64,000 nt of DNA from Sulfurisoma sp. (lineage in GTDB: Bacteria > Pseudomonadota > Gammaproteobacteria > Burkholderiales > Rhodocyclaceae): positions 52,701-116,700 of the forward strand of contig JAUYFI010000136.1 in assembly GCA_030691075.1 (NCBI GenBank), written 5' to 3'. Under the pieces are notes generated by a model. It was not told the DNA's origin, did no database searches, and saw only the letters and a program-made list of their open reading frames with translations. Positions 1 to 64,000 of this stretch are shown in pieces. The number at the start of each line of letters is the position of its first letter. Positions within the stretch are counted from its first letter, which is position 1. Made by a program: the position numbers and the translations under genes.

Positions 1-386
1 TCGCGCCAGAAACGCAGGTCTGGCTCGGCGACAGCATGGGCGAGATGTTTGCCTGGTGCGGCGCGGCCGATGTCGCCTTCATCGGCGGCAGCCTGCTCGA
101 CTTCGGCAGCCAGAACCTGATCGAAGCCGCAGCCGTCGGCACGCCGGTGCTGCTCGGCCCCTCGACCTACAACTTCGCGCAGGCCGCGAAGGATGCGATC
201 GCCGGCGGCGCGGCGATGCAGTTTGGTAACGCCGAGGAAATCGTGGCGATGGCCCGGCGCTTGCTGACCGACGCGGCGGAAAGACAGGAAATGCGCGAGG
301 CCGGGCTGGCCTTCGCCGCGCGCCATCGCGGCGCGACCGCGCGCACGCTGGCGCTCGTCGGACGCTATATGCCGGCGCCTTCGTAA
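1..386 (+). CDS. waaA: 3-deoxy-D-manno-octulosonic acid transferase, C-terminal part (cut by window edge)
   Basis: The reading frame is open from base 3, so this is the 3' end of a gene that starts outside the window. The visible ~127 residues match the C-terminal GT-B domain of WaaA (KdtA), the inner-membrane-associated enzyme that adds Kdo from CMP-Kdo to lipid A. Typical features are LGDSMGEM, the GGSLLDFGSQN segment that contacts the sugar nucleotide, and AAAVGTPVLLGPSTYNF. The ATG at 36 in the ORF track is internal, not the start. The 3' end overlaps the convergent Uma2 gene by about 22 bases. Family assignment is secure; how much is missing upstream cannot be seen. Confidence 0.88.
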   Translation, partial: APETQVWLGDSMGEMFAWCGAADVAFIGGSLLDFGSQNLIEAAAVGTPVLLGPSTYNFAQAAKDAIAGGAAMQFGNAEEIVAMARRLLTDAAERQEMREAGLAFAARHRGATARTLALVGRYMPAPS

Positions 387-934
387 ATCTCGGCGACGGG
401 CAGGCGAAACTCGATGCTCGCCAGTTCGAGCGTGTCGGCGCGGTCGAGCACGATGCGCTCCCAGCCGACCTCGCCGGCGCGGCGCAACACCTCGACCCGC
501 GGCGCATCCTGCTCGATCAGCACATACTCGCGCAGGCCGGCGACCTTGCCATAGGCCATGAATTTCTCGCGGCGGTCGATGCCCGCGGTGGATGCCGACA
601 ATACCTCGATCAGCACGACAGGCTGATCGACGATGCCATCCTCCGCCGACAGGCTTTGCAGCCGCGGATCGCAACTGACAATGACATCGGGGTAGTAATA
701 GGCGTTGTCGCGCGCCACATGGAGCTTCACGCCCTCGATGAAGACGCGGCAAGGCGTTGGCTTGAGATGGGCGCGCAGAGAGGCGAACAGATTTCCGGCG
801 ATGACGTTGTGGCGCAGACTGGCGCCGGTCATCGCAAAGATGCCGCCGGCGATGTATTCGTGCCGCGCCGGGCTTTGCGCTTCGAGCCGCAGATAGTCTT
901 CCGGGCTCACGTATTTCAGGGATTCGTTCAGCAT
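365..934 (-). CDS. Uma2 family endonuclease-like protein (DUF820)
   Basis: A 189-residue protein of the Uma2/DUF820 family, which has a PD-(D/E)xK restriction-endonuclease-like fold. The N-terminal YVSPEDYLRLEAQSPARHEYIAGGIFAMTGAS is the family signature. The predicted acidic active site is represented by YYPDVIVSCD near residue 90 and VVLIEVLSAST near residue 110. The biological role of these proteins is not established; they are common in cyanobacteria and scattered in proteobacteria, often near mobile DNA. It converges on waaA and is not obviously co-transcribed with tolC. Family call is firm, function unknown. Confidence 0.8.
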   Translation of the reverse strand: MLNESLKYVSPEDYLRLEAQSPARHEYIAGGIFAMTGASLRHNVIAGNLFASLRAHLKPTPCRVFIEGVKLHVARDNAYYYPDVIVSCDPRLQSLSAEDGIVDQPVVLIEVLSASTAGIDRREKFMAYGKVAGLREYVLIEQDAPRVEVLRRAGEVGWERIVLDRADTLELASIEFRLPVAEIYEGAGI

Positions 935-957
935 CCGAGTCCTCCGGTGACGAGAAA

Positions 958-2280
958 TTACTCCAGCAGCGCGTTGATCGCCGCCACGTCCTCTTCGGAC
1001 AGGGTGCCGGCGGCGCTCTTGAGCTTGAGCAGGTTGGCCAGCGTGGTCAGCCGCGCGCTGGCGAGCTTCTGCTTTGTGTCGAAGAGCTGGGTCTGGGCGT
1101 TGAGCACGTCGATATTGATGCGCACGCCGACTTCGTAGCCGAGCTTGTTCGATTCCAGCGCCGACTGCGAGGACACCAGCGCGGCCTCGTAGGCATTGAC
1201 CTGGGCCAGGCCGGACGTCACGCCGAGATAGGCTTGGCGTGCCGCCAGCGCCGACTGGCGCCGCGCGTTTTCGAGATCAGCCAGCGCCTTCTCGCGCAGG
1301 GCCACGGCCTCGCGGTCCTTCGATGCGACGGCGCCACCCGCGAAGATGGGAATGGCCAGTTGCAGGCCGATCGTCGTGCTGTCCCTGTCGTAGCCGCTGG
1401 CATAAGTGGAACTGTAGGTGTCCGAATTGCGGCCGCGCGTCGCCACCAGATCGAGCGTCGGGTAATGGCCGGCACGCTGTTTGTCGACTTCCTTGCCGGC
1501 GATCTCGAGGCCAAGCTGGCCGAGCTGCACGGTGAGGCCGCCCTGCTCGGCCGATTCGACCCACTTGCCGATATCGTCGGGCTGCGGGCGCGAGAGCTTG
1601 AGGCTGCTCCGTAGCCCCTTGAGATTGGCGTATTCCTTGCCCGCCACCGAGCGCAGCACCTGGCGCTTGACCAGGACGTCGTTCCGCGCCGCGAGTTCCT
1701 GCGCCGTGGCCAGGTCGTAGCGCGCCTGCGCCTCGTGGGTGTCGGTGATGGTGGCCGTGCCGACCTCGAAATTGCGCTTGGCCGATTCGAGCTGCTCGGC
1801 GATGGCCGTCTTCTGGGCGCCTGTCGTCGCCACCGCCTCCTCGGTCAGCAGCGCGTCGAAATAAGCCTGGGCCACGCGCACGATGAGATCCTGCCTGGCG
1901 ACACCGAACTGCACGCTGGCCTGCGCGGCGGCGAGTTCGCCCTGGCGGTACTGCATGAAATTTTGCCAGTTGAAAACCGGCTGCGACAGCTTCACTGTCC
2001 AGTAGTTGGTGTTGTGCTGGGTACTGACGTTGGCGGCTCCCGTCGCTCGGATCCTGGAGTCTTCATCGTTCCACGTCGTGTTGGCGGAAAGTCCAATGGT
2101 CGGCAGGAGAACGGACAGCCCCTGCGCCTGCTTTTCCCTGCCGGCGGCGAAGCTGGCACGGGCGCCGGCGAACTGCGCATCGTAGGCCACGGCTTCGCGA
2201 TAGACGGTGAGCAGGTCGCTGGCCTGGGCGGATGTCGCGCCGAGCAAGGTTGAAATCAGGAGAACAAGAGGTTTCTTCAT
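958..2280 (-). CDS. tolC: TolC family outer-membrane efflux protein
   Basis: A 440-residue outer-membrane channel of the TolC/OEP family. An N-terminal signal peptide (MKKPLVLLISTLLGATSAQA) is followed by two repeats of the OEP domain, typical of the trimeric barrel-plus-tunnel that lets RND pumps or type I secretion systems exit the cell. LLTVYREAVAYDAQ at the start and YEVGVRINIDVLNAQTQLFDTK near residue 385 are family landmarks. The length is normal. It follows the rhodanese and Pcm-like genes downstream of the RND pump on the same strand, so it probably serves that pump, although in many betaproteobacteria a pcm-rhodanese-tolC trio stands alone. Confidence 0.9.
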   Translation of the reverse strand: MKKPLVLLISTLLGATSAQASDLLTVYREAVAYDAQFAGARASFAAGREKQAQGLSVLLPTIGLSANTTWNDEDSRIRATGAANVSTQHNTNYWTVKLSQPVFNWQNFMQYRQGELAAAQASVQFGVARQDLIVRVAQAYFDALLTEEAVATTGAQKTAIAEQLESAKRNFEVGTATITDTHEAQARYDLATAQELAARNDVLVKRQVLRSVAGKEYANLKGLRSSLKLSRPQPDDIGKWVESAEQGGLTVQLGQLGLEIAGKEVDKQRAGHYPTLDLVATRGRNSDTYSSTYASGYDRDSTTIGLQLAIPIFAGGAVASKDREAVALREKALADLENARRQSALAARQAYLGVTSGLAQVNAYEAALVSSQSALESNKLGYEVGVRINIDVLNAQTQLFDTKQKLASARLTTLANLLKLKSAAGTLSEEDVAAINALLE

Positions 2281-2294
2281 TGGAGTTTTGTCTC

Positions 2295-2618
2295 TCAGTA
2301 CGTGGGCATGGCCGGATCGACCTGCTGCGCCCAGGCAGCGACGCCGCCATAGAGGTTATGGATGCTGGTGAAGCCCTGGTGTTCCAGGAACATGCACACC
2401 TGGTAGCTGCGCGCGCCGTGGTGGCAGATCACCACCGTCTCGGCGTTGCGATCCAGTTCCATGAAGCGCGCGGGGATGGCGCTCATCGGCAGCGGCTTGG
2501 CGCCGTCGATGCGGCAGACGTCGAATTCCCAGGGCTGGCGCACGTCGACCAGCACCGGCTTGGCGCGTTCCGGGTCGTCGAGCCAGGACTTGAGTTGCGG
2601 GGCGGAAATCTGCTGCAT
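2295..2618 (-). CDS. single-domain rhodanese-like protein
   Basis: The real start is the ATG at 2618 (MQQISAPQLKSW), not the upstream ORF start, which would run into the neighbouring gene. The 107-residue protein is one rhodanese domain: LVDVRQPWEFDVCRIDGA and the active-site loop CHHGARS with Cys about residue 65. Rhodaneses carry persulfide sulfur on this cysteine. There is no signal peptide, so it is cytoplasmic. It lies between the pcm-like gene (4 bases upstream) and tolC (14 bases downstream), a conserved arrangement in betaproteobacteria whose meaning is unclear. Confidence 0.85.
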   Translation of the reverse strand: MQQISAPQLKSWLDDPERAKPVLVDVRQPWEFDVCRIDGAKPLPMSAIPARFMELDRNAETVVICHHGARSYQVCMFLEHQGFTSIHNLYGGVAAWAQQVDPAMPTY

Positions 2619-2622
2619 GTGG

Positions 2623-3276
2623 TCAAAAAATGAATTTCTCCGGCGCCGGGGCGTTGGCCAGCGGCGCGGCCAGGGTTTCGAACAGATTGACCGTGCGCCA
2701 GCCGTCATCGGCCACGCGGGTGACCACCTGCGCCGTCATCACCGGCGCCTCGCCGACGATGGCGAACAGCCGCCCGCCGACCTTGAGTTGATCGAGCAGC
2801 GCCCGCGGCACCACGGCCAGCGCGCCCGAGACCATGATGGCGTCGTAGGGCGCGTGGACGGGCAGGCCGGCCAGGCCGTCGCCGCTTTCCACCGTGACAT
2901 TGCCGATGCCATGGCGGGCAAGGTTGTCGCGCGCCATCGCGGCCAGTTCGGGCACGATCTCCAGCGACCAGACGTGGTCGGCGTGCGCCGCCAGCAGCGC
3001 CGCCATGTAGCCGGAGCCGGCGCCGATCTCCAGCACCTTCTCGTGACGCTTGAGCTGCAGGGCCTGCAGCGCGTGGGCCTCGATCTTGGGCGCGAACAGG
3101 GTCGCGTCATGGCCAAGGGGAATCTCGACATCGGCGAACGCCAGGTTGCGCCAGGCGGCCGGCACGAACTCCTCGCGCTTGACGATGAACAGCAGGTCGA
3201 GCACGTCCTGATCCAGCACCTCCCAGGTACGGATCTGCTGCTCGACCATGTTGAAGCGGGCTTGTTCGAGATTCAT
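2623..3276 (-). CDS. protein-L-isoaspartate O-methyltransferase family protein
   Basis: About 217 residues from MNLEQARFNMVEQQIRTW, the usual N-terminus of Pcm-like proteins in betaproteobacteria; a GTG/ATG slightly upstream (MCAA) is possible. Motif I of SAM methyltransferases is plain (VLEIGAGSGYMAALLA, residue ~75). True Pcm repairs isoaspartyl residues by carboxyl methylation. This paralogue sits with rhodanese and tolC and lacks the classical surE/nlpD neighbourhood, so its substrate is uncertain. It probably belongs to one transcript with the rhodanese and tolC. Confidence 0.82.
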   Translation of the reverse strand: MNLEQARFNMVEQQIRTWEVLDQDVLDLLFIVKREEFVPAAWRNLAFADVEIPLGHDATLFAPKIEAHALQALQLKRHEKVLEIGAGSGYMAALLAAHADHVWSLEIVPELAAMARDNLARHGIGNVTVESGDGLAGLPVHAPYDAIMVSGALAVVPRALLDQLKVGGRLFAIVGEAPVMTAQVVTRVADDGWRTVNLFETLAAPLANAPAPEKFIF

Positions 3277-3315
3277 GGCTGCACACATGGGGTCGGGTTA
3301 CATGAACGCAAGATT

Positions 3316-6300
3316 TTACTCCTCCTTGACTCGGTACCACGCCGCGTAGAGCGCCGGCAGGAACAGCAGCGTCAGCGCGGTGGCGACGATCAGGCCACCC
3401 ATGATGGCCACGGCCATCGGCCCCCAGAAGATCTGGCGGGAGAGCGGGATCATCGCCAGCACCGCGGCGGCGGCCGTCAACATGATGGGGCGGAAGCGAC
3501 GCACCGCCGAGCCGACGATGGCCTCCCAGGTGCTCTTGCCGGCGGCCTCGTCCTGCTCGATCTGGTCGAGCAGGATCACCGAGTTGCGCAGGATCATCCC
3601 CAGCAGCGCGATCACGCCGAGATTAGCGACGAAGCCGAAGGGTTTCTGCAGGGCCATCAGCGCCAGCGCCACGCCGATCAGCCCGAGCGGCGCGGTCAGC
3701 AGCGCCATCGCCGTGCGGCGCATGCTCTGCAACTGCATCATCAGCAGGGTGATGACGCCGACGATCATCAGTGGGACAACGGCCTTCAGCGCATTCTCGT
3801 TCTTCGCCGACTCCTCGATGGTGCCGCCGATCTCGACGCGATAGCCCGGCGGCAGGGCCTTGCGGATGGCATCGAGCCGCGGGTCGATCTGCAGCGAGGC
3901 CGTCGGCCCGGTGACATCGGGATTGGCGAGGTCGGCGCGCACCTGGATCGCCGGCAGACGGTCGCGGCGCCAGATGATGCCTTCTTCCAGCACCGGCTCC
4001 AGCTTCGCCACCTGCGCCAGCGGCACCCACTTGCCACCCGCCGGCACGGGCAGATCGGCGAGGCGGTCGAGCTTGCCGCGATCCGCGTCTTTGCCGCCCG
4101 GCGCCCTCCAGACGATGTCGATCAACTGGTCGCCTTCGCGATACTGCGTCAGCGTCGCGCCGACCTGGTGCGCCTGCAGCACCTGCGCCACGTCCTGGCT
4201 GGAGACGCCGAGCAGGCGCGCGCGATCCTGGTCGATGGCCACGCGTACGCTCTTGGCCTTCTCGTTCCAGTCCAGATGCACGTCCTGCACATTGGGATTG
4301 GCGCGCATCACCGTCGCCACGTCAAAGGCGATCTTACGCAGCATGTCGACATTCTCGCCGACGACGCGGAACACCACCGGGTAGCCGACCGGCGGCCCAT
4401 TCTCGAGCCGCTGCACGCGGGCGCGCAGGTGGGTCCACGAGCCGTCCGGCGACTCGAAGGCTGCCAGCAGCCGGCTGCGGACGAGCTCGCGCTCGTCGAG
4501 ACCCTGGGTCACGATGACCAGCTGGCCGAAGTTGTCGTTGAACAATTGCTGGTCGAGCGGCAGGTAGAAGCGCGGCGCGCCGTTGCCGATGTAGGAGGCA
4601 TGGTTCGCCACCTTGTCCTTCACATCGTCGGCCGCGAGCAGCGCCTCGACGCGCTTCACCGCCGTCTCGGTGGCCTTGAGCGAGCCGCCCTGCGGCAGCC
4701 ACAGGTCGACCAGCAGCTCGGGGCGGTTCGACGGCGGGAAGAACTGCTTCTGCACGCCAGTGGCAAAGGCGACGATGCCGAGGACGAAGGCGATCACGGT
4801 GATGGCGATGGTCTTCCAGCGGTTGCGCAGGCACCACACCAGCAGCGCGCGGAAGCGGCGATAGAAGGGCGTGTCGTAGACATCGCCGTGATGGTCCTCG
4901 CCGTATTTGCGCAGGGCCTTCTCGTCGAGCAGCTTGTAACCGATGTAGGGCACGAACACCACCGCGACCAGCCACGAGGTCAGCAGCGCGATGGTCACCA
5001 CGGCGAAGATGGCGAAAGTGTATTCGCCGGCGCCCGACTTGGCGAAGCCGACCGGGGTGAAGGCGGCCGCCGTGATCAGCGTGCCGGTGAGCATGGGAAA
5101 GGCGGTCGAGGTGTAGGCGAAGGTGCCGGCGCGGAACTTGTCCCAGCCCTGCTCGATCTTCACCACCATCATCTCGACGGCGATGATGGCGTCATCGACG
5201 AGCAGGCCCAGCGCGATGATCAGCGCACCCAGGGAAATGCGATGCAGGTCAATGGCGAAGGCCTTCATCAGCAGGAAGGTCATGGCCAGCACCAGCGGAA
5301 TCGACAGCGCCACCACCAGGCCGGTGCGAAAACCCAGCGACAGAAAGCTCACCGCCAGCACGATGATCAGCGCTTCGGCCAGGCTCTGCATGAAGAGCTT
5401 GAGCGAGATCCTGACGATGTTGGGCTGGTCGGCCACCGTCGCCACTTCCATGCCCAGCGGCAGGTCGCGCGCGAGGCGCTCGATGTTGCTCTTGAGGTTA
5501 TCGCCGAGCTTGATGACGTCGCCGCCCCGGCCCATCACCACGGCGATGCCGATGGCGTCGCGGCCCTGAAAGCGCATGCGCGGGTTGGGCGGATCGGCCT
5601 GGCCGCGATTGACTTCGGCGATGTCGCCGAGCTTCAAATGGCGCCCCGCCACCGCGAGATCGGCGTTGCGGATCTGCTCGACCGAATCGAAGGCGCCGGA
5701 GACGCGCAGGCGCACGCGGTCGGAGGCCGTTTCGACGAAGCCGGCCGGCGCGACGGCGTTCTGCTTCGCCAGCGCCTCGGCCACCTGCGCCGGCGCGATG
5801 CCCAGCGCGGCCAGCCGCGCGGGCGCCACCTCGACGTAGATCTTCTCGTCCTGCACGCCGAGCAGGTCGACCTTCTTGATGTCGGGCAGGGCGCGCAGCT
5901 CGCGCGCGATGCGCGTCGCCTCCCGCCGCAATGCGCCCATGTCGTGGCCGTCGCCGGTCAGGGCGTAGATGTTCACATAGACGTCGCCGAAGTCGTCGTT
6001 GGGGAACGGCCCCTGCACGCCGACCGGCAGGGTATGCCTGATGTCGTCGAGCTTCTTCCTCGCCTGGCGCCAGGCTTCGGGCACCTCGGCCTTGGGCGTG
6101 TAGTCCTTGAGGATGACGAACACCAGCGACTCGCCGGCGCGCGACGCCGACTTCAGCACGTCGACGTAGGGCGTTTCCTGCAGCTTCTTCTCGATGCGCT
6201 CGGTCAGCTCGGTCTCGACCTCGCTGGCCGTGGCGCCGGGCCACTGCGTGCGCACCACCATCACCTTGAAGGTGAAGTCCGGGTCCTCGGCGCGGCCAAG

Positions 6301-6402
6301 GCCGAGGAAGGACAGCGTGCCGCCGATCATCAGAACGATGATCAGGTAGAGCACCATCGACGGGTGCTCCAGCGCCCATTCGGAGAGGTTGATGTTTTTC
6401 AT
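3316..6402 (-). CDS. RND-family efflux permease (AcrB/MdtB-like)
   Basis: The pump subunit of a tripartite efflux system, 1028 residues from MKNINLSEWALEHPSMVLYL, the standard RND length. The ATG at 6402 overlaps the stop of the membrane-fusion protein as ATGA, so the longer ORF in the track is an overextension. Features seen are the first membrane helix (residues ~15-35), a first large periplasmic domain, the proton-relay helix GLLVDDAIIAVEMM, a second periplasmic loop and a final helix bundle ending in LLFLPALYAAWYRVKEE. RND pumps exchange protons for drugs, solvents or metals. The transported substrate cannot be told from sequence; the pair of acidic residues favours organic compounds rather than heavy metals. 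Confidence 0.92.
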   Translation of the reverse strand: MKNINLSEWALEHPSMVLYLIIVLMIGGTLSFLGLGRAEDPDFTFKVMVVRTQWPGATASEVETELTERIEKKLQETPYVDVLKSASRAGESLVFVILKDYTPKAEVPEAWRQARKKLDDIRHTLPVGVQGPFPNDDFGDVYVNIYALTGDGHDMGALRREATRIARELRALPDIKKVDLLGVQDEKIYVEVAPARLAALGIAPAQVAEALAKQNAVAPAGFVETASDRVRLRVSGAFDSVEQIRNADLAVAGRHLKLGDIAEVNRGQADPPNPRMRFQGRDAIGIAVVMGRGGDVIKLGDNLKSNIERLARDLPLGMEVATVADQPNIVRISLKLFMQSLAEALIIVLAVSFLSLGFRTGLVVALSIPLVLAMTFLLMKAFAIDLHRISLGALIIALGLLVDDAIIAVEMMVVKIEQGWDKFRAGTFAYTSTAFPMLTGTLITAAAFTPVGFAKSGAGEYTFAIFAVVTIALLTSWLVAVVFVPYIGYKLLDEKALRKYGEDHHGDVYDTPFYRRFRALLVWCLRNRWKTIAITVIAFVLGIVAFATGVQKQFFPPSNRPELLVDLWLPQGGSLKATETAVKRVEALLAADDVKDKVANHASYIGNGAPRFYLPLDQQLFNDNFGQLVIVTQGLDERELVRSRLLAAFESPDGSWTHLRARVQRLENGPPVGYPVVFRVVGENVDMLRKIAFDVATVMRANPNVQDVHLDWNEKAKSVRVAIDQDRARLLGVSSQDVAQVLQAHQVGATLTQYREGDQLIDIVWRAPGGKDADRGKLDRLADLPVPAGGKWVPLAQVAKLEPVLEEGIIWRRDRLPAIQVRADLANPDVTGPTASLQIDPRLDAIRKALPPGYRVEIGGTIEESAKNENALKAVVPLMIVGVITLLMMQLQSMRRTAMALLTAPLGLIGVALALMALQKPFGFVANLGVIALLGMILRNSVILLDQIEQDEAAGKSTWEAIVGSAVRRFRPIMLTAAAAVLAMIPLSRQIFWGPMAVAIMGGLIVATALTLLFLPALYAAWYRVKEE

Positions 6403-7430
6403 TTCCCGGCGATCCGAACCTTCTCGCCGGCGGTGAGCTTGAAGGCGCCGGCCGCGACGATGCGCTCGCCAGCGGCAAGGCCACCGGACACCACCGCGCC
6501 GGCGTCGCCGTAGCGCTCCACCTCGATCGGGCGCAACGCCACCGCGTTGTCCTTGCCGATCACCCACACCGAGGGCTGGCTACCCTGCTGCAGGATCGCG
6601 GCCAGCGGCACGACAACCTTCTCCCCGCCCGCCTGGGCGAAGCTCACGGTGGCGGTCATCCCCAGCGCGACGCTGGCATCGGCATCGGCGATGCTGACAC
6701 GGGCGGCAAAGGTGCGCGTCGCCGCGTCCGCCACCGGCGCCAGCTCGCGCAGCACGCCCTTGTAGGCCTTGCCACGCTCTCCCGCCCACAACTCCACCGT
6801 CCCGCCAGCGCCGACTTTTTGACCGGCGACGCGCGACTCGGGAATATTGATCGCCACCTCGCGCTCGCCGTCGCGGGCGAGGCGGAACACGCCCTGCCCG
6901 GCCGCCACCACCTGCCCCGGCTCGGCCAGCACGGCGGCCACGACGCCGGCCGCGTCGGCAGACAGCGTGGTGTAGGACGACTGGTTCTTCGCCAACGCGG
7001 CCTGAGCGTCGGCGGCCTTGGCCGTCGTCTCCTTCGCGTCGAGCGCGGCCTGGCTGATGAAATTCTTCGCCCTGAGATCCTGCGTGCGCTTGAGTTCGGC
7101 CGCCGCCAGCGCGCGGTTGGCCTCGGCCTGCGTTGCCTGCAAGGCCGCGTCGGCGGGATCGAGCCGCGCCAGCGGCTGCCCGGCCTTGACCCGCGCGCCG
7201 GCATCGACCAGGCGCTCGATCACCTTGCCGCCGATGCGAAAGCCCAGCAGGGTCTCGTAACGCGCGCGCACCTCGCCGCTGTAGCGGTTGACCCCCTGCA
7301 ACGCCTCGCCGCCGACCACCAGCGACTTGACCAGTTTCGGCCCGGCCGAATTGACGGATGGCGGCGGCGATTTCTCGCCGCAGGCGGCAAGCAGCAGCGG
7401 CAGCGTGACAAGAAGAAGGAGTTTTCTCAT
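6399..7430 (-). CDS. RND efflux membrane-fusion lipoprotein
   Basis: Periplasmic adaptor of the RND system, 343 residues starting MRKLLLLVTLPLLLAACG. The LLAAC lipobox predicts a lipoprotein anchored in the inner membrane. It contains a lipoyl half-motif (VDAGARVKAGQPLARLDPAD), an alpha-hairpin coiled coil (residues ~90-150), a second lipoyl half (DAAGVVAAVLAEPGQVV) and a beta-barrel domain. It starts 47 bases after the TetR gene and overlaps the pump gene by 4 bases, so the three form one operon. One copy of the dispersed GCCAGCGCCGACTTTTT motif lies antisense in the gene and encodes the stretch QKVGAGGT. Confidence 0.9.
   Translation of the reverse strand: MRKLLLLVTLPLLLAACGEKSPPPSVNSAGPKLVKSLVVGGEALQGVNRYSGEVRARYETLLGFRIGGKVIERLVDAGARVKAGQPLARLDPADAALQATQAEANRALAAAELKRTQDLRAKNFISQAALDAKETTAKAADAQAALAKNQSSYTTLSADAAGVVAAVLAEPGQVVAAGQGVFRLARDGEREVAINIPESRVAGQKVGAGGTVELWAGERGKAYKGVLRELAPVADAATRTFAARVSIADADASVALGMTATVSFAQAGGEKVVVPLAAILQQGSQPSVWVIGKDNAVALRPIEVERYGDAGAVVSGGLAAGERIVAAGAFKLTAGEKVRIAGK
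6797..6820 (+). repeat. dispersed motif, copy 1
   Basis: Exact core GCCAGCGCCGACTTTTT preceded by CCGTCCC. It lies in the antisense strand of the membrane-fusion protein gene, where it encodes KVGAGG. See the finding on this family. Confidence 0.9.
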
Positions 7431-7477
7431 TGGAATTTTTCCCGTGGCGGCACGGCGAACCAGCGGAAGGGATGACG

Positions 7478-8101
7478 TCATTTGCGCTCTCCATGCAGGC
7501 CGTTGATCAGGACATCGAGCGCCTCGTCGAGGAAGCGCTTGGGGTCGGGCAGGTCGCACATCATGTCGCCAAAGGCGCGGGTCCATACGATGATGGAAAA
7601 CATCGGCGAGAAGACGATGCGGGTGGCGAATTCGACCGGCACCGGGCGGAACTCGCCGCTGGCGATGCCGGCTTCGATGATGCGGCCCAGCGCGCGCATG
7701 GCACGGCGGATGATGGTCTCGTAATGCCACTGGGCAATTTCGGGAAAATTGCCGGACTCGGCGACCAGGAGCTTGGGCAGCCCGCCGATGGGCGTGCCCG
7801 CCACCATGCGCCACCAGCCATGGACGAATTCACGCAGGCGTTCGGCCGCGGAAAGGTCGCCGCATTCGACCAGGGCCTCGGCGGCCTCGACCGTCGGCGT
7901 CATCGCGGCCTCAATGGCGGCCTTGAACAGCGCTTCCTTGCTCTCGAAGTAGAGATAGACCGTGCCCTTGCCGACGCCGGCGCGCGCGGCGACATCGTCG
8001 AGGCGCGTCGCGGCGAAGCCCTTCTCGACGAAAAGCTCAAGCGCGGCGGCCGCGAGTTCCGCCGGCCGCGCCTCCTTGCGCCGCTGGCGCGGTTTGGTCA
8101 T
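7478..8101 (-). CDS. TetR/AcrR family transcriptional regulator
   Basis: About 207 residues from MTKPRQRRKEARPAEL; a GTG ten codons upstream is an alternative. The N-terminal helix-turn-helix (RLDDVAARAGVGKGTVYLYFESKEALFKAA) is diagnostic of TetR repressors, and the variable C-terminal half is the ligand domain. It is the first gene of the efflux operon and very probably represses it when no ligand is present. A 26-bp perfect palindrome 50 bases upstream of the start is the obvious operator, so the regulator also controls itself. Confidence 0.9.
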   Translation of the reverse strand: MTKPRQRRKEARPAELAAAALELFVEKGFAATRLDDVAARAGVGKGTVYLYFESKEALFKAAIEAAMTPTVEAAEALVECGDLSAAERLREFVHGWWRMVAGTPIGGLPKLLVAESGNFPEIAQWHYETIIRRAMRALGRIIEAGIASGEFRPVPVEFATRIVFSPMFSIIVWTRAFGDMMCDLPDPKRFLDEALDVLINGLHGERK

Positions 8102-8151
8102 CACCTCACAGGGTTCCGCCGCTACCGTCACGCCTTACCCCTCTCGAAAAT

Positions 8152-8177
8152 AATTACTGACTGGACAGTCAGTAATT
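8152..8177 (-). promoter_or_regulatory. palindromic operator for the TetR-family repressor
   Basis: Two perfect 11-base arms (AATTACTGACT and AGTCAGTAATT) flank GGAC. This is the size and symmetry expected for a TetR-family dimer or dimer pair. It sits directly upstream of the regulator gene and its efflux genes, in AT-rich DNA that contrasts with the surroundings. Confidence 0.75.
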
Positions 8178-8244
8178 TATTGGCGATCGGGCAGGCTGTC
8201 AAGGGGAACTCTTCGACAAGCGGCGCCATTGGCCGCGGAACTCT

Positions 8245-10917
8245 CTACATGCGGTGCGCGCGCAGGCGCTTTTCCCCTTCGATGATAAAGAATGCGGCCA
8301 CCGCGACGATGGCGATGTTCCCCCAGTCACTGACGCCGATCGGCGCGGTGGCGAAGGCGGCATTGAGCGGCGCCCAGTAGGTGAAGGCGGACTGCAGCGC
8401 CGCCATGGCGCCGGCGCCCCACCAGACCCAGGGATTGGAAAACGGCGCGAGGGCAAACAGCGACTTGCGCAACGAGCGGCAGTTGAAGAGATAGACGATC
8501 TCGATAGCGACGAAGACATTCACGGCCACGGTGCGCGCCTCGGCCATCGTCCGCCCCGCGTCGAGCGCCAGCAGAAACAGGCCGAAGGCGCCGACCAGCA
8601 TCAGCGCGCCGACCAGCACGATGCGCTCGATCAGCACGCCGTCGAGTATCGGCAGCGCGGGCGGGCGCGGCGGACGGCGCATGATGCCGTGCTCGGCCGG
8701 CTCGAAGGCCAGCGGCAGGCCGAGCAGCACGGCGGTGGTCATGTTGATCCAGAGGATCTGCAGCGGAGTGATCGGCAGCGTGGCGCCGACCAGGATGGCG
8801 GCGAGGATCACCAGGCCTTCGCCGATGTTGGTCGGCAGCGTCCAGGTGATGAACTTGACGAGGTTGTCGTAGATGCCGCGCCCCTCCTCGACGGCGGCTT
8901 CGATGGTGGCGAAGTTGTCGTCGGTCAGCACCATCGCCGCCGCTTCCTTGGCCACGTCGGTGCCACCCAGGCCCATGGCGATGCCGATGTCGGCGGCCTT
9001 CAGCGCCGGAGCATCGTTGACGCCGTCGCCGGTCATCGCCACCACCTCGCCCTGGGCCTGCAGCGCTCGCACCAGGCGCAGCTTCTGCTCCGGCTCGACG
9101 CGGGCGAAGACGTCGTGGCGCATCACCGCCGCCTGTAGCGCCGCGTCGTCGAGTGCCGCCAGTTCGCTGCCCGACAGGGCGTCCGTGTGGCCGTCACGGA
9201 CTATGCCGATCCGCTGGGCGATGGCGCGCGCGGTGTCGATGTGGTCGCCGGTGCTCATCTTCACCCGGATGCCGGCGCCGTGGCAGGTTCTCACCGCCGC
9301 GATGGCGCGCGGGCGCGGCGGGTCGATCATGCCGGCCAGGCCGAGAAAGATCAGATCGCCGGCCGGCGTCGCCTCAATCAGGCGCTCGTCGTCCGCCATG
9401 GCGCGCCGCGCCAGCGCCAGCACGCGCAGTCCGCGCGCCGCCATCATGCCGGCCACCGCCTCGACTGCCGCCGCTTCGAGGCTCGCTTCGCGGCTGTCGC
9501 CATCGAGCATGGCGCGGCAGGCGGGCAGCACGCGCTCGATGGCGCCCTTGACATAGAGCACATGGCGGCCTTCGATCGCGTGCTGCGTGGCCATGGTCTG
9601 GCGCGCCGAGTCGAAGGGCAGTTCGTCGCGCCGGACAAACAGTTCGCGCAGGGTGGCTTCGTCCAGTCCGGCCTTCCGCGCCGCCACCAGCAACGCGGCT
9701 TCCGTGGGATCGCCGGTGATGCGCCACTGGCCCTCGGCCCGGTGCAGCGTGGCGTCGTTGCACAGCACCCCGGCGAGCAGCGCTTCGCGCAGCGCCGGGC
9801 CGGGCAGGACGATCTGGCCGGCGCGCCGCAGTTCGCCCTCGGGCGCGTAGCCGAGTCCCGTCACCTCGAAGGTTTCGCCTCCGGCCCAGAGTTCGGTGAC
9901 GGTCATCGCGTTCTCGGTCAGGGTGCCGGTCTTGTCCGAGCAGATCACGGTGGTGCTGCCGAGCGTTTCCACCGCCGGCAGACGGCGGATGATGGCGCGG
10001 CGCCTGGCCATGCGCGAGACGCCGATGGCCAGGGTGATGGTCATCGCCGCCGGCAGCCCTTCGGGAATCGCGCCGACCGCCAGCGCCACGGCGGCCATGA
10101 ACATGTCGAACAGGCGTTCGCCGCGCAACCAGCCGACCCCCATGGTCAGCGCGGCGAGGCCGAGAATCACCCACAGCAGCAGATTGGCGAACTCCGCCAT
10201 CTTGCGCGTCAGCGGCGTGGCGAGGTCGGGCGCGTTGGCGATGAGTTGCGAGATGCGCCCGGTTTCGGTGGCGTTGCCGGTGGCGATCACCAGTCCCTGG
10301 CCGCTGCCCGCCACCAGCGCGGTGCCGGCATAGGCCATGTTGCGCCGGTCGGCGAGCAGGGTTTCCAGCGGCAAGGGGTCGAGCTGCTTGTCGACCGGTG
10401 CCGCCTCGCCGGTGAGTGCCGCCTCGACGGTGCGCATCTGGCGCCCACCGAGCAGACGCAGGTCGGCGGGAATCTTGTCGCCGGCGGCGAGCCAGACGAT
10501 GTCGCCGGGCACCAGGCCGACGGCGTCCATGCGCCGGCGCTTGCCATCGCGCAGCACCGTCACCTCGGTGGCGACCGAGCGCGCGAGCGCCGCCAGCGCT
10601 TCCTCGGCCTTGCCTTCCTGCACATAGCCGATCAGGGCATTGACCACCACCACGCCGAAGATGACGCTGGAATCGACCCATTCGCCGAGTCCGGCGGTAA
10701 TCGCGCCGGCGGCGATCAGCACCAGCACGAGGGGCTGGATCACCTGGGCGCCGAGCCGGGCCCATGCGCTCTTGCCGGCCTTGCTTGTCGGCCGGTTGGG
10801 GCCGTGGGCGGCCAGCCGTTGCGCCGCTTCGTCTTCGCTCAAGCCCAGGCCGGGATCGACGTCCAGGCGCGCAATCGCCTCGGGAGTAGCGAGGTGGTGC
10901 CAGTCATTGGCGGTCAT
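8245..10917 (-). CDS. cation-transporting P-type ATPase (P2 type, calcium-ATPase-like)
   Basis: About 890 residues from MTANDWHHLATPEAIARL; the ORF-track start 12 codons upstream is less likely. All P-type ATPase landmarks are present: N-terminal cation ATPase domain, LTGEA in the actuator domain, the phosphorylated Asp in CSDKTGTLTEN, and MTGDGVNDAPALKAADIG in the hinge. The helix-4 motif AIPEGLPAAMT is of the P2 (Ca/Na/K) class rather than the CPC heavy-metal class. About ten membrane helices are predicted. It follows the LON-domain gene by 40 bases. The ion is not certain: calcium-like export is the family default. Confidence 0.88.
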   Translation of the reverse strand: MTANDWHHLATPEAIARLDVDPGLGLSEDEAAQRLAAHGPNRPTSKAGKSAWARLGAQVIQPLVLVLIAAGAITAGLGEWVDSSVIFGVVVVNALIGYVQEGKAEEALAALARSVATEVTVLRDGKRRRMDAVGLVPGDIVWLAAGDKIPADLRLLGGRQMRTVEAALTGEAAPVDKQLDPLPLETLLADRRNMAYAGTALVAGSGQGLVIATGNATETGRISQLIANAPDLATPLTRKMAEFANLLLWVILGLAALTMGVGWLRGERLFDMFMAAVALAVGAIPEGLPAAMTITLAIGVSRMARRRAIIRRLPAVETLGSTTVICSDKTGTLTENAMTVTELWAGGETFEVTGLGYAPEGELRRAGQIVLPGPALREALLAGVLCNDATLHRAEGQWRITGDPTEAALLVAARKAGLDEATLRELFVRRDELPFDSARQTMATQHAIEGRHVLYVKGAIERVLPACRAMLDGDSREASLEAAAVEAVAGMMAARGLRVLALARRAMADDERLIEATPAGDLIFLGLAGMIDPPRPRAIAAVRTCHGAGIRVKMSTGDHIDTARAIAQRIGIVRDGHTDALSGSELAALDDAALQAAVMRHDVFARVEPEQKLRLVRALQAQGEVVAMTGDGVNDAPALKAADIGIAMGLGGTDVAKEAAAMVLTDDNFATIEAAVEEGRGIYDNLVKFITWTLPTNIGEGLVILAAILVGATLPITPLQILWINMTTAVLLGLPLAFEPAEHGIMRRPPRPPALPILDGVLIERIVLVGALMLVGAFGLFLLALDAGRTMAEARTVAVNVFVAIEIVYLFNCRSLRKSLFALAPFSNPWVWWGAGAMAALQSAFTYWAPLNAAFATAPIGVSDWGNIAIVAVAAFFIIEGEKRLRAHRM

Positions 10918-10957
10918 GGCGGGCGCGGTCGGCGAATACGCACGGTCGGGCAACGAC

Positions 10958-11557
10958 TCAGTTCGCGAGCTTCTTCCGCGCCAGGTACTTGCGGACGATA
11001 TCCAGCAGCGCGGCCGCGTCGTCGAGTTCGAGCAGCATCTGCCGCGCGGCGTTGGGAATGGGCAGCACTTCGCAGAAGCGACGGCCGACCCAGGCCGCGT
11101 CGTCGAAGCGATGCAGCGCCGCCGGCCCCACGGGACGCTGGTCGCCCAGGTCGGCGACGATGGCGCGCAACAGCGTCACCAGCCCGGCGCATTCGAGCGG
11201 CACCGCCTGCGGCGGCGGGTCGGGCAGCAACTCGATCTCGCCAAGGACGAGGCCCGAGGGCTCGGCCCAGTGGCGCAGCACGCGAAAGCGCTCGCCGCCG
11301 TGCACCACCACCTGCAGCACGCCGAGCTGTTCCATGTCCCACTTGGCGATGCGCGCCAGCGTGCCGATGGCATGCGGCTCGGCCGGAGCGCCGACCTCGG
11401 CGCCCCGCGCGATCAGGCAGACGCCGAAGGGCGTCTCGTCGCGGATGCAGGCCTTGGCCATGTCCATGTAGCGCTGCTCGAAGATTTTCAGCGGCAGCGC
11501 GCCGCCGGGAAACAGTACCGTTTGCAGCGGGAACAGCGGGAGGGTGAGCGCGCTCAC
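10958..11557 (-). CDS. LON substrate-binding-domain protein
   Basis: A 199-residue protein made of the N-terminal domain of Lon protease only (LPLFPLQTVLFPGGALPLKIFEQRYMDM), without ATPase or protease parts. The GTG start at 11557 overlaps the ubiX stop (GTGA), so the longer ORF is an overextension. Stand-alone LON domains are widespread; their role is thought to be protein binding but is not settled. It is co-transcribed with ubiX and the Gx transporter by overlap. Confidence 0.85.
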   Translation of the reverse strand: MSALTLPLFPLQTVLFPGGALPLKIFEQRYMDMAKACIRDETPFGVCLIARGAEVGAPAEPHAIGTLARIAKWDMEQLGVLQVVVHGGERFRVLRHWAEPSGLVLGEIELLPDPPPQAVPLECAGLVTLLRAIVADLGDQRPVGPAALHRFDDAAWVGRRFCEVLPIPNAARQMLLELDDAAALLDIVRKYLARKKLAN

Positions 11558-12153
11558 TCCCCCCACCGCGCCGCGAGTTGGTGCGGCACGTCGAGCTGAT
11601 CGAGGATGCGGGCGACGACGAAGTCGACCACGCCCTGCACGTCTTGCGGATGATGATAGAAGCCGGGGTTGGGCGGCAGGATCACCGCGCCGGCCCGCGA
11701 GAGCTTGAGCATGTTCTCGAGGTGGATGGCCGAGAACGGCGTTTCGCGCGGCGCCAGGATCAGCTTGCGCCCTTCCTTCAGCACCACGTCGGCGGCGCGC
11801 GTAATGAGGTCGCGCGCCGTGCCCGCCGCCACCTCGGCCAGCGTGCCCATGGTGCAGGGGCAGATGACGTAGGCATCGGGCGGATTGGAGCCCGAGGCCA
11901 GCGGCGCGTTCCAGTCGTCGCGGCCGAACACCAGGAGCTGCCCCGCAGCGGCGCCGAACATCCCGGAAAACATCCGCTGCGCCTCGCGCGGCTGCGCCGG
12001 CAGCACCAGGTCCATCTCCTGTTTCGCGACGATCTGCGCCGCCTGCGAATAGATCAGCCAGACGCGCGCGCCAGCCTGGATCAGGCATTCGACGAGACGC
12101 ACGCCGTAGGGCATGCCGGAGGCGCCGGTGAAGGCGACGGCGATGGTTTTCAT
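11554..12153 (-). CDS. ubiX: UbiX flavin prenyltransferase
   Basis: A 199-residue UbiX. It prenylates FMN with dimethylallyl phosphate to make prenylated FMN, the cofactor of UbiD-type decarboxylases used in ubiquinone synthesis and aromatic metabolism. Seen motifs are FTGASGMPYGVRLVE at residues 8-22, the CPCTMGTLAEVAAG stretch, and LAPRETPFSAIHLENML, all hallmarks of the family. The ATG at 12153 overlaps the upstream gene stop by four bases (ATGA), and its own stop overlaps the LON-domain gene. No ubiD lies in the window. Confidence 0.93.
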   Translation of the reverse strand: MKTIAVAFTGASGMPYGVRLVECLIQAGARVWLIYSQAAQIVAKQEMDLVLPAQPREAQRMFSGMFGAAAGQLLVFGRDDWNAPLASGSNPPDAYVICPCTMGTLAEVAAGTARDLITRAADVVLKEGRKLILAPRETPFSAIHLENMLKLSRAGAVILPPNPGFYHHPQDVQGVVDFVVARILDQLDVPHQLAARWGE

Positions 12154-12782
12154 TTTTCTTCCAGCAGCTTGGCGGCGATCAGGCCATTGACGATGCCGAA
12201 CAATAGCGCAGCGCCGGCGAAAATGGGGACGAGGTGGAACACGCCGTCGTGCGGCACCAGCCATAGCCGCACCAGCACGAGCTGACCGGCGATGTGGGCG
12301 AAGGCGGCCAGCACGCTGTGGCTGACCGGGCCGAACAGGCCGCGCGGCAGGCGGTGGGCCACGCCGAGCACGGCGAGGCTGAGCAGCGCGCCCGTCAGCG
12401 ACAGCCAGAATCCCGGCGCCAGGAACTGCCCCACCAGCAGGCTGCCGGCCAGCACGCGCAAGCCAGTCACCCATGCCGCCTCGCGCCAGCCGTGGCGCCA
12501 GAGCACGATCAGCGTCACGATGTTGGCCAGCCCCGGCTTGACGCCGGGCAGCGGCGAAGGAATCGCCGCCTCGGCGATGGTCAGCACGATGGCCGCCGCC
12601 GCGTAGCGCGCGACGCGGCGGTCGGCCGGCGTGACCTCCAGATCGATAGCCGAATCGCCCCCGCCCCCCGCCCCCCGCCCGGGCGGGGGTGATATGTCTC
12701 CCAGCGGGGGAGACGGTATCCCCCGGCGGGACGGGTGTTCGCGGCCCGCGGCCGCTCCGGGCTCAGTAGTTGAGGCTGTCAT
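12150..12782 (-). CDS. Gx transporter family membrane protein
   Basis: About 210 residues. The conserved part begins near residue 50 (RVARYAAAAIVLTIAEAAIPSPLPGVKPGLANIVTL) and forms around six membrane helices, matching the Gx transporter/HepT-like family that usually sits beside a NusG-II protein and an ApbE lipoprotein. The substrate is unknown; an ECF-like vitamin or a role with FMN transferase partners has been proposed for neighbours. The N-terminal ~45 residues are low complexity (GIPSPPLGDISPPPGRGAGG) and come from GC-rich palindromes in the DNA, so the true start could differ. It overlaps ubiX by four bases and overlaps the NusG-II gene. Confidence 0.78.
   Translation of the reverse strand: MTASTTEPGAAAGREHPSRRGIPSPPLGDISPPPGRGAGGGGDSAIDLEVTPADRRVARYAAAAIVLTIAEAAIPSPLPGVKPGLANIVTLIVLWRHGWREAAWVTGLRVLAGSLLVGQFLAPGFWLSLTGALLSLAVLGVAHRLPRGLFGPVSHSVLAAFAHIAGQLVLVRLWLVPHDGVFHLVPIFAGAALLFGIVNGLIAAKLLEEK
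12672..12720 (+). repeat. paired GC-rich palindromes with TATGTC/GGTATCC flanks
   Basis: A perfect 18-bp palindrome (CCCCCGCCC/GGGCGGGGG) is followed by TATGTC, a stem GTCTCCC/GGGAGAC, then GGTATCCC. The second unit matches the elements near 34180 and 41099. It is translated in frame in the N-terminus of the Gx transporter. Confidence 0.7.
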
Positions 12783-13149
12783 AGCCGCCCCCTTCACCCC
12801 TCGGCCCGGCAAGTTGCAGGCTCACATGATTCGGCGCGCAGATCGCGATGGCATTGGGCCTTGTGAGCCAGCCCTGCAGCACGCAGTACTGGCGCGGACC
12901 CGGATCGCGGGCGACGCGGGCGCGGCCCGGCCGCACCTCGATCACCGTGGTGCCGAGCGGGCCGACGACATCAAGTTTGCGCGGCGCGGTGAGCGGCAGT
13001 TCCGCCACCACCCTGCCGTCGCGCTTGACCACCGCCAGCTCGGCTACGCCAGAGCGCCACAGCAGCGGCGCCGAGGCGCCGACCGCCGCCAGCCCGGCCA
13101 GCATCACCAGCCAGTCGCCGGGGCGCAGCAGCGCGAGCCAGGGTCGCAC
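12763..13149 (-). CDS. NusG domain II-containing protein
   Basis: About 128 residues from a GTG at 13149 (VRPWLALLRPGDW); a TTG at 13155 that overlaps the rapZ stop is equally possible. One membrane segment (LVMLAGLAAVGASAPLLW) is followed by a small beta domain of the NusG-II type ending in QYCVLQGWLTRPNAIAICAPNHVSLQL. Such proteins are exported or membrane-anchored and typically neighbour the Gx transporter and ApbE. The function is unknown. The ORF track fuses it to an unrelated upstream extension. Confidence 0.78.
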   Translation of the reverse strand: MRPWLALLRPGDWLVMLAGLAAVGASAPLLWRSGVAELAVVKRDGRVVAELPLTAPRKLDVVGPLGTTVIEVRPGRARVARDPGPRQYCVLQGWLTRPNAIAICAPNHVSLQLAGPRGEGGGYDSLNY

Positions 13150-13151
13150 GG

Positions 13152-13997
13152 TCAACCGGCCAGCGCGCGGTGGCGCACCAGCACCCGCAGCGACTCCCTG
13201 AAGCGCGCGGCGAGGCGCTCGGCGAAATACACCGAGCGATGCTGGCCGCCGGTGCAGCCGACGGCGACGGTGAGATAGGAGCGGTTGTCGCGAATGTAGC
13301 TGGGCAGCCAGCGCTCGACGAAGTCGCCGATGTCGCCGAGCATGAGCGCCGCCTCGGGCTGCGCCTCGAGGAAAGCGACCACCTCCGCGTCGCGTCCGGT
13401 CAGCGGCCGCAGCAGCGGGTCGTAGTGCGGATTGGGCAGGCAGCGCACGTCGAACACCAGGTCGGCGTCGAGCGGGATGCCGTGCTTGAAGCCGAAGGAT
13501 TCGAACAGCAGGGTGAGCCCGGCGCGCTCGTCGAGCTCGGCGAAGTTCTTGATCATCGCCCGCAGCGCGTTGGGGCGGAGGTTGCTGGTGTCGATGCGAT
13601 GCCCCAGCGAGGCGAGGTTCTCCAGCGCCTCGCGCTCGTGGCGGATCGCCTCGGCCAGCGTGGCGTCGTCGAAGGCCAGGGGATGGCGTCGCCGCGTCTC
13701 GGAAAAGCGCTGGATCAGCACCTCGTCGCGCGCATCGAGAAAGACGAAGCGCAGCTCGATGCCCGGCTGTTGCGTCAGTTCGCGCAAGTGTTGCGGCAGG
13801 CCGGCGATGCTCGCCCCGCCGCGCATGTCCATCGCCACCGCCACCCGCGTCGAACCCTCGCCATGGAGCTGCCCCACCAGCTGCGGCAGCAGCGGCGAGG
13901 GCAGGTTGTCGACGCAGAAATAGCCCGCGTCCTCGAGCACATTGAGGGCGATCGACTTGCCGGAACCGGAGAGGCCGCTGATGAGGAGGAGCTGCAT
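13152..13997 (-). CDS. rapZ: RNase adapter protein RapZ
   Basis: A 281-residue RapZ (YvcJ) protein. In E. coli it is a glucosamine-6-phosphate sensor that directs RNase E to the sRNA GlmZ; elsewhere it binds nucleotides. Visible are a Walker A motif GLSGSGKS near residue 9, DNLPSPLL, the [26 protein letters not shown] core, and the C-terminal [17 protein letters not shown]. In proteobacteria rapZ usually lies beside PTS-Ntr genes; here the HPr/EI genes are 45 kb away. The start ATG at 13997 is 11 bases downstream of higA. Confidence 0.94.
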
Positions 13998-14008
13998 ACG
14001 ATGTTCGA

Positions 14009-14323
14009 TCAGGCGTGCGCCGCTGCACCCACCCAAGGCTTGATCTTCGCCAGCGTCTCCGCCAGCGCATCCTTGGCGCACTCGGTGTCGTAGCGCACCT
14101 GCCCGCGCAGCCACCAGCCATCGGAAAGCCCGAAGAAGCGGCACAGCCGCAGATCGGTATCGGCCGTGATCGCACGGCGACCCGCGACGATCTCGCCAAT
14201 GCGCTGCGCCGGCACGCCGATCTCCTTCGCCAGCCGATACCGCGAGATGCCCATCGGCTTCAGGAATTCCTCCAGCAGCATCTCGCCCGGGGAAACCGGA
14301 GCCAGCTTCTTAGCCCTGCTCAT
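14009..14323 (-). CDS. higA: HigA family antitoxin
   Basis: A 104-residue XRE-type helix-turn-helix protein of the HigA family ([42 protein letters not shown]). It follows the toxin gene by 12 bases, the reversed toxin-first order typical of higBA. HigA neutralises HigB and represses the operon by binding an inverted repeat at the promoter. The longer C-terminal tail ([28 protein letters not shown]) is normal for this subfamily. Confidence 0.93.
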
Positions 14324-14335
14324 TTTTCCGCTCCA

Positions 14336-14617
14336 TCAGTGGTAATCGACAATCTCCACATGCTTCGCACCTTGCGCCGTCCACGCGAAACACACCCGGA
14401 ATTGATCGTTGATGCGAATGCCGTGCTGACCGACGCGGTCGCCCTTCAACGCCTCCAGCCGGTTACCCGGCGGCACCCGCAAGTCTTCGAGCACATCCGC
14501 CCACTCAAGTTGCTCAAGCTTGCGCCGCGCCACCGCCTCGATGTTCGCGAAGCGCTTTACACGTAGGCGTCTGAACAGGCTCTCGGTGTCAGGGCACTTG
14601 AACGACTTGATGGCCAT
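14336..14617 (-). CDS. higB: HigB family toxin (RelE/ParE superfamily)
   Basis: A 93-residue type II toxin of the HigB family, a ribosome-dependent mRNA interferase. The sequence runs from MAIKSFKCPDTESLFRR to the C-terminal GIRINDQFRVCFAWTAQGAKHVEIVDYH, which is the standard plasmid-maintenance-killer signature. It is the first gene of the pair. The start codon lies inside a 9-bp inverted repeat that is the likely HigA operator. The pair sits beside a truncated MBL gene, which suggests it arrived by insertion. Confidence 0.93.
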   Translation of the reverse strand: MAIKSFKCPDTESLFRRLRVKRFANIEAVARRKLEQLEWADVLEDLRVPPGNRLEALKGDRVGQHGIRINDQFRVCFAWTAQGAKHVEIVDYH

Positions 14618-14642
14618 GCGTCAAATAGTAACGTGACGCATG
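14615..14642 (-). promoter_or_regulatory. inverted repeat overlapping higB start, probable HigA operator
   Basis: Perfect 9-base arms CATGCGTCA and TGACGCATG are separated by ten bases. One arm contains the higB start codon. This is the position where HigA-type antitoxins bind to autoregulate. Confidence 0.7.
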
Positions 14643-14659
14643 ATTAACGTCAATCGTGA

Positions 14660-14863
14660 TTACGGAGGAAGTCGGCGATAGGTTGGCCGCCGTCCCGCCA
14701 GCGCCGACTTTACGAGTTCGAGGGTCTGTGCCGCGTGGCCGACGTAGCCGGAATCGACCCGCGTGGCGTCACCCTCGTTCGCCGGGTCGAACAGCAGGAT
14801 GGTGTTGGAGGAAAGCCAGCCGCGCTCGATGACGCGCAAGCTGGGCGGCAACGTGGCCGTCAC
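14660..14863 (-). pseudogene. truncated MBL-fold metallo-hydrolase (N-terminal fragment only)
   Basis: Sixty-seven residues beginning at a GTG that overlaps the HMG-CoA lyase stop. LPPSLRVIERGWLSSNTILLF, VDSGYVGHAAQTLELV and the following arginines match the N-terminus of a betaproteobacterial MBL hydrolase family of about 300 residues. The sequence then stops at a TAA with no HxHxDH zinc site. The missing part is replaced by the higBA region. This reads as a gene cut by insertion or deletion; the remnant is unlikely to work. One dispersed-motif copy lies near its end. Confidence 0.7.
14690..14711 (+). repeat. dispersed motif, copy 2
   Basis: Exact core GCCAGCGCCGACTTT preceded by CCGTCCC, in the antisense strand of the truncated MBL gene, close to its breakpoint. 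Confidence 0.9.
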
Positions 14864-15780
14864 GCCGCCAGCGACGCCGCCTTCTTGGCGAGCAGTGCCC
14901 GCGCGACTTTCGATTGCGTCTCGCGGCCGAGCTCTTGCGAGATCCAGCCCGCGGTATCGGCCAGTTTGGCGAGGTCGATGCCGGTCTCGATGCCGAGGCC
15001 GCGCAGCAGCCAGACCACGTCTTCGGTGGCGACGTTGCCCGAGGCGCCGGCGGCGTAGGGGCAGCCACCGAGACCGCCGACCGAGGCATCGAATACCGAG
15101 AGGCCGAGCTCGAGCGAGGCGTAAATGTTGGCGATGGCCATGCCCCAGGTGTCGTGGAAATGGCCGGCCATCTTCTTCAGCGGCATGCGCTTGGCCACGG
15201 CCTCGATCATCACCTTGGTGGCATCGGGCGTGCCGCTGCCGATGGTGTCGCCGAGGCTCACCTCGTGGCAGCCCATGTCGAACAGCGCCCAGGCCACCTC
15301 GGCCACGGCGGTCGGCTTGATCTCGCCCTCCCAGGGGCAGCCAAGCACGCAGGAAACGTAGCCGCGCACCTTGATGTCGGCTTCCCTGGCCGCCGCGACC
15401 ACGGGGCGGAAGCGCTCGAGCGATTCGGCGATGGAGCAATTGATGTTCTTCTGCGAAAAGGTTTCGGAGGCGGCGCCGAAGACGGCGATTTCCTTCGCGC
15501 CCGCGGCGAGCGCGGCCTCGAAGCCCTTCATGTTCGGCACCAGCACGGAATACGCGATGCCTTCGCGGTGCTCGATCTTCGCCATGACATCGGCGGCGTC
15601 GGCCATCTGCGGCACCCACCTGGGCGAGACGAAGGCTGTTGCTTCAATGCTTTTCAGGCCGGCATCGCCCAGCCGCCGGATCAGTTCGACCTTGGTGGCC
15701 GTTGGCACGGACTGCTTTTCGTTCTGCAGGCCGTCGCGCGGGCCGACTTCGACGATCTTGACTTTGCTGGGGAGTGCCAT
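14860..15780 (-). CDS. mvaB: hydroxymethylglutaryl-CoA lyase
   Basis: A 306-residue HMG-CoA lyase, the last step of leucine breakdown: HMG-CoA gives acetyl-CoA and acetoacetate. Landmarks are KIVEVGPRDGLQNEKQ at the N-terminus (catalytic Arg and Asp, metal site), SCVLGCPWEG with the mobile-loop cysteine near residue 170, and the HFHDTWGMAIAN metal-binding histidines near residue 200. The family signature GGLGGCPYAAGASGN follows. It lies 10 bases downstream of the biotin-carboxylase subunit gene and belongs to the leucine cluster. Confidence 0.95.
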   Translation of the reverse strand: MALPSKVKIVEVGPRDGLQNEKQSVPTATKVELIRRLGDAGLKSIEATAFVSPRWVPQMADAADVMAKIEHREGIAYSVLVPNMKGFEAALAAGAKEIAVFGAASETFSQKNINCSIAESLERFRPVVAAAREADIKVRGYVSCVLGCPWEGEIKPTAVAEVAWALFDMGCHEVSLGDTIGSGTPDATKVMIEAVAKRMPLKKMAGHFHDTWGMAIANIYASLELGLSVFDASVGGLGGCPYAAGASGNVATEDVVWLLRGLGIETGIDLAKLADTAGWISQELGRETQSKVARALLAKKAASLAA

Positions 15781-15790
15781 GGGAAGCGAT

Positions 15791-24144: not shown

Positions 24145-25311
24145 TCAGGCGGTTTCATTGAAGAGTTCGCGGCCGATCAGCATGCGGCGGATCTCCGACG
24201 TTCCGGCGCCGATCTCGTACAGCTTGGCGTCGCGCCAGAGCCGGCCCGTCGGGTATTCGTTGATGTAGCCGTTGCCGCCCAGCGTCTGGATCGCCTCGCC
24301 GGCCATCCAGGTGGCTTTCTCGGCGGCGTAGAGAATCGCGCCGGCGGCATCCTTGCGCAGGCCGCGCGCGTGGTCGGCACTGTCGCAGGCGCGGCCGACC
24401 GCATAGACGTAGGCGCGGCAGGCCTGCCAGGTGGAATACATGTCGGCAAGCTTGCCCTGCATCAGCTGGAATTCGCCGATGGGCTGACCGAACTGTTTGC
24501 GCTCGTGAACGTAGGGGACGACGACGTCCATGCAGGCGGCCATGATGCCCAGCGGCCCGCCGGCGAGCACGGCGCGTTCGTAGTCGAGGCCCGACATCAA
24601 GACCTTGACGCCGCCGCCGACCTGGCCGAGCACGTTCTCCGCGGGCGCCTCGCAATCCTGGAACACCAGCTCGCAGGTGTTGGAGCCGCGCATGCCGAGC
24701 TTGTCGAGCTTCTGCGCGGTGGAAAAACCCTTGAACCCCTTCTCGACGATGAAGGCCGTCATGCCTTTCGGGCCGGCTGCCGGATCGGTCTTGGCATAGA
24801 CGATCAGGGTGTCGGCGTCGGGGCCGTTGGTGATCCACATCTTGTTGCCGTTGAGCACATAGCGGTCGCCCTTTTTCTCGGCGCGCAGCCGCATCGAGAC
24901 GACGTCGGAGCCCGCGCCCGGCTCGCTCATGGCCAGCGCGCCGACGTGCTCGCCCGATACGAGCTGCGGCAGGTACTTCGTCTTCTGCGCCGCGCTGCCG
25001 TTCCTTCTCATTTGGTTCACGCAGAGATTGGAATGGGCGCCATAGGACAACCCGACCGAGGCCGAGGCGCGCGAGATCTCCTCCATCGCGACGATGTGGG
25101 CGAGATAGCCCATCGCGGTGCCGCCGTATTCCTCCTCGACGGTGATGCCGAGCAAGCCCATGTCGCCGAACTTGCGCCAGAGGTCGGCCGGAAACAGGTT
25201 GTCGTGGTCGATGGCCGCGGCGCGCGGCGCGATCTCGTCGGCGGCGAAGGACTGCACGGTGTCGCGCAGCATGTCGATGTCCTCGCCGAGGAAGAAGTTG
25301 AGTCCGGTCAT
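24145..25311 (-). CDS. liuA: isovaleryl-CoA dehydrogenase
   Basis: A 388-residue enzyme for the first committed oxidation in leucine breakdown. The true start [19 protein letters not shown] is the ATG at 25311; the ORF track runs back into repeat cassette B. The catalytic Glu is at the isovaleryl-CoA dehydrogenase position ([12 protein letters not shown], about residue 250), while the short-chain position is a glycine ([12 protein letters not shown]), which separates it from the neighbouring dehydrogenase. Electrons go to ETF. Confidence 0.94.
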
Positions 25312-25572
25312 GTCAGTTGCTCCATTACGTTTTTGCACCATCCGCGACGCATGAAACGTCTTGTTCGTTGGGGGTCGGGGGGCGCCACTGGTGGCTGGAA
25401 GCGCCTGTGCCCCGGATCCGTCAAACAAGCACGGCGTTGCCAAATCGGGCCGGTGGGGTGCTCTGCGCAGCGAAGTAAAGGAGGAGGCGGCGGTCGAAGA
25501 CCGCCGACGGGGGACATGAGCAGCGCAGAGCACCCCATCGGCCCGATCACGCACCCAGCGTCCAGTTTCATT
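25312..25572 (-). repeat. structured intergenic cassette B
   Basis: A 261-base gap without a supported gene, between the thioesterase stop and the isovaleryl-CoA dehydrogenase start. The hairpin at 25444-25547 has 23-base arms with one mismatch, the core GCGAAGTAAAG...GACATGAGC, and an inner hairpin GGCGGTC-GAA-GACCGCC. On the minus strand it opens with AATGAAACT and ends TGGAGCAACTGAC before the ATG, matching cassettes A and C. Confidence 0.85.
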
Positions 25573-26043
25573 TCAGCGGTCCGGCTTGCCGTGCATGGTC
25601 ATCAGCGTCTGCTGCATGGTCGCGCAGTGGGTGGTCTTGCCGGCCTTGACGACATAGGCGTCGCCGCGCGTGATGACAAGAGTCTTGCCCGACTTGATCA
25701 CCTCGCCGATGGCGATCAGCAGCTCGCCATCGGCGGGCGCAAGCAGGTTGATCTTGAATTCCACCGACAGCACCGAGGCGTCGGGCACCATCAGCGAGAA
25801 GCCGGCATAGCCGGCGGCGCTGTCGACGGCCGTGGTAATGATGCCGGCGTGGAAATAGCCGTGCTGCTGCGTCAGGTCGGCGCGGTAAGGCATGCGGATC
25901 TCGCACCAGCCGGGCTGGATATCCGTCAGTTCAGCACCGATCAGCGTCATCGCGCCCTGACGGGCGAAGCTGGCTCGAACCTTCTCGGCCCAGTGCGGAT
26001 CGCGTGGCTCGAAATGATGCTTCGGCGCCGTCGGCAGGTGCAT
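25573..26043 (-). CDS. PaaI-type hotdog thioesterase
   Basis: A 156-residue hotdog-fold protein starting MHLPTAPKHHFEPRDPHWAEKV. The PaaI core is readable: QQHGYFHAGIITTAVDSAAGYAGF, with the HG of the catalytic loop and the Asp on the central helix, then VEFKINLLAPADGE and GDAYVVKAGK. Such enzymes release CoA from acyl- or aryl-CoA esters. It is the promoter-proximal gene of the acyl-CoA cluster, divergent from the MBL/phaC genes, so a clean-up role preventing CoA trapping is likely. Confidence 0.88.
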   Translation of the reverse strand: MHLPTAPKHHFEPRDPHWAEKVRASFARQGAMTLIGAELTDIQPGWCEIRMPYRADLTQQHGYFHAGIITTAVDSAAGYAGFSLMVPDASVLSVEFKINLLAPADGELLIAIGEVIKSGKTLVITRGDAYVVKAGKTTHCATMQQTLMTMHGKPDR

Positions 26044-26082
26044 CGTAACTCCCTCGATCCCTGTTACCGCCACGATTGCTGC

Positions 26083-26132
26083 ACTGCAACACTGGGCGAT
26101 ATTTCAAGTGTAGAATGATTTTTCGTTGCAGT
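26083..26132. promoter_or_regulatory. divergent promoter region with spaced inverted repeat
   Basis: The 116-base gap between the thioesterase and MBL genes has matching arms ACTGCAAC (26083-26090) and GTTGCAGT (26125-26132), and a TGCTGCACTGCAA run. TGC-rich palindromes like these are reminiscent of PhaR-type operators near PHA genes; that link is inference. Confidence 0.4.
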
Positions 26133-26159
26133 TAAACAGAATACCCCCGGCGGATCAAA

Positions 26160-27182
26160 TTGAGCACAGCGATCTCCTACCCGCATGAAACACCGCCAGC
26201 GGCGGGCGTGACGCTGGTCGTCGCCCCCGGTGTCGAGTGGCTGCGCATGCCGCTGCCCTTCGCCCTCGACCATATCAATCTCTGGCTGCTCGAGGATGAC
26301 GATGGCTGGACAGCCGTCGATACCGGCATCGCGCTCGACAACGTGCGCGATGCCTGGAAATCGGCGTTGCGCCAGCGCCGACTTTTGCGGCAGATCGTCA
26401 CCCATTTCCATCCCGATCACCTCGGCCTGGCCGCCTGGCTCGAGGCGGAGACCGGCGCGCCGCTGCTGATGACGCTCGGCGAATACACCGTCGCCCAATT
26501 GATCGCCCACCAGGTGCCGCCCTACGACATCGAGTCCATGCTCGGATTCTTCCGCCTGCATGGTCTCGACGAGGAACGCATCGCCGCCCTGGCCAGGCGC
26601 GGCAACGCCTACCGCCGCGGCGTGCCGGCGATTCCCGCGACCTACCAGCGGCTGATCGACGGCGACGTGCTGAAAATCGGCTCTTGCTCCTGGCGCGTCA
26701 TCGTCGGCCATGGCCACGCCCCCGAGCACGCCAGCCTCTACTGCGACGAACTGCGCGTGCTGATCTCGGGCGACATGCTGCTGCCGCGCATCTCGACCAA
26801 CGTCAGCGCCTTCTCGGCTAGCCCCGAATGCGACGCACTCGGCCTCTTCCTCAAGTCCATAGCCTCGCTCAAGACGCTGCCCGGGGACACGCTGGTGCTG
26901 CCCTCGCACGGCCGTCCCTTCCGCGGCCTGCACGCGCGCGTCGACGAGCTGGTCGCCCACCACGCGGCGCGCTGCGACGACCTGATCAAAGCCTGCAGCC
27001 AGCCGCGGAGCGCCGCCGAATTGCTGCCCGTGCTGTTCCCGCGCGAAATCAGCGACGCCCACCAGACCATGTTCGCCATGGGCGAGGCGATCGCGCACAT
27101 CACACATCTGGAACAGGCGCGCCGCATCGAGCGCGCCACCGAGAATGGCGTCACCCGTTTCATAAACATTCATTCGGAGTAA
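26160..27182 (+). CDS. MBL-fold metallo-hydrolase
   Basis: A 340-residue metallo-beta-lactamase-fold enzyme with the dinuclear zinc site THFHPDHLGLAAWL near residue 80, a later GHGHAPEHASLY histidine and SGDMLLPRISTNVS aspartate. The C-terminal half matches the long MBL hydrolases found beside acyl-CoA genes. The only upstream start is TTG at 26160 with a weak GGCGGA site. It directly precedes phaC (2-base gap), so it is co-transcribed; a role in thioester hydrolysis linked to polyester or fatty-acid metabolism is plausible but unproved. It contains dispersed-motif copy 5. Confidence 0.85.
   Translation: MSTAISYPHETPPAAGVTLVVAPGVEWLRMPLPFALDHINLWLLEDDDGWTAVDTGIALDNVRDAWKSALRQRRLLRQIVTHFHPDHLGLAAWLEAETGAPLLMTLGEYTVAQLIAHQVPPYDIESMLGFFRLHGLDEERIAALARRGNAYRRGVPAIPATYQRLIDGDVLKIGSCSWRVIVGHGHAPEHASLYCDELRVLISGDMLLPRISTNVSAFSASPECDALGLFLKSIASLKTLPGDTLVLPSHGRPFRGLHARVDELVAHHAARCDDLIKACSQPRSAAELLPVLFPREISDAHQTMFAMGEAIAHITHLEQARRIERATENGVTRFINIHSE
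26364..26386 (+). repeat. dispersed motif, copy 5
   Basis: Exact core GCCAGCGCCGACTTTT preceded by GCGTTGC; sense to the MBL gene, encoding RQRRLL. Confidence 0.9.
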
Positions 27183-27184
27183 CC

Positions 27185-29005
27185 ATGTCCACACACACCC
27201 ACGAGCCGCATCCGCCGCTGCCCGATCCCAAGGAGGTCGCCAAGACCTATGCCGAGGTCGCACAGCGCGCCTCCAAACTGCTGCACGACCACATCCAGCG
27301 TCAGGTCAAGAAGGGCATGACCGCACCGCAGGACGAGTTGGGCCTGGCCCAGGCCTTCATGGACATGATGGCGAAGATGCTGGCGAATCCCTACAAGATG
27401 GCCCAGGCGCAGATGAACCTGATGTGGAACTATTTCTCGCTGTGGCAGCATTCTTCCATGCGCCTGATGGGCATGCAGCCGACGCCGGTGGCCGCGCCGC
27501 ACAGGGGCGACAACCGCTTCCGGGGCGAGGCCTGGGAGGAGCATTTCCTCTTCGACTTCATCAAGCAGAGCTACCTGATCACCGCGCGCCACATCCACGA
27601 CTCGGTGAGCACGGTCGAGGGTCTCGACGACAAGACGCAGACCAAGGTCAATTTCTTCACCCGCCAGTTCATCGACGCGCTGTCGCCGTCGAACTTCGTC
27701 ATGACCAACCCCGAGGTGTTCCGCGAGACGGTCAAGAGCCACGGCCAGAACCTGATCAAGGGCTTCAACAATCTGCTGCGCGACATCGAGGAAGGCGACG
27801 GCCAGCTGCGCGTCAAGATGACCGACACCACCGCCTTCGAACTCGGCAAGAACGTCGCCACCACGCCGGGCAAGGTGGTGTTCCAGAACGAACTGATGCA
27901 GGTGCTGCAATTCACCCCGACCACCAAGACGCATTACAAGCGGCCGCTGCTGATCGTGCCGCCGTGGATCAACAAGTACTACATCCTCGACCTGCGCGAG
28001 AAGAACTCCTACATCAAGTGGGCCACCGACCAGGGTCACACCGTGTTCTGCATCTCCTGGGTCAACCCCGACGCGAAGCTGGCCGAGAAGAGCTTCGAAG
28101 ACTACCTGCTCGACGGTGCGCTGGCGGCCGTCGACAAGGTCTGCGAGCAGACCGGCGAGAAAGAGATCAATGTCGTCGGCTACTGCCTCGGCGGCACGCT
28201 GCTCGGCGCGACCCTGGCCTACATGGCAACGAAGAAGGACAAACGCATCGCATCGAGCACTTTCTTCACCACCATGCTCGACTTCTCGATTCCCGGCGAG
28301 CTCGGCGTCTTCATCGACGAGCAGCAGGTGTCCGGCCTGGAGAAGAAAATGGAGCAGCGCGGCTTCCTCGAAGGCTCCGAGATGGCCGGCACCTTCAACA
28401 TGATGCGCGCCAACGACCTGATCTGGTCCTTCGTGGTGAACAACTATCTGATGGGCAAGGACCCCTTCCCCTTCGACCTGCTGTTCTGGAATTCCGACTC
28501 GACGCGCATGCCGTACAAGATGCACAGCTTTTACCTGCGCAACATGTACATGCACAATCTGCTCAAGGAGCCCGGCGGCATTACGCTCGCCGGCGTGCCG
28601 ATCGACCTCGGCAAGATCAAGACGCCGAGCTACTTCATTTCCACCATCGAGGATCACATCGCACCCTGGAAGAGCACCTATCTCGGCGCCCAGCGCTTCG
28701 CCGGGCCGGTGCGCTTCGTCCTCGGCGGCTCCGGCCATATCGCCGGCGTCGTCAATCCGCCCGCGGCCAACAAGTACGGCTACTGGCTCAACGACGCCAA
28801 GAGCCTGCCCGAGGCAGCCGATGACTTCCTCGCCTCCGCCTCCCAGACCGCCGGCTCGTGGTGGACCGACTGGCAGGGCTGGATCACCGGCCTGGACGAC
28901 GCCACCGTGCCCGCGCGCGATCCGGTCAAGGGCAAGCTCGGCGTGATCGAGGACGCACCGGGGTCCTTCGTCAAGTTCCGCCTCGACACGCAGAAGAAGG
29001 CGTAA
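27185..29005 (+). CDS. phaC: class I poly(3-hydroxyalkanoate) synthase
   Basis: A 606-residue class I PHA synthase. It polymerises (R)-3-hydroxybutyryl-CoA and similar monomers on the granule surface. The lipase-like box is VVGYCLGGTLLG with the catalytic Cys about residue 323; the Asp of the triad is in STIEDHIAPW and the His in GGSGHIAGVVNPP. The N-terminal PhaC_N domain with WEEHFLFDFIKQSYLITARH is complete. No phaA, phaB or phaP is adjacent, although the thiolase of the leucine cluster is near. It ends overlapping the next ATG (TAATG). Confidence 0.96.
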   Translation: MSTHTHEPHPPLPDPKEVAKTYAEVAQRASKLLHDHIQRQVKKGMTAPQDELGLAQAFMDMMAKMLANPYKMAQAQMNLMWNYFSLWQHSSMRLMGMQPTPVAAPHRGDNRFRGEAWEEHFLFDFIKQSYLITARHIHDSVSTVEGLDDKTQTKVNFFTRQFIDALSPSNFVMTNPEVFRETVKSHGQNLIKGFNNLLRDIEEGDGQLRVKMTDTTAFELGKNVATTPGKVVFQNELMQVLQFTPTTKTHYKRPLLIVPPWINKYYILDLREKNSYIKWATDQGHTVFCISWVNPDAKLAEKSFEDYLLDGALAAVDKVCEQTGEKEINVVGYCLGGTLLGATLAYMATKKDKRIASSTFFTTMLDFSIPGELGVFIDEQQVSGLEKKMEQRGFLEGSEMAGTFNMMRANDLIWSFVVNNYLMGKDPFPFDLLFWNSDSTRMPYKMHSFYLRNMYMHNLLKEPGGITLAGVPIDLGKIKTPSYFISTIEDHIAPWKSTYLGAQRFAGPVRFVLGGSGHIAGVVNPPAANKYGYWLNDAKSLPEAADDFLASASQTAGSWWTDWQGWITGLDDATVPARDPVKGKLGVIEDAPGSFVKFRLDTQKKA

Positions 29006-29448
29006 TGCGCGAGGGGGCGTTGCGTGTCGTACTCGACACCAACATCCTCCTCTCCCTTTTCGTCTTCGCCGACAGCCGCCATGCGACGATCCGCGCGGCA
29101 ATCGAAAGCGGCAGATGGCTCGCGCTGACCGATGCGCGCTGCCTGCACGAATTCCGCCGCGTGCTCGGCTACGAAATGTTCCATCTCGATGCCGCGACAC
29201 AGGACGCCACCCACGCGGCCTATGCGGCGCTGGCGCAAATACCCGCGGTTGCGCCGGCCGAGCCGGTGGCCCTGCCGCAATGCAAGGACCCGGACGACCA
29301 GAAGTTTCTCGAACTCGCGCGTGACGGCGACGCGCAACTGCTCGTCACCTCCGACAAGGCGCTGCTCAAACTCGCCCGGCGGCGGCGCCTCGCCCATCTC
29401 TTCCGAATCCTCACCCCCGATCAGGCGATGGCAGAATTGCAGTCGTGA
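29005..29448 (+). CDS. PIN-domain protein, putative toxin of a toxin-antitoxin family
   Basis: A 147-residue PIN nuclease-like protein (COG1569 type). RVVLDTNILLSLFVF carries the first acidic residue, TDARCLHEFRRVL the second, and CKDPDDQKFLELARDGDAQLLVTSDKALL the last two, so the metal site looks complete. No antitoxin gene is next to it: it overlaps phaC upstream and the phosphoesterase downstream. It may therefore be a solitary housekeeping member rather than a functional TA toxin. Confidence 0.82.
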   Translation: MREGALRVVLDTNILLSLFVFADSRHATIRAAIESGRWLALTDARCLHEFRRVLGYEMFHLDAATQDATHAAYAALAQIPAVAPAEPVALPQCKDPDDQKFLELARDGDAQLLVTSDKALLKLARRRRLAHLFRILTPDQAMAELQS

Positions 29449-30185
29449 AAACTGCCATCCTGTCCGACATCCATAGCAACCTCGAAGCGCTGACCGCCTG
29501 CATGGCCCACGCGCGGCGGCAGGGGGCCGGTCGCTTCGTCTTTCTCGGCGACCTCGTCGGCTACGGCGCGGATCCGGTCGCCTGCCTCGACCTGATCCGG
29601 GAGGAGCTGGCGCGCGGGGGGCGGGCCGTGCGCGGCAACCACGACGAGGCGGCGCTGGGCGGGTTGTGCGAGAACCTCAATTTCATCGCGCGCGACTCGG
29701 CCTACTGGACGCGCAACCAGCTCGGACCGGCCGAGCGGGAACTGCTGGCCGCGCTGCCCCTGCAGTTGCGCGAAGGAGCAGCGCTCTACGTCCATGCCAG
29801 CGCCTTTGATCCCGCCGCATGGGAATACATAAGCGGCACCGAATCGGCGCGTCGTTGCCTCGCCGCCAGCGACGCACCCATCGTCTTCGCCGGCCATGTG
29901 CATCAGCCGCTGCTGTTCTACACGGTCGAAGGCGGGGTCAAGACCTTCGCCGCAACGCCCGGCGTTGCCGTGCCGCTGTCGTCGCGGCGGCGCTGGCTGG
30001 TGCTGGGCGGATCGGTCGGGCAGCCGCGCGACGGCAACCCGGCCGCCGCCTATCAGCTGTTCGACGAGACGGAGCGCAGTGTCACTTACCACCGCGTGCC
30101 CTACGACCATGCGGCCGCAGCGCGCAAAATCCTCGCCGCCGGCCTGCCTGCTATGCTGGCAAGACGGCTCGCACACGGAGAGTAG
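29445..30185 (+). CDS. metallophosphoesterase family protein
   Basis: A 246-residue calcineurin-like phosphoesterase starting at GTG 29445 (overlap GTGA with the PIN gene). All metal-site motifs are present: LSDIHSNLEAL, GDLVGYGADP, RGNHDEAAL, and FAGHVHQPLLF. It belongs to the YfcE/diadenosine-tetraphosphatase-like group of unknown substrate. The next gene encodes a protein kinase 11 bases downstream, so it may be a matched phosphatase, which is inference from position. Confidence 0.86.
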   Translation: MKTAILSDIHSNLEALTACMAHARRQGAGRFVFLGDLVGYGADPVACLDLIREELARGGRAVRGNHDEAALGGLCENLNFIARDSAYWTRNQLGPAERELLAALPLQLREGAALYVHASAFDPAAWEYISGTESARRCLAASDAPIVFAGHVHQPLLFYTVEGGVKTFAATPGVAVPLSSRRRWLVLGGSVGQPRDGNPAAAYQLFDETERSVTYHRVPYDHAAAARKILAAGLPAMLARRLAHGE

Positions 30186-30196
30186 GACGACAGGAA

Positions 30197-31597
30197 ATGG
30201 ACTTCGCCGGCCACTGCGTCGAGGACAAGATCGCCGAAGGCGCCATGGCGACGCTGTGGCGCGCGCGCGCGGCCGACGGCACGCCGCGCCTGCTCAAGCG
30301 TCCCAAGCTCGGCATGGGCAGCCACCCCGCCTGCTTCGCCGGCTTCGAGACCGAGCGCATGATCCTGGCCCGGCTGGCCGGGCCCCATGTGCCCGCCTTC
30401 GTCGCGGGCGGCGACGAGAGTGATGACGGCGGCGGCCCCTGGCTGATCGAGGAATGGGTCACCGGCCCGTCGCTGGCCGAGGCGGCACGGCGGGCACCGC
30501 TGCCGCTCGACGAAATCGTGCGCATCGGCGCGGCGGTGGCCACGGCGCTGCATGCGCTGCACCGGCAAAACGTGGTGCACCACGACCTCAAGCCGCAGCA
30601 CATCCTGTTCCGCGACGATGGCTGCGCCGTGCTGATCGACTTCGGCCTCGCCGTCCACGGCGAGCTGCCGGACCTCGCCGATGACACCGGCGAGCGCGAC
30701 GACCGTCCGCTCGGCACACCCGCCTACATCGCGCCCGAGCCACTACGCGGCGAGCGCGGCAATCCGCGCAGCGACATCTTCTCGCTCGGCGTCATCCTTT
30801 ACTTGCTGGCGACCGGGCGACTGCCCTTCGGCACGCCCGAGAGCCTGGCCGGCATGCGCCGGCGGCTGTGGCTCGATCCGCCACGGCCGCGCGCGCTGCG
30901 CCCCGAGCTGCCCGAGTGGCTGCAGGAAATCGTCATGCGCTGCCTGGCGGTGCTGCCAGAAAATCGCTATGCCACGGCGGCGCAAGTGGCCCACGACCTC
31001 GCCCATCCCGAACAGGTGGTGATCACCGCGCGCGGTCGCGACCTGAAAGGGGGCGGCTGGCGCGCCGCCGCGCGGCGCTGGTGGAAGACGGCGACCGCTC
31101 CGCCGCCGCAGCGCACGCGCGCCGCCGACCACCTGGCGCGGGCGCCGCACGTGCTGGTCGCCATCGACACCGAACACGTTGACGCCACGCTCGCCGATGC
31201 CATGCGCGAGGCGGTGCGCCGTGTCGCCAGCGCCGACTTTTTGGCACGCATCAGTTGCGTCACCGTGCTCGATGCCGCGCTGTTCGCCGGCCAGGAGGAA
31301 GCCGGCGAGATCGAGCGCGCGCTGCGCACGCAGCGGCTGATGGCGCTGCACCACTGGGCGCGCGATCTCGGCCTGTCGCCGGAGCGGCTGCGCTTCCATG
31401 TGCTGGACGGCAGCAACGCGGCCGGGCCGCTGATCGACTACGCCCGCGCCCAGCACGTCGACCACATCATCATGGGTGCGCACGGCAGCTCGGCCCTGCG
31501 CCGCCTGCTCGGCAGCATCTCGGCCCGCGTGGCGGCGGAGGCGCCGTGCAGCGTCACCGTGGTACGGAGCGCCGGGCGCGCACCGGCCATTGCTTGA
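30197..31597 (+). CDS. serine/threonine protein kinase fused to a universal stress domain
   Basis: A 466-residue two-domain protein. Residues ~5-275 form a Hanks-type kinase: nucleotide loop DKIAEGAMATLW, candidate ATP lysine in RLLKRPK, catalytic loop VVHHDLKPQHIL, and IDFGLAVHG. The catalytic-loop asparagine is replaced by histidine (DLKPQH), so activity is not certain. After a basic linker, residues ~315-460 form a UspA domain ending IIMGAHGSSALRRLLGSISARVAAEAPCSVTVV, whose G-2x-G-9x-G(S/T) ATP motif looks intact. No membrane segment is obvious. It likely couples stress or nucleotide sensing to phosphorylation. Confidence 0.85.
   Translation: MDFAGHCVEDKIAEGAMATLWRARAADGTPRLLKRPKLGMGSHPACFAGFETERMILARLAGPHVPAFVAGGDESDDGGGPWLIEEWVTGPSLAEAARRAPLPLDEIVRIGAAVATALHALHRQNVVHHDLKPQHILFRDDGCAVLIDFGLAVHGELPDLADDTGERDDRPLGTPAYIAPEPLRGERGNPRSDIFSLGVILYLLATGRLPFGTPESLAGMRRRLWLDPPRPRALRPELPEWLQEIVMRCLAVLPENRYATAAQVAHDLAHPEQVVITARGRDLKGGGWRAAARRWWKTATAPPPQRTRAADHLARAPHVLVAIDTEHVDATLADAMREAVRRVASADFLARISCVTVLDAALFAGQEEAGEIERALRTQRLMALHHWARDLGLSPERLRFHVLDGSNAAGPLIDYARAQHVDHIIMGAHGSSALRRLLGSISARVAAEAPCSVTVVRSAGRAPAIA
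31219..31242 (+). repeat. dispersed motif, copy 6
   Basis: Exact core GCCAGCGCCGACTTTTT preceded by CCGTGTC; sense to the kinase gene, encoding VASADFL. Confidence 0.9.
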
Positions 31598-31624
31598 CAT
31601 CTTCAGCAGTTTTGAGACTACACT
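31594..31624 (+). promoter_or_regulatory. possible sigma-70 promoter of the rhodanese gene
   Basis: TTGACA at 31594 and TACACT at 31619, with a rather long 19-base spacer, in the AT-richer gap before the rhodanese gene. Confidence 0.4.
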
Positions 31625-31687
31625 GACAAAAAAATTCGGGGCGCCGCCACCGGACGTTCGCAAACCCGCCACCCAAGGAGCCATTCA

Positions 31688-32143
31688 ATGAATGCATTCA
31701 AACACGCACTGCTCGCCATCGCCGGCATCGGCCTGTTGTCCGGCACGGGCATCGCCCTGGCCCAGGAAACCCCGACCGCCGCTCCGGCCGGCGTCAAGCT
31801 GGTCGAAGCCAAGGACGTGCAGGCGCTGCAGGCCAAGGGCGCCGTCATCATCGACACCCGCAAGGCCAACGAATACGCCGACGGCACCATCAAGGGCGCA
31901 ATCTCCCTTCCCTACGATCCGGAGAAGAGCGCGAAGGATGCGGGCTTCGATTCCAGCCAGGACAAGTTCGACATGGGCAAGATCGCCGACAAGGCCAAGG
32001 ACTACGTTCTGTTCTGCAATTCCGGCACCTGCTGGAAATCCTACAAGGCGGCCGTGGTGATGGCCAAGGCCGGCTACAAGAGCGTGCATTGGTACCGCAA
32101 CGGCTTCCCCGACTGGAAGGCGCGCAAGCTGCCGACGGAATAA
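31688..32143 (+). CDS. periplasmic rhodanese-domain protein
   Basis: A 151-residue exported protein with a signal peptide (HALLAIAGIGLLSGTGIALAQ) and one rhodanese domain. VIIDTRKANEYADGTIKGAISLP is the first signature; the active loop is FCNSGTCWKSYKAAV with two cysteines, the first being the expected persulfide carrier. A good ribosome site (AAGGAG) precedes the ATG. A terminator follows. Its location before a YeiH-type transporter suggests periplasmic sulfur handling. Confidence 0.85.
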   Translation: MNAFKHALLAIAGIGLLSGTGIALAQETPTAAPAGVKLVEAKDVQALQAKGAVIIDTRKANEYADGTIKGAISLPYDPEKSAKDAGFDSSQDKFDMGKIADKAKDYVLFCNSGTCWKSYKAAVVMAKAGYKSVHWYRNGFPDWKARKLPTE

Positions 32144-32167
32144 ATTGCACGTGTCAAACGTCTAAGG

Positions 32168-32205
32168 AACCAGGGCCCGGCCTGTAGAGGCGGCTCTGGT
32201 TTTTT
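32168..32205 (+). terminator. rho-independent terminator after the rhodanese gene
   Basis: Arms AACCAGGGCC and GGCTCTGGTT (one G-T pair) around a 14-base loop, followed by a T-run. Confidence 0.8.
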
Positions 32206-32230
32206 CATGCGGCAAGGGGAGGGGACGGCA

Positions 32231-33985
32231 ATGATCTATACGAAGAAATCGCCCGCGCTGTTGGTCATCGGCGTGATGATGCTGCTGTGGGGCTGGCTCA
32301 ACGCCAGCGGCGGCATCGACGGCATGCAGAAATGGCTGCAGAAGAGCGCGTACTCGGATCACATGAAGGTCAAGGAGAAATTCGACGCCGAGTTGCGCGT
32401 CGCCACCGAGATCGCGACGGCCGAGAGCAAGCCGGCGCCGGACATGAAAATGCCCAAGTCGAAGTTCGACGGCGCCAAGGCCCAACAGGCGCGGCTGGCC
32501 TACATCTTCGGCGGCATCGCCGCCGTGCTCGGCCTGCTGATCATGGTGTGGACGCCGAAGGAGGGGCAACTCGACTACTACCTGTCGATCTTCCCCGGCA
32601 TGGCCTACATCCTGCTCATCGCCTTCATCGTGCGCTGGGGGCTCGACCCCACCTTCGCCAACTGGGGCAAGGATGCCCAGCCGGCGCTGGGCTGGAACTT
32701 CGCCACCATCTTCAACCTCAACTACGTGGTGCTGGGCATCGTCATCGGCATCGTCATCGTCAATGTCTTCAAGATTCCCGACTGGGCCGCCAACGGCGTG
32801 CGCACCGCGCGCTTCTTCCTCAAGACCGGCGTCATCCTGCTCGGCACGCTCTACAGCGCGACCGAACTGGCCCAGCTCGGCGGGCTGTCGGTGGTGATGA
32901 TCGGCATCTTCGTGCTCGGTTCCGTCGGCGTCGTGCTCTTCATGGGCAAGCGCATGGGGGCCGGCAACTCGATGACGGCGGTGCTCTCGGCCGGCATGGG
33001 CGTCTGCGGCGTCTCGGCCACGGTCGCCGCCGCGCCGGTGGTCAATGCCAAGGCCGCCGAGATCGCCTACACCATCGGCACCATCCTGGTCTGGGGCGTG
33101 GGCTGCATGTTCCTCTTCCCCACCGTCGGCCACCTACTCGGCATGGGCCCGGTGCAGTTCGGCGCCTGGGCCGGCACCGGCATCCTCAATTCGGCGCAGG
33201 TCGCCGGCGCGGCGCTGGCCTTCGACCCGCACGGCATCGAGACGCTGAAGGTCGCCGAGATATTCAACATCACCCGCGTGCTGTTCCTGCCGATCATCGT
33301 GCTCTGGCTCGCCGCCTGGTACGTCAAGCACGAGGTGGGCGCGGAGAAGGTGGATCTGGGCCGCGTGCTGCTCGCCAAGTTCCCGCTGTTCGTGCTCGGC
33401 TTCATCCTGCTGTTCATCCTTTCCACCCTCGGCGCCTTCACGCCATCCGGCCACTATCAGGGCAAGTTCTTCAGCGCCGACAAGGTGAAGGAAGATGCTT
33501 TGCTCAAGGGCAAGGAAACGCGCGCCATCGAAGGCGAGCTGACGCGCCTGAAGGACGCCGCCGGCGCCAAGGCGCTGCAGGATCACTTCACCGCCAAGGC
33601 CATCAACGTCGGCCAGCGCCACGCCACGCCCGAGGATGCCCACAAGGCGCTGGCGGACCTGGTCGTCAACAAAAAGATGACCAGCCGCGAGCAGGACGAG
33701 TTGCTCAAGGCGGTGTCGAAAATGGGTGGTCTGGATGCGCTCACCAAGAGCGCGATCGAGAAAGCCGACAAGGCGGCCTGGCACAGCTCGAAGGCGATCG
33801 CCGCCTTCCGCGACTGGCTGGCCTGGCTGTTCTCCTTCGGCCTCATCGGCCTGGGCATGCAGATCACCATGGCGGCGCTCAAGCAGGCCGGCGGCAAGCC
33901 ACTGATTATCGGCGGCGTCGTGGGCACGGCCAAGGCGGTCGGCTCGCTGATCGTGGTGCTGCTGTTCGTCAAAGAATTCATCTGA
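32231..33985 (+). CDS. YeiH family putative sulfate exporter/transporter, with extra domains
   Basis: A 584-residue polytopic membrane protein of the YeiH family (PF03601), which is usually about 340 residues. Family segments are NFATIFNLNYVVLGIVIGI, GVILLGTLYSATELAQLGG, MGAGNSMTAVLSAGMGVCGVSATVAAAPVV and WAGTGILNSAQVAGAAL. Two hydrophilic inserts are unusual: residues ~40-90 and a roughly 110-residue helical block at ~415-525 rich in Lys/Glu. The start ATG 32231 has a GGGGAGGGG ribosome site. Transport of sulfate or an organosulfonate product is a family-level guess. It is followed by a 42-residue membrane peptide. Confidence 0.8.
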   Translation: MIYTKKSPALLVIGVMMLLWGWLNASGGIDGMQKWLQKSAYSDHMKVKEKFDAELRVATEIATAESKPAPDMKMPKSKFDGAKAQQARLAYIFGGIAAVLGLLIMVWTPKEGQLDYYLSIFPGMAYILLIAFIVRWGLDPTFANWGKDAQPALGWNFATIFNLNYVVLGIVIGIVIVNVFKIPDWAANGVRTARFFLKTGVILLGTLYSATELAQLGGLSVVMIGIFVLGSVGVVLFMGKRMGAGNSMTAVLSAGMGVCGVSATVAAAPVVNAKAAEIAYTIGTILVWGVGCMFLFPTVGHLLGMGPVQFGAWAGTGILNSAQVAGAALAFDPHGIETLKVAEIFNITRVLFLPIIVLWLAAWYVKHEVGAEKVDLGRVLLAKFPLFVLGFILLFILSTLGAFTPSGHYQGKFFSADKVKEDALLKGKETRAIEGELTRLKDAAGAKALQDHFTAKAINVGQRHATPEDAHKALADLVVNKKMTSREQDELLKAVSKMGGLDALTKSAIEKADKAAWHSSKAIAAFRDWLAWLFSFGLIGLGMQITMAALKQAGGKPLIIGGVVGTAKAVGSLIVVLLFVKEFI

Positions 33986-33996
33986 AGGAGAACACC

Positions 33997-34125
33997 ATGT
34001 CCGAACAAAAATTCGCGCGCGGCACCAGCCTGTCGATCTTCGTCAGCGACCGCAGGGAAGACATCGGCGCCCTGGTCTTCGCCCTCGTCATCGCCCTCGG
34101 CGTCGTCCTGATCATCGGCCGGTAA
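33997..34125 (+). CDS. 42-residue single-span membrane peptide
   Basis: Too short for a separate ORF-track entry in its own start. It has a GAAGGAGA ribosome site and an ATG 11 bases after the transporter stop. The sequence MSEQKFARGTSLSIFVSD is hydrophilic, then GALVFALVIALGVVLIIGR forms one membrane helix. Tight linkage suggests a small partner of the YeiH-type transporter. No homologue is recognised from memory beyond its context. A terminator follows. Confidence 0.75.
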   Translation: MSEQKFARGTSLSIFVSDRREDIGALVFALVIALGVVLIIGR

Positions 34126-34150
34126 GCCGCCTGCCGCGAGCAATCGTCCC

Positions 34151-34179
34151 GTCCCGCTTCTCGCGGGGCGGGACTTTTT
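34151..34179 (+). terminator. rho-independent terminator
   Basis: Stem GTCCCGC/GCGGGAC with T5 directly after, ending the YeiH transcript. Confidence 0.85.
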
Positions 34180-34209
34180 ATGTCCCCGACGGTCACGGCG
34201 GGAACGGTA
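34179..34209 (+). repeat. TATGTC...GGTATCC palindromic element, copy 2
   Basis: TATGTCCCCG, an imperfect stem, then CGGGAACGGTATCC. Matches the elements at 12691 and 41093. If translated it would add MSPTVTAGTVSTGP to the Usp. Confidence 0.6.
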
Positions 34210-34227
34210 TCCACCGGACCGGTCACC

Positions 34228-34692
34228 ATGACAACACCACTGAAACTGCTGCTGTGCCACCACGGCACGGTCGGCGCCCAGGCCGCCGCGACTTACGCCC
34301 TGGACGTCGCCGTTCCCGGCACCACCACCCTCGTCCATTGCCTCGTCGTGCCCGCGCTGTGGACCGGCATGCAGGGCGACGACTGGCTCAACAATGCCTC
34401 GACGCGCGACGCCTTCGGCCGCTACGTCGAGGACATGCTGGAGAATGATGCGAAGCGCGAACTGGCCGCCGTCGAGGCGCGCTGCCGCGAGCGAAGGCTA
34501 GACTACGAAGCGGTGATGCGGCTGGGCGAGCCGGCGGAAACCGTGCTGGCGGTCGCCGCCGAGGTCGGCGCCGATATCGTCGTCATCGGCCCGCCACGGC
34601 GCAAGGGCGAGGAGGGCCTGCGCTCGCGCATGGACCTGGAGAAACTGGTGCGGGGGCTGCGTTGTCCGCTGACGGTCGCGCCACGGCAATAA
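34228..34692 (+). CDS. universal stress protein family protein
   Basis: A 154-residue single UspA domain (MTTPLKLLLCHHGTVGAQAAATYALDVA ... GADIVVIGPPRRKGEEGLRSRMDLEKLVRGLRCPLTVAP). The nucleotide motif after VIG is degenerate (PPRRKG instead of GxxG), so ATP binding is doubtful. An in-frame ATG at 34180 exists but lies inside a palindromic repeat and immediately after a terminator, so the ATG at 34228 is preferred. The role is general stress response or redox signalling, unproved. Confidence 0.78.
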   Translation: MTTPLKLLLCHHGTVGAQAAATYALDVAVPGTTTLVHCLVVPALWTGMQGDDWLNNASTRDAFGRYVEDMLENDAKRELAAVEARCRERRLDYEAVMRLGEPAETVLAVAAEVGADIVVIGPPRRKGEEGLRSRMDLEKLVRGLRCPLTVAPRQ

Positions 34693-35312
34693 GCGACGCC
34701 CCGGAGGAAGTCCGCCCGGAGGAAGTGCAGAGCCCCTCGGGGGACAGCGCGCGGGCGGAGACCGAGGTTCCGCTCTCGCCCGCCGCGCTGCTGGAATTTC
34801 TGCGTGACAGCGAAAGGCTGTTCCGCCTCAATCCCCACCTCGAGATCGAGGCATGGCAGCCCGCGCCCGGCGGCTTCCGTTTCGCCGCGAAGAACGAAAG
34901 CAACGGCCGCCGCATCGAGACGGCCGTTATCGTGGAAGCCGCATCCCCCAAGGACAGCCTTGTCCTGAGTTATGCCGACGGACTCAAGCGGAGCACCACG
35001 CTAGCCGTCGAGCCGGCCGGCACCGGCGCGCGTCTCGTCGTCACCGAGCACTATCCGCGCATCGAGGACCCGCGGGATCCGCGCGTCGCGGACGTCGACC
35101 GCAGCCTGGTGCCCTGGGTCGCGGCGCTGCGCCGCCACCTGATCGCGCGCGCCCGCTGGAACTGGCTGCCGGGCTGGCAATGGTGGAACGAACGCTTCCT
35201 GCTCGGCATGCCGCCACCTCATCGGCGCATCGTGCGGCTGATCGTCTGGGTCAGCGCGCTGGAGTTCGTCGTATTTCTGGGCGCAATTGTGATCCTGCGC
35301 CTCTCGTCATAA
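34662..35312 (+). CDS. SRPBCC-like protein with C-terminal membrane helix
   Basis: A 216-residue ORF starting at TTG 34662 inside the end of the Usp gene; a later start is possible. Residues ~35-135 look like a lipid/START-like (SRPBCC) domain (ALLEFLRDSERLFRLNPHLEIEAWQP, then alternating strands). The C-terminus is one membrane helix (IVWVSALEFVVFLGAIVILRL). Function is unknown. It ends overlapping the convergent SDR gene. Confidence 0.62.
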   Translation: MSADGRATAISDAPEEVRPEEVQSPSGDSARAETEVPLSPAALLEFLRDSERLFRLNPHLEIEAWQPAPGGFRFAAKNESNGRRIETAVIVEAASPKDSLVLSYADGLKRSTTLAVEPAGTGARLVVTEHYPRIEDPRDPRVADVDRSLVPWVAALRRHLIARARWNWLPGWQWWNERFLLGMPPPHRRIVRLIVWVSALEFVVFLGAIVILRLSS

Positions 35313-36077
35313 ATCCAGCCCGCGCGGCTTGCGCGTAGCGCGAGCGAAGAAGGCATCGAACACGGCGTTGGGCAGCAGCCGCAGCAGCTTGGCGACGATG
35401 GCCATCTGCCACGGGATCACGGCATAGCTGGTGCCGGCGTCGATGGCGCGACTGATGCGCCGTGCCGCCGCGTCGGCCGGCAGCAGGAAGGGCATGGCGT
35501 AGGGATTGACGGCCGTCATCGGCGTGGCAATGTAGCCCGGTGCCAGCGTCACCACGCGCACGCCGCTGCCGCGCAGTTCGACTCGCAGACTTTCGAGGTA
35601 AGCGATGGCCGCCGCCTTCGAGGCCGAGTAGGCACCGGCGCCCGGCAGGCCGCGGATGCCGGCGACCGAGGCGATGCCGACGAGTCGGCCGGCGCCCGCC
35701 TGCTTCATCGCTTCGAGGAAGGGGTGAAAGGTATGCACCATGCCGAGCGCGTTGGTCTCGAAGACGCGGCGGAAGGCCGGCAGGTCCTCGCGCTCGCCGG
35801 TGAGCGTGCCGACCGAGATGCCGGCATTGGCGATGACGATATCGGGCAGGCCGGCGCGGGCGATGAAATCCTGCCCCGCCGCCAGCATGGCGCCGGCATC
35901 GGCGACGTCGACGGCATGGATGTGATGGGTTCCCGGCAGCGATTGCGCGAGGTCGTTGAGCACGTCCTCGCGCCGTGCGACGAGGCCGAGCGTGGCACCG
36001 CGAGCGGCGTAGTGGCGGGCTAGCGCCGCGCCGATACCCGACGAGGCGCCGGTGATAAAAACACGCTCGCCGGCCAA
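35307..36077 (-). CDS. SDR family NAD(P)-dependent oxidoreductase
   Basis: A 256-residue classical short-chain dehydrogenase. The nucleotide loop TGASSGIGAALARHYA is at residues 10-25; NAGISVG follows near residue 88; the catalytic Ser-Tyr-Lys is seen as GIASVAGIRGLPGAGAYSASKAA. The start appears to be TTG at 36077, four bases before the dsbA stop region, with no better ATG. The C-terminal WQMAIVAKLLRLLPNAVFDAFFARATRK is typical of a subfamily often found beside dsbA/argS in Rhodocyclales; the substrate is unknown. Confidence 0.85.
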   Translation of the reverse strand: MAGERVFITGASSGIGAALARHYAARGATLGLVARREDVLNDLAQSLPGTHHIHAVDVADAGAMLAAGQDFIARAGLPDIVIANAGISVGTLTGEREDLPAFRRVFETNALGMVHTFHPFLEAMKQAGAGRLVGIASVAGIRGLPGAGAYSASKAAAIAYLESLRVELRGSGVRVVTLAPGYIATPMTAVNPYAMPFLLPADAAARRISRAIDAGTSYAVIPWQMAIVAKLLRLLPNAVFDAFFARATRKPRGLDL

Positions 36078-36081
36078 GAAC

Positions 36082-36702
36082 TTACTTCTGCCGGGCCTTG
36101 ACGATCAGCGCGTCGACGACCTTGAGCAGATCGTCATAGCTGCCGGCAAAGGGATCGGCCGGGCGGAAGCGGCCATCGACGACCATCGACGGCACGCCCT
36201 TGACCGCGTGGGCATTGTGAATCTGCTGGGCGCGCTTCACCTTGGTCTGCACGGTAAAGGAGCGTGCGGTTTCGCGGACCTTCGCCAGGTCGACGCCCTT
36301 CTTGGTCAGCCAGTCCTCGAGGATTTTCGGGTCGGCGAGGTTGATCTTGTGATCGTGGATGGCCTCGAACACGGCGACATGCAGTCGGTCGACCTCGCCG
36401 AGAGCCTCAAGTGTGTAATAGAGGTTGGAGAACGGCAGCCAGCTGTCGCTGAACGCGACCGGCACGCGGCGCAACGAGACATCCTTGGGCAGGCGCTTCA
36501 CCCAGGGAGACAGCACGGGCTCGAAGCGGGCGCAGTGCGAACAGCCGTAGGAGAAGAACTCGGTGACCTCGACCTTGCCCCTGGCGTCGGTCGGCTGCGG
36601 CGGAACGATGTTCTGGTAATCGAAGCCCTCCTCGAGCTTGGCGGCGCCGGCGCTCAGGGCGAGGAAGGACAGGAACAGCGCGAACAGGGTATTGCGAAGC
36701 AT
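36082..36702 (-). CDS. dsbA: thiol:disulfide interchange protein DsbA
   Basis: A 206-residue periplasmic oxidase with a signal peptide (MLRNTLFALFLSFLALSAGAA) and a thioredoxin fold containing the CSHC active site (EFFSYGCSHCARFEP) near residue 57. The cis-proline loop is KGVPSMVVDG. DsbA introduces disulfides into exported proteins. The GTG two codons upstream is an alternative start. It follows the SPOR protein and argS, a conserved betaproteobacterial order. Confidence 0.92.
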   Translation of the reverse strand: MLRNTLFALFLSFLALSAGAAKLEEGFDYQNIVPPQPTDARGKVEVTEFFSYGCSHCARFEPVLSPWVKRLPKDVSLRRVPVAFSDSWLPFSNLYYTLEALGEVDRLHVAVFEAIHDHKINLADPKILEDWLTKKGVDLAKVRETARSFTVQTKVKRAQQIHNAHAVKGVPSMVVDGRFRPADPFAGSYDDLLKVVDALIVKARQK

Positions 36703-36711
36703 GGGCACTCC

Positions 36712-37326
36712 TTATTGGGGTTTGACCTTGACCAACGTGGCCTGGACACCGTTGGTTGACAGCTGGGTGCGCACACGGTTCATTTCGTCGGGACTGGCAA
36801 AGGGGCCGACGCGCACGCGGTGCATGGTGCCCTTGTCGGGCACGGTCACTTCCTGCACGCCGACATCGAGACCGAGCATGGCGAGCTTGGCCTTGAGGTT
36901 GTCGGCGTCCTGCGGCTTCTGGAAGGCGCCGGCCTGCAGGTAGAGCAGTTCGGTGGGCGCGGCTGCAACGGGCGGCGGCGCCGTCTTGTCCGCCGATGGC
37001 TCTGTTGGCGCGGCCGGAGCGGCGGGGGCGGTGCCCCGCGGCATCGCCGGCTGGTCGCCTGGCAGTATCTTGTAGAACTCGAAGCGCGGCTTCTCGTTCA
37101 CCTTGTCGCCGGGCTTGCCGGGCAGCGGCTGCGGTGTCCTGGGCGTCTCGCCGGCGGCGAACTCGGATCGCTCGGCGCGCAGCGCCTTGTCCTGGAAGGG
37201 CAGCGGCGTCTTGTTGAGGTACCAGACCACGCCGAAGGCAATGCCGACGCCAACGACGAGGCCGATGAACAGGCCCAGGATCATTCCGCCGTGTTGCCAG
37301 CGCCGACTTTTCCGCAGGTCAGCCAT
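36712..37326 (-). CDS. SPOR domain-containing membrane protein
   Basis: A 204-residue bitopic protein: short cytoplasmic N-terminus, one membrane helix (GMILGLFIGLVVGVGIAFGVVWYL), a Pro/Ala-rich periplasmic linker, and a C-terminal SPOR domain (LLYLQAGAFQKPQDADNLKAKLAMLG ... MHRVRVGPFASPDEMNRVRTQL). SPOR domains bind denuded peptidoglycan at the division septum, so a FtsN-like role is likely. The ATG overlaps the argS stop. Dispersed-motif copy 7 lies near the start codon. Confidence 0.9.
   Translation of the reverse strand: MADLRKSRRWQHGGMILGLFIGLVVGVGIAFGVVWYLNKTPLPFQDKALRAERSEFAAGETPRTPQPLPGKPGDKVNEKPRFEFYKILPGDQPAMPRGTAPAAPAAPTEPSADKTAPPPVAAAPTELLYLQAGAFQKPQDADNLKAKLAMLGLDVGVQEVTVPDKGTMHRVRVGPFASPDEMNRVRTQLSTNGVQATLVKVKPQ
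37289..37311 (+). repeat. dispersed motif, copy 7
   Basis: Exact core GCCAGCGCCGACTTTT preceded by CCGTGTT, antisense in the first codons of the SPOR gene (KSRRWQH). Confidence 0.9.
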
Positions 37327-39071
37327 CACATGTGCTCCGGTGCGGCGACGCCAAGAATGTGCAGGCCATTACTGATGACGCGGCGGACGGCCACGGCCAG
37401 CGCCAGGCGCGCCTGCTTCTGCGCCTCATCGTCGACCAGCAGACGCTCGGCGTTGTACCAGGCGTGGAAGTCGGCGGCGAGGTCGCGCAGATAAAACGCC
37501 ACGGCATGCGGCGCGTAGTCGCGCGCGGCGGATTCGATCATGTCGGGGAACTCGCGCAGCCGCGCGCACAGCGCCAGTTCGCGTACGCTCGCCAGCGGCG
37601 CGAGGTCGGCGGCGGCGAGCGACTTCACCTCGCCACCCCATTGCTGCAAGACCGAACAGACGCGGGCATGGGCATACTGGACGTAATACACGGGGTTGTC
37701 ATTGGATTGCGACTTGGCCAGGTCGAGGTCGAAGTCCAGCGCCTGGTCCTGCTTGCGCAGCATGTAGAAGAAGCGGCAGGCGTCGTTGCCGACATCCTCG
37801 CGCAACTGGCGCAGCGTCACATACTCGCCGGCGCGGGTGGACATCGCGGCCTTGGCGCCGTTGCGGAAAAGGCTGACAAACTGCACCAGCGAAACATCGA
37901 GACGTTCGACCGGCAGGCCGAGCGCCTGCAACGCGCCCTTGACGCGCGGGATGTAGCCGTGGTGGTCGGCGCCCCATACGTCGATGACCTTGTCGAAGCC
38001 GCGCTCGAACTTGTTGGCGTGGTAGGCGATGTCGGAGGCGAAGTAGGTGTGGAGGCCGTTCTCGCGCTGGACAACGCGGTCCTTCTCGTCGCCGAAGGTG
38101 GTCGAGCGGAACCACTTGGCGCCGTCCTGAATGTAGATGTGGCCGCGCTTCTCCAGTTCGGCAACGGCCCTGGCCACCATGCCGGTGTCGAACAGGCTGC
38201 GCTCGGAGAACCAGCAGTCGAAATGGACGCCGTATTGCTCGAGATCCTCGCGGCTGTCGGCGAGTTGCTCGGACAGGGCGTGCTGGTGGATGTAGTGCCA
38301 CTCCTCGCCGAGCAGATCCTTGCCGGCGGCGATCAGGCCGTCGAGATGGGCATCGGCATCGGGCTCCGGCGGCGGCACACAGGCCAGCACGGCGGCGGCG
38401 GGATGGACATAGCGCTCGCCGTGGGCGGCGCGGATCTGCTCCGCCATGTCCTTGACATAGTCGCCCTGGTAGGCGTTGGGCGGGAACGGCATCTTCTCGC
38501 CGTGGAGGTCGAGATAGCGCAGCCAGACAGACACCGCGAGGATATCCATCTGGCGGCCGGCGTCGTTGACGTAGAACTCGCGCGTCACGTCAAAGCCGGC
38601 ATAGGTCAGCAGGCAGGCGAGACTGGCGCCGTAGGCCGCGCCGCGACCATGGCCGACGTGCAGCGGACCGGTCGGGTTGGCGGAGACAAATTCGACCTGC
38701 ACCTTCGGCCGCTTGCCCCCGGGTGACATGGGGACGTGCTTGCCGTAGTCGGGGCCGCGCTCGAGTACCTCCTTCACCACCTGGCTCTTGGCTGACGCGG
38801 CGAGGCGGAAATTGATGAAGCCGGCACCGGCGACCTCGGCCTTGTCCACCCAGCCCGAGACCGGCAGCTCATGGACGAGACGCTCGGCGATCTGGCGCGG
38901 GTTGGTCTTGATCTCGCGGGCGAGCTGCAACGCCAGGTTGCTGGCAAAGTCGCCGTGCGAGGGGTCGCGCGGCCGCTCGATGACGATGTCGGCGCTTTTC
39001 TGCCCGGGCGCGGCGCTGGCCAGCGCCGCGCGCAGCAGTTCGGAAAGATGGGATTTCGGGTCGAAGGACAT
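37326..39071 (-). CDS. argS: arginyl-tRNA synthetase
   Basis: A 581-residue class I synthetase that charges tRNA-Arg. The HIGH motif appears as NPTGPLHVGHGRG near residue 130, with the KMSKS equivalent degenerate (AAMSTRAGEYVTL) as is normal in ArgRS. The N-terminal additional domain and C-terminal DALR anticodon domain (ARVCSVLQQWGGEV ... FYLRDLAADFHAWYN) are complete. It lies upstream of the SPOR gene with a four-base overlap. Confidence 0.96.
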   Translation of the reverse strand: MSFDPKSHLSELLRAALASAAPGQKSADIVIERPRDPSHGDFASNLALQLAREIKTNPRQIAERLVHELPVSGWVDKAEVAGAGFINFRLAASAKSQVVKEVLERGPDYGKHVPMSPGGKRPKVQVEFVSANPTGPLHVGHGRGAAYGASLACLLTYAGFDVTREFYVNDAGRQMDILAVSVWLRYLDLHGEKMPFPPNAYQGDYVKDMAEQIRAAHGERYVHPAAAVLACVPPPEPDADAHLDGLIAAGKDLLGEEWHYIHQHALSEQLADSREDLEQYGVHFDCWFSERSLFDTGMVARAVAELEKRGHIYIQDGAKWFRSTTFGDEKDRVVQRENGLHTYFASDIAYHANKFERGFDKVIDVWGADHHGYIPRVKGALQALGLPVERLDVSLVQFVSLFRNGAKAAMSTRAGEYVTLRQLREDVGNDACRFFYMLRKQDQALDFDLDLAKSQSNDNPVYYVQYAHARVCSVLQQWGGEVKSLAAADLAPLASVRELALCARLREFPDMIESAARDYAPHAVAFYLRDLAADFHAWYNAERLLVDDEAQKQARLALAVAVRRVISNGLHILGVAAPEHM

Positions 39072-39271
39072 TGCAGCCGTCCGGTGGGTGCGGAGTCGGC
39101 ATTATAGCGGCCGGCGCGGCGCCTTACGCGGGGCCGGCCGCCGGCGAGGGGATGCGGGCCGGTGGCGGACGACAGGCGGCTCCGAGAATGCCGAAGCAAG
39201 CGGTGTGTTCATGATCGATCTCGAGTTACTGGCCACCTCGCTCCGCATAGCCGACTTCCCGCCCGTTCCGG

Positions 39272-39772
39272 CTACGGCCGCCGCTCGACCGGTTTCCAGA
39301 TCACCGCGATGACGCCGACCCGGGTGGTGAAGGCTTTGGCGCGGCTGTTCCCGAGCATCAAGGTCTTGCCGCCTCCGGGTTGCGCCGCGACGACGAGATC
39401 CGTCAATTGCTCGTCCGTCAGAACGGTGGGCCCGGCGGAGTGCCACGTTCCGACCCCGCCGCAAGCGTCGCGATCAATGAGCAGCGCCTTGTCGCGGGGC
39501 GCGTCCGGAATGGCGATGGTGATAATCCCGTTCCCGGTCTCGAACGCGCTGGCGGGGCCGGCGGACGTCTGGATCGTCTCGCCGCCGCCCGGCCTGGCGC
39601 TCACCTCGAGTGTCTGCAGCTCGGCGTCGGTGAGGTTGGTCTCGCCCTCGATGTGCCAGACCTTGAAGCTGCCGTTCGGTTCGTGCTGAATCAGCAGCGT
39701 GTTGTCGGCGGCGTTGGCCGCGAGCGCCGCGACGGCGGCAAGCGCCGCGACGATGTTTCGGGCGAATCGCAT
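39272..39772 (-). CDS. secreted protein with two tandem repeats, function unknown
   Basis: A 166-residue protein with a signal peptide (MRFARNIVAALAAVAALAANA). The mature part is two copies of a ~65-residue unit: FKVWHIEGETNLTDAELQ...ARPGGGETI...AFETGNGIITIAI and VGTWHSAGPTVLTDEQLT...AQPGGGKTL...AFTTRVGVIAVIW. Nothing like it is recognised by name. It lies 200 bases from argS (that gap shows no gene) and 30 bases upstream of the flavoprotein gene on the other side. Confidence 0.7.
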   Translation of the reverse strand: MRFARNIVAALAAVAALAANAADNTLLIQHEPNGSFKVWHIEGETNLTDAELQTLEVSARPGGGETIQTSAGPASAFETGNGIITIAIPDAPRDKALLIDRDACGGVGTWHSAGPTVLTDEQLTDLVVAAQPGGGKTLMLGNSRAKAFTTRVGVIAVIWKPVERRP

Positions 39773-39802
39773 GGGTGTTCTACTTTGGTTGTTGAAAGCG
39801 GC

Positions 39803-40933
39803 CTAGCGGTAGCGCCGCAGGTACCAGGATTCGAAGGCGGCCTTGACGCCATGCATGAGCCGCAGCGGCGCAAGGGCCATGGCGTTCGACTCGGTGCGAC
39901 GTACCAGCATACCCGCATCGAGGCTGTCGACGATGCACATCAGTTCGACCTTGAAGGTCTTGTCCGGCGCGCGGCCAGTGAGCTCGGCCAGCAGGTTCTC
40001 GGCGGCCGCTTCGGCCTGCATATCCGCCATGTGGGCCTGCTTCGGCATCCAGTCCGGGCCGGGGAAACTGCCGGCGTCACCCGCCACGTAGACCCGCTCG
40101 CGTCCCTCGACGCGGCACAGGCCATCGGCCTTCAGGAGCCCGCCGTTTGATCGCGGCAGGTCGGTGTTGTCGAACCAGGCGTTGCCGGTCAGCCCCGGCA
40201 TGAAGACGATAATGTCGGCGGCAAATTCGCCGCCCTCGGTCTTGACCTTGCCTGCCTCGAAACCGGCCAGCTTGTGGCCGAGATGAGTTGCGATGTCGCG
40301 GCGTTTCATTTCAGTCATCAGCCGCTGCAGGGCCTGCTCGCCAAGGCGATGGCCGGGATTGGGCATGGGATTGAAGAAGGCGAGCTTGATCCGCTCGCGC
40401 CGCCCTTCACGGCGCAGTTGCGTGTCGAGCCCGAAGAGGAACTCGAAGATCGGGCCGCCGCGCATGGCGCTCGGCTCGTTGGGGTTGCCGGCGAAACCGA
40501 GGGCGATGGTGCCGCTCTCCAGCGCGGCGATCCGTTCCCGCAGGCGCTCGACGGGCGCGATGCCCTCGCAGGGCAGGATGGCGTGCTCGATGCCCGGCAG
40601 TTTTTTCATGAAGCGGCCGCCGCAGGCAATGACGAGCCCGTCGTTCTTCAACGGCCCGGCGGAAGTCAGCACGGTGCGGCCGCCGTCTTCCAGGCCGGTG
40701 GCTTCTCCGGCCAGAAAATGGATGCCGTGTTTACGCAGGAACTTGTCGAGCGGAACGATCAGATCGGTCGGTTTGCGCTTTCCCGAAGGCAGCCAGATCA
40801 GGCTGGGCAGATAGATCAGCTCGGGACGTGGCGCGATCAGGGTGATCTCGGCCGCGGCATCGAGTCGGCGTAGCCGGCGGGCGGCGGAGAGCGCGGCGAA
40901 GCCGGCGCCGATGATGGAGATTCGGTGCTTCAT
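39803..40933 (-). CDS. FAD-dependent oxidoreductase, sulfide:quinone reductase-like
   Basis: A 376-residue two-dinucleotide-fold flavoprotein starting MKHRISIIGAGFAALSAARRLRR. The FAD-binding GxGxxA at the N-terminus, VIACGGRF, and VYVAGDAGSFPGPDWMPKQAHMADMQAEAAAENL are typical of the SQR/FCSD group. Possible redox cysteines are in ILPCEG and VELMCIVDS. In SQR two cysteines carry the polysulfide, so sulfide oxidation fits the sulfur locus, but the match is at superfamily level and a type II NADH dehydrogenase cannot be excluded. It overlaps the cysteine desulfurase by four bases. Confidence 0.75.
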   Translation of the reverse strand: MKHRISIIGAGFAALSAARRLRRLDAAAEITLIAPRPELIYLPSLIWLPSGKRKPTDLIVPLDKFLRKHGIHFLAGEATGLEDGGRTVLTSAGPLKNDGLVIACGGRFMKKLPGIEHAILPCEGIAPVERLRERIAALESGTIALGFAGNPNEPSAMRGGPIFEFLFGLDTQLRREGRRERIKLAFFNPMPNPGHRLGEQALQRLMTEMKRRDIATHLGHKLAGFEAGKVKTEGGEFAADIIVFMPGLTGNAWFDNTDLPRSNGGLLKADGLCRVEGRERVYVAGDAGSFPGPDWMPKQAHMADMQAEAAAENLLAELTGRAPDKTFKVELMCIVDSLDAGMLVRRTESNAMALAPLRLMHGVKAAFESWYLRRYR

Positions 40934-42114
40934 GATGCCTTCCTTCCAGTGAGTCGCGCCCAGGCGGCGCATAGGGTGGCGGTCGTCCTTTCGATCTCCG
41001 CCGGGGTAGTGTTCATGCCCACCGACAGCCGCACGGCGCCGCGTGCTCGCGCGGCATCGCAGCCCATGGCGGCGAGGACGCCGCTGTCCCGGGATACCGT
41101 CCCCGGCACAGCCGGGGACATAACGGCATCCGCCTCGGAATGACAGGCGGAACCGACCGAGGCGGCGACCTCGTCCGCTACCGCCGCCAGCAGATCGCGC
41201 CCCGCCACGCCGGGAAACGAGACATGCAGCGTGTTGGGCAGACGATGTTCGGGATGGCCGTTGAGCATCAAGCCCGGCACGGCATCCGCCAGCCGGCGGT
41301 GCAGCTCGTCGCGCAGCGCGGCGAGATGCCGCGTGGCCTGCGCCAGCCGCGCGCGCGCCAGCCGCGCCGTCTCGCCAGCGCCGACTATTTGGGCCACGTT
41401 CTCGGTGCCGGGGCGCAGGCCATGTTCCTGATCGGCGCCGAAGAGGATGGGCATGATCGGCGTGCCGCGCCTGACATAGAGGGCGCCGATGCCCTTGGGA
41501 CCGTAAAACTTGTGGGTGGCCAGTGTCAGCAGGTCGACGCCGAGGTCGTCCACGTTCACGGTCACCTTGCCGGCCGACTGCGCGGCATCGGTGTGCATCA
41601 GGCTGCCGTTGGCATGCACCAGGGCGGCGATCCCGGCAACCGGCTGAATCGTGCCGACTTCGTTGTTGGCGTGCATGACCGAGACCAGCGCCGTGTCCGG
41701 GCGCAGCGCCGCCGCGACGTCGGCAGGCGCGACCCGGCCCGTCGCATCGACGCCGACCACCGTCACCTGCCAGCCCAGCTCGCGCAGATGCAGCGCGGGC
41801 TGCATGACGGCGGGGTGCTCGATGGCGCTGACGATCAAATGGCGCTTGTCCGGCAGCGCTCGCGCCACGCCCAGCAGCGCGAGGTTGTTAGCCTCGGTCG
41901 CGCTGCCGGTGAAGACGATCTCATCGTCGTTCGCGCCGATCAGCGCCGCCACCTGGCCGCGCGCCTCGGCCACCGCTCGCCGCGCCCGCAGGCCATGGGC
42001 ATGGGACGACGACGGATTGCCGAAATGTTCCTCGATCCACGGCCGCATCGCCGCCGCGACCTCGGGCGCGACCGGCGTGGTCGCGTTGTAGTCGAGGTAA
42101 ATGGGAAGTTTCAT
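40930..42114 (-). CDS. cysteine desulfurase (NifS/IscS family)
   Basis: A 394-residue PLP enzyme that moves sulfur from cysteine to an enzyme persulfide. YLDYNATTPVAPEVAAAM at the N-terminus, the PLP lysine in LLTLATHKFYGPKGIGALYV, and the catalytic cysteine in VGSACHSEADAV. Between that cysteine and GVLAAMG about 11 extra residues (MSPAVPGTVSRD) come from a perfect DNA palindrome, an unusual insertion in the mobile catalytic loop. No iscR, iscU or iscA is near, so this is a dedicated rather than ISC-operon copy. It overlaps the SHOCT gene and holds motif copy 8. Confidence 0.88.
   Translation of the reverse strand: MKLPIYLDYNATTPVAPEVAAAMRPWIEEHFGNPSSSHAHGLRARRAVAEARGQVAALIGANDDEIVFTGSATEANNLALLGVARALPDKRHLIVSAIEHPAVMQPALHLRELGWQVTVVGVDATGRVAPADVAAALRPDTALVSVMHANNEVGTIQPVAGIAALVHANGSLMHTDAAQSAGKVTVNVDDLGVDLLTLATHKFYGPKGIGALYVRRGTPIMPILFGADQEHGLRPGTENVAQIVGAGETARLARARLAQATRHLAALRDELHRRLADAVPGLMLNGHPEHRLPNTLHVSFPGVAGRDLLAAVADEVAASVGSACHSEADAVMSPAVPGTVSRDSGVLAAMGCDAARARGAVRLSVGMNTTPAEIERTTATLCAAWARLTGRKAS
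41093..41125 (-). repeat. TATGTC...GGTATCC palindromic element, copy 3, inside the desulfurase gene
   Basis: Minus strand: TTATGTCC, stem GTCCCCGGC-TGT-GCCGGGGAC (perfect 9-bp arms, 41099-41119), then GGTATCCC. It is translated in frame as MSPAVPGTVS next to the catalytic cysteine. Confidence 0.75.
41367..41390 (+). repeat. dispersed motif, copy 8
   Basis: Core GCCAGCGCCGACT followed by ATTT, preceded by CCGTCTC, antisense in the desulfurase gene, encoding VGAGET. Confidence 0.88.
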
Positions 42115-42347
42115 GGGCGCTTCTCGAGATCCTGCATTTTCTGCTCGTATTCCTGGCGGTCGATCTCGCCGCGCGCATAGCGTTCGCGCACGATGTCGCC
42201 GGCCGTTTTCTCGCCTGCCCGCCGGGGCGACGATCCGGCCGCCAGCCAGCGCACCAGGGCGACGATGCCGACGATGAACACGCCCCAGAAAAGGAACATG
42301 AACATGGGCCCGAAGCCGAAACCCCACCCGCCGAAGTCGTTCATCAT
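42111..42347 (-). CDS. small membrane protein with SHOCT domain
   Basis: A 78-residue protein: a Gly/Phe-rich N-terminus, one membrane helix (FMFLFWGVFIVGIVALVRWL) and a C-terminal SHOCT motif (DIVRERYARGEIDRQEYEQKMQDL). SHOCT is a short oligomerisation motif of unknown role, often in small membrane proteins near redox or metal-stress genes. It overlaps the desulfurase start by four bases, so it is co-translated. Confidence 0.85.
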   Translation of the reverse strand: MMNDFGGWGFGFGPMFMFLFWGVFIVGIVALVRWLAAGSSPRRAGEKTAGDIVRERYARGEIDRQEYEQKMQDLEKRP

Positions 42348-42369
42348 GACGTTCTCCTCTCCGCGAAGT

Positions 42370-43530
42370 TCATCCCAAGGCCTGGTTCAAATCCGCGATC
42401 AGGTCGTCGGCATCCTCGAGGCCGATCGACAGCCGCAGCATGGCGTCCGAGATGCCGCGCCGGGCGCGTTCCTCGGGCGCGAGGCCGTGGTGGGTGGTGG
42501 TGCAGGGCTGGGTCACCAGGCTCTCGACGCCGCCCAGGCTGGGCGCCAGAGCGAAGAGCTTGAGCCGATCCGCGACGCGGGTGGCGTCCTCGCCCGTGCC
42601 CTTGACCTCGATGGTCAGCATGCCGCCGAAACCGCTCATCTGCTTTTTGGCGAGGTCGTGGCCGGGGAAGTCGGGCAGGCCCGGATAGAGCACGCGGGCG
42701 ACGCCCGGGTGTTTCGCCATGGCCTCGGCGACGGCCTGCGCGCTCGCGTTCTGCTGCCGCACGCGCACCGGCAGCGTGCGGATGCTGCGCGCCAGCAGGG
42801 CGGCGATTTCCGGCGCGATCATCGAGCCGAGGTTCTTGCGCCAGTTCCACACGGGCGCCAGAAGTTCCTTCGATCCCATCAGCGCGCCGGCGGTGAGATC
42901 CGAATGCCCGCCGAGATACTTGGTGCAGGAATGGACGACGAAGTCGGCGCCCAGCGCGAGCGGCGGCTGGTTGACCGGCGAGGCGAAGGTGTTGTCGATG
43001 GCGACCCTGGCGCCGTGGCGGTGACACATCGCGGCGATGGCATGGATGTCGAAGAGCTCCAGCGTCGGGTTGGTCGGCGTCTCGAAGAACACCAGCTTCG
43101 CGCCCTGGCTCAGTAGATCGTCGAGCCGGCCGAGTTCCTGGCCGATCAGGAAATGGCCGGGGATGCCCAGCAGCGGCAACTGCGACGAGATCAGCTCCAG
43201 CGTGCCGCCGTAGGCGTCGCCGAGGCAGACGATGCCCTCGCGGCCGTGCGTCAGGAACAGCGCCGTCTCGGCCGCCATGCCCGAGCAGAAGGCCCAGGCC
43301 GCCTCGGCGTCTTCGAGGCTCGCGAGTTTCTGTTCCAGGCTGGCGATGGTCGGGTTGAGGCCGTAGCGGGTATAGAGGCTGCCGGACTTCCTGCCGTCCA
43401 CCACGTCGAGCAGGTCGGCGGTGGACGGAAACTTGAACGTGGTGGTGGTGTAGATCGGCGTGTGCGGCGAGCCGTGGGCATCGTCGAGTTCGCCGGCGTG
43501 GACGCAGCGGGTGGATAGTCCTTCGTTCAT
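42370..43530 (-). CDS. trans-sulfuration PLP enzyme (cystathionine gamma-synthase/lyase family)
   Basis: A 386-residue Cys/Met-metabolism PLP enzyme. RYGLNPTIASLEQKLASLE near residue 60, the PLP aspartate loop VAIDNTFASPVNQPPLALGADFVVHSCTKYLGGHSD with the Schiff-base lysine near residue 205, and SLGGVESLVTQPCTTTH. The family includes cystathionine gamma-synthase, beta/gamma-lyase, O-acetylhomoserine sulfhydrylase and methionine gamma-lyase; the sequence by eye does not settle which. In this locus a sulfhydrylase or a lyase releasing sulfide would fit. Confidence 0.88.
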   Translation of the reverse strand: MNEGLSTRCVHAGELDDAHGSPHTPIYTTTTFKFPSTADLLDVVDGRKSGSLYTRYGLNPTIASLEQKLASLEDAEAAWAFCSGMAAETALFLTHGREGIVCLGDAYGGTLELISSQLPLLGIPGHFLIGQELGRLDDLLSQGAKLVFFETPTNPTLELFDIHAIAAMCHRHGARVAIDNTFASPVNQPPLALGADFVVHSCTKYLGGHSDLTAGALMGSKELLAPVWNWRKNLGSMIAPEIAALLARSIRTLPVRVRQQNASAQAVAEAMAKHPGVARVLYPGLPDFPGHDLAKKQMSGFGGMLTIEVKGTGEDATRVADRLKLFALAPSLGGVESLVTQPCTTTHHGLAPEERARRGISDAMLRLSIGLEDADDLIADLNQALG

Positions 43531-43540
43531 GACTTTGTCC

Positions 43541-44059
43541 TCAGGATTTGAGTAGTTGTTTTATGGCGGCGACGATTTCCGGATCGTCGAACTCGCGCCC
43601 GCCGACGGCGCGGAAGGCGATGCGGCCCTGCCGGTCGATGAGCAGCGTGGTCGGCAGGCCCTTGACCGGCCAGGCCGCCATCGCCTTCGAGTCGCGGTCG
43701 AACAGCACCGGGAATTCCGTATGGCCGGCGAAGGAAAACACCGTGTCCGGATCCTCGCCGACGTTGACCGCCAGCACCTCGAATTCGGCGGGCTTGAACA
43801 GCTTCTTCACGCGGCCGAGCGAGGGAAATTCCTTGCGGCAGGGCGGGCACCAGGTCGCCCAGAAATTCACCAGCACCACGCGGCCCTTGTATTGCGCGAG
43901 ATCGACGGTCTTGCCGTCGCTGTCCGGCAGACGCAAAGTCGGCGCCGGCGGGACGACGGGGATGGCGGTCATGCCCCGGCCCTGCGCCCGCAATGACGGC
44001 GCGCATGCCAGCAGCGCAAGACCCGCGCCGGCGAAAATGAAACGGCGGCGCTCAGTCAT
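43541..44059 (-). CDS. TlpA-family thiol:disulfide oxidoreductase
   Basis: A 172-residue exported thioredoxin-fold protein from MTERRRFIFAGAGLALLACAPSL. The RRRF start resembles a Tat motif and LLAC a possible lipobox. The active site is NFWATWCPPCRKEFP near residue 72, with GLPTTLLIDRQG as the cis-proline loop. Such proteins reduce periplasmic disulfides, for example in cytochrome or metal-cofactor maturation. Its start overlaps the upstream hypothetical by eight bases. A one-mismatch motif copy lies in the gene. Confidence 0.88.
   Translation of the reverse strand: MTERRRFIFAGAGLALLACAPSLRAQGRGMTAIPVVPPAPTLRLPDSDGKTVDLAQYKGRVVLVNFWATWCPPCRKEFPSLGRVKKLFKPAEFEVLAVNVGEDPDTVFSFAGHTEFPVLFDRDSKAMAAWPVKGLPTTLLIDRQGRIAFRAVGGREFDDPEIVAAIKQLLKS
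43935..43956 (-). repeat. dispersed motif, variant copy (one mismatch)
   Basis: Minus strand: GTCCCGCCGGCGCCGACTTT, one change (A to G) in the core; sense to the TlpA gene. Confidence 0.65.
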
Positions 44060-44600
44060 GGGCACAGGCAAGTTCGTCGAGAACGATTTCATGATTCCCC
44101 TTGTTATCACGGTAACGGGCGACGAGGCGGAACGGGCCGGACGGCGACGCCTCCAGCGTCGCCATGCCCATGATCCAGTCGCCCGGTTCAAAAAAGTTTT
44201 CCGCCTGGAATTGCGCCCAGCGGAAGGCGATGCGCGCCGCTTGCGGCACGTCGGCCTTCTGCCATGTCGCGTCCCACGCTTGCGGCAGGCGCAGCGCGAT
44301 GCGCCTGCCATCCTTGCCCACGGCGTGCCAGTCCGCCAGTCGCGTGGCGAGCGTCGCCGAACCCCCGTTCTGCATGCCGAAGGAAAAGCCGCAGGCTTGC
44401 GCATAGGGCCGGATCGTCGTCGCGGAAAAGCCGCGCGCGGCGTAGAAGGCCGTGCGCGACGCGACGCCGAGCGGATTGGCGGTGAGCGTGACGGCGCCCT
44501 GCGTGGCGCGGTGACGCCACTCGATGGCGTCATCCGCGCCAGCCGCGAGACCTGCCGCGGCCGACAAGGCGAACACGACAAGCCAGCGGGTGTGCGTCAT
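44052..44600 (-). CDS. secreted hypothetical protein of the sulfur/molybdoenzyme locus
   Basis: A 182-residue protein with signal peptide (RWLVVFALSAAAGLAAGA). The mature protein has two to three cysteines (QACGF, ELACAHD) and a predicted beta-rich region (GFSFGMQNGGSATLATRLADWHAVG). No family is recognised. It overlaps both neighbours, so it is translated as part of the operon and is likely a periplasmic accessory. Confidence 0.7.
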   Translation of the reverse strand: MTHTRWLVVFALSAAAGLAAGADDAIEWRHRATQGAVTLTANPLGVASRTAFYAARGFSATTIRPYAQACGFSFGMQNGGSATLATRLADWHAVGKDGRRIALRLPQAWDATWQKADVPQAARIAFRWAQFQAENFFEPGDWIMGMATLEASPSGPFRLVARYRDNKGNHEIVLDELACAHD

Positions 44601-45322
44601 GCTCCGGCGCCCGGCTGCGGCGCCCGATGGGAAGAAAGCAGGGCGCCGTCGCGATACACGCGCAATTCGCCGGGCACGAATGCCCGCCAGTCGCCGGCAT
44701 CGAGCGGCTCGGTCGCCACCAGGGCCAGGCCGCTGGAGCGTTCGGAATGGTGCAGGCGGTCGTGTCCGTGGGCGAGCAGCACGCGCCCGTCGGACAGCAG
44801 GAAATTGAACTTGCCCAGCGCGGCGATGGCCGTCGCGCGCGCCGCCAGTTGCCCCAGCCAGTGATCGATGTCCGTATCGTGGTAGGTATCGACGATGCCG
44901 GCCAGCAGATGACAGAACGCGAATTCGGAATCCGTTTCGCCGTCCGGGCGACAGACCGTTCCCGCGCAGGGCTGCTCGATCACGTCCGGCACCATGCCGT
45001 TGTGGGCGAACACCCAGTCCCGGCCGCAGCAGGCGTGCGCGAAGGGATGCGTGTTGAGCAGACCGGGAACCGGCGGATGGCGCGCCTTGCGCACATGGGC
45101 CAGCAGAAGCGGGCTGCTAACGCTTTCCGCCAGGTCGCGAAAGCGTTCGCTATGCCAGCCGGGTTCGGGCGATTTTTCGATTCTGGCTTGATCGTTCGCC
45201 CAACTGGCGATGCCCCAGCCGTCCGGGTTGTCGGCGGCCGCCCCGCCGCGCGCGCGAAACGGCATCAGCCAGGCGGAATAGCCCCTGGCTTCGCTGGCGG
45301 ATGCGCCGAAGAGTTCACACAT
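44597..45322 (-). CDS. class II glutamine amidotransferase
   Basis: A 241-residue protein with an N-terminal nucleophile cysteine immediately after Met (MCELFGASASEARGYSAWLMPFRARGG), the hallmark of class II (Ntn) amidotransferases. NPDGWGIASW, HVRKARHPPVPGLLNTHPFAH and HNGMV are the glutamine-binding motifs. It is a YafJ-type stand-alone amidotransferase of unknown acceptor. It starts 21 bases after the heme-subunit gene ends and overlaps the next by four, so it is in the operon, but no link to molybdoenzymes is known. Confidence 0.85.
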   Translation of the reverse strand: MCELFGASASEARGYSAWLMPFRARGGAAADNPDGWGIASWANDQARIEKSPEPGWHSERFRDLAESVSSPLLLAHVRKARHPPVPGLLNTHPFAHACCGRDWVFAHNGMVPDVIEQPCAGTVCRPDGETDSEFAFCHLLAGIVDTYHDTDIDHWLGQLAARATAIAALGKFNFLLSDGRVLLAHGHDRLHHSERSSGLALVATEPLDAGDWRAFVPGELRVYRDGALLSSHRAPQPGAGA

Positions 45323-45343
45323 GGTTCGCTCGCGCCCAAAGCA

Positions 45344-46020
45344 TCATTTCGCCTGTTGGAGCCGCTGCCAGTTCAGGGTCACGGCCTTGAAGCCGTCGCG
45401 CTCGGCGTTGGCGCCGTTCCAGATCGCGAAGGCCGCGGGTCGATTGCCGCGCAAGCCGGCCGCGCGCGGTTCGTTCGAGCGCCAGGCGCGGAAGAACGCC
45501 ACCCGCCAATTGCCGTCGGCATGGCGGCCGCTGGCCTTCACGTCCTGCGTCGGCATGTGCGTCAGGGTGCCGAAGCCATCGGCCCAGAGGTTTTCCGCCG
45601 CGTTCTTCGCCGCGTTCCAGTACCAGATGTTGACGTGGCGACCGGCGCCGCCCATGTAGGGCGTCGTCTCCGGCTTGCCGTCGCGCGGGAACTGGATCGC
45701 CGCGCCGTCGGCGAAGCGGTGTTGCGTCTTCCGGTCGTCGGCCACCGGGTCGCTCCATTCGAGGCGGATCGCCAGACCCGCGGCCGTGGAGAGCGCCCGC
45801 ACCTCGGCGTTCTGCGTCAGCGCCGTGCCGGAAATCGACGGGTGACCGGGGAAGGCGGTTTCGAGCTTGACGACGCTTGCCGGCGCCGCATCCCAGGCCG
45901 GGTGGTCGGGGTCGGCGGCGACGGCGGCGGAAGTCTGGACGATGCGGATCGCCGCCGCTTCCCGCGCCGGCACGGCCGTCGAAAACAGCGCCGCCAGCAG
46001 GGCGAGTGCGAGGCGGGAAT

Positions 46021-46024
<4 letters not shown>
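45344..46024 (-). CDS. heme b-binding gamma subunit of a type II DMSO-reductase-family enzyme
   Basis: A 226-residue exported protein of the ethylbenzene dehydrogenase gamma (EB_dh, PF09459) group. The signal peptide is MNSRLALALLAALFSTAVPA. AAIRIVQTSA, HPAWDAAPASVVKLET, AGLAIRLEWSD, HRFADGAAIQFP and YMGGAGRHVNIWYWNA follow the pattern of subunits that bind one heme b with Met and Lys ligands; THMPTQ and a C-terminal lysine are candidates. It takes electrons from the beta subunit FeS chain. It overlaps the beta gene as ATGA. Confidence 0.85.
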
Positions 46025-47021
<997 letters not shown>

Positions 47022-47025
<4 letters not shown>

Positions 47026-49802
47026 GCTGCCACCCGCTCGATATCCACCGCCGATTCGAAGGCGATCATGTTGCCGTCCCAGTTGGGGTTGAATGTGAGG
47101 TGCCCCCAGCCATCGACCAGTTCCAGCGGCGAGATCATCCCCGCCACGGCGTTGTTGAGACCCAGTTTGTTCCTGAACTGGTAGGGCTCCCAGGCATGAT
47201 CCATCACCACCGATCCCGGCGGCACGGCCGGCATGAGCTTGGCGCGGGCGAAGAATTCGCCGACGTCGTTGAAGACCCGCAGCGGGTCGCCCTCGGCGAT
47301 GCCCTTGTCCCGCGCCGTCTTCGGATTGAGCCAGACATGCGGCTCGCCGCGCTGGAGGCGCAGCAGATAGGTGTTGGTGCGCCACTGCGAGTGGATGCCG
47401 TGGCGCGCGTGGGGTGTGTAGAAGGCGAAGGGAAAGGTGTTCGGCCGCAGCGGCGGCAGGGCGGTCGGCGTCGCACAGCCCATTTTCATATAGACCGGGT
47501 GGTCGACATAGAACTGCTGCCGGCCCGAAAGCGTCGGGTAAGGCTGGCGCAGGTAGACATTGTTCTCGAAGGAATGGAAGGGACGGTTGGCGTGGAGCGG
47601 TGAGTTGAAGCCGGCTTCGCGGTTCAAGGTGACGAAGCCGCGCTTCATCGCGTCCTCGGGCGTCCACGGCGCGATGGCCGGCACGTTCTGCATCAGCCAG
47701 CGCACGACATCCTCGTCGGTCAACAGGTTGCCGCCGTCGCTGAAATCGTCGGGCAGATTGGCCAGATCGCGCAGCACCGGGCCGGCCATATTCCCATCCT
47801 TGCCGGACTGCACCAGGAAGTCGGGATCGGGGATGCTGGCGATGCCGCGCTTCTTCGCCTCGCGCGCGATGGCTTCGGCAAGCAGCAGGCAGATATCCCA
47901 TTCCGACTTTGTTTCGCCGATGGGTTTGAGTCCCTTCGGCGGCACGGTGATGTTGCAGAAGCGGTGGTAGCCCAGTTCGCCGCGCAAGTCCCAGGATTCG
48001 TACTGGCTCTTCGCCGGCAGCACGTAATCCGACCACAGCGCGGTGGTGTCCATGCGGTGGTTGACGTTCACCAGCAGGTCGAGGTTCTCGATGAAAGTCT
48101 TGCGGTAGTGCGATTCCGACTTGTTCCGTTGCAGCAGGTTGTCGGCGAAAAGCAGCACGACGCGCGGCTTGCCAAAGTAGGCGTTGCTGGTCTGGCGGAA
48201 CTTGTCGCCGAGTTCCTTGATGCCGTCGGCATCGATGCCGAACGCGGCCTTGAGGTGGGCGTCGGGGTAGTGGCGGCGCATCGTCGTCTCCATGCCGCCG
48301 TTCTCCCACTCGGAGAAGAAGCCCGAGGCGAAGCGCGCCGGCTTGGGGCTGGAAAGCGGGCCGATGCCGCCCAGCGACCAGTTGTTTTCGGTATCCAGCC
48401 CGCCGCGCTCGCCGGCATGGGCGGTGAGCGCGCAGGCCAGCGCCGCCGCCCAGCAGGTCATGGTGCCGGAGACATACTTGTGCAGCGAGAAACCGATGTT
48501 GATGATGGCCTTGTCCGCCTTCGCCAGATCGCGCGCCATGCGCTCGACCAACTCGGGATGCACGCCGGTGGTCTCGCGTGTCATCGAAGGCGGGAACTTC
48601 ATCGCCTCGGCCCGCGCCTTCGCGAAGACGGTGGTCACCGCTATCTCCTTGCCGTCGCGGCCCTTGACCTTCCAGCTTCCGGAAAGGACAGGTTTCAACT
48701 TGCCCAGGCGCAGGCTTTTGGTGAAATGGCCCTTGGTACCGGGCATGGGCTGGGCGGACTGCGTAGCCTCGTCCCAGCAGTAGAAGACGTCGGCCTTGCC
48801 CTTGTCGCGCAGGTCGCGGTGGCGCAGCAGTTCGCCATTGTCGGTGCGCACCAGGAAGGGCAGATCGGTCTGCTCGCGCACGAAGGTCTCGTCGATGAGA
48901 TTGTCGCGGAACAGCACATGCAGCAGCGACATCGCCAGAAAACTGTCGGTGCCCGGCTTCACCGGCACCCAGTCGGTGGCCAGCTTCGCCGTGGCGTTGT
49001 ATTCGGGCGTGATGCACCAGATGCGCGCGCCGTTGTAGCGCGCCTCGGACAGATAGTGGGCATCCGGGATGCGCGTCACCGCTGCATTGATGCCCCACAG
49101 GATGATGGTCTTGGCCTCGAACCAGGCATCGAGCGAATGGCCGATGGTGGCGATGCCGTAGGCCAGCGACGCGCCGGTGAACATGTCGCCCACGGCGCTG
49201 GCCGGATACAAGCGCTGCGCGCCGAGCAGCGAGCCCAGGCGCAGCGGCCCGGCGCGCCGGCCCTGCGAGAGGATGCCGGTGCCGCAGTGGAGCATCAGCG
49301 AGCCGAGGCCGTTCTTCTGCAAGGTATCGACGACGCGCACGGCGATGTCGTCCATCGCTTCCTGCCAAGATACCCGCTGCCACTTGCCGTCGCCGCGGCG
49401 GCCCATGCGCTTCAACGGATGCAGCAGGCGGTCGGCCTGGTGCATCTGCTTCGAATGGACGATACCCTTGTTGCAGCCGCGCGGATTGGCGTCCGGAATC
49501 TTCGGATTGATCTGCGGATAGGCGGCGGACTGCTCCTCGCGGGTGACTTTGCCGTCCTTGGCGAACACGCGCCAGGCGCAGTTGCCCTGGCAGTTCGAAC
49601 AGTGGAAGGCGAAGCCCTGCGCATCGCCGCGCGTGCCGAGGAATTCCTTGCGATAAATGTCTTCCCACGCGCGTCCCGCCGTCCCGCCAGCGCCGACTTT
49701 TTGCCCTTGTCGCGCGAACGCCGGCAAGGGAGCGAGCGGCCCGCCGAAAGCCAGCGCCAAGCCGCAGTAGGCCGTGCCTTTGAGGAATTCGCGGCGTTCC
49801 AT
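47022..49802 (-). CDS. molybdopterin catalytic alpha subunit, type II DMSO-reductase family
   Basis: A 926-residue Tat-exported molybdoenzyme (MERREFLKGTAYCGLALAF). FHCSNCQGNCAW gives the His-Cys-Cys part of the type II FS0 cluster with the last cysteine in NPRGCNKG. AVGDMFTGASLAYGIATIG contains the probable Mo-binding aspartate region. Pterin-binding domains continue to NPNWDGNMIAFESAVD. Relatives include ethylbenzene, steroid C25 and dimethyl sulfide dehydrogenases, selenate and chlorate reductases; the substrate cannot be told. Neighbouring rhodanese, DsrE and TauE genes hint at a sulfur compound. No TorD-type chaperone gene is visible nearby. Motif copy 9 follows the Tat signal. Confidence 0.92.
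49679..49702 (+). repeat. dispersed motif, copy 9
   Basis: Exact core GCCAGCGCCGACTTTTT preceded by CCGTCCC, antisense in the alpha subunit gene just after the Tat signal, encoding KVGAGGT. Confidence 0.9.
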
Positions 49803-49804
49803 GT

Positions 49805-50668
49805 CTAGCGCTCGATCGGCCGGGCGGGATCGGAGGCCCATTCGATCCACGAGCCGGGATAGACCTTCACCTTCTCGTAGCCCAGCAGGGTCAGCGCGGC
49901 CAGCAGATAGGTCGAGCGGCCGAGTCCGCCGTTGCAGTAGGTGACGATCTCCTTGTCGGGCGTGATGCCTGCGGCGGCGAGGCTCTTCTTCATGGCTTCG
50001 GGCGACTTGAAGGTGGCCAGATCGCCGGCCAGTTGCGTCCAGGGGAAACTCTTCGCGCCCAGCATGTGACCGCTCTGGCGCGCGCCGCCGGACTCCTTGC
50101 CCGCGTATTCGGCCAGCGAACGCGCATCGACCAGCAAGGCCTTTGATCCCGCCAGATCGGCGCTTTTCACCGCCCAGTCGGTGCGCGCCTTGGGCACGTA
50201 GATCGCCTTGGCGAGCTTCGGCGCTTCCTGGGTCAGGGCGCGCCCTTCCTTCAGCCACTTGCGGAAGCCGCCGTCGAGGATGCGCACCTTCTCGTGTCCG
50301 AGGTAACGCAGCATGTACCAGACGGCGGACGCGGCGCGACCGTCGCCGCTGTCATAGACCACCACGTCGGACGCGCGCGTCAACCCGAGCGCGGCGAACT
50401 TCGACGCCGCGAGCTGCGCAAAGGCGGGCTGGCCGTTCTTGGCATTCTCCTCGGCGTCTTCGAGATCGAGGTAAGGCAGATGGGCCGCGCCGGGCAGATG
50501 GGCGCGCTGGAAACTCTCGATGTTCTCGGCGTCGATCAGCCGCACTTTGCCCTGCCGTAACTCGGCGGCGAGTTGCCCGGTGTCAATCAGAAAGCCCGTA
50601 TCGGCGGCCGCCGCGACCGACCAGACGAAGGCAACCAAAGCAAGTAGTGCGGCAAGCCGTGTGCGCAT
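49805..50668 (-). CDS. periplasmic two-domain sulfurtransferase (rhodanese)
   Basis: About 287 residues with a signal peptide and two rhodanese domains, as in thiosulfate sulfurtransferases. The first (VRLIDAENIESFQRAHLPGAAHLP, VVVYDSGDG) lacks a cysteine and is structural; the second has the active loop TYCNGGLGRSTYLL near residue 240. The ATG at 50668 has AGGA at proper spacing; an ATG three codons upstream is too close to that site. It ends two bases before the alpha subunit start, a strong hint that the molybdoenzyme deals with sulfane sulfur. Confidence 0.88.
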   Translation of the reverse strand: MRTRLAALLALVAFVWSVAAAADTGFLIDTGQLAAELRQGKVRLIDAENIESFQRAHLPGAAHLPYLDLEDAEENAKNGQPAFAQLAASKFAALGLTRASDVVVYDSGDGRAASAVWYMLRYLGHEKVRILDGGFRKWLKEGRALTQEAPKLAKAIYVPKARTDWAVKSADLAGSKALLVDARSLAEYAGKESGGARQSGHMLGAKSFPWTQLAGDLATFKSPEAMKKSLAAAGITPDKEIVTYCNGGLGRSTYLLAALTLLGYEKVKVYPGSWIEWASDPARPIER

Positions 50669-50680
50669 GTTTCCCATTCC

Positions 50681-51238
50681 TTAGCGAGCGATTGTCTGCC
50701 GGATCAGCTCTTCCATCGCCGGGCTGTCCCAGTGCTGCGGCCCGGTCTTGCCGGCGAGGAGGCGCCCCTGACGGTCGAGCAGGTAGGTCACCGGCACGCC
50801 CCTGGCGCGGAAGGCGGCCGCCGTCGCGCCGTCATTGTCCATCAGGATGTCGAAAACCGGCTTCCTGCCAGCGAGAAAGCGGCCGATGCCATCTTCCGAA
50901 TCGGACACGCTCACCGCGAGCACCGTGAAGTCCTTGCCGCCGAGTTTTTGCTGCAAGCGTTCAAGCGACGGGAACTCCTCGCGGCAGGGCGGGCACCAAC
51001 TCGCCCAGAAATTGAGCAGCACGACGCGACCCTTGTAATCCTCGGCGCCGCGCGACTCGTTACCGGGGCCGCCGAAGCTCGGCAGGCGCAAGGGCGGCGC
51101 CCGCAGCGCGGTCGGGTAGGGCTCCATGCCGGCCTTGCGCGCCAGTTCGGCGTCCGGCGCGGCCGCGACAGCGACCGCGCTTGCCGTCATGACGATGGCC
51201 AGCAGCGGCAGCGCGAAGGCAGCGCGCGGATGTCTCAC
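50681..51238 (-). CDS. TlpA-family periplasmic thioredoxin
   Basis: A 185-residue exported protein starting at GTG 51238 (VRHPRAAFALPLLAIVMTASAVAVAA signal), overlapping the upstream stop. The thioredoxin motif is NFWASWCPPCREEFPSLERL near residue 82 and GVPVTYLLDRQGRLLAGKTG is the cis-proline region. It is the second TlpA-type reductase of the locus and may keep the rhodanese or molybdoenzyme cysteines reduced. Confidence 0.88.
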   Translation of the reverse strand: MRHPRAAFALPLLAIVMTASAVAVAAAPDAELARKAGMEPYPTALRAPPLRLPSFGGPGNESRGAEDYKGRVVLLNFWASWCPPCREEFPSLERLQQKLGGKDFTVLAVSVSDSEDGIGRFLAGRKPVFDILMDNDGATAAAFRARGVPVTYLLDRQGRLLAGKTGPQHWDSPAMEELIRQTIAR

Positions 51239-51600
51239 AGGCAGCCCTTGAAGAATTTCTTTTCGCCGCTCGTTTCCAGCACGTCGAGCTTGGTCGGCGC
51301 GATCACGCCCGCCTTGATCTCGCCGCTCAGGCGGACTTTTTTCGCGTACGACTTGTCCACGTCGGCCACGCTGACCGCCTTGCCCTCGCCCCACTGGAAG
51401 GCCAGCTTCTCGCCGTTCTCCAGCAGCAGCACGGTTTTGTCGACATGACGCAGCGGGCAGTCGGCCACCTGCAGGCTCGCCGCGCACGGCTCGCCGATCA
51501 GCCAGCCCTCCCATTCGCCGGCCAGGGCCGCGGGCGCCAGGAAGAGCCAGGCCGTCATGGCCAGCGCGAGACGCAGCGAACTCGTCGAGCGGAGTTTCAT
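51235..51600 (-). CDS. secreted hypothetical protein, 121 residues
   Basis: A small exported protein (signal SLRLALAMTAWLFLAPAALAG). The mature part, EWEGWLIGEPCAASLQVADCPLRHV, then FQWGEGKAVSV and KKFFKGCL, has three cysteines and resembles small OB-like exported domains, but no family is recognised. It is co-translated with the TlpA gene. Its ATG is joined to the conserved leader of repeat cassette C. Confidence 0.7.
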   Translation of the reverse strand: MKLRSTSSLRLALAMTAWLFLAPAALAGEWEGWLIGEPCAASLQVADCPLRHVDKTVLLLENGEKLAFQWGEGKAVSVADVDKSYAKKVRLSGEIKAGVIAPTKLDVLETSGEKKFFKGCL

Positions 51601-51782
51601 GTCAGTTACCCCATGGCGCCGCGCGCACCCGCGACGCTACCCGATCGGGACAGTGGGGCGTTCTGCGCAGCGAAGTAAAGGATGAGGCGGCGGCCGCAGG
51701 CCGGGGCCAAGGGACATGAGCGGAGCAGAATGCCCCGCCGTCCCGATCACGCGCCAGCCTCAACACTGGGGTAGGTTTCATC
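51601..51782 (-). repeat. structured intergenic cassette C
   Basis: A 182-base gap. On the minus strand it begins GATGAAACC after the upstream stop and ends TGGGGTAACTGAC before the ATG. The hairpin 51643-51748 has 24-base arms with compensating differences from A and B, the same core GCGAAGTAAAG and GACATGAGC, and an inner CGGCC-GCA-GGCCG hairpin. Confidence 0.85.
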
Positions 51783-52229
51783 CTAGCCTCCGCCGGCCTT
51801 GATCGATGCCTTCAACGCCTCGAAATCCTTCTTCACTTCCATCAGGCGGCCCTGCTGCTCCTGCTTGGGCGCGCCCTCGATCTCCAGCACGTCGGCGACC
51901 GCCTGGTAACCCACCATGCCGTTGAAGTCGCCGCCGTCCACCGCCAGCAGTTGCCCGCCGTAATAGACGGCCGGCGCCTTGGCGCCAGGGCCGGCGTAGG
52001 TCACCGGGACGACGACGATCGGCACCTTGTAGATGTTGGAAAGTTCGGCGGCAATCTGCAGGTTGTTGTTGCAGCGAACCCCCGGCGGGTCGCGCGAGAC
52101 GAGCGTCAGCACCTTCTGGCCGTTGAGGGCGGTCGGGCCGGGCGCCTGGGCCAGCGCCGCGCCGGATACGGTACCGAGGCTTGCCAGCACAAGGCACGAC
52201 AGCAGTATGTTGCGCGATGCGTTCATCAT
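51783..52229 (-). CDS. secreted hypothetical protein, thioredoxin-like by appearance
   Basis: A 148-residue exported protein with a signal peptide (ILLSCLVLASLGTVSGAALAQ) and a strong ribosome site CAGGAGGTAAC before a double ATG. The mature part (GQKVLTLVSRDPPGVRCNNNLQIAAELSNIYKVPIVVVPVTY...APAVYYGGQLL) alternates strand and helix like a thioredoxin fold with a single cysteine. It ends in a helical MEVKKDFEALKASIKAG. Function unknown; it sits between TauE and cassette C in the sulfur locus. Confidence 0.72.
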   Translation of the reverse strand: MMNASRNILLSCLVLASLGTVSGAALAQAPGPTALNGQKVLTLVSRDPPGVRCNNNLQIAAELSNIYKVPIVVVPVTYAGPGAKAPAVYYGGQLLAVDGGDFNGMVGYQAVADVLEIEGAPKQEQQGRLMEVKKDFEALKASIKAGGG

Positions 52230-52255
52230 GTTACCTCCTGGGTCGGGTGGCGGAA

Positions 52256-53032
52256 TCAACCGCCGGGAAAAACGCTCTTCAGCAAAATATAACTCGCCAC
52301 GACGACCAGAAACCAGGCGAAGCCGCGTTTGAGCAACTCGCCCGGCAGACGACGCGCGATTCGGGTGCCGACCAGGCTGCTGACCACGGTGACGGCGGTA
52401 AAGGAACCCATCAAGGCATAGTCGATCGGTACCGCGCTCATGTAGCCGGCGAAGCCGGCGTAGGACTTGGCGGCGACAATGGCCAGGGAGGTGCCGATGG
52501 CCTGACGAATCGGGATGCCGGAGAGCAACACCAGCGACGGCACGATCAGAAAGCCACCGCCGACGCCGACCAGGCCGGTCAGCACGCCGACGACAATCCC
52601 GTGGCCGGCGATATGCGCCATGCGACGACCGACGACGGGTTCGTCCGGCGCCAGTTCCGCCACGGCCGGTCCGCCGCCGCCCTTCTTCACCAGCATCTTC
52701 CACGCCGCCGAGTACATCACCAGGGCGAACAGCACCAGTTGAACGGTGACGGGCGTCAGCACACCGAGCCGCGCGCCCGCATAGGTGCCGCCGACGCCGA
52801 ATAGACCGAACACGGCGGAGACGCGCAAATTGACATTGCCATGGCGCCAGTTGTCGATGGCCGAAATGGTGGCCGTGACGGCGATGATGCCGAGACTCAT
52901 GGCGATGGCCTGCTTGGCATCCAGGTTCACCAGGTAGAGCAGCGCCGGCACGGCGACGATGGAGCCGCCGCTGCCGAAGATGCCGAGCACGAGCCCCGTG
53001 GCAATGCCTGAAATCAGGGCCAGCAGCGTCAC
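52256..53032 (-). CDS. TauE/SafE family sulfite/anion exporter
   Basis: A 258-residue membrane protein of the TauE/SafE (DUF81) family with about eight helices. Two internal repeats are visible: LGIFGSGGSIVAVPALLYLVNLDAKQAIAMSLG and LVGVGGGFLIVPSLVLLSGIPIRQAIGTSLAIV. Members export sulfite, sulfoacetate or sulfur-containing anions. It starts at GTG 53032. With DsrE and the rhodaneses it marks the region as sulfur-related. Confidence 0.9.
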   Translation of the reverse strand: MTLLALISGIATGLVLGIFGSGGSIVAVPALLYLVNLDAKQAIAMSLGIIAVTATISAIDNWRHGNVNLRVSAVFGLFGVGGTYAGARLGVLTPVTVQLVLFALVMYSAAWKMLVKKGGGGPAVAELAPDEPVVGRRMAHIAGHGIVVGVLTGLVGVGGGFLIVPSLVLLSGIPIRQAIGTSLAIVAAKSYAGFAGYMSAVPIDYALMGSFTAVTVVSSLVGTRIARRLPGELLKRGFAWFLVVVASYILLKSVFPGG

Positions 53033-53050
53033 GACGCCCCGCCTCCCCTG

Positions 53051-53407
53051 TTAAAAGACCAGAACCTTGTCCGCCCACAGCGTCCATTCGGTGATTTCGT
53101 CGAGCGTGCTGCGCAAGGCGCCCTCGACGAGATCTTTGTCACCCATGCCGCGGGCATCCATGCAGGTGCCGCAGACGCCGATCTCGCCGCCGCCGCGTAT
53201 CACCATGCCCAGCATGTCGCCGATGTTGTAAAAGCCCGCCGGCACTTTCTGCCCGGCCTTGGCGCAGGCGGCGGCGTCGCCCATCAAAAACATCCGGATT
53301 TCCACCTGGCCGTCGCCCTTCTTCAGGATGTTGCGAGCCAGCCGCAGGGCGTTGTAGCTGCGCTCGGTGCCGTAGGGCGGATCGTTGAGGATGAACAGGG
53401 TTTTCAT
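53051..53407 (-). CDS. DsrE/F-like family protein
   Basis: A 118-residue cytoplasmic DsrE-fold protein (MKTLFILNDPPYGTERSYNALRLARNIL). The cysteines in GGGEIGVCGTCMDARG sit where DsrE proteins carry the sulfur-binding cysteine. DsrE-type proteins relay persulfide sulfur between rhodaneses and acceptor enzymes. It is the first gene of the minus-strand sulfur operon, immediately downstream of a palindromic operator, and divergent from the ArsR-rhodanese gene. Confidence 0.9.
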   Translation of the reverse strand: MKTLFILNDPPYGTERSYNALRLARNILKKGDGQVEIRMFLMGDAAACAKAGQKVPAGFYNIGDMLGMVIRGGGEIGVCGTCMDARGMGDKDLVEGALRSTLDEITEWTLWADKVLVF

Positions 53408-53426
53408 GGCGGCCTCCCGTGGTTGT

Positions 53427-53448
53427 CAATCTAATGATTGTTAGATTG
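53427..53448. promoter_or_regulatory. inverted repeat between DsrE and ArsR-rhodanese genes, probable ArsR operator
   Basis: Perfect arms CAATCTAA and TTAGATTG with a 6-base spacer in the 130-base divergent gap, plus related CAATC/GATTG half sites near 53508-53531. This is the expected place and form for an ArsR-family repressor site controlling both directions. Confidence 0.72.
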
Positions 53449-53537
53449 ATTAAAGCAGACGGGCGGTCTGCCGTCAAGGCTGTTGTCGTCATCAAGGCTG
53501 TTTGACAATCATTCGGCCGGCGGCTAGATTGATCGCC

Positions 53538-54182
53538 ATGAACAAGACGCGCCAGATCAAGGATCTGCTTTACGAGCAGGTCGCTCGCATCGGCAAGGCC
53601 GCTTCCAGCCCCAAGCGGCTGGAACTGATCGAGTTGCTGTGCCAGGGCGAGAAGACGGTGGAGATGCTGGCGCGCGCGGCGGCCATCAGCATGAAGCTGG
53701 CCAGCGCCCACCTGCGCGAGCTGCGCGGCGCCAATCTGGTCGAGACCGAGCGGCGCGGCAAGAACATTCATTACCGTCTGGCCGACAAAGCGGTCGCCGA
53801 TTTCTGGGTTGTCATCCGCAGCCTCGCCGAGGACCGCCTGGTCGAGCTGCAACTGGCGTTGCAGAAGATCGCCGCCGCGCCCAACGACCTGGTGCCGAGC
53901 GACCGCGAGACGCTGATGAAGGCGGCGCGGCGCGGCGATGTCGTGGTGCTCGACGTGCGGCCGGTCGAGGAATACCTGACCACCCATCTGCCCTTCGCCC
54001 GCTCGATCCCGATGGACGAACTGCGCCAGCGACTCGCCGAGTTGCCGAAGGACCGGCCGGTGGTGGCCTATTGCCGTGGACCTTTCTGCCTGATGGCGAA
54101 AGACGCCGTCGACCTGCTGCGCAAGGAAGGCTACTCGGCCGCGCACCTGCGCGACGGCGTGGCGGAATGGGGGATGATCTAG
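53538..54182 (+). CDS. ArsR-family regulator fused to a rhodanese domain
   Basis: A 214-residue fusion. Residues ~1-95 are a winged-helix ArsR domain (RLELIELLCQGEKTVEMLARAAAISMKLASAHLRELRGANLVETERRGKNIHYRL). Residues ~110-214 are a rhodanese domain with VVLDVRPVEEYLTTHLPFARSIPMDEL and the active loop AYCRGPFCLMAKDA. No metal-binding CxC is in the ArsR part. The domain pair suggests a regulator that senses sulfane sulfur through its own persulfide cysteine. The ATG at 53538 is preferred to the upstream ORF start. Confidence 0.9.
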   Translation: MNKTRQIKDLLYEQVARIGKAASSPKRLELIELLCQGEKTVEMLARAAAISMKLASAHLRELRGANLVETERRGKNIHYRLADKAVADFWVVIRSLAEDRLVELQLALQKIAAAPNDLVPSDRETLMKAARRGDVVVLDVRPVEEYLTTHLPFARSIPMDELRQRLAELPKDRPVVAYCRGPFCLMAKDAVDLLRKEGYSAAHLRDGVAEWGMI

Positions 54183-54195
54183 CAGCCTCCCCCGG

Positions 54196-54213
54196 CCCCT
54201 CCTCGCGGAGGGG
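54196..54213. other. GC-rich hairpin in the gap after the ArsR-rhodanese gene
   Basis: CCCCTCC-TCGC-GGAGGGG, with no T-run. It could be a weak terminator or a small REP-like sequence. The remaining ~120 bases before the methyltransferase show nothing else. Confidence 0.45.
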
Positions 54214-54340
54214 GGCTCGCAAAGGCGGTAGTGAACTTCCGTGATTGCACGGATAATTGCACAACGCCCCTGACTTCACCTTCACCAAAGACCCCCGGAA
54301 AGCAAGGTTGCGCTTGATCACAGACCCGGGATGGCAATTC

Positions 54341-55495
54341 ATGAACAAGACACACGATATCACCACCCTCGGCCAAGTCTTCACGCCCGCGCCCATCGTC
54401 GAGCGCATGCTGTCCCTGCGCCGAAACCGCGGCCGTGTGCTCGACCCGGCGGCCGGCAACGGCGCCTTCTGCTCTCGTGTTCCCGGCTGCGTGGCCGTGG
54501 AGCTGGATGCGGCGCACTGCCCGGCGGACGCGCACAACATCGATTTCTTCGCCTGGCCGGCGGAGGACCGCTTCGATACCGTCATCGGCAACCCGCCCTA
54601 CGTCCGTGCGCGCGACATCCTGCCGGCGACGCGCATCCGGCTGGCCTCGCAGCTGCTCGACGGCCACGCCAATCTCTACCTGCACTTCATCGAGAAGTGC
54701 GTGCGCCATCTCAACCCCGGCGGCGAGCTGATCTTCATCACCCCGCGCGACTTCCTCAAGGCCACCGGCGCGGCGCGGCTCAACACCTGGCTGTTCGAGC
54801 AGGGCACCATCACCGATTTCGAGGATCTCGGCGACGCGAAGATCTTCGCCGGGGCGGCGCCCAACTGCGCCATCTGGCGCTTCGAGAAGGGCGACATGGC
54901 GCATCGTTTGCGCGACGGCCGCCGCATGGTGCAGGCTGGCGGGCAACTGCTGCTGACGCGCGGAATCTACAGCGTGCCGCTGGCCAGCGTGTTTGCCGTC
55001 AAGGTCGGCGCGGTGTCGGGCGCCGACGAGATATTTACCTCGGCCTCCCTGGGCAACGCCGATTTCGTCTGCTCGAAAACGGCGCAGACCGGGCAGACGC
55101 GGCGCATGATTTTCGATGCACCGCTGCGGTATCTCGAGCAGTTCAAGGAGCGGCTGCTGGGGCGGCGGGTGACGAAGTTCAACGAGTCGAACTGGTGGCG
55201 GTGGGGGCGGCGGCACCACGTCTCGGAGGCGCCGCGCGTTTATGTCAATCACAAGACCCGCAACGCCCGGCCCTTTTTCATCCACCCCTGCAACAACTAC
55301 GATGGCTCCGTCCTCGCCCTGTTTCCGCACCGGCGCGACGTCGACGTGGCGACGCTCGCGGCGCTGCTGAACGAGGTCGACTGGCATGAACTCGGCTTCG
55401 TCTGCGACGGCCGCTTCCTGTTTACCCAGCGCAGCCTCGAGCAGACGCTGCTGCCCGAGGACTTTGCGCAATTCGAAGTACGTGGGTTGATATAA
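54341..55495 (+). CDS. orphan DNA adenine methyltransferase (type II/Eco57I-like)
   Basis: A 384-residue N6-adenine methyltransferase-type protein. The SAM motif is VLDPAAGNGAFCSRV near residue 30 and the catalytic motif IV is VIGNPPYVRARD near residue 85. After residue ~170 the sequence (RMIFDAPLRYLEQFKERLLG, WWRWGRRHHVSEAPRVYVNHKTRN) matches the target-recognition part of single-chain type II modification methylases. No restriction gene is adjacent. The ATG at 54341 is chosen over a TTG at 54257. It could be a housekeeping regulator of methylation or a relic of a restriction system. Confidence 0.82.
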   Translation: MNKTHDITTLGQVFTPAPIVERMLSLRRNRGRVLDPAAGNGAFCSRVPGCVAVELDAAHCPADAHNIDFFAWPAEDRFDTVIGNPPYVRARDILPATRIRLASQLLDGHANLYLHFIEKCVRHLNPGGELIFITPRDFLKATGAARLNTWLFEQGTITDFEDLGDAKIFAGAAPNCAIWRFEKGDMAHRLRDGRRMVQAGGQLLLTRGIYSVPLASVFAVKVGAVSGADEIFTSASLGNADFVCSKTAQTGQTRRMIFDAPLRYLEQFKERLLGRRVTKFNESNWWRWGRRHHVSEAPRVYVNHKTRNARPFFIHPCNNYDGSVLALFPHRRDVDVATLAALLNEVDWHELGFVCDGRFLFTQRSLEQTLLPEDFAQFEVRGLI

Positions 55496-55504
55496 CATCG
55501 CATC

Positions 55505-56809
55505 ATGGTTCCCCATCTCACCACCGCGCTGAGCGGCCCGCTGCTGGCGCTGGAAAGGCGCTTCCTCGAATCCGAGACGGCCATCGAGCAATGGCTGCGC
55601 GGCCAATGGCTCGATCACGCGCCGCCGTTCCATGCCTCGGTCGATCTGCGCAACGCCGGCTACAAGCTGGCACCGGTCGATACCAATCTTTTCCCCGGCG
55701 GCTTCAATAATCTCAATGTCGCCTTCCTGCCGCTGTGCGTGCAGGCGGCGATGACGGCGATCGAAAAGGTCTGCCCCGAGGCGCGCCGCTTCCTGCTGAT
55801 TCCCGAGAACCACACGCGCAACCAGTTCTACCTGATGAACGTGGCGCGCCTGGCGCTGATTCTGCGCCACGCCGGCATCGACGTGCGCATCGGCTCGCTG
55901 CTGCCGGAGATCACTCAGCCGACCACGCTCGACCTGCCGGACGGCCAGACGCTGACGCTGGAACCGGTGAAGCGCATCGGCCCGGCGGGCCGGCGGCTGG
56001 GGCTGGAAGGCTTCGACCCCTGCTCGATCCTGCTCAACAACGACCTCTCGGCCGGCGTGCCGGAGATTCTCCAGGGCCTGGAGGAGCAGTTCGTCATTCC
56101 GCCGCTGCACGCGGGCTGGCACGCGCGGCGCAAGTCGCGGCATTTCCGCGCCTACCAGTCGGTGGCCAACGACTTCGCCCGCGAGATCGGCATCGACCCC
56201 TGGCTGATCAACCCCGAGTACGAGGTCTGCGGCAAGATCGACTTCCACGAGCGTTCCGGCGAGGACTGCCTCGCCGCCAACGTCGATGCGCTGCTCTACC
56301 GCATTCGCGCCAGGTACAGGGAATACGGCATCGAGCGCGAGCCCTTCGTCATCGTCAAGGCCGACGCCGGCACCTATGGCATGGGCATCATGACGGTGAA
56401 GGACGCCAGCGAGGTCAGGGACCTCTCTCGCCGCCAGCGCAACAAGATGGCGGTGATCAAGGAAGGCCGGCAGGTGACCGAGGTCATCATCCAGGAGGGC
56501 GTGCCGACGGTCGAGACCGTGGACGAGGGTACGGCCGAGCCGGTGGTGTACATGATCGACCGCTATGTCGTCGGCGGCTTCTATCGCGTCAATACGCAGC
56601 GCGGCATCGACGAGAACCTCAACGCGCCGGGCATGACCTTCAAGCCGCTCGACTTCGAGACCGGCTGCACCCTGCCCGATGCCCACCTCGCGCCCGATGC
56701 CGCGCCCAACCGCTTCTATGCCTACGGCGTGGTGGCGCGCCTCGCCCTGCTGGCCGCCGCCATCGAGCTCGAGGAAACCGCCATCACGGGAGCGACGGCA
56801 ACGCCATGA
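55505..56809 (+). CDS. gshA: glutamate-cysteine ligase (proteobacterial GshA type)
   Basis: A 434-residue protein matching the glutamate-cysteine ligase family found in betaproteobacteria next to glutathione genes, unlike E. coli GshA. Conserved parts are HASVDLRNAGYKLAPVDTNLFPGGFNNL, IPENHTRNQFYL, NNDLSAGVPEIL, FVIVKADAGTYGMGIMTV and VVYMIDRYVVGGFYRVNT. It joins glutamate and cysteine, the first step of glutathione synthesis. gshB is not in the window. It overlaps maiA by four bases. Confidence 0.88.
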   Translation: MVPHLTTALSGPLLALERRFLESETAIEQWLRGQWLDHAPPFHASVDLRNAGYKLAPVDTNLFPGGFNNLNVAFLPLCVQAAMTAIEKVCPEARRFLLIPENHTRNQFYLMNVARLALILRHAGIDVRIGSLLPEITQPTTLDLPDGQTLTLEPVKRIGPAGRRLGLEGFDPCSILLNNDLSAGVPEILQGLEEQFVIPPLHAGWHARRKSRHFRAYQSVANDFAREIGIDPWLINPEYEVCGKIDFHERSGEDCLAANVDALLYRIRARYREYGIEREPFVIVKADAGTYGMGIMTVKDASEVRDLSRRQRNKMAVIKEGRQVTEVIIQEGVPTVETVDEGTAEPVVYMIDRYVVGGFYRVNTQRGIDENLNAPGMTFKPLDFETGCTLPDAHLAPDAAPNRFYAYGVVARLALLAAAIELEETAITGATATP

Positions 56810-57450
56810 AACTCCATACCTTCTTCCGCTCCACCGCCGCCTGGCGCGTGCGCATCGCCGCCAACCTCAAGAACATTCCGTTCGATTACGCCTACGTCCA
56901 TCTGTTCAAGGACGGCGGTCAGCACAACCAGCCGGCCTACCGCGCGCTCAACCCGACGGCCGGCGTGCCGAGCCTCGAGGTCGACGGCGATGTGCTGACG
57001 CAGTCGCTGGCGATTCTCGAATACCTCGACGAGCGCTACCCCGAGCCGCCGCTTTTGCCGCGGGATCCCCTGGCCCGCGCCCATGCGCGCGAGATCGCGT
57101 TGCACGTGGTCGCCGACCTGCATCCGCTCAACACGCCGCGCGTCATGAAGCGCCTGACCGCGCAGTTCGGCGCCAGCGAGGAGGCGAAGAACGAGTGGGT
57201 GCGTATCGGCATCCGCGAGGGATTCGCCGGCATCGAGGCGCTGCTGCTGCGTTTGCACAGCAACGGCCGCCATTGCCTCGGCGACGCGGTGACCCTGGCC
57301 GATGTCTGCCTCGTGCCGCAGGTTTTCAACGCCCACCGCTTCGGCGTCGATCTTGCCCCCTATCCGCTGATCGCCGGCATCGAGCGCCACTGCCTGACCC
57401 TGCCGGCGTTCGCGGCGGCGGCGCCGGCCGCGCAGGCCGATGCCGAGTAG
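56806..57450 (+). CDS. maiA: maleylacetoacetate isomerase / zeta-class glutathione S-transferase
   Basis: A 214-residue zeta-class GST. The N-terminal FFRSTAAWRVRIAANLKNI contains the SSxSxRVR-type catalytic serine motif, and ALNPTAGVPSLEVDGDVLTQSLAILEYLDE binds glutathione. The C-terminal HCLGDAVTLADVCLVPQVFNAHRF is typical. It isomerises maleylacetoacetate or maleylpyruvate in aromatic breakdown. Co-translation with gshA fits its need for glutathione. Confidence 0.88.
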   Translation: MKLHTFFRSTAAWRVRIAANLKNIPFDYAYVHLFKDGGQHNQPAYRALNPTAGVPSLEVDGDVLTQSLAILEYLDERYPEPPLLPRDPLARAHAREIALHVVADLHPLNTPRVMKRLTAQFGASEEAKNEWVRIGIREGFAGIEALLLRLHSNGRHCLGDAVTLADVCLVPQVFNAHRFGVDLAPYPLIAGIERHCLTLPAFAAAAPAAQADAE

Positions 57451-58456
57451 GCTCGCCGCCGCCTTCGCCGTTCTCCTGCTACTGGCCGGCTGCGGCCGCG
57501 AGTCGCTGCACAGCCAGGAATCCTTCGTCTTCGGCACTCGCGTCGAGGTGCTGGTCTGGGGCGGGGACGAGGCGCGGGCGCGGGCGGCGACCGCCGAGGT
57601 GCTGCGCGAGTTCGACCGCCTGCACCGCGCCTACCATGCCTGGCAGCCCTCGGAACTCACCGCGCTCAATGACGCCATCGCCGCCGGCCGGCCGCACGAG
57701 GTCTCGGCGGAGCTGGCGGCGCTGATCATCGAGGCGCAGGCGATGGCAAAGCAGGGCGAATACCTGTTCGATCCCGGCATCGGCGCGCTGGTGAAGCTCT
57801 GGGGTTTTCACGACGACACCTTCAAGCCGCAACTGCCCGATGCCGAAAAACTCGCGGCGCTGAAGAAAGTCAGGCCGTCGATTGCCAGGTTGACGCTGCA
57901 AGACCGCCGTGTCGCCAGCGCCGACTTTTTCGTGGCGCTGGATTTCGGCGGCTATTTGAAGGGCGTGGCGCTCGACCGCGCCAGCGCGATCATTAAAGCC
58001 ACGGGCATAAACAACGCCCTCATCAACATCGGCGGCAACGTCATGGCGCTGGGCAGCAAGGGCGGCACGCCGTGGCGCGTCGGCATCCAGCATCCGCGCG
58101 CATCCACGCCGCTGGCAACGCTCGACCTGAAGGACGGCGAAGCCATCGGCACCTCGGGCGATTACCAGCGCTATTTCGAGCTGGACGGCCGGCGCTACAG
58201 CCATGTGCTCGACCCGCGCACGGCGGAACCGGCCGTGGGCACCCAGGCGCTGACGGTGCTGATCGCGCCGCGCGAGCAAGCCGGACTGTGGTCGGACGTG
58301 GCGAGCAAGCCGCTGTTCGTCGCCGGCGACGACTGGCGACGGCTGGCGGGAAAGTTCGGCATCACCCAGGTGCTGCGCGTCGATGCCGCCGGCCGCATCG
58401 AGATCACCGAGGCGCTGCGGCCGCGGCTGAAGTTCGAGGGAGGCGTTCCGCCATGA
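57440..58456 (+). CDS. apbE: FAD:protein FMN transferase (ApbE) lipoprotein
   Basis: A 338-residue ApbE. Signal and lipobox LLLLAGC anchor it to a membrane. ALDFGGYLKGVALDRA, INIGGNVMALG, GTSGDYQRYFELDGRRYSHVLDPRTAEPA are the FAD-binding and transfer motifs. It covalently attaches FMN to threonines of RnfG/NqrC-type proteins and related redox carriers. It overlaps maiA by 11 bases. Motif copy 10 encodes VASADFF. The NusG-II and Gx genes that usually neighbour apbE lie 45 kb away. Confidence 0.92.
   Translation: MPSRLAAAFAVLLLLAGCGRESLHSQESFVFGTRVEVLVWGGDEARARAATAEVLREFDRLHRAYHAWQPSELTALNDAIAAGRPHEVSAELAALIIEAQAMAKQGEYLFDPGIGALVKLWGFHDDTFKPQLPDAEKLAALKKVRPSIARLTLQDRRVASADFFVALDFGGYLKGVALDRASAIIKATGINNALINIGGNVMALGSKGGTPWRVGIQHPRASTPLATLDLKDGEAIGTSGDYQRYFELDGRRYSHVLDPRTAEPAVGTQALTVLIAPREQAGLWSDVASKPLFVAGDDWRRLAGKFGITQVLRVDAAGRIEITEALRPRLKFEGGVPP
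57907..57930 (+). repeat. dispersed motif, copy 10
   Basis: Exact core GCCAGCGCCGACTTTTT preceded by CCGTGTC; sense to apbE, encoding VASADFF. Confidence 0.9.
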
Positions 58457-58488
58457 CCTGGACCGCTTTCCGTTAGAATCGGCCCATC

Positions 58489-58878
58489 ATGATCGGCCTG
58501 TTTCTCCTCACCCACAGCACCTACGGCGAGTCGCTGATCCAGTGCGCCTGCCACGTGCTCAACAAGCGGCCGCCGCAGATCGCGCAACTCGGCCTCACCG
58601 CCCAGGACGACCCGCTCGACGCGCTGCCGCTGGCGAAGCAGTTGCTTGCCTGCGTCGATACCGGCGAGGGCGTGCTGATCCTCACCGATGTATACGGCGC
58701 GACGCCGGCCAACCTGGCCCTGAAGCTTCTCGAGCCGGGCCGCGTCGAGGCGCTGGCCGGCGTCAACCTGCCCATGCTGCTGCGGGCGCTGACCTACCGC
58801 GAGAAGGACATCGCGACGCTGATCGCCAAGTCCATCGCCGGCGGCCGCGACGGCGTGCTCAACATGCTCGGTCACTGA
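58489..58878 (+). CDS. PTS EIIA component, mannose (ManX/fructose) type
   Basis: A 129-residue EIIA of the mannose family. MIGLFLLTHSTYGESLIQC contains the phosphorylatable histidine near residue 9; GEGVLILTDVYGATPANLALKLL follows. With HPr and EI directly downstream but no IIB, IIC or IID genes, this is a regulatory rather than sugar-importing PTS, as known in Rhodocyclales and other betaproteobacteria. Targets are unknown; rapZ is in the same window. Confidence 0.92.
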   Translation: MIGLFLLTHSTYGESLIQCACHVLNKRPPQIAQLGLTAQDDPLDALPLAKQLLACVDTGEGVLILTDVYGATPANLALKLLEPGRVEALAGVNLPMLLRALTYREKDIATLIAKSIAGGRDGVLNMLGH

Positions 58879-58886
58879 AGGCCGCC

Positions 58887-59156
58887 ATGCCGCGCATCGA
58901 AGTCGAAATCGTCAACAAGCTCGGGCTGCACGCCCGCGCCTCCGCCCGCCTCACCCAGCTCGCCGGCACCTTTCCCTGCGAGGTGTGGATGGAGAAGGGC
59001 AGCCGCCGCATCAATGCCAAGAGCATCATGGGGGTGATGATGCTCGCCGCCGGCAGGGGTACGAAGATCATCGTCGATACCGAGGGTGAGCTGGCCGAGG
59101 AAGCGATGACCGCCCTGACCCGGCTCATCACCGACAAGTTCGGGGAAGACGAGTGA
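58887..59156 (+). CDS. ptsH: phosphocarrier protein HPr
   Basis: An 89-residue HPr. VNKLGLHARASARLTQLAGTF contains the catalytic histidine of the LGLHARA motif, and INAKSIMGVMMLAAGRGTKI contains the regulatory serine region. It accepts phosphate from EI and passes it to EIIA. Starts 8 bases after the EIIA stop and overlaps the EI start by four. Confidence 0.95.
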   Translation: MPRIEVEIVNKLGLHARASARLTQLAGTFPCEVWMEKGSRRINAKSIMGVMMLAAGRGTKIIVDTEGELAEEAMTALTRLITDKFGEDE

Positions 59157-60904
59157 GTTTTTCACTGCACGGCCTCGCCGTATCGCACGGCATCGCCATC
59201 GGCCGGGCGCACCTGGTCTCGCACGCCACGCTGGAGGTGGCGCACTACACGATACGCGAGCGCGACGTGGCGCTGGAGGTGGCGCGCTTCGACGTGGCCC
59301 TGAACACCGTGCAGACCGAGCTCGCCACCCTGCATGACGAGGCCAGCGGCCCCGGCGCGCCGGCGGAGCTGGCGGCTTTCGTCGGCATCCACGCCATGAT
59401 CCTGGCCGACCCGCTGCTGTCGGAGGCGCCCCGGCAGCTGATGCGCGAGCGCCGCTGCAACGCCGAGTGGGCGCTGGTGCAGCAGATGGAGCAGCTGGTC
59501 GGCCATTTCGACGAGATCGACGACGCCTACCTGCGCGAGCGGCGCCAGGACATCGTGCAGGTGGTCGAGCGCGTGCTCAAGGTGCTCACCGGCCGGCCGC
59601 GCAAGCTCGGCCGGCGCGGCAAGGGCACGGACAAGGACGACTCCGAACTGATCATCGTCGCCCACGACCTCTCGCCCGCCGACACCATCCAGTTCAAGAC
59701 GCTGAAGATCGGCGGCTTCGTCACCGATCTGGGAGGCGCCACCTCGCACACCGCCATCGTCGCGCGCAGCCTCGCCATTCCCGCCGTGGTCGGCCTGCAC
59801 CACGCGCGGTCGCTGGTGCGCGACAACGATCTGCTGATCATCGACGGCACCCGCGGCGTGCTGATCGTCGAGCCCGACCTCCGCGTGCTCGAGGAATATC
59901 GCCTCAGGAAGAGCGAACTCGAGCTCGAGCGCGCCAAGTTGAAGCGCCTCAAGTCGGCCAAGGCGACGACGCTCGACGGCGAGGACATCTCGCTGCAGGC
60001 CAATATCGAACTGCCGCAGGACATCGGCCAGGTGAAGGACGTCGATGCGGCCGGCATCGGCCTGTTCCGCACCGAGTACCTGTTCATGAACCGCGACGAA
60101 CTGCCGACGGAGGACGAGCAGTTCGAGTCCTACCGCAGCGTGGCCAAGGCCATGGCCGGCAAGCCGGTGACCATCCGCACCCTCGACGTCGGCGCCGACA
60201 AGCAGGCGCGGGCGCTGCGCAGCATCAGCGGCGCCGAGCGGCAGGAACCCAACCCGGCGCTGGGTCTGCGCGCCATCCGCTACTGCCTGGCCGAGCCGCA
60301 GTTGTTCATGACGCAGCTGCGCGCGCTGCTGCGCGCCTCGCACCATGGTCGCGTGCGCATCCTGGTGCCGATGCTCGCGCATGTCGCCGAGATCGAGCAG
60401 ACGCTGGCCCTGATCGAGCAGGCCAAGGGGCAGTTGCGCGAGGCGCGGGTCAAGTTCGACGAGGGCATCGAAGTTGGTGGCATGATCGAGATTCCGGCGG
60501 CGGCGCTGGTGCTCGGCCCTTTCCTCAAGCGGCTGCGCTTCCTCTCCATCGGCACCAACGACCTGATCCAGTACACCCTGGCCATCGATCGCACCGACGA
60601 GGCCGTCTCCCATCTCTACGATCCGCTGCATCCGGCCGTGCTGCGGCTGATCGCCCAGACCATCCAGGCCGGCGCGCGCGCCGAAGTCCCCGTGGCGATC
60701 TGCGGCGAGATGGCCGGCGATCCCGCGCTCACCCATCTTCTGATCGGCATGGGCCTGCGCCAGTTTTCGATGCACCCGTCGCAGATCCTCGAGGTCAAGC
60801 AGCAGGTGGTGATGGCCGACGCCGAGCAACTCGGGCTGAAAGTAGCGCGCCTTTTGCGCTGCGACGAGCCGGACAAAATTCGCGAGCAGATGGAGCGGCT
60901 CTGA
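59153..60904 (+). CDS. ptsI: phosphoenolpyruvate-protein phosphotransferase (enzyme I)
   Basis: A 583-residue EI starting at GTG 59153. It has the N-terminal EI domain, the phospho-histidine loop [23 protein letters not shown] near residue 190, and the PEP-binding barrel with [42 protein letters not shown] and [19 protein letters not shown]. It lacks the GAF domain of PtsP. It completes the EIIA-HPr-EI operon. Confidence 0.95.
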
Positions 60905-60914
60905 TTTTGGAACC

Positions 60915-62045
60915 ATGAGCACACACAGCGTAGGACACGTTACGGCGCAATGCGCCCGCTTCGACGAACCGCTCACCCTCAAGAGCGGCGCCGTCGTGCC
61001 GGCCTATGAGCTGGTGTACGAGACCTACGGCACGCTCAACGCCGCGAAGTCCAATGCCATCCTGATCTGCCACGCGCTGTCCGGCCACCAGCACGTCGCC
61101 GGCTACACCGATCCCGAGCGCATCGGGGAGACCCTGGGCTGGTGGGACAACATGATCGGCCCGGGCAAGCCGATCGACACCGAAAAATTCTTCGTCGTCG
61201 GCGTGAACAACCTCGGCGGCTGCCACGGCTCGACCGGGCCGTCGACGCTCAACCCCGCCACCGGCCACCCCTGGGGCGCGGATTTTCCGCTGGTCACGGT
61301 CGAGGACTGGGTTCAGGCGCAGGCGCTTTTGTCCGACCGCCTCGGCATCGACGCCTGGGCGGCGGTGGTTGGCGGCAGCCTCGGCGGCATGCAGGCGCTG
61401 CAGTGGGCCATGGCCCTGCCGGGCCGCGTGCGTCACGCGGCGGTCATCGCCGCCGCGCCCCGGCTCACCGCCGAGAACATCGCCTTCAACGATGTCGCCC
61501 GCCAGGCGATCCTGACCGACCCGGACTTCCATGGCGGCAACTTCTACCAGCACCACACCAAGCCCGCGCGCGGCCTGCGGCTGGCGCGCATGCTCGGCCA
61601 CATCACCTACCTGTCGGACGACCAGATGGCCGAGAAATTCGGCCGCAAGCTCAAGAACGACGCCATCGGCTACGGCTACGGCGTCGAGTTCGAGGTCGAA
61701 TCCTACCTGCGTTACCAGGGCGACAAGTTTGCCAGTTGGTTCGACGCCAATACCTACCTGCTGATGACCAAGGCGCTCGACTACTTCGATCCCGCCCACG
61801 CCACCGACGGCAACCTGGCCGCCGCGCTGGCGAAGGCCACGGCGAAGTTCCTCGTCGTCTCGTTCTCCACCGACTGGCGCTTCTCGCCGGCCAGGAGCCG
61901 CGAGATCGTCAATGCGCTGGTGCACAACGGCCAGGATGTGGCTTCCGTCGAAATCGCGTCGAGCTTCGGTCACGACTCCTTCCTGATGAAGGACGAGCAG
62001 TATCACGCCATCGTCCGCGCTTACATGGGGCGCATAGAGACATGA
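60915..62045 (+). CDS. metX: homoserine O-acyltransferase MetX
   Basis: A 376-residue alpha/beta-hydrolase-fold MetX. The nucleophile serine is in [14 protein letters not shown] near residue 150; the Asp and His of the triad are in [11 protein letters not shown] and [11 protein letters not shown]. In proteobacteria with a metW neighbour the enzyme generally uses succinyl-CoA to make O-succinylhomoserine for methionine synthesis. Unusually metW follows only after a 220-base gap filled by a tandem repeat. Confidence 0.94.
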
Positions 62046-62265
62046 CCCTGAAAACCTCACCACCAAGACACGAAGAGCACAAAGTGACACCAAGAACAAT
62101 GGGTTGCACGCATGGGGTGTTTCACCCGGCGGGTGACATCCCTTTTGCACAAAATCCCTCGGGTTTTCTTGGTGTTCTTGGTGTTCTTGGTGTTCTTGGT
62201 GTTCTTGGTGTTCTTGGTGTTCTTGGTGTTCTTGGTGTCTTCGTGGTGAAACAGAGGTTTCTGGG
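62046..62265 (+). repeat. intergenic repeat block: CACCAAGA-type element and eight 9-bp tandem repeats
   Basis: Holds no supported gene. Eight exact copies of TTCTTGGTG run from 62166 to 62237, followed by TCTTCGTGGTG. At 62060 the reverse-complement type sequence (CACCAAGACACGAAGAG) faces it, so the block could form a long hairpin. It splits the usually contiguous metX-metW pair. Confidence 0.85.
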
Positions 62266-62871
62266 ATGACCGAAAACGCCATCGCCCTCGGGCGCCCCGA
62301 TTTCGACGTGATCGCCGCGTGGGTGCAGCCGAACGAGCGCGTGCTCGATCTCGGCTGCGGCGACGGCTCGCTGCTGAAACTGCTGATCGCCACCCGTGGC
62401 GTGCGCGGCTGGGGCATCGAGATCGACAACGCCTCCGTGCTGGCTGCCATCGGCAACGGCATCAACGTCATCCAGAGCGACCTCGAGGCGGGTCTTTCAG
62501 GCTTCGAGAACGGCGAGTTCGACCACGTCGTGCTCTCGCGCACGTTGCAGACCGTGCGCCACACCCAGCGCATCATCGAGGAAATGCTGCGCGTCGGCCG
62601 CGAGGCCGTGGTCTCCTTCCCCAACTTCGCCTACTGGAAGAACCGCATGGCGGTGATGGCCGGGCGCATGCCGGTGTCGGAAGACCTGCCCCACCAGTGG
62701 TTCGACACCCCCAACATCCGCTTCTTCACCATCGCCGACTTCGACGCCCTGTGCGAAGAAATGGGCATCGTCGTGAAGAGCCGCATGGTGCTCGACGAAA
62801 AGGGCAACACCGTGGTCGAGGAAGCCAACTTCCTCGGCAGCCTGGCCGTCTATCGGCTGGCCAGCGGCTGA
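62266..62871 (+). CDS. metW: methionine biosynthesis protein MetW
   Basis: A 201-residue SAM-methyltransferase-like protein. [15 protein letters not shown] is motif [29 protein letters not shown] and [11 protein letters not shown] are MetW signatures. It is needed with MetX for homoserine succinylation in proteobacteria. Its stop abuts that of the convergent isochorismatase-family gene with no gap. Confidence 0.94.
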
Positions 62872-63420
62872 TCAGAGCGCCGCGACAAGCTCGTCGGTCG
62901 GCAACACCTTCGCATAGATGCCGTTGAGCGCCGCGAGAAACGCGGTGTGCACGTCCTCCGCGGCGACCGTCCGGCCGCCGAAGCCCTGCGGCCGCGCCGC
63001 GCAGGCATCCGCCGCGACCAGGCACTGAAAGCCCAGATCGAAGGCCGCGCGCGTCGTCGCGTCGATGCACATCTGGGTCATCATGCCGCAGATCAGCAGC
63101 CGTTCCGCGCCGAGGCTTTGCAGATGGTCGAGCAGCGGTGTGTCGCGAAAGCTGTTGGGGAAGTGCTTGACGATCACCGTCTCGCCGTCGACCGGGGCGA
63201 CGCCGGCATGGATCTCCGCGCCTGGCGTGTCCGGCAGGAAGAAGCCGGCTCCAGCGCGTTTGGAGACGTGACGCACATGCACCACGGAAAGTCGGCGCTG
63301 GCGACACGCCGCCAGCAGCATGCCGGCGCGCTCGGCGGCCGCGACGCTGCCCGGTACCTCCATTGCGCCGCCGGGAAAGTAGTCGTTCTGGATGTCGATC
63401 AGCAGCAGCGCGGTATTCAT
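62872..63420 (-). CDS. isochorismatase-family cysteine hydrolase
   Basis: A 182-residue protein. The ATG at 63420 (MNTALLLIDIQNDYFPGGAM) is the true start; the longer ORF crosses into ampG. LLLIDIQNDYF holds the catalytic Asp, ICGMMTQMCIDATTRAAFDLGF the cis-peptide and nucleophile Cys (TQMC). Such enzymes hydrolyse amides such as nicotinamide, but the substrate is unassigned. Motif copy 11 is within it. Confidence 0.9.
   Translation of the reverse strand: MNTALLLIDIQNDYFPGGAMEVPGSVAAAERAGMLLAACRQRRLSVVHVRHVSKRAGAGFFLPDTPGAEIHAGVAPVDGETVIVKHFPNSFRDTPLLDHLQSLGAERLLICGMMTQMCIDATTRAAFDLGFQCLVAADACAARPQGFGGRTVAAEDVHTAFLAALNGIYAKVLPTDELVAAL
63288..63309 (-). repeat. dispersed motif, copy 11 (only exact minus-strand copy)
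   Basis: Exact core on the minus strand, preceded by GCGTGTC, sense to the isochorismatase-family gene, encoding RQRRLS. Confidence 0.88.
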
Positions 63421-63484
63421 AAGCCCCCCCCCATTCGCCCCCATTTCCGGCGAATGTAGCATGGGGCCGCCGCTACAATGCCGC

Positions 63485-64000
63485 ATGGCTTCCGCTCCCT
63501 CCTGGCTCGCGCCGCTGCTGACGCGGCGCATGGCGATCTGCGTATTCACCGGCTTCGCCTCGGGCCTGCCGCTGTACCTGCTGCTCAATCTGGTGCCCGC
63601 CTGGCTGCGCACCGAGGGCATCAGCCTCAAGGCCATCGGCCTCTTCGCGCTGATTCAGTTTCCCTACACCTGGAAGTTTCTCTGGTCGCCTTTCCTCGAC
63701 CGCTACGCCCTGCCGTGGCTGGGGCGGCGGCGCGGCTGGATGTTCGTCACCCAGGTCCTGCTGCTGGGGCTGATCGCCGCGCTCGGCCTGTTCGCGCCGC
63801 AAAGCGATCTCCAGATCATCGTCGTGCTGGCGGCGCTGCTGGCCTTCGTCTCGGCGACGCAGGACATCGTGCTCGACGCCTACCGCCGCGAACTGCTGGG
63901 CGAGGTCGAGCTCGGCCTCGGCAACTCGGTGCACGTCAATGCCTATCGCATTGCCGGGCTGATTCCCGGCTCGCTGTCGCTGATCCTCGCCGACCACCTG
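63485..64000 (+). CDS. ampG: AmpG-like MFS permease, N-terminal part (cut by window edge)
   Basis: Open to the window end and therefore absent from the ORF track. From ATG 63485 the translation is MASAPSWLAPLLTRRMAICV, then FASGLPLYLLLNLVPAWLRTEGISLKAIGLFALIQFPYTWKFLWSPFLDRY, the N-terminal signature of AmpG muropeptide permeases. SATQDIVLDAYRRELL is conserved. It imports anhydro-muropeptides for peptidoglycan recycling. It is divergent from the isochorismatase-family gene. Confidence 0.85.
   Translation, partial: MASAPSWLAPLLTRRMAICVFTGFASGLPLYLLLNLVPAWLRTEGISLKAIGLFALIQFPYTWKFLWSPFLDRYALPWLGRRRGWMFVTQVLLLGLIAALGLFAPQSDLQIIVVLAALLAFVSATQDIVLDAYRRELLGEVELGLGNSVHVNAYRIAGLIPGSLSLILADHL

What the first reader, a model, noticed from the sequence alone, without database searches (positions are those of the whole stretch)
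51598..51782. The cassettes fit exactly between a stop and a start codon and supply the same translation leader
On the minus strand all three begin with ATGAAAC right after the upstream stop and end with ATGGGGCAACTGACATG or a near copy (ATGGAGC..., ATGGGGTAAC...), where the final ATG is the start of the next gene. The three downstream genes are unrelated (isomerase, isovaleryl-CoA dehydrogenase, a small secreted protein). An element that carries its own initiation region would be a mobile or regulatory inter-gene cassette, possibly setting expression inside operons.
Basis: seen in the sequence. Interest (0 to 1): 0.75.

Follow-up and report, generated by a model that had tools for sequence, protein, structure and literature searches.

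The report
IS110-derived cassettes in operon junctions
A small mobile DNA element, apparently a stripped-down relative of RNA-guided IS110 transposons, sits exactly between the stop codon of one gene and the start codon of the next, and nearly every copy keeps an open reading frame from end to end so that ribosomes could pass straight through it.

Summary
The three window copies belong to a family with about 19 copies in this genome and more in related genomes. Of 35 curated copies, 33 lie between two same-strand genes. Both ends match an autonomous IS110-family (DEDD transposase, bridge/seekRNA) insertion sequence found in Aromatoleum, Thauera and relatives; no such transposase was found in the window's own genus. 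An unbiased scan for the right end, with nothing specified after ...GCAACT, gave GANATG next in 30 of 35 loci. The insertion site is therefore CT|GANATG, a fused stop and start codon, and the IS noncoding region holds a variable guide segment matching it. "ATGAAAC" is not only a leader. It starts a reading frame open to the next gene's start codon in 33 of 35 copies, ending TGA-C-ATG or ATGA. Open-ness follows the frame in use: two cassette classes read the same DNA in different frames, each kept open mainly in its own. Amino-acid sequence is not conserved. Four full-length IS copies show the same design as 491-492-codon frames antisense to the transposase. Best reading: non-autonomous IS110 derivatives carrying two REP-like hairpins, tolerated in operons because they hand ribosomes on. 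A regulatory role is not shown.

The parts
51602..51781 (-). Cassette 3 (cited copy) reading frame, 59 aa: ATGAAACC...GGTAACTGA; stop TGA lies 1 nt before the next gene's ATG (51600-51598). Frame class B.
51604..51784 (-). Cassette 3 as the inferred inserted unit between CT core dinucleotides: AGGATGAAAC...GGTAACT; left flank ..GGCT, right flank GACATG
   Evidence: ends defined by comparison with full-length IS110 copies
51643..51748 (-). Cassette 3 hairpin 1 (GATCGGGACGGCGGGGCATTCTGC...GCAGAACGCCCCACTGTCCCGATC) with conserved internal CTCATGTC / CTTTACTTCGC; hairpin 2 is deleted in this copy
21501..21806 (-). Cassette 1 reading frame, 101 aa; stop TGA overlaps the next gene's ATG (ATGA). Frame class A.
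21681..21780 (-). Cassette 1 hairpin 1 (approximate limits)
21530..21629 (-). Cassette 1 hairpin 2, inverted relative to hairpin 1 (GCGAAGTAAAGAAGGAG...GGATGACATGAGC), approximate limits
25308..25571 (-). Cassette 2 reading frame, 87 aa; stop TGA overlaps the next gene's ATG (ATGA). Frame class A; hairpin 2 largely deleted.
25444..25548 (-). Cassette 2 hairpin 1 (approximate limits)
21502..21516 (-). Cassette 1 right end + next start: GGGGCAACT|GACATG
25309..25323 (-). Cassette 2 right end + next start: GGAGCAACT|GACATG (SD-like GGAG 8 nt before ATG)
51598..51612 (-). Cassette 3 right end + next start: GGGGTAACT|GACATG
21808..22953 (-). Gene upstream of cassette 1: acyl-CoA dehydrogenase
20890..21504 (-). 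Gene downstream of cassette 1: DSBA-domain protein (isomerase-like)
25573..26073 (-). Gene upstream of cassette 2: thioesterase-superfamily (4HBT) protein
24145..25311 (-). Gene downstream of cassette 2: acyl-CoA dehydrogenase
51235..51600 (-). Gene downstream of cassette 3: 121-aa protein with N-terminal hydrophobic stretch, no Pfam match

Best explanation
The cassettes are non-autonomous (MITE-like) derivatives of a bridge/seekRNA-guided IS110-family IS. The IS inserts at CT|GANATG, a sequence that at a gene junction is a stop codon followed one base later by a start codon. Insertion gives: upstream gene ..CT + AGGATGAAAC.. (a new stop, TAG or TGA, followed by a new start codon), then the body, then ..GGAGCAACT + GANATG.. 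(SD-like element, stop TGA, original start codon). The body between the two tips has no in-frame stop, so ribosomes ending the upstream gene can re-initiate on the cassette frame, cross it, terminate at the next start codon and re-initiate there. Coupling is relayed, and untranslated, Rho-exposed RNA is avoided. In this genus the transposase is gone, and the interior is a pair of inverted REP-like hairpins. Shown computationally: the ends, the target, guide-sequence matches, empty sites, and open frames beyond chance. Inferred: trans-mobilisation by the IS110 transposase, actual translation of the frame, and relief of polarity as the selected benefit.
For: Ends: full IS110-family elements (PF01548 + PF02371) carry the same tips, CT|AGGATGAAAC...GGAGCAACT|GANATG. 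Target: 30 of 35 right ends in a scan that specified nothing beyond ..GGAGCAACT are followed by GANATG. Guides: in otherwise conserved IS noncoding regions, one variable segment (TATGTCAG, TACTTCAG, TATTTCAG, TATATCAG, TATCTCAG, TTGAATAG, TTTGAGAG) matches the flank at the upstream IS end with at most 1 mismatch in the 7 nt up to and including the core. A second (CATCCTAG, CATCTCAG, CACTTCAG, GTCTAG, CTTACCAG) matches the other IS end in every full copy read. Empty sites: 7 loci contiguous in relatives; G003 has CCTGAAATGAAATACC where G000 has the cassette (L116). Frame: open in 33 of 35, against 0, 11, 6, 4 and 7 of 35 for the other five frames. Class A copies are open in frame A 20/21 and in frame B 9/21; class B copies in frame B 8/8 and in frame A 2/8. 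With substitutions placed at random, 6.7 of 18 are expected open; 17 observed. No third-codon-position excess (118/85/93 differences), so open-ness rather than peptide is kept. Four full IS copies are 491-492-codon frames from tip to tip. The two hairpins covary: 39 of 65 pairs show two-sided changes, 97% of cells paired. Literature: an IS1111-type element moved cargo between its ends with transposase and guide RNA supplied in trans (PMC11187229).
Against: No autonomous IS of this type was found in the genus, so current mobility is unproven. Only one empty site (L116) preserves the exact CTGANATG; older sites have diverged or differ. CTGANATG alone does not mark operon junctions (5 sites in the window, none at a called gene's stop), so survival selection must contribute to placement. 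Left ends were located by eye at a start codon, which favours the ATG count, though not the downstream open-ness. Two of 35 copies have broken frames (L108, L116) and one full-length IS does too (L309). Copies are related, so the counts are not independent. Antisense frames of GC-rich genes are often open by chance, which weakens the full-IS argument taken alone.
Confidence: 0.78

Rival explanations
1. REP/BIME-like element: the paired inverted hairpins are the mobile unit, moved by a RAYT (Y1) transposase, and the ends are only flanking sequence.
For: Two inverted hairpins with a conserved internal motif. Related hairpin cores occur without these ends in other Betaproteobacteria (G036, Variovorax plasmids).
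Against: Cassettes without hairpins keep both ends or most of them (L119; L118 has the left end), and cassettes with other interiors share the ends (L259, L262, L264, L293, L295). All 24 exact core motifs in this genome lie inside cassettes. No Y1 transposase in G000 or G001.
Confidence: 0.08
2. The open frame encodes a conserved small protein whose product matters, and the cassette is a repeated gene.
For: The frame starts and ends at the element tips in nearly all copies.
Against: The same DNA is read in two different frames giving unrelated peptides. No synonymous bias. No Pfam match. Copies with half the element deleted stay open.
Confidence: 0.05
3. A cis-regulatory cassette retained for setting expression levels within operons, whatever its origin.
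For: Several sites are shared by two or three species (e.g. L112/L123/L135, L110/L124/L136, L117/L138), with covarying hairpins and an SD-like right end.
Against: Empty in sister species at several of the same junctions. Unrelated host genes. Same-site cassettes are usually not each other's closest relatives (ortholog ranked first in 1 of 15 comparisons). Persistence alone does not show regulation.
Confidence: 0.2
4. Open-ness is a by-product of GC content and hairpin constraint, not of translation.
For: About 67% GC; hairpins restrict substitutions.
Against: Other frames of the same copies contain stops, and the stop-free frame switches with the frame class. Random placement of the same substitutions predicts 6.7 of 18 open against 17 observed.
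Confidence: 0.07

Closest known systems
IS110-family insertion sequences with bridge RNA / seekRNA (PMC11208160, PMC11187229)
   Same: Same ends as a full-length IS with DEDD_Tnp_IS110 and Transposase_20 domains, upstream noncoding region, core dinucleotide CT (AG on the transposase strand), variable guide segments matching the junctions.
   Different: Cassettes lack transposase and guide RNA. The target CT|GANATG is a stop/start junction, and the element is a continuous frame in the host-operon direction. No such target appears in the parts of these two papers read here; their supplements could not be searched.
MITEs, e.g. Coxiella QMITE1/QMITE2 (PMC5896051) and Chunjie (Genetics 2008; title only, seen in the reference list of PMC5896051)
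   Same: Short, transposase-less, dispersed, persistent copies; [quoted passage not shown]
   Different: Here the parent is an IS110-type IS without classic terminal inverted repeats or target-site duplication, the site is the stop/start junction, and the frame is open end to end.
ERIC/RU small mobile sequences with open reading frames (PMC2759123)
   Same: Small intergenic repeats likened to MITEs in which open frames were noted.
   Different: RU frames are reported as fused into host genes; here the frame begins and ends at the element's own tips and abuts both neighbours.
REP/BIME elements with RAYT transposases (PMC2817692)
   Same: Interior of two inverted imperfect hairpins.
   Different: No RAYT found in the genome, no free single units found, and the mobile boundary lies at IS110-type ends.

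Membership tests
IS110-family derived non-autonomous element | Terminal sequences identical or near-identical to an autonomous IS110 IS | tested here: met
   Both tips match L260/L290/L258 (AGGATGAAAC; GCGCGGTGGAGCAACT)
IS110-family derived non-autonomous element | Parent encodes DEDD transposase (PF01548, PF02371) | tested here: met
IS110-family derived non-autonomous element | Specific target with guide segments matching it in the parent noncoding end | tested here: met
   Guide segments match junctions across 8 IS copies with at most 1 mismatch in the 7 nt counted; the RNA itself was not observed
IS110-family derived non-autonomous element | Mobilised in trans by that transposase | not testable with these tools
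   Needs a transposition assay; precedent for cargo between IS ends in PMC11187229
Classical MITE | Terminal inverted repeats and target-site duplication | tested here: not met
   Only a subterminal ATGAAAC/GTTTCAT inverted repeat; no duplication beyond the shared CT
REP/BIME | Palindromes dispersed as free units, associated RAYT | tested here: not met
   All exact cores in this genome lie in cassettes; no Y1_Tnp in G000/G001
Integron gene cassette | attC site and integrase-dependent array | not tested
   Copies are single and dispersed; not pursued
Known structured RNA (Rfam) | Match above gathering score | tested here: not met
   Only sub-threshold microRNA models

The most novel reading that the evidence does not exclude
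A lineage of RNA-guided IS110 elements has its guide set on the stop/start overlap CTGANATG and has evolved bodies, both the full-length IS (antisense to its own transposase) and its short derivatives, that are translated from tip to tip. Insertion into an operon thereby preserves stop, start, ribosome-binding site and translational coupling: a transposon that is transparent to translation.
Probability: 0.6. Interest if true: 0.87.

Novelty: new variant of a known kind. Interest (0 to 1): 0.74.

Why it matters
Transposons in operons are expected to be polar. This family suggests a solution in which an RNA-programmed target that is itself a stop/start junction is combined with element tips that rebuild both codons and a stop-free body. 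It would be a natural example of guide-RNA target choice evolving toward harmless sites, and of selection for an open frame irrespective of the peptide. It also offers ready-made junction sequences (CTGANATG) and a natural bridge-RNA system for inserting DNA between operon genes without polarity.

Tried and rejected
RAYT/REP-only origin (no Y1 transposase in G000/G001, no free cores). Rfam RNA family. Target-site duplication of 'TGANATG': left and right copies differ (TAGG versus TGAC), so dropped in favour of a CT core. TAG stops as an element signature: 13 of 35 upstream stops are TAG, but 12 of 45 window genes called greedily also end in TAG, so not used as evidence. Peptide conservation. 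The family-wide cassette search scored only the best candidates per genome, so its copy numbers are lower bounds. A wider search of the order for close transposases found two, not analysed in detail.

Full report
WHAT IS THERE. The three cassettes are real. Each starts one base after the upstream stop codon and ends at the next gene's ATG. The right-end 15-mer is expected 0.11 times by chance and found three times. Searching the whole genome gave about 19 sites. Same-genus genomes G001 and G003 have many copies, G002 none, and a few family members have copies. The complete element is about 349 nt: left tip ATGAAACTCGACGTTTGG..., hairpin 1, linker, hairpin 2 as an inverted copy, right tip GTTTCATGCGTCGC...GGTGGAGCAACTGAC. 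The cited copy at 51598-51782 has lost hairpin 2. Alignment of 21 long copies supports both hairpins by covariation: 65 pairs, 97% of cells paired, 39 pairs with two-sided changes. Rfam gives nothing above threshold.

WHERE IT SITS. Of 35 copies curated by hand, 33 have an ORF of at least 60 codons on both sides on the same strand. Seven junctions occupied in the window's genome are contiguous (empty) in a relative, which shows insertion. At the cleanest one (L116), G003 reads GGACCTGAAATGAAATACC, while the window's genome has GGACTTGAAATGAAACTCG...GGAGCAACTGAAATGAAATACC.

ORIGIN OF THE ENDS. The right tip occurs without the hairpin body in other genomes and plasmids. In several of these it is the upstream end of an IS110-family IS with PF01548 and PF02371 domains. 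The other end of that IS is CT|AGGATGAAACCC, the left tip of the cassettes. Cassettes in Pseudothauera and others share both tips but have different interiors. The window's cassettes are therefore transposase-less derivatives of an IS110-type element. No matching autonomous copy was found in the genus as sampled.

TARGET. A scan of named genomes with the right tip, leaving everything after ..GGAGCAACT free, returned 35 stretches, nearly all from Betaproteobacteria where named, plus one assigned to Lysobacteraceae. Thirty are followed by GANATG. The site is thus CT|GANATG. In the IS noncoding region upstream of the transposase, two short variable segments stand out of a conserved background. 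One (such as TATGTCAG or TATATCAG) matches the flank at that IS end; the other (CATCCTAG, CATCTCAG, CACTTCAG) matches the opposite IS end. Both follow the changes seen in distant relatives (TTGAATAG, TTTGAGAG; GTCTAG, CTTACCAG). This is the behaviour described for bridge RNA and seekRNA (PMC11208160, PMC11187229). CTGANATG itself is not concentrated at gene ends in the window (5 sites, none at a called stop). Placement at junctions is therefore best read as guide specificity plus loss of insertions elsewhere (inference).

THE OPEN FRAME. From the left ATG (GTG in two copies) the frame has no stop up to the right tip in 33 of 35 copies; the other five frames are open in 0, 11, 6, 4 and 7 copies. 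The frame usually ends as TGA-N-ATG or as ATGA with the next start codon; the three window frames were translated directly. Two classes of cassette enter the shared DNA in different frames. Class A is open in its frame in 20 of 21 copies and in the other in 9 of 21; class B in 8 of 8 and 2 of 8. Substitutions placed at random on the class consensus would leave 6.7 of 18 open; 17 are. Differences between same-locus copies fall 118/85/93 on codon positions 1/2/3, so the peptide is not conserved. Four full-length IS copies (G118, Aromatoleum anaerobium, a Lysobacteraceae MAG, Thauera butanivorans) are likewise single frames of 491-492 codons antisense to the transposase, from the left ATG/GTG to the TGA of the target; a Rhizobacter copy is not. 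Antisense frames in GC-rich genes are often open, so the IS case is supportive rather than decisive.

TURNOVER. Copies at the same junction in different species are usually not each other's closest match (first in 1 of 15 comparisons), and at several junctions the frame class differs between species (L111/L121, L107/L127, L110/L136). Cassettes are thus replaced or converted, yet the frame is open each time in these pairs.

HOW IT LIKELY WORKS. The left tip restores the upstream stop and gives a start codon next to it; the right tip gives an SD-like word, a stop and the old start codon. Ribosomes can be relayed across the insert, which would keep coupling and avoid Rho-dependent polarity (general mechanism reviewed in PMC12548453). 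Translation and benefit are inferred, not shown.

LIMITS. Copies are related; left ends were curated by eye; the genome is a draft; no expression data exist here; ISfinder names could not be checked. The IS110 assignment of the ends is firm, while the selective reason for the open frame is the main inference.

Noticed in passing
window, repeat families D2/D3 (for example 6796-6845, 21074-21123, 49678-49727); whole genome: The 18-mer CGCCAGCGCCGACTTTTT occurs 136 times exactly in the 3.39 Mb genome (77 forward, 59 reverse) against 0 for the reversed control; it resembles an uptake-signal-like dispersed word.
   Followed up: partly
L256 (Thauera butanivorans), L290, L310, L260: Full-length IS110 elements are open end to end for 491-492 codons antisense to their own transposase.
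   Followed up: partly
L128, L137, L211, L133: Some cassettes and one junction in G001/G003 contain a further insert, GCGCGGAGCAGTGCTCCGCG...CTGCCTACGCC, apparently a second small repeat family nested in or replacing cassettes.
   Followed up: no
L211, L212 (nrdR-like junction in G001 and G003): The junction that carries a cassette in G000 (L105) is filled by an unrelated sequence of roughly 120-200 bp in the sister species.
   Followed up: no
L264, L262, L295 (Pseudothauera and relatives): Cassettes with the same ends but an interior of CCCCTCTCCC/GGGAGAGGGG-type palindromes.
   Followed up: partly
window 43805-43898 and 50951-51044: Two 81% identical stretches that read on the minus strand as a thioredoxin-like WATWCPPCRKEF motif, probably paralogous redox genes.
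   Followed up: no
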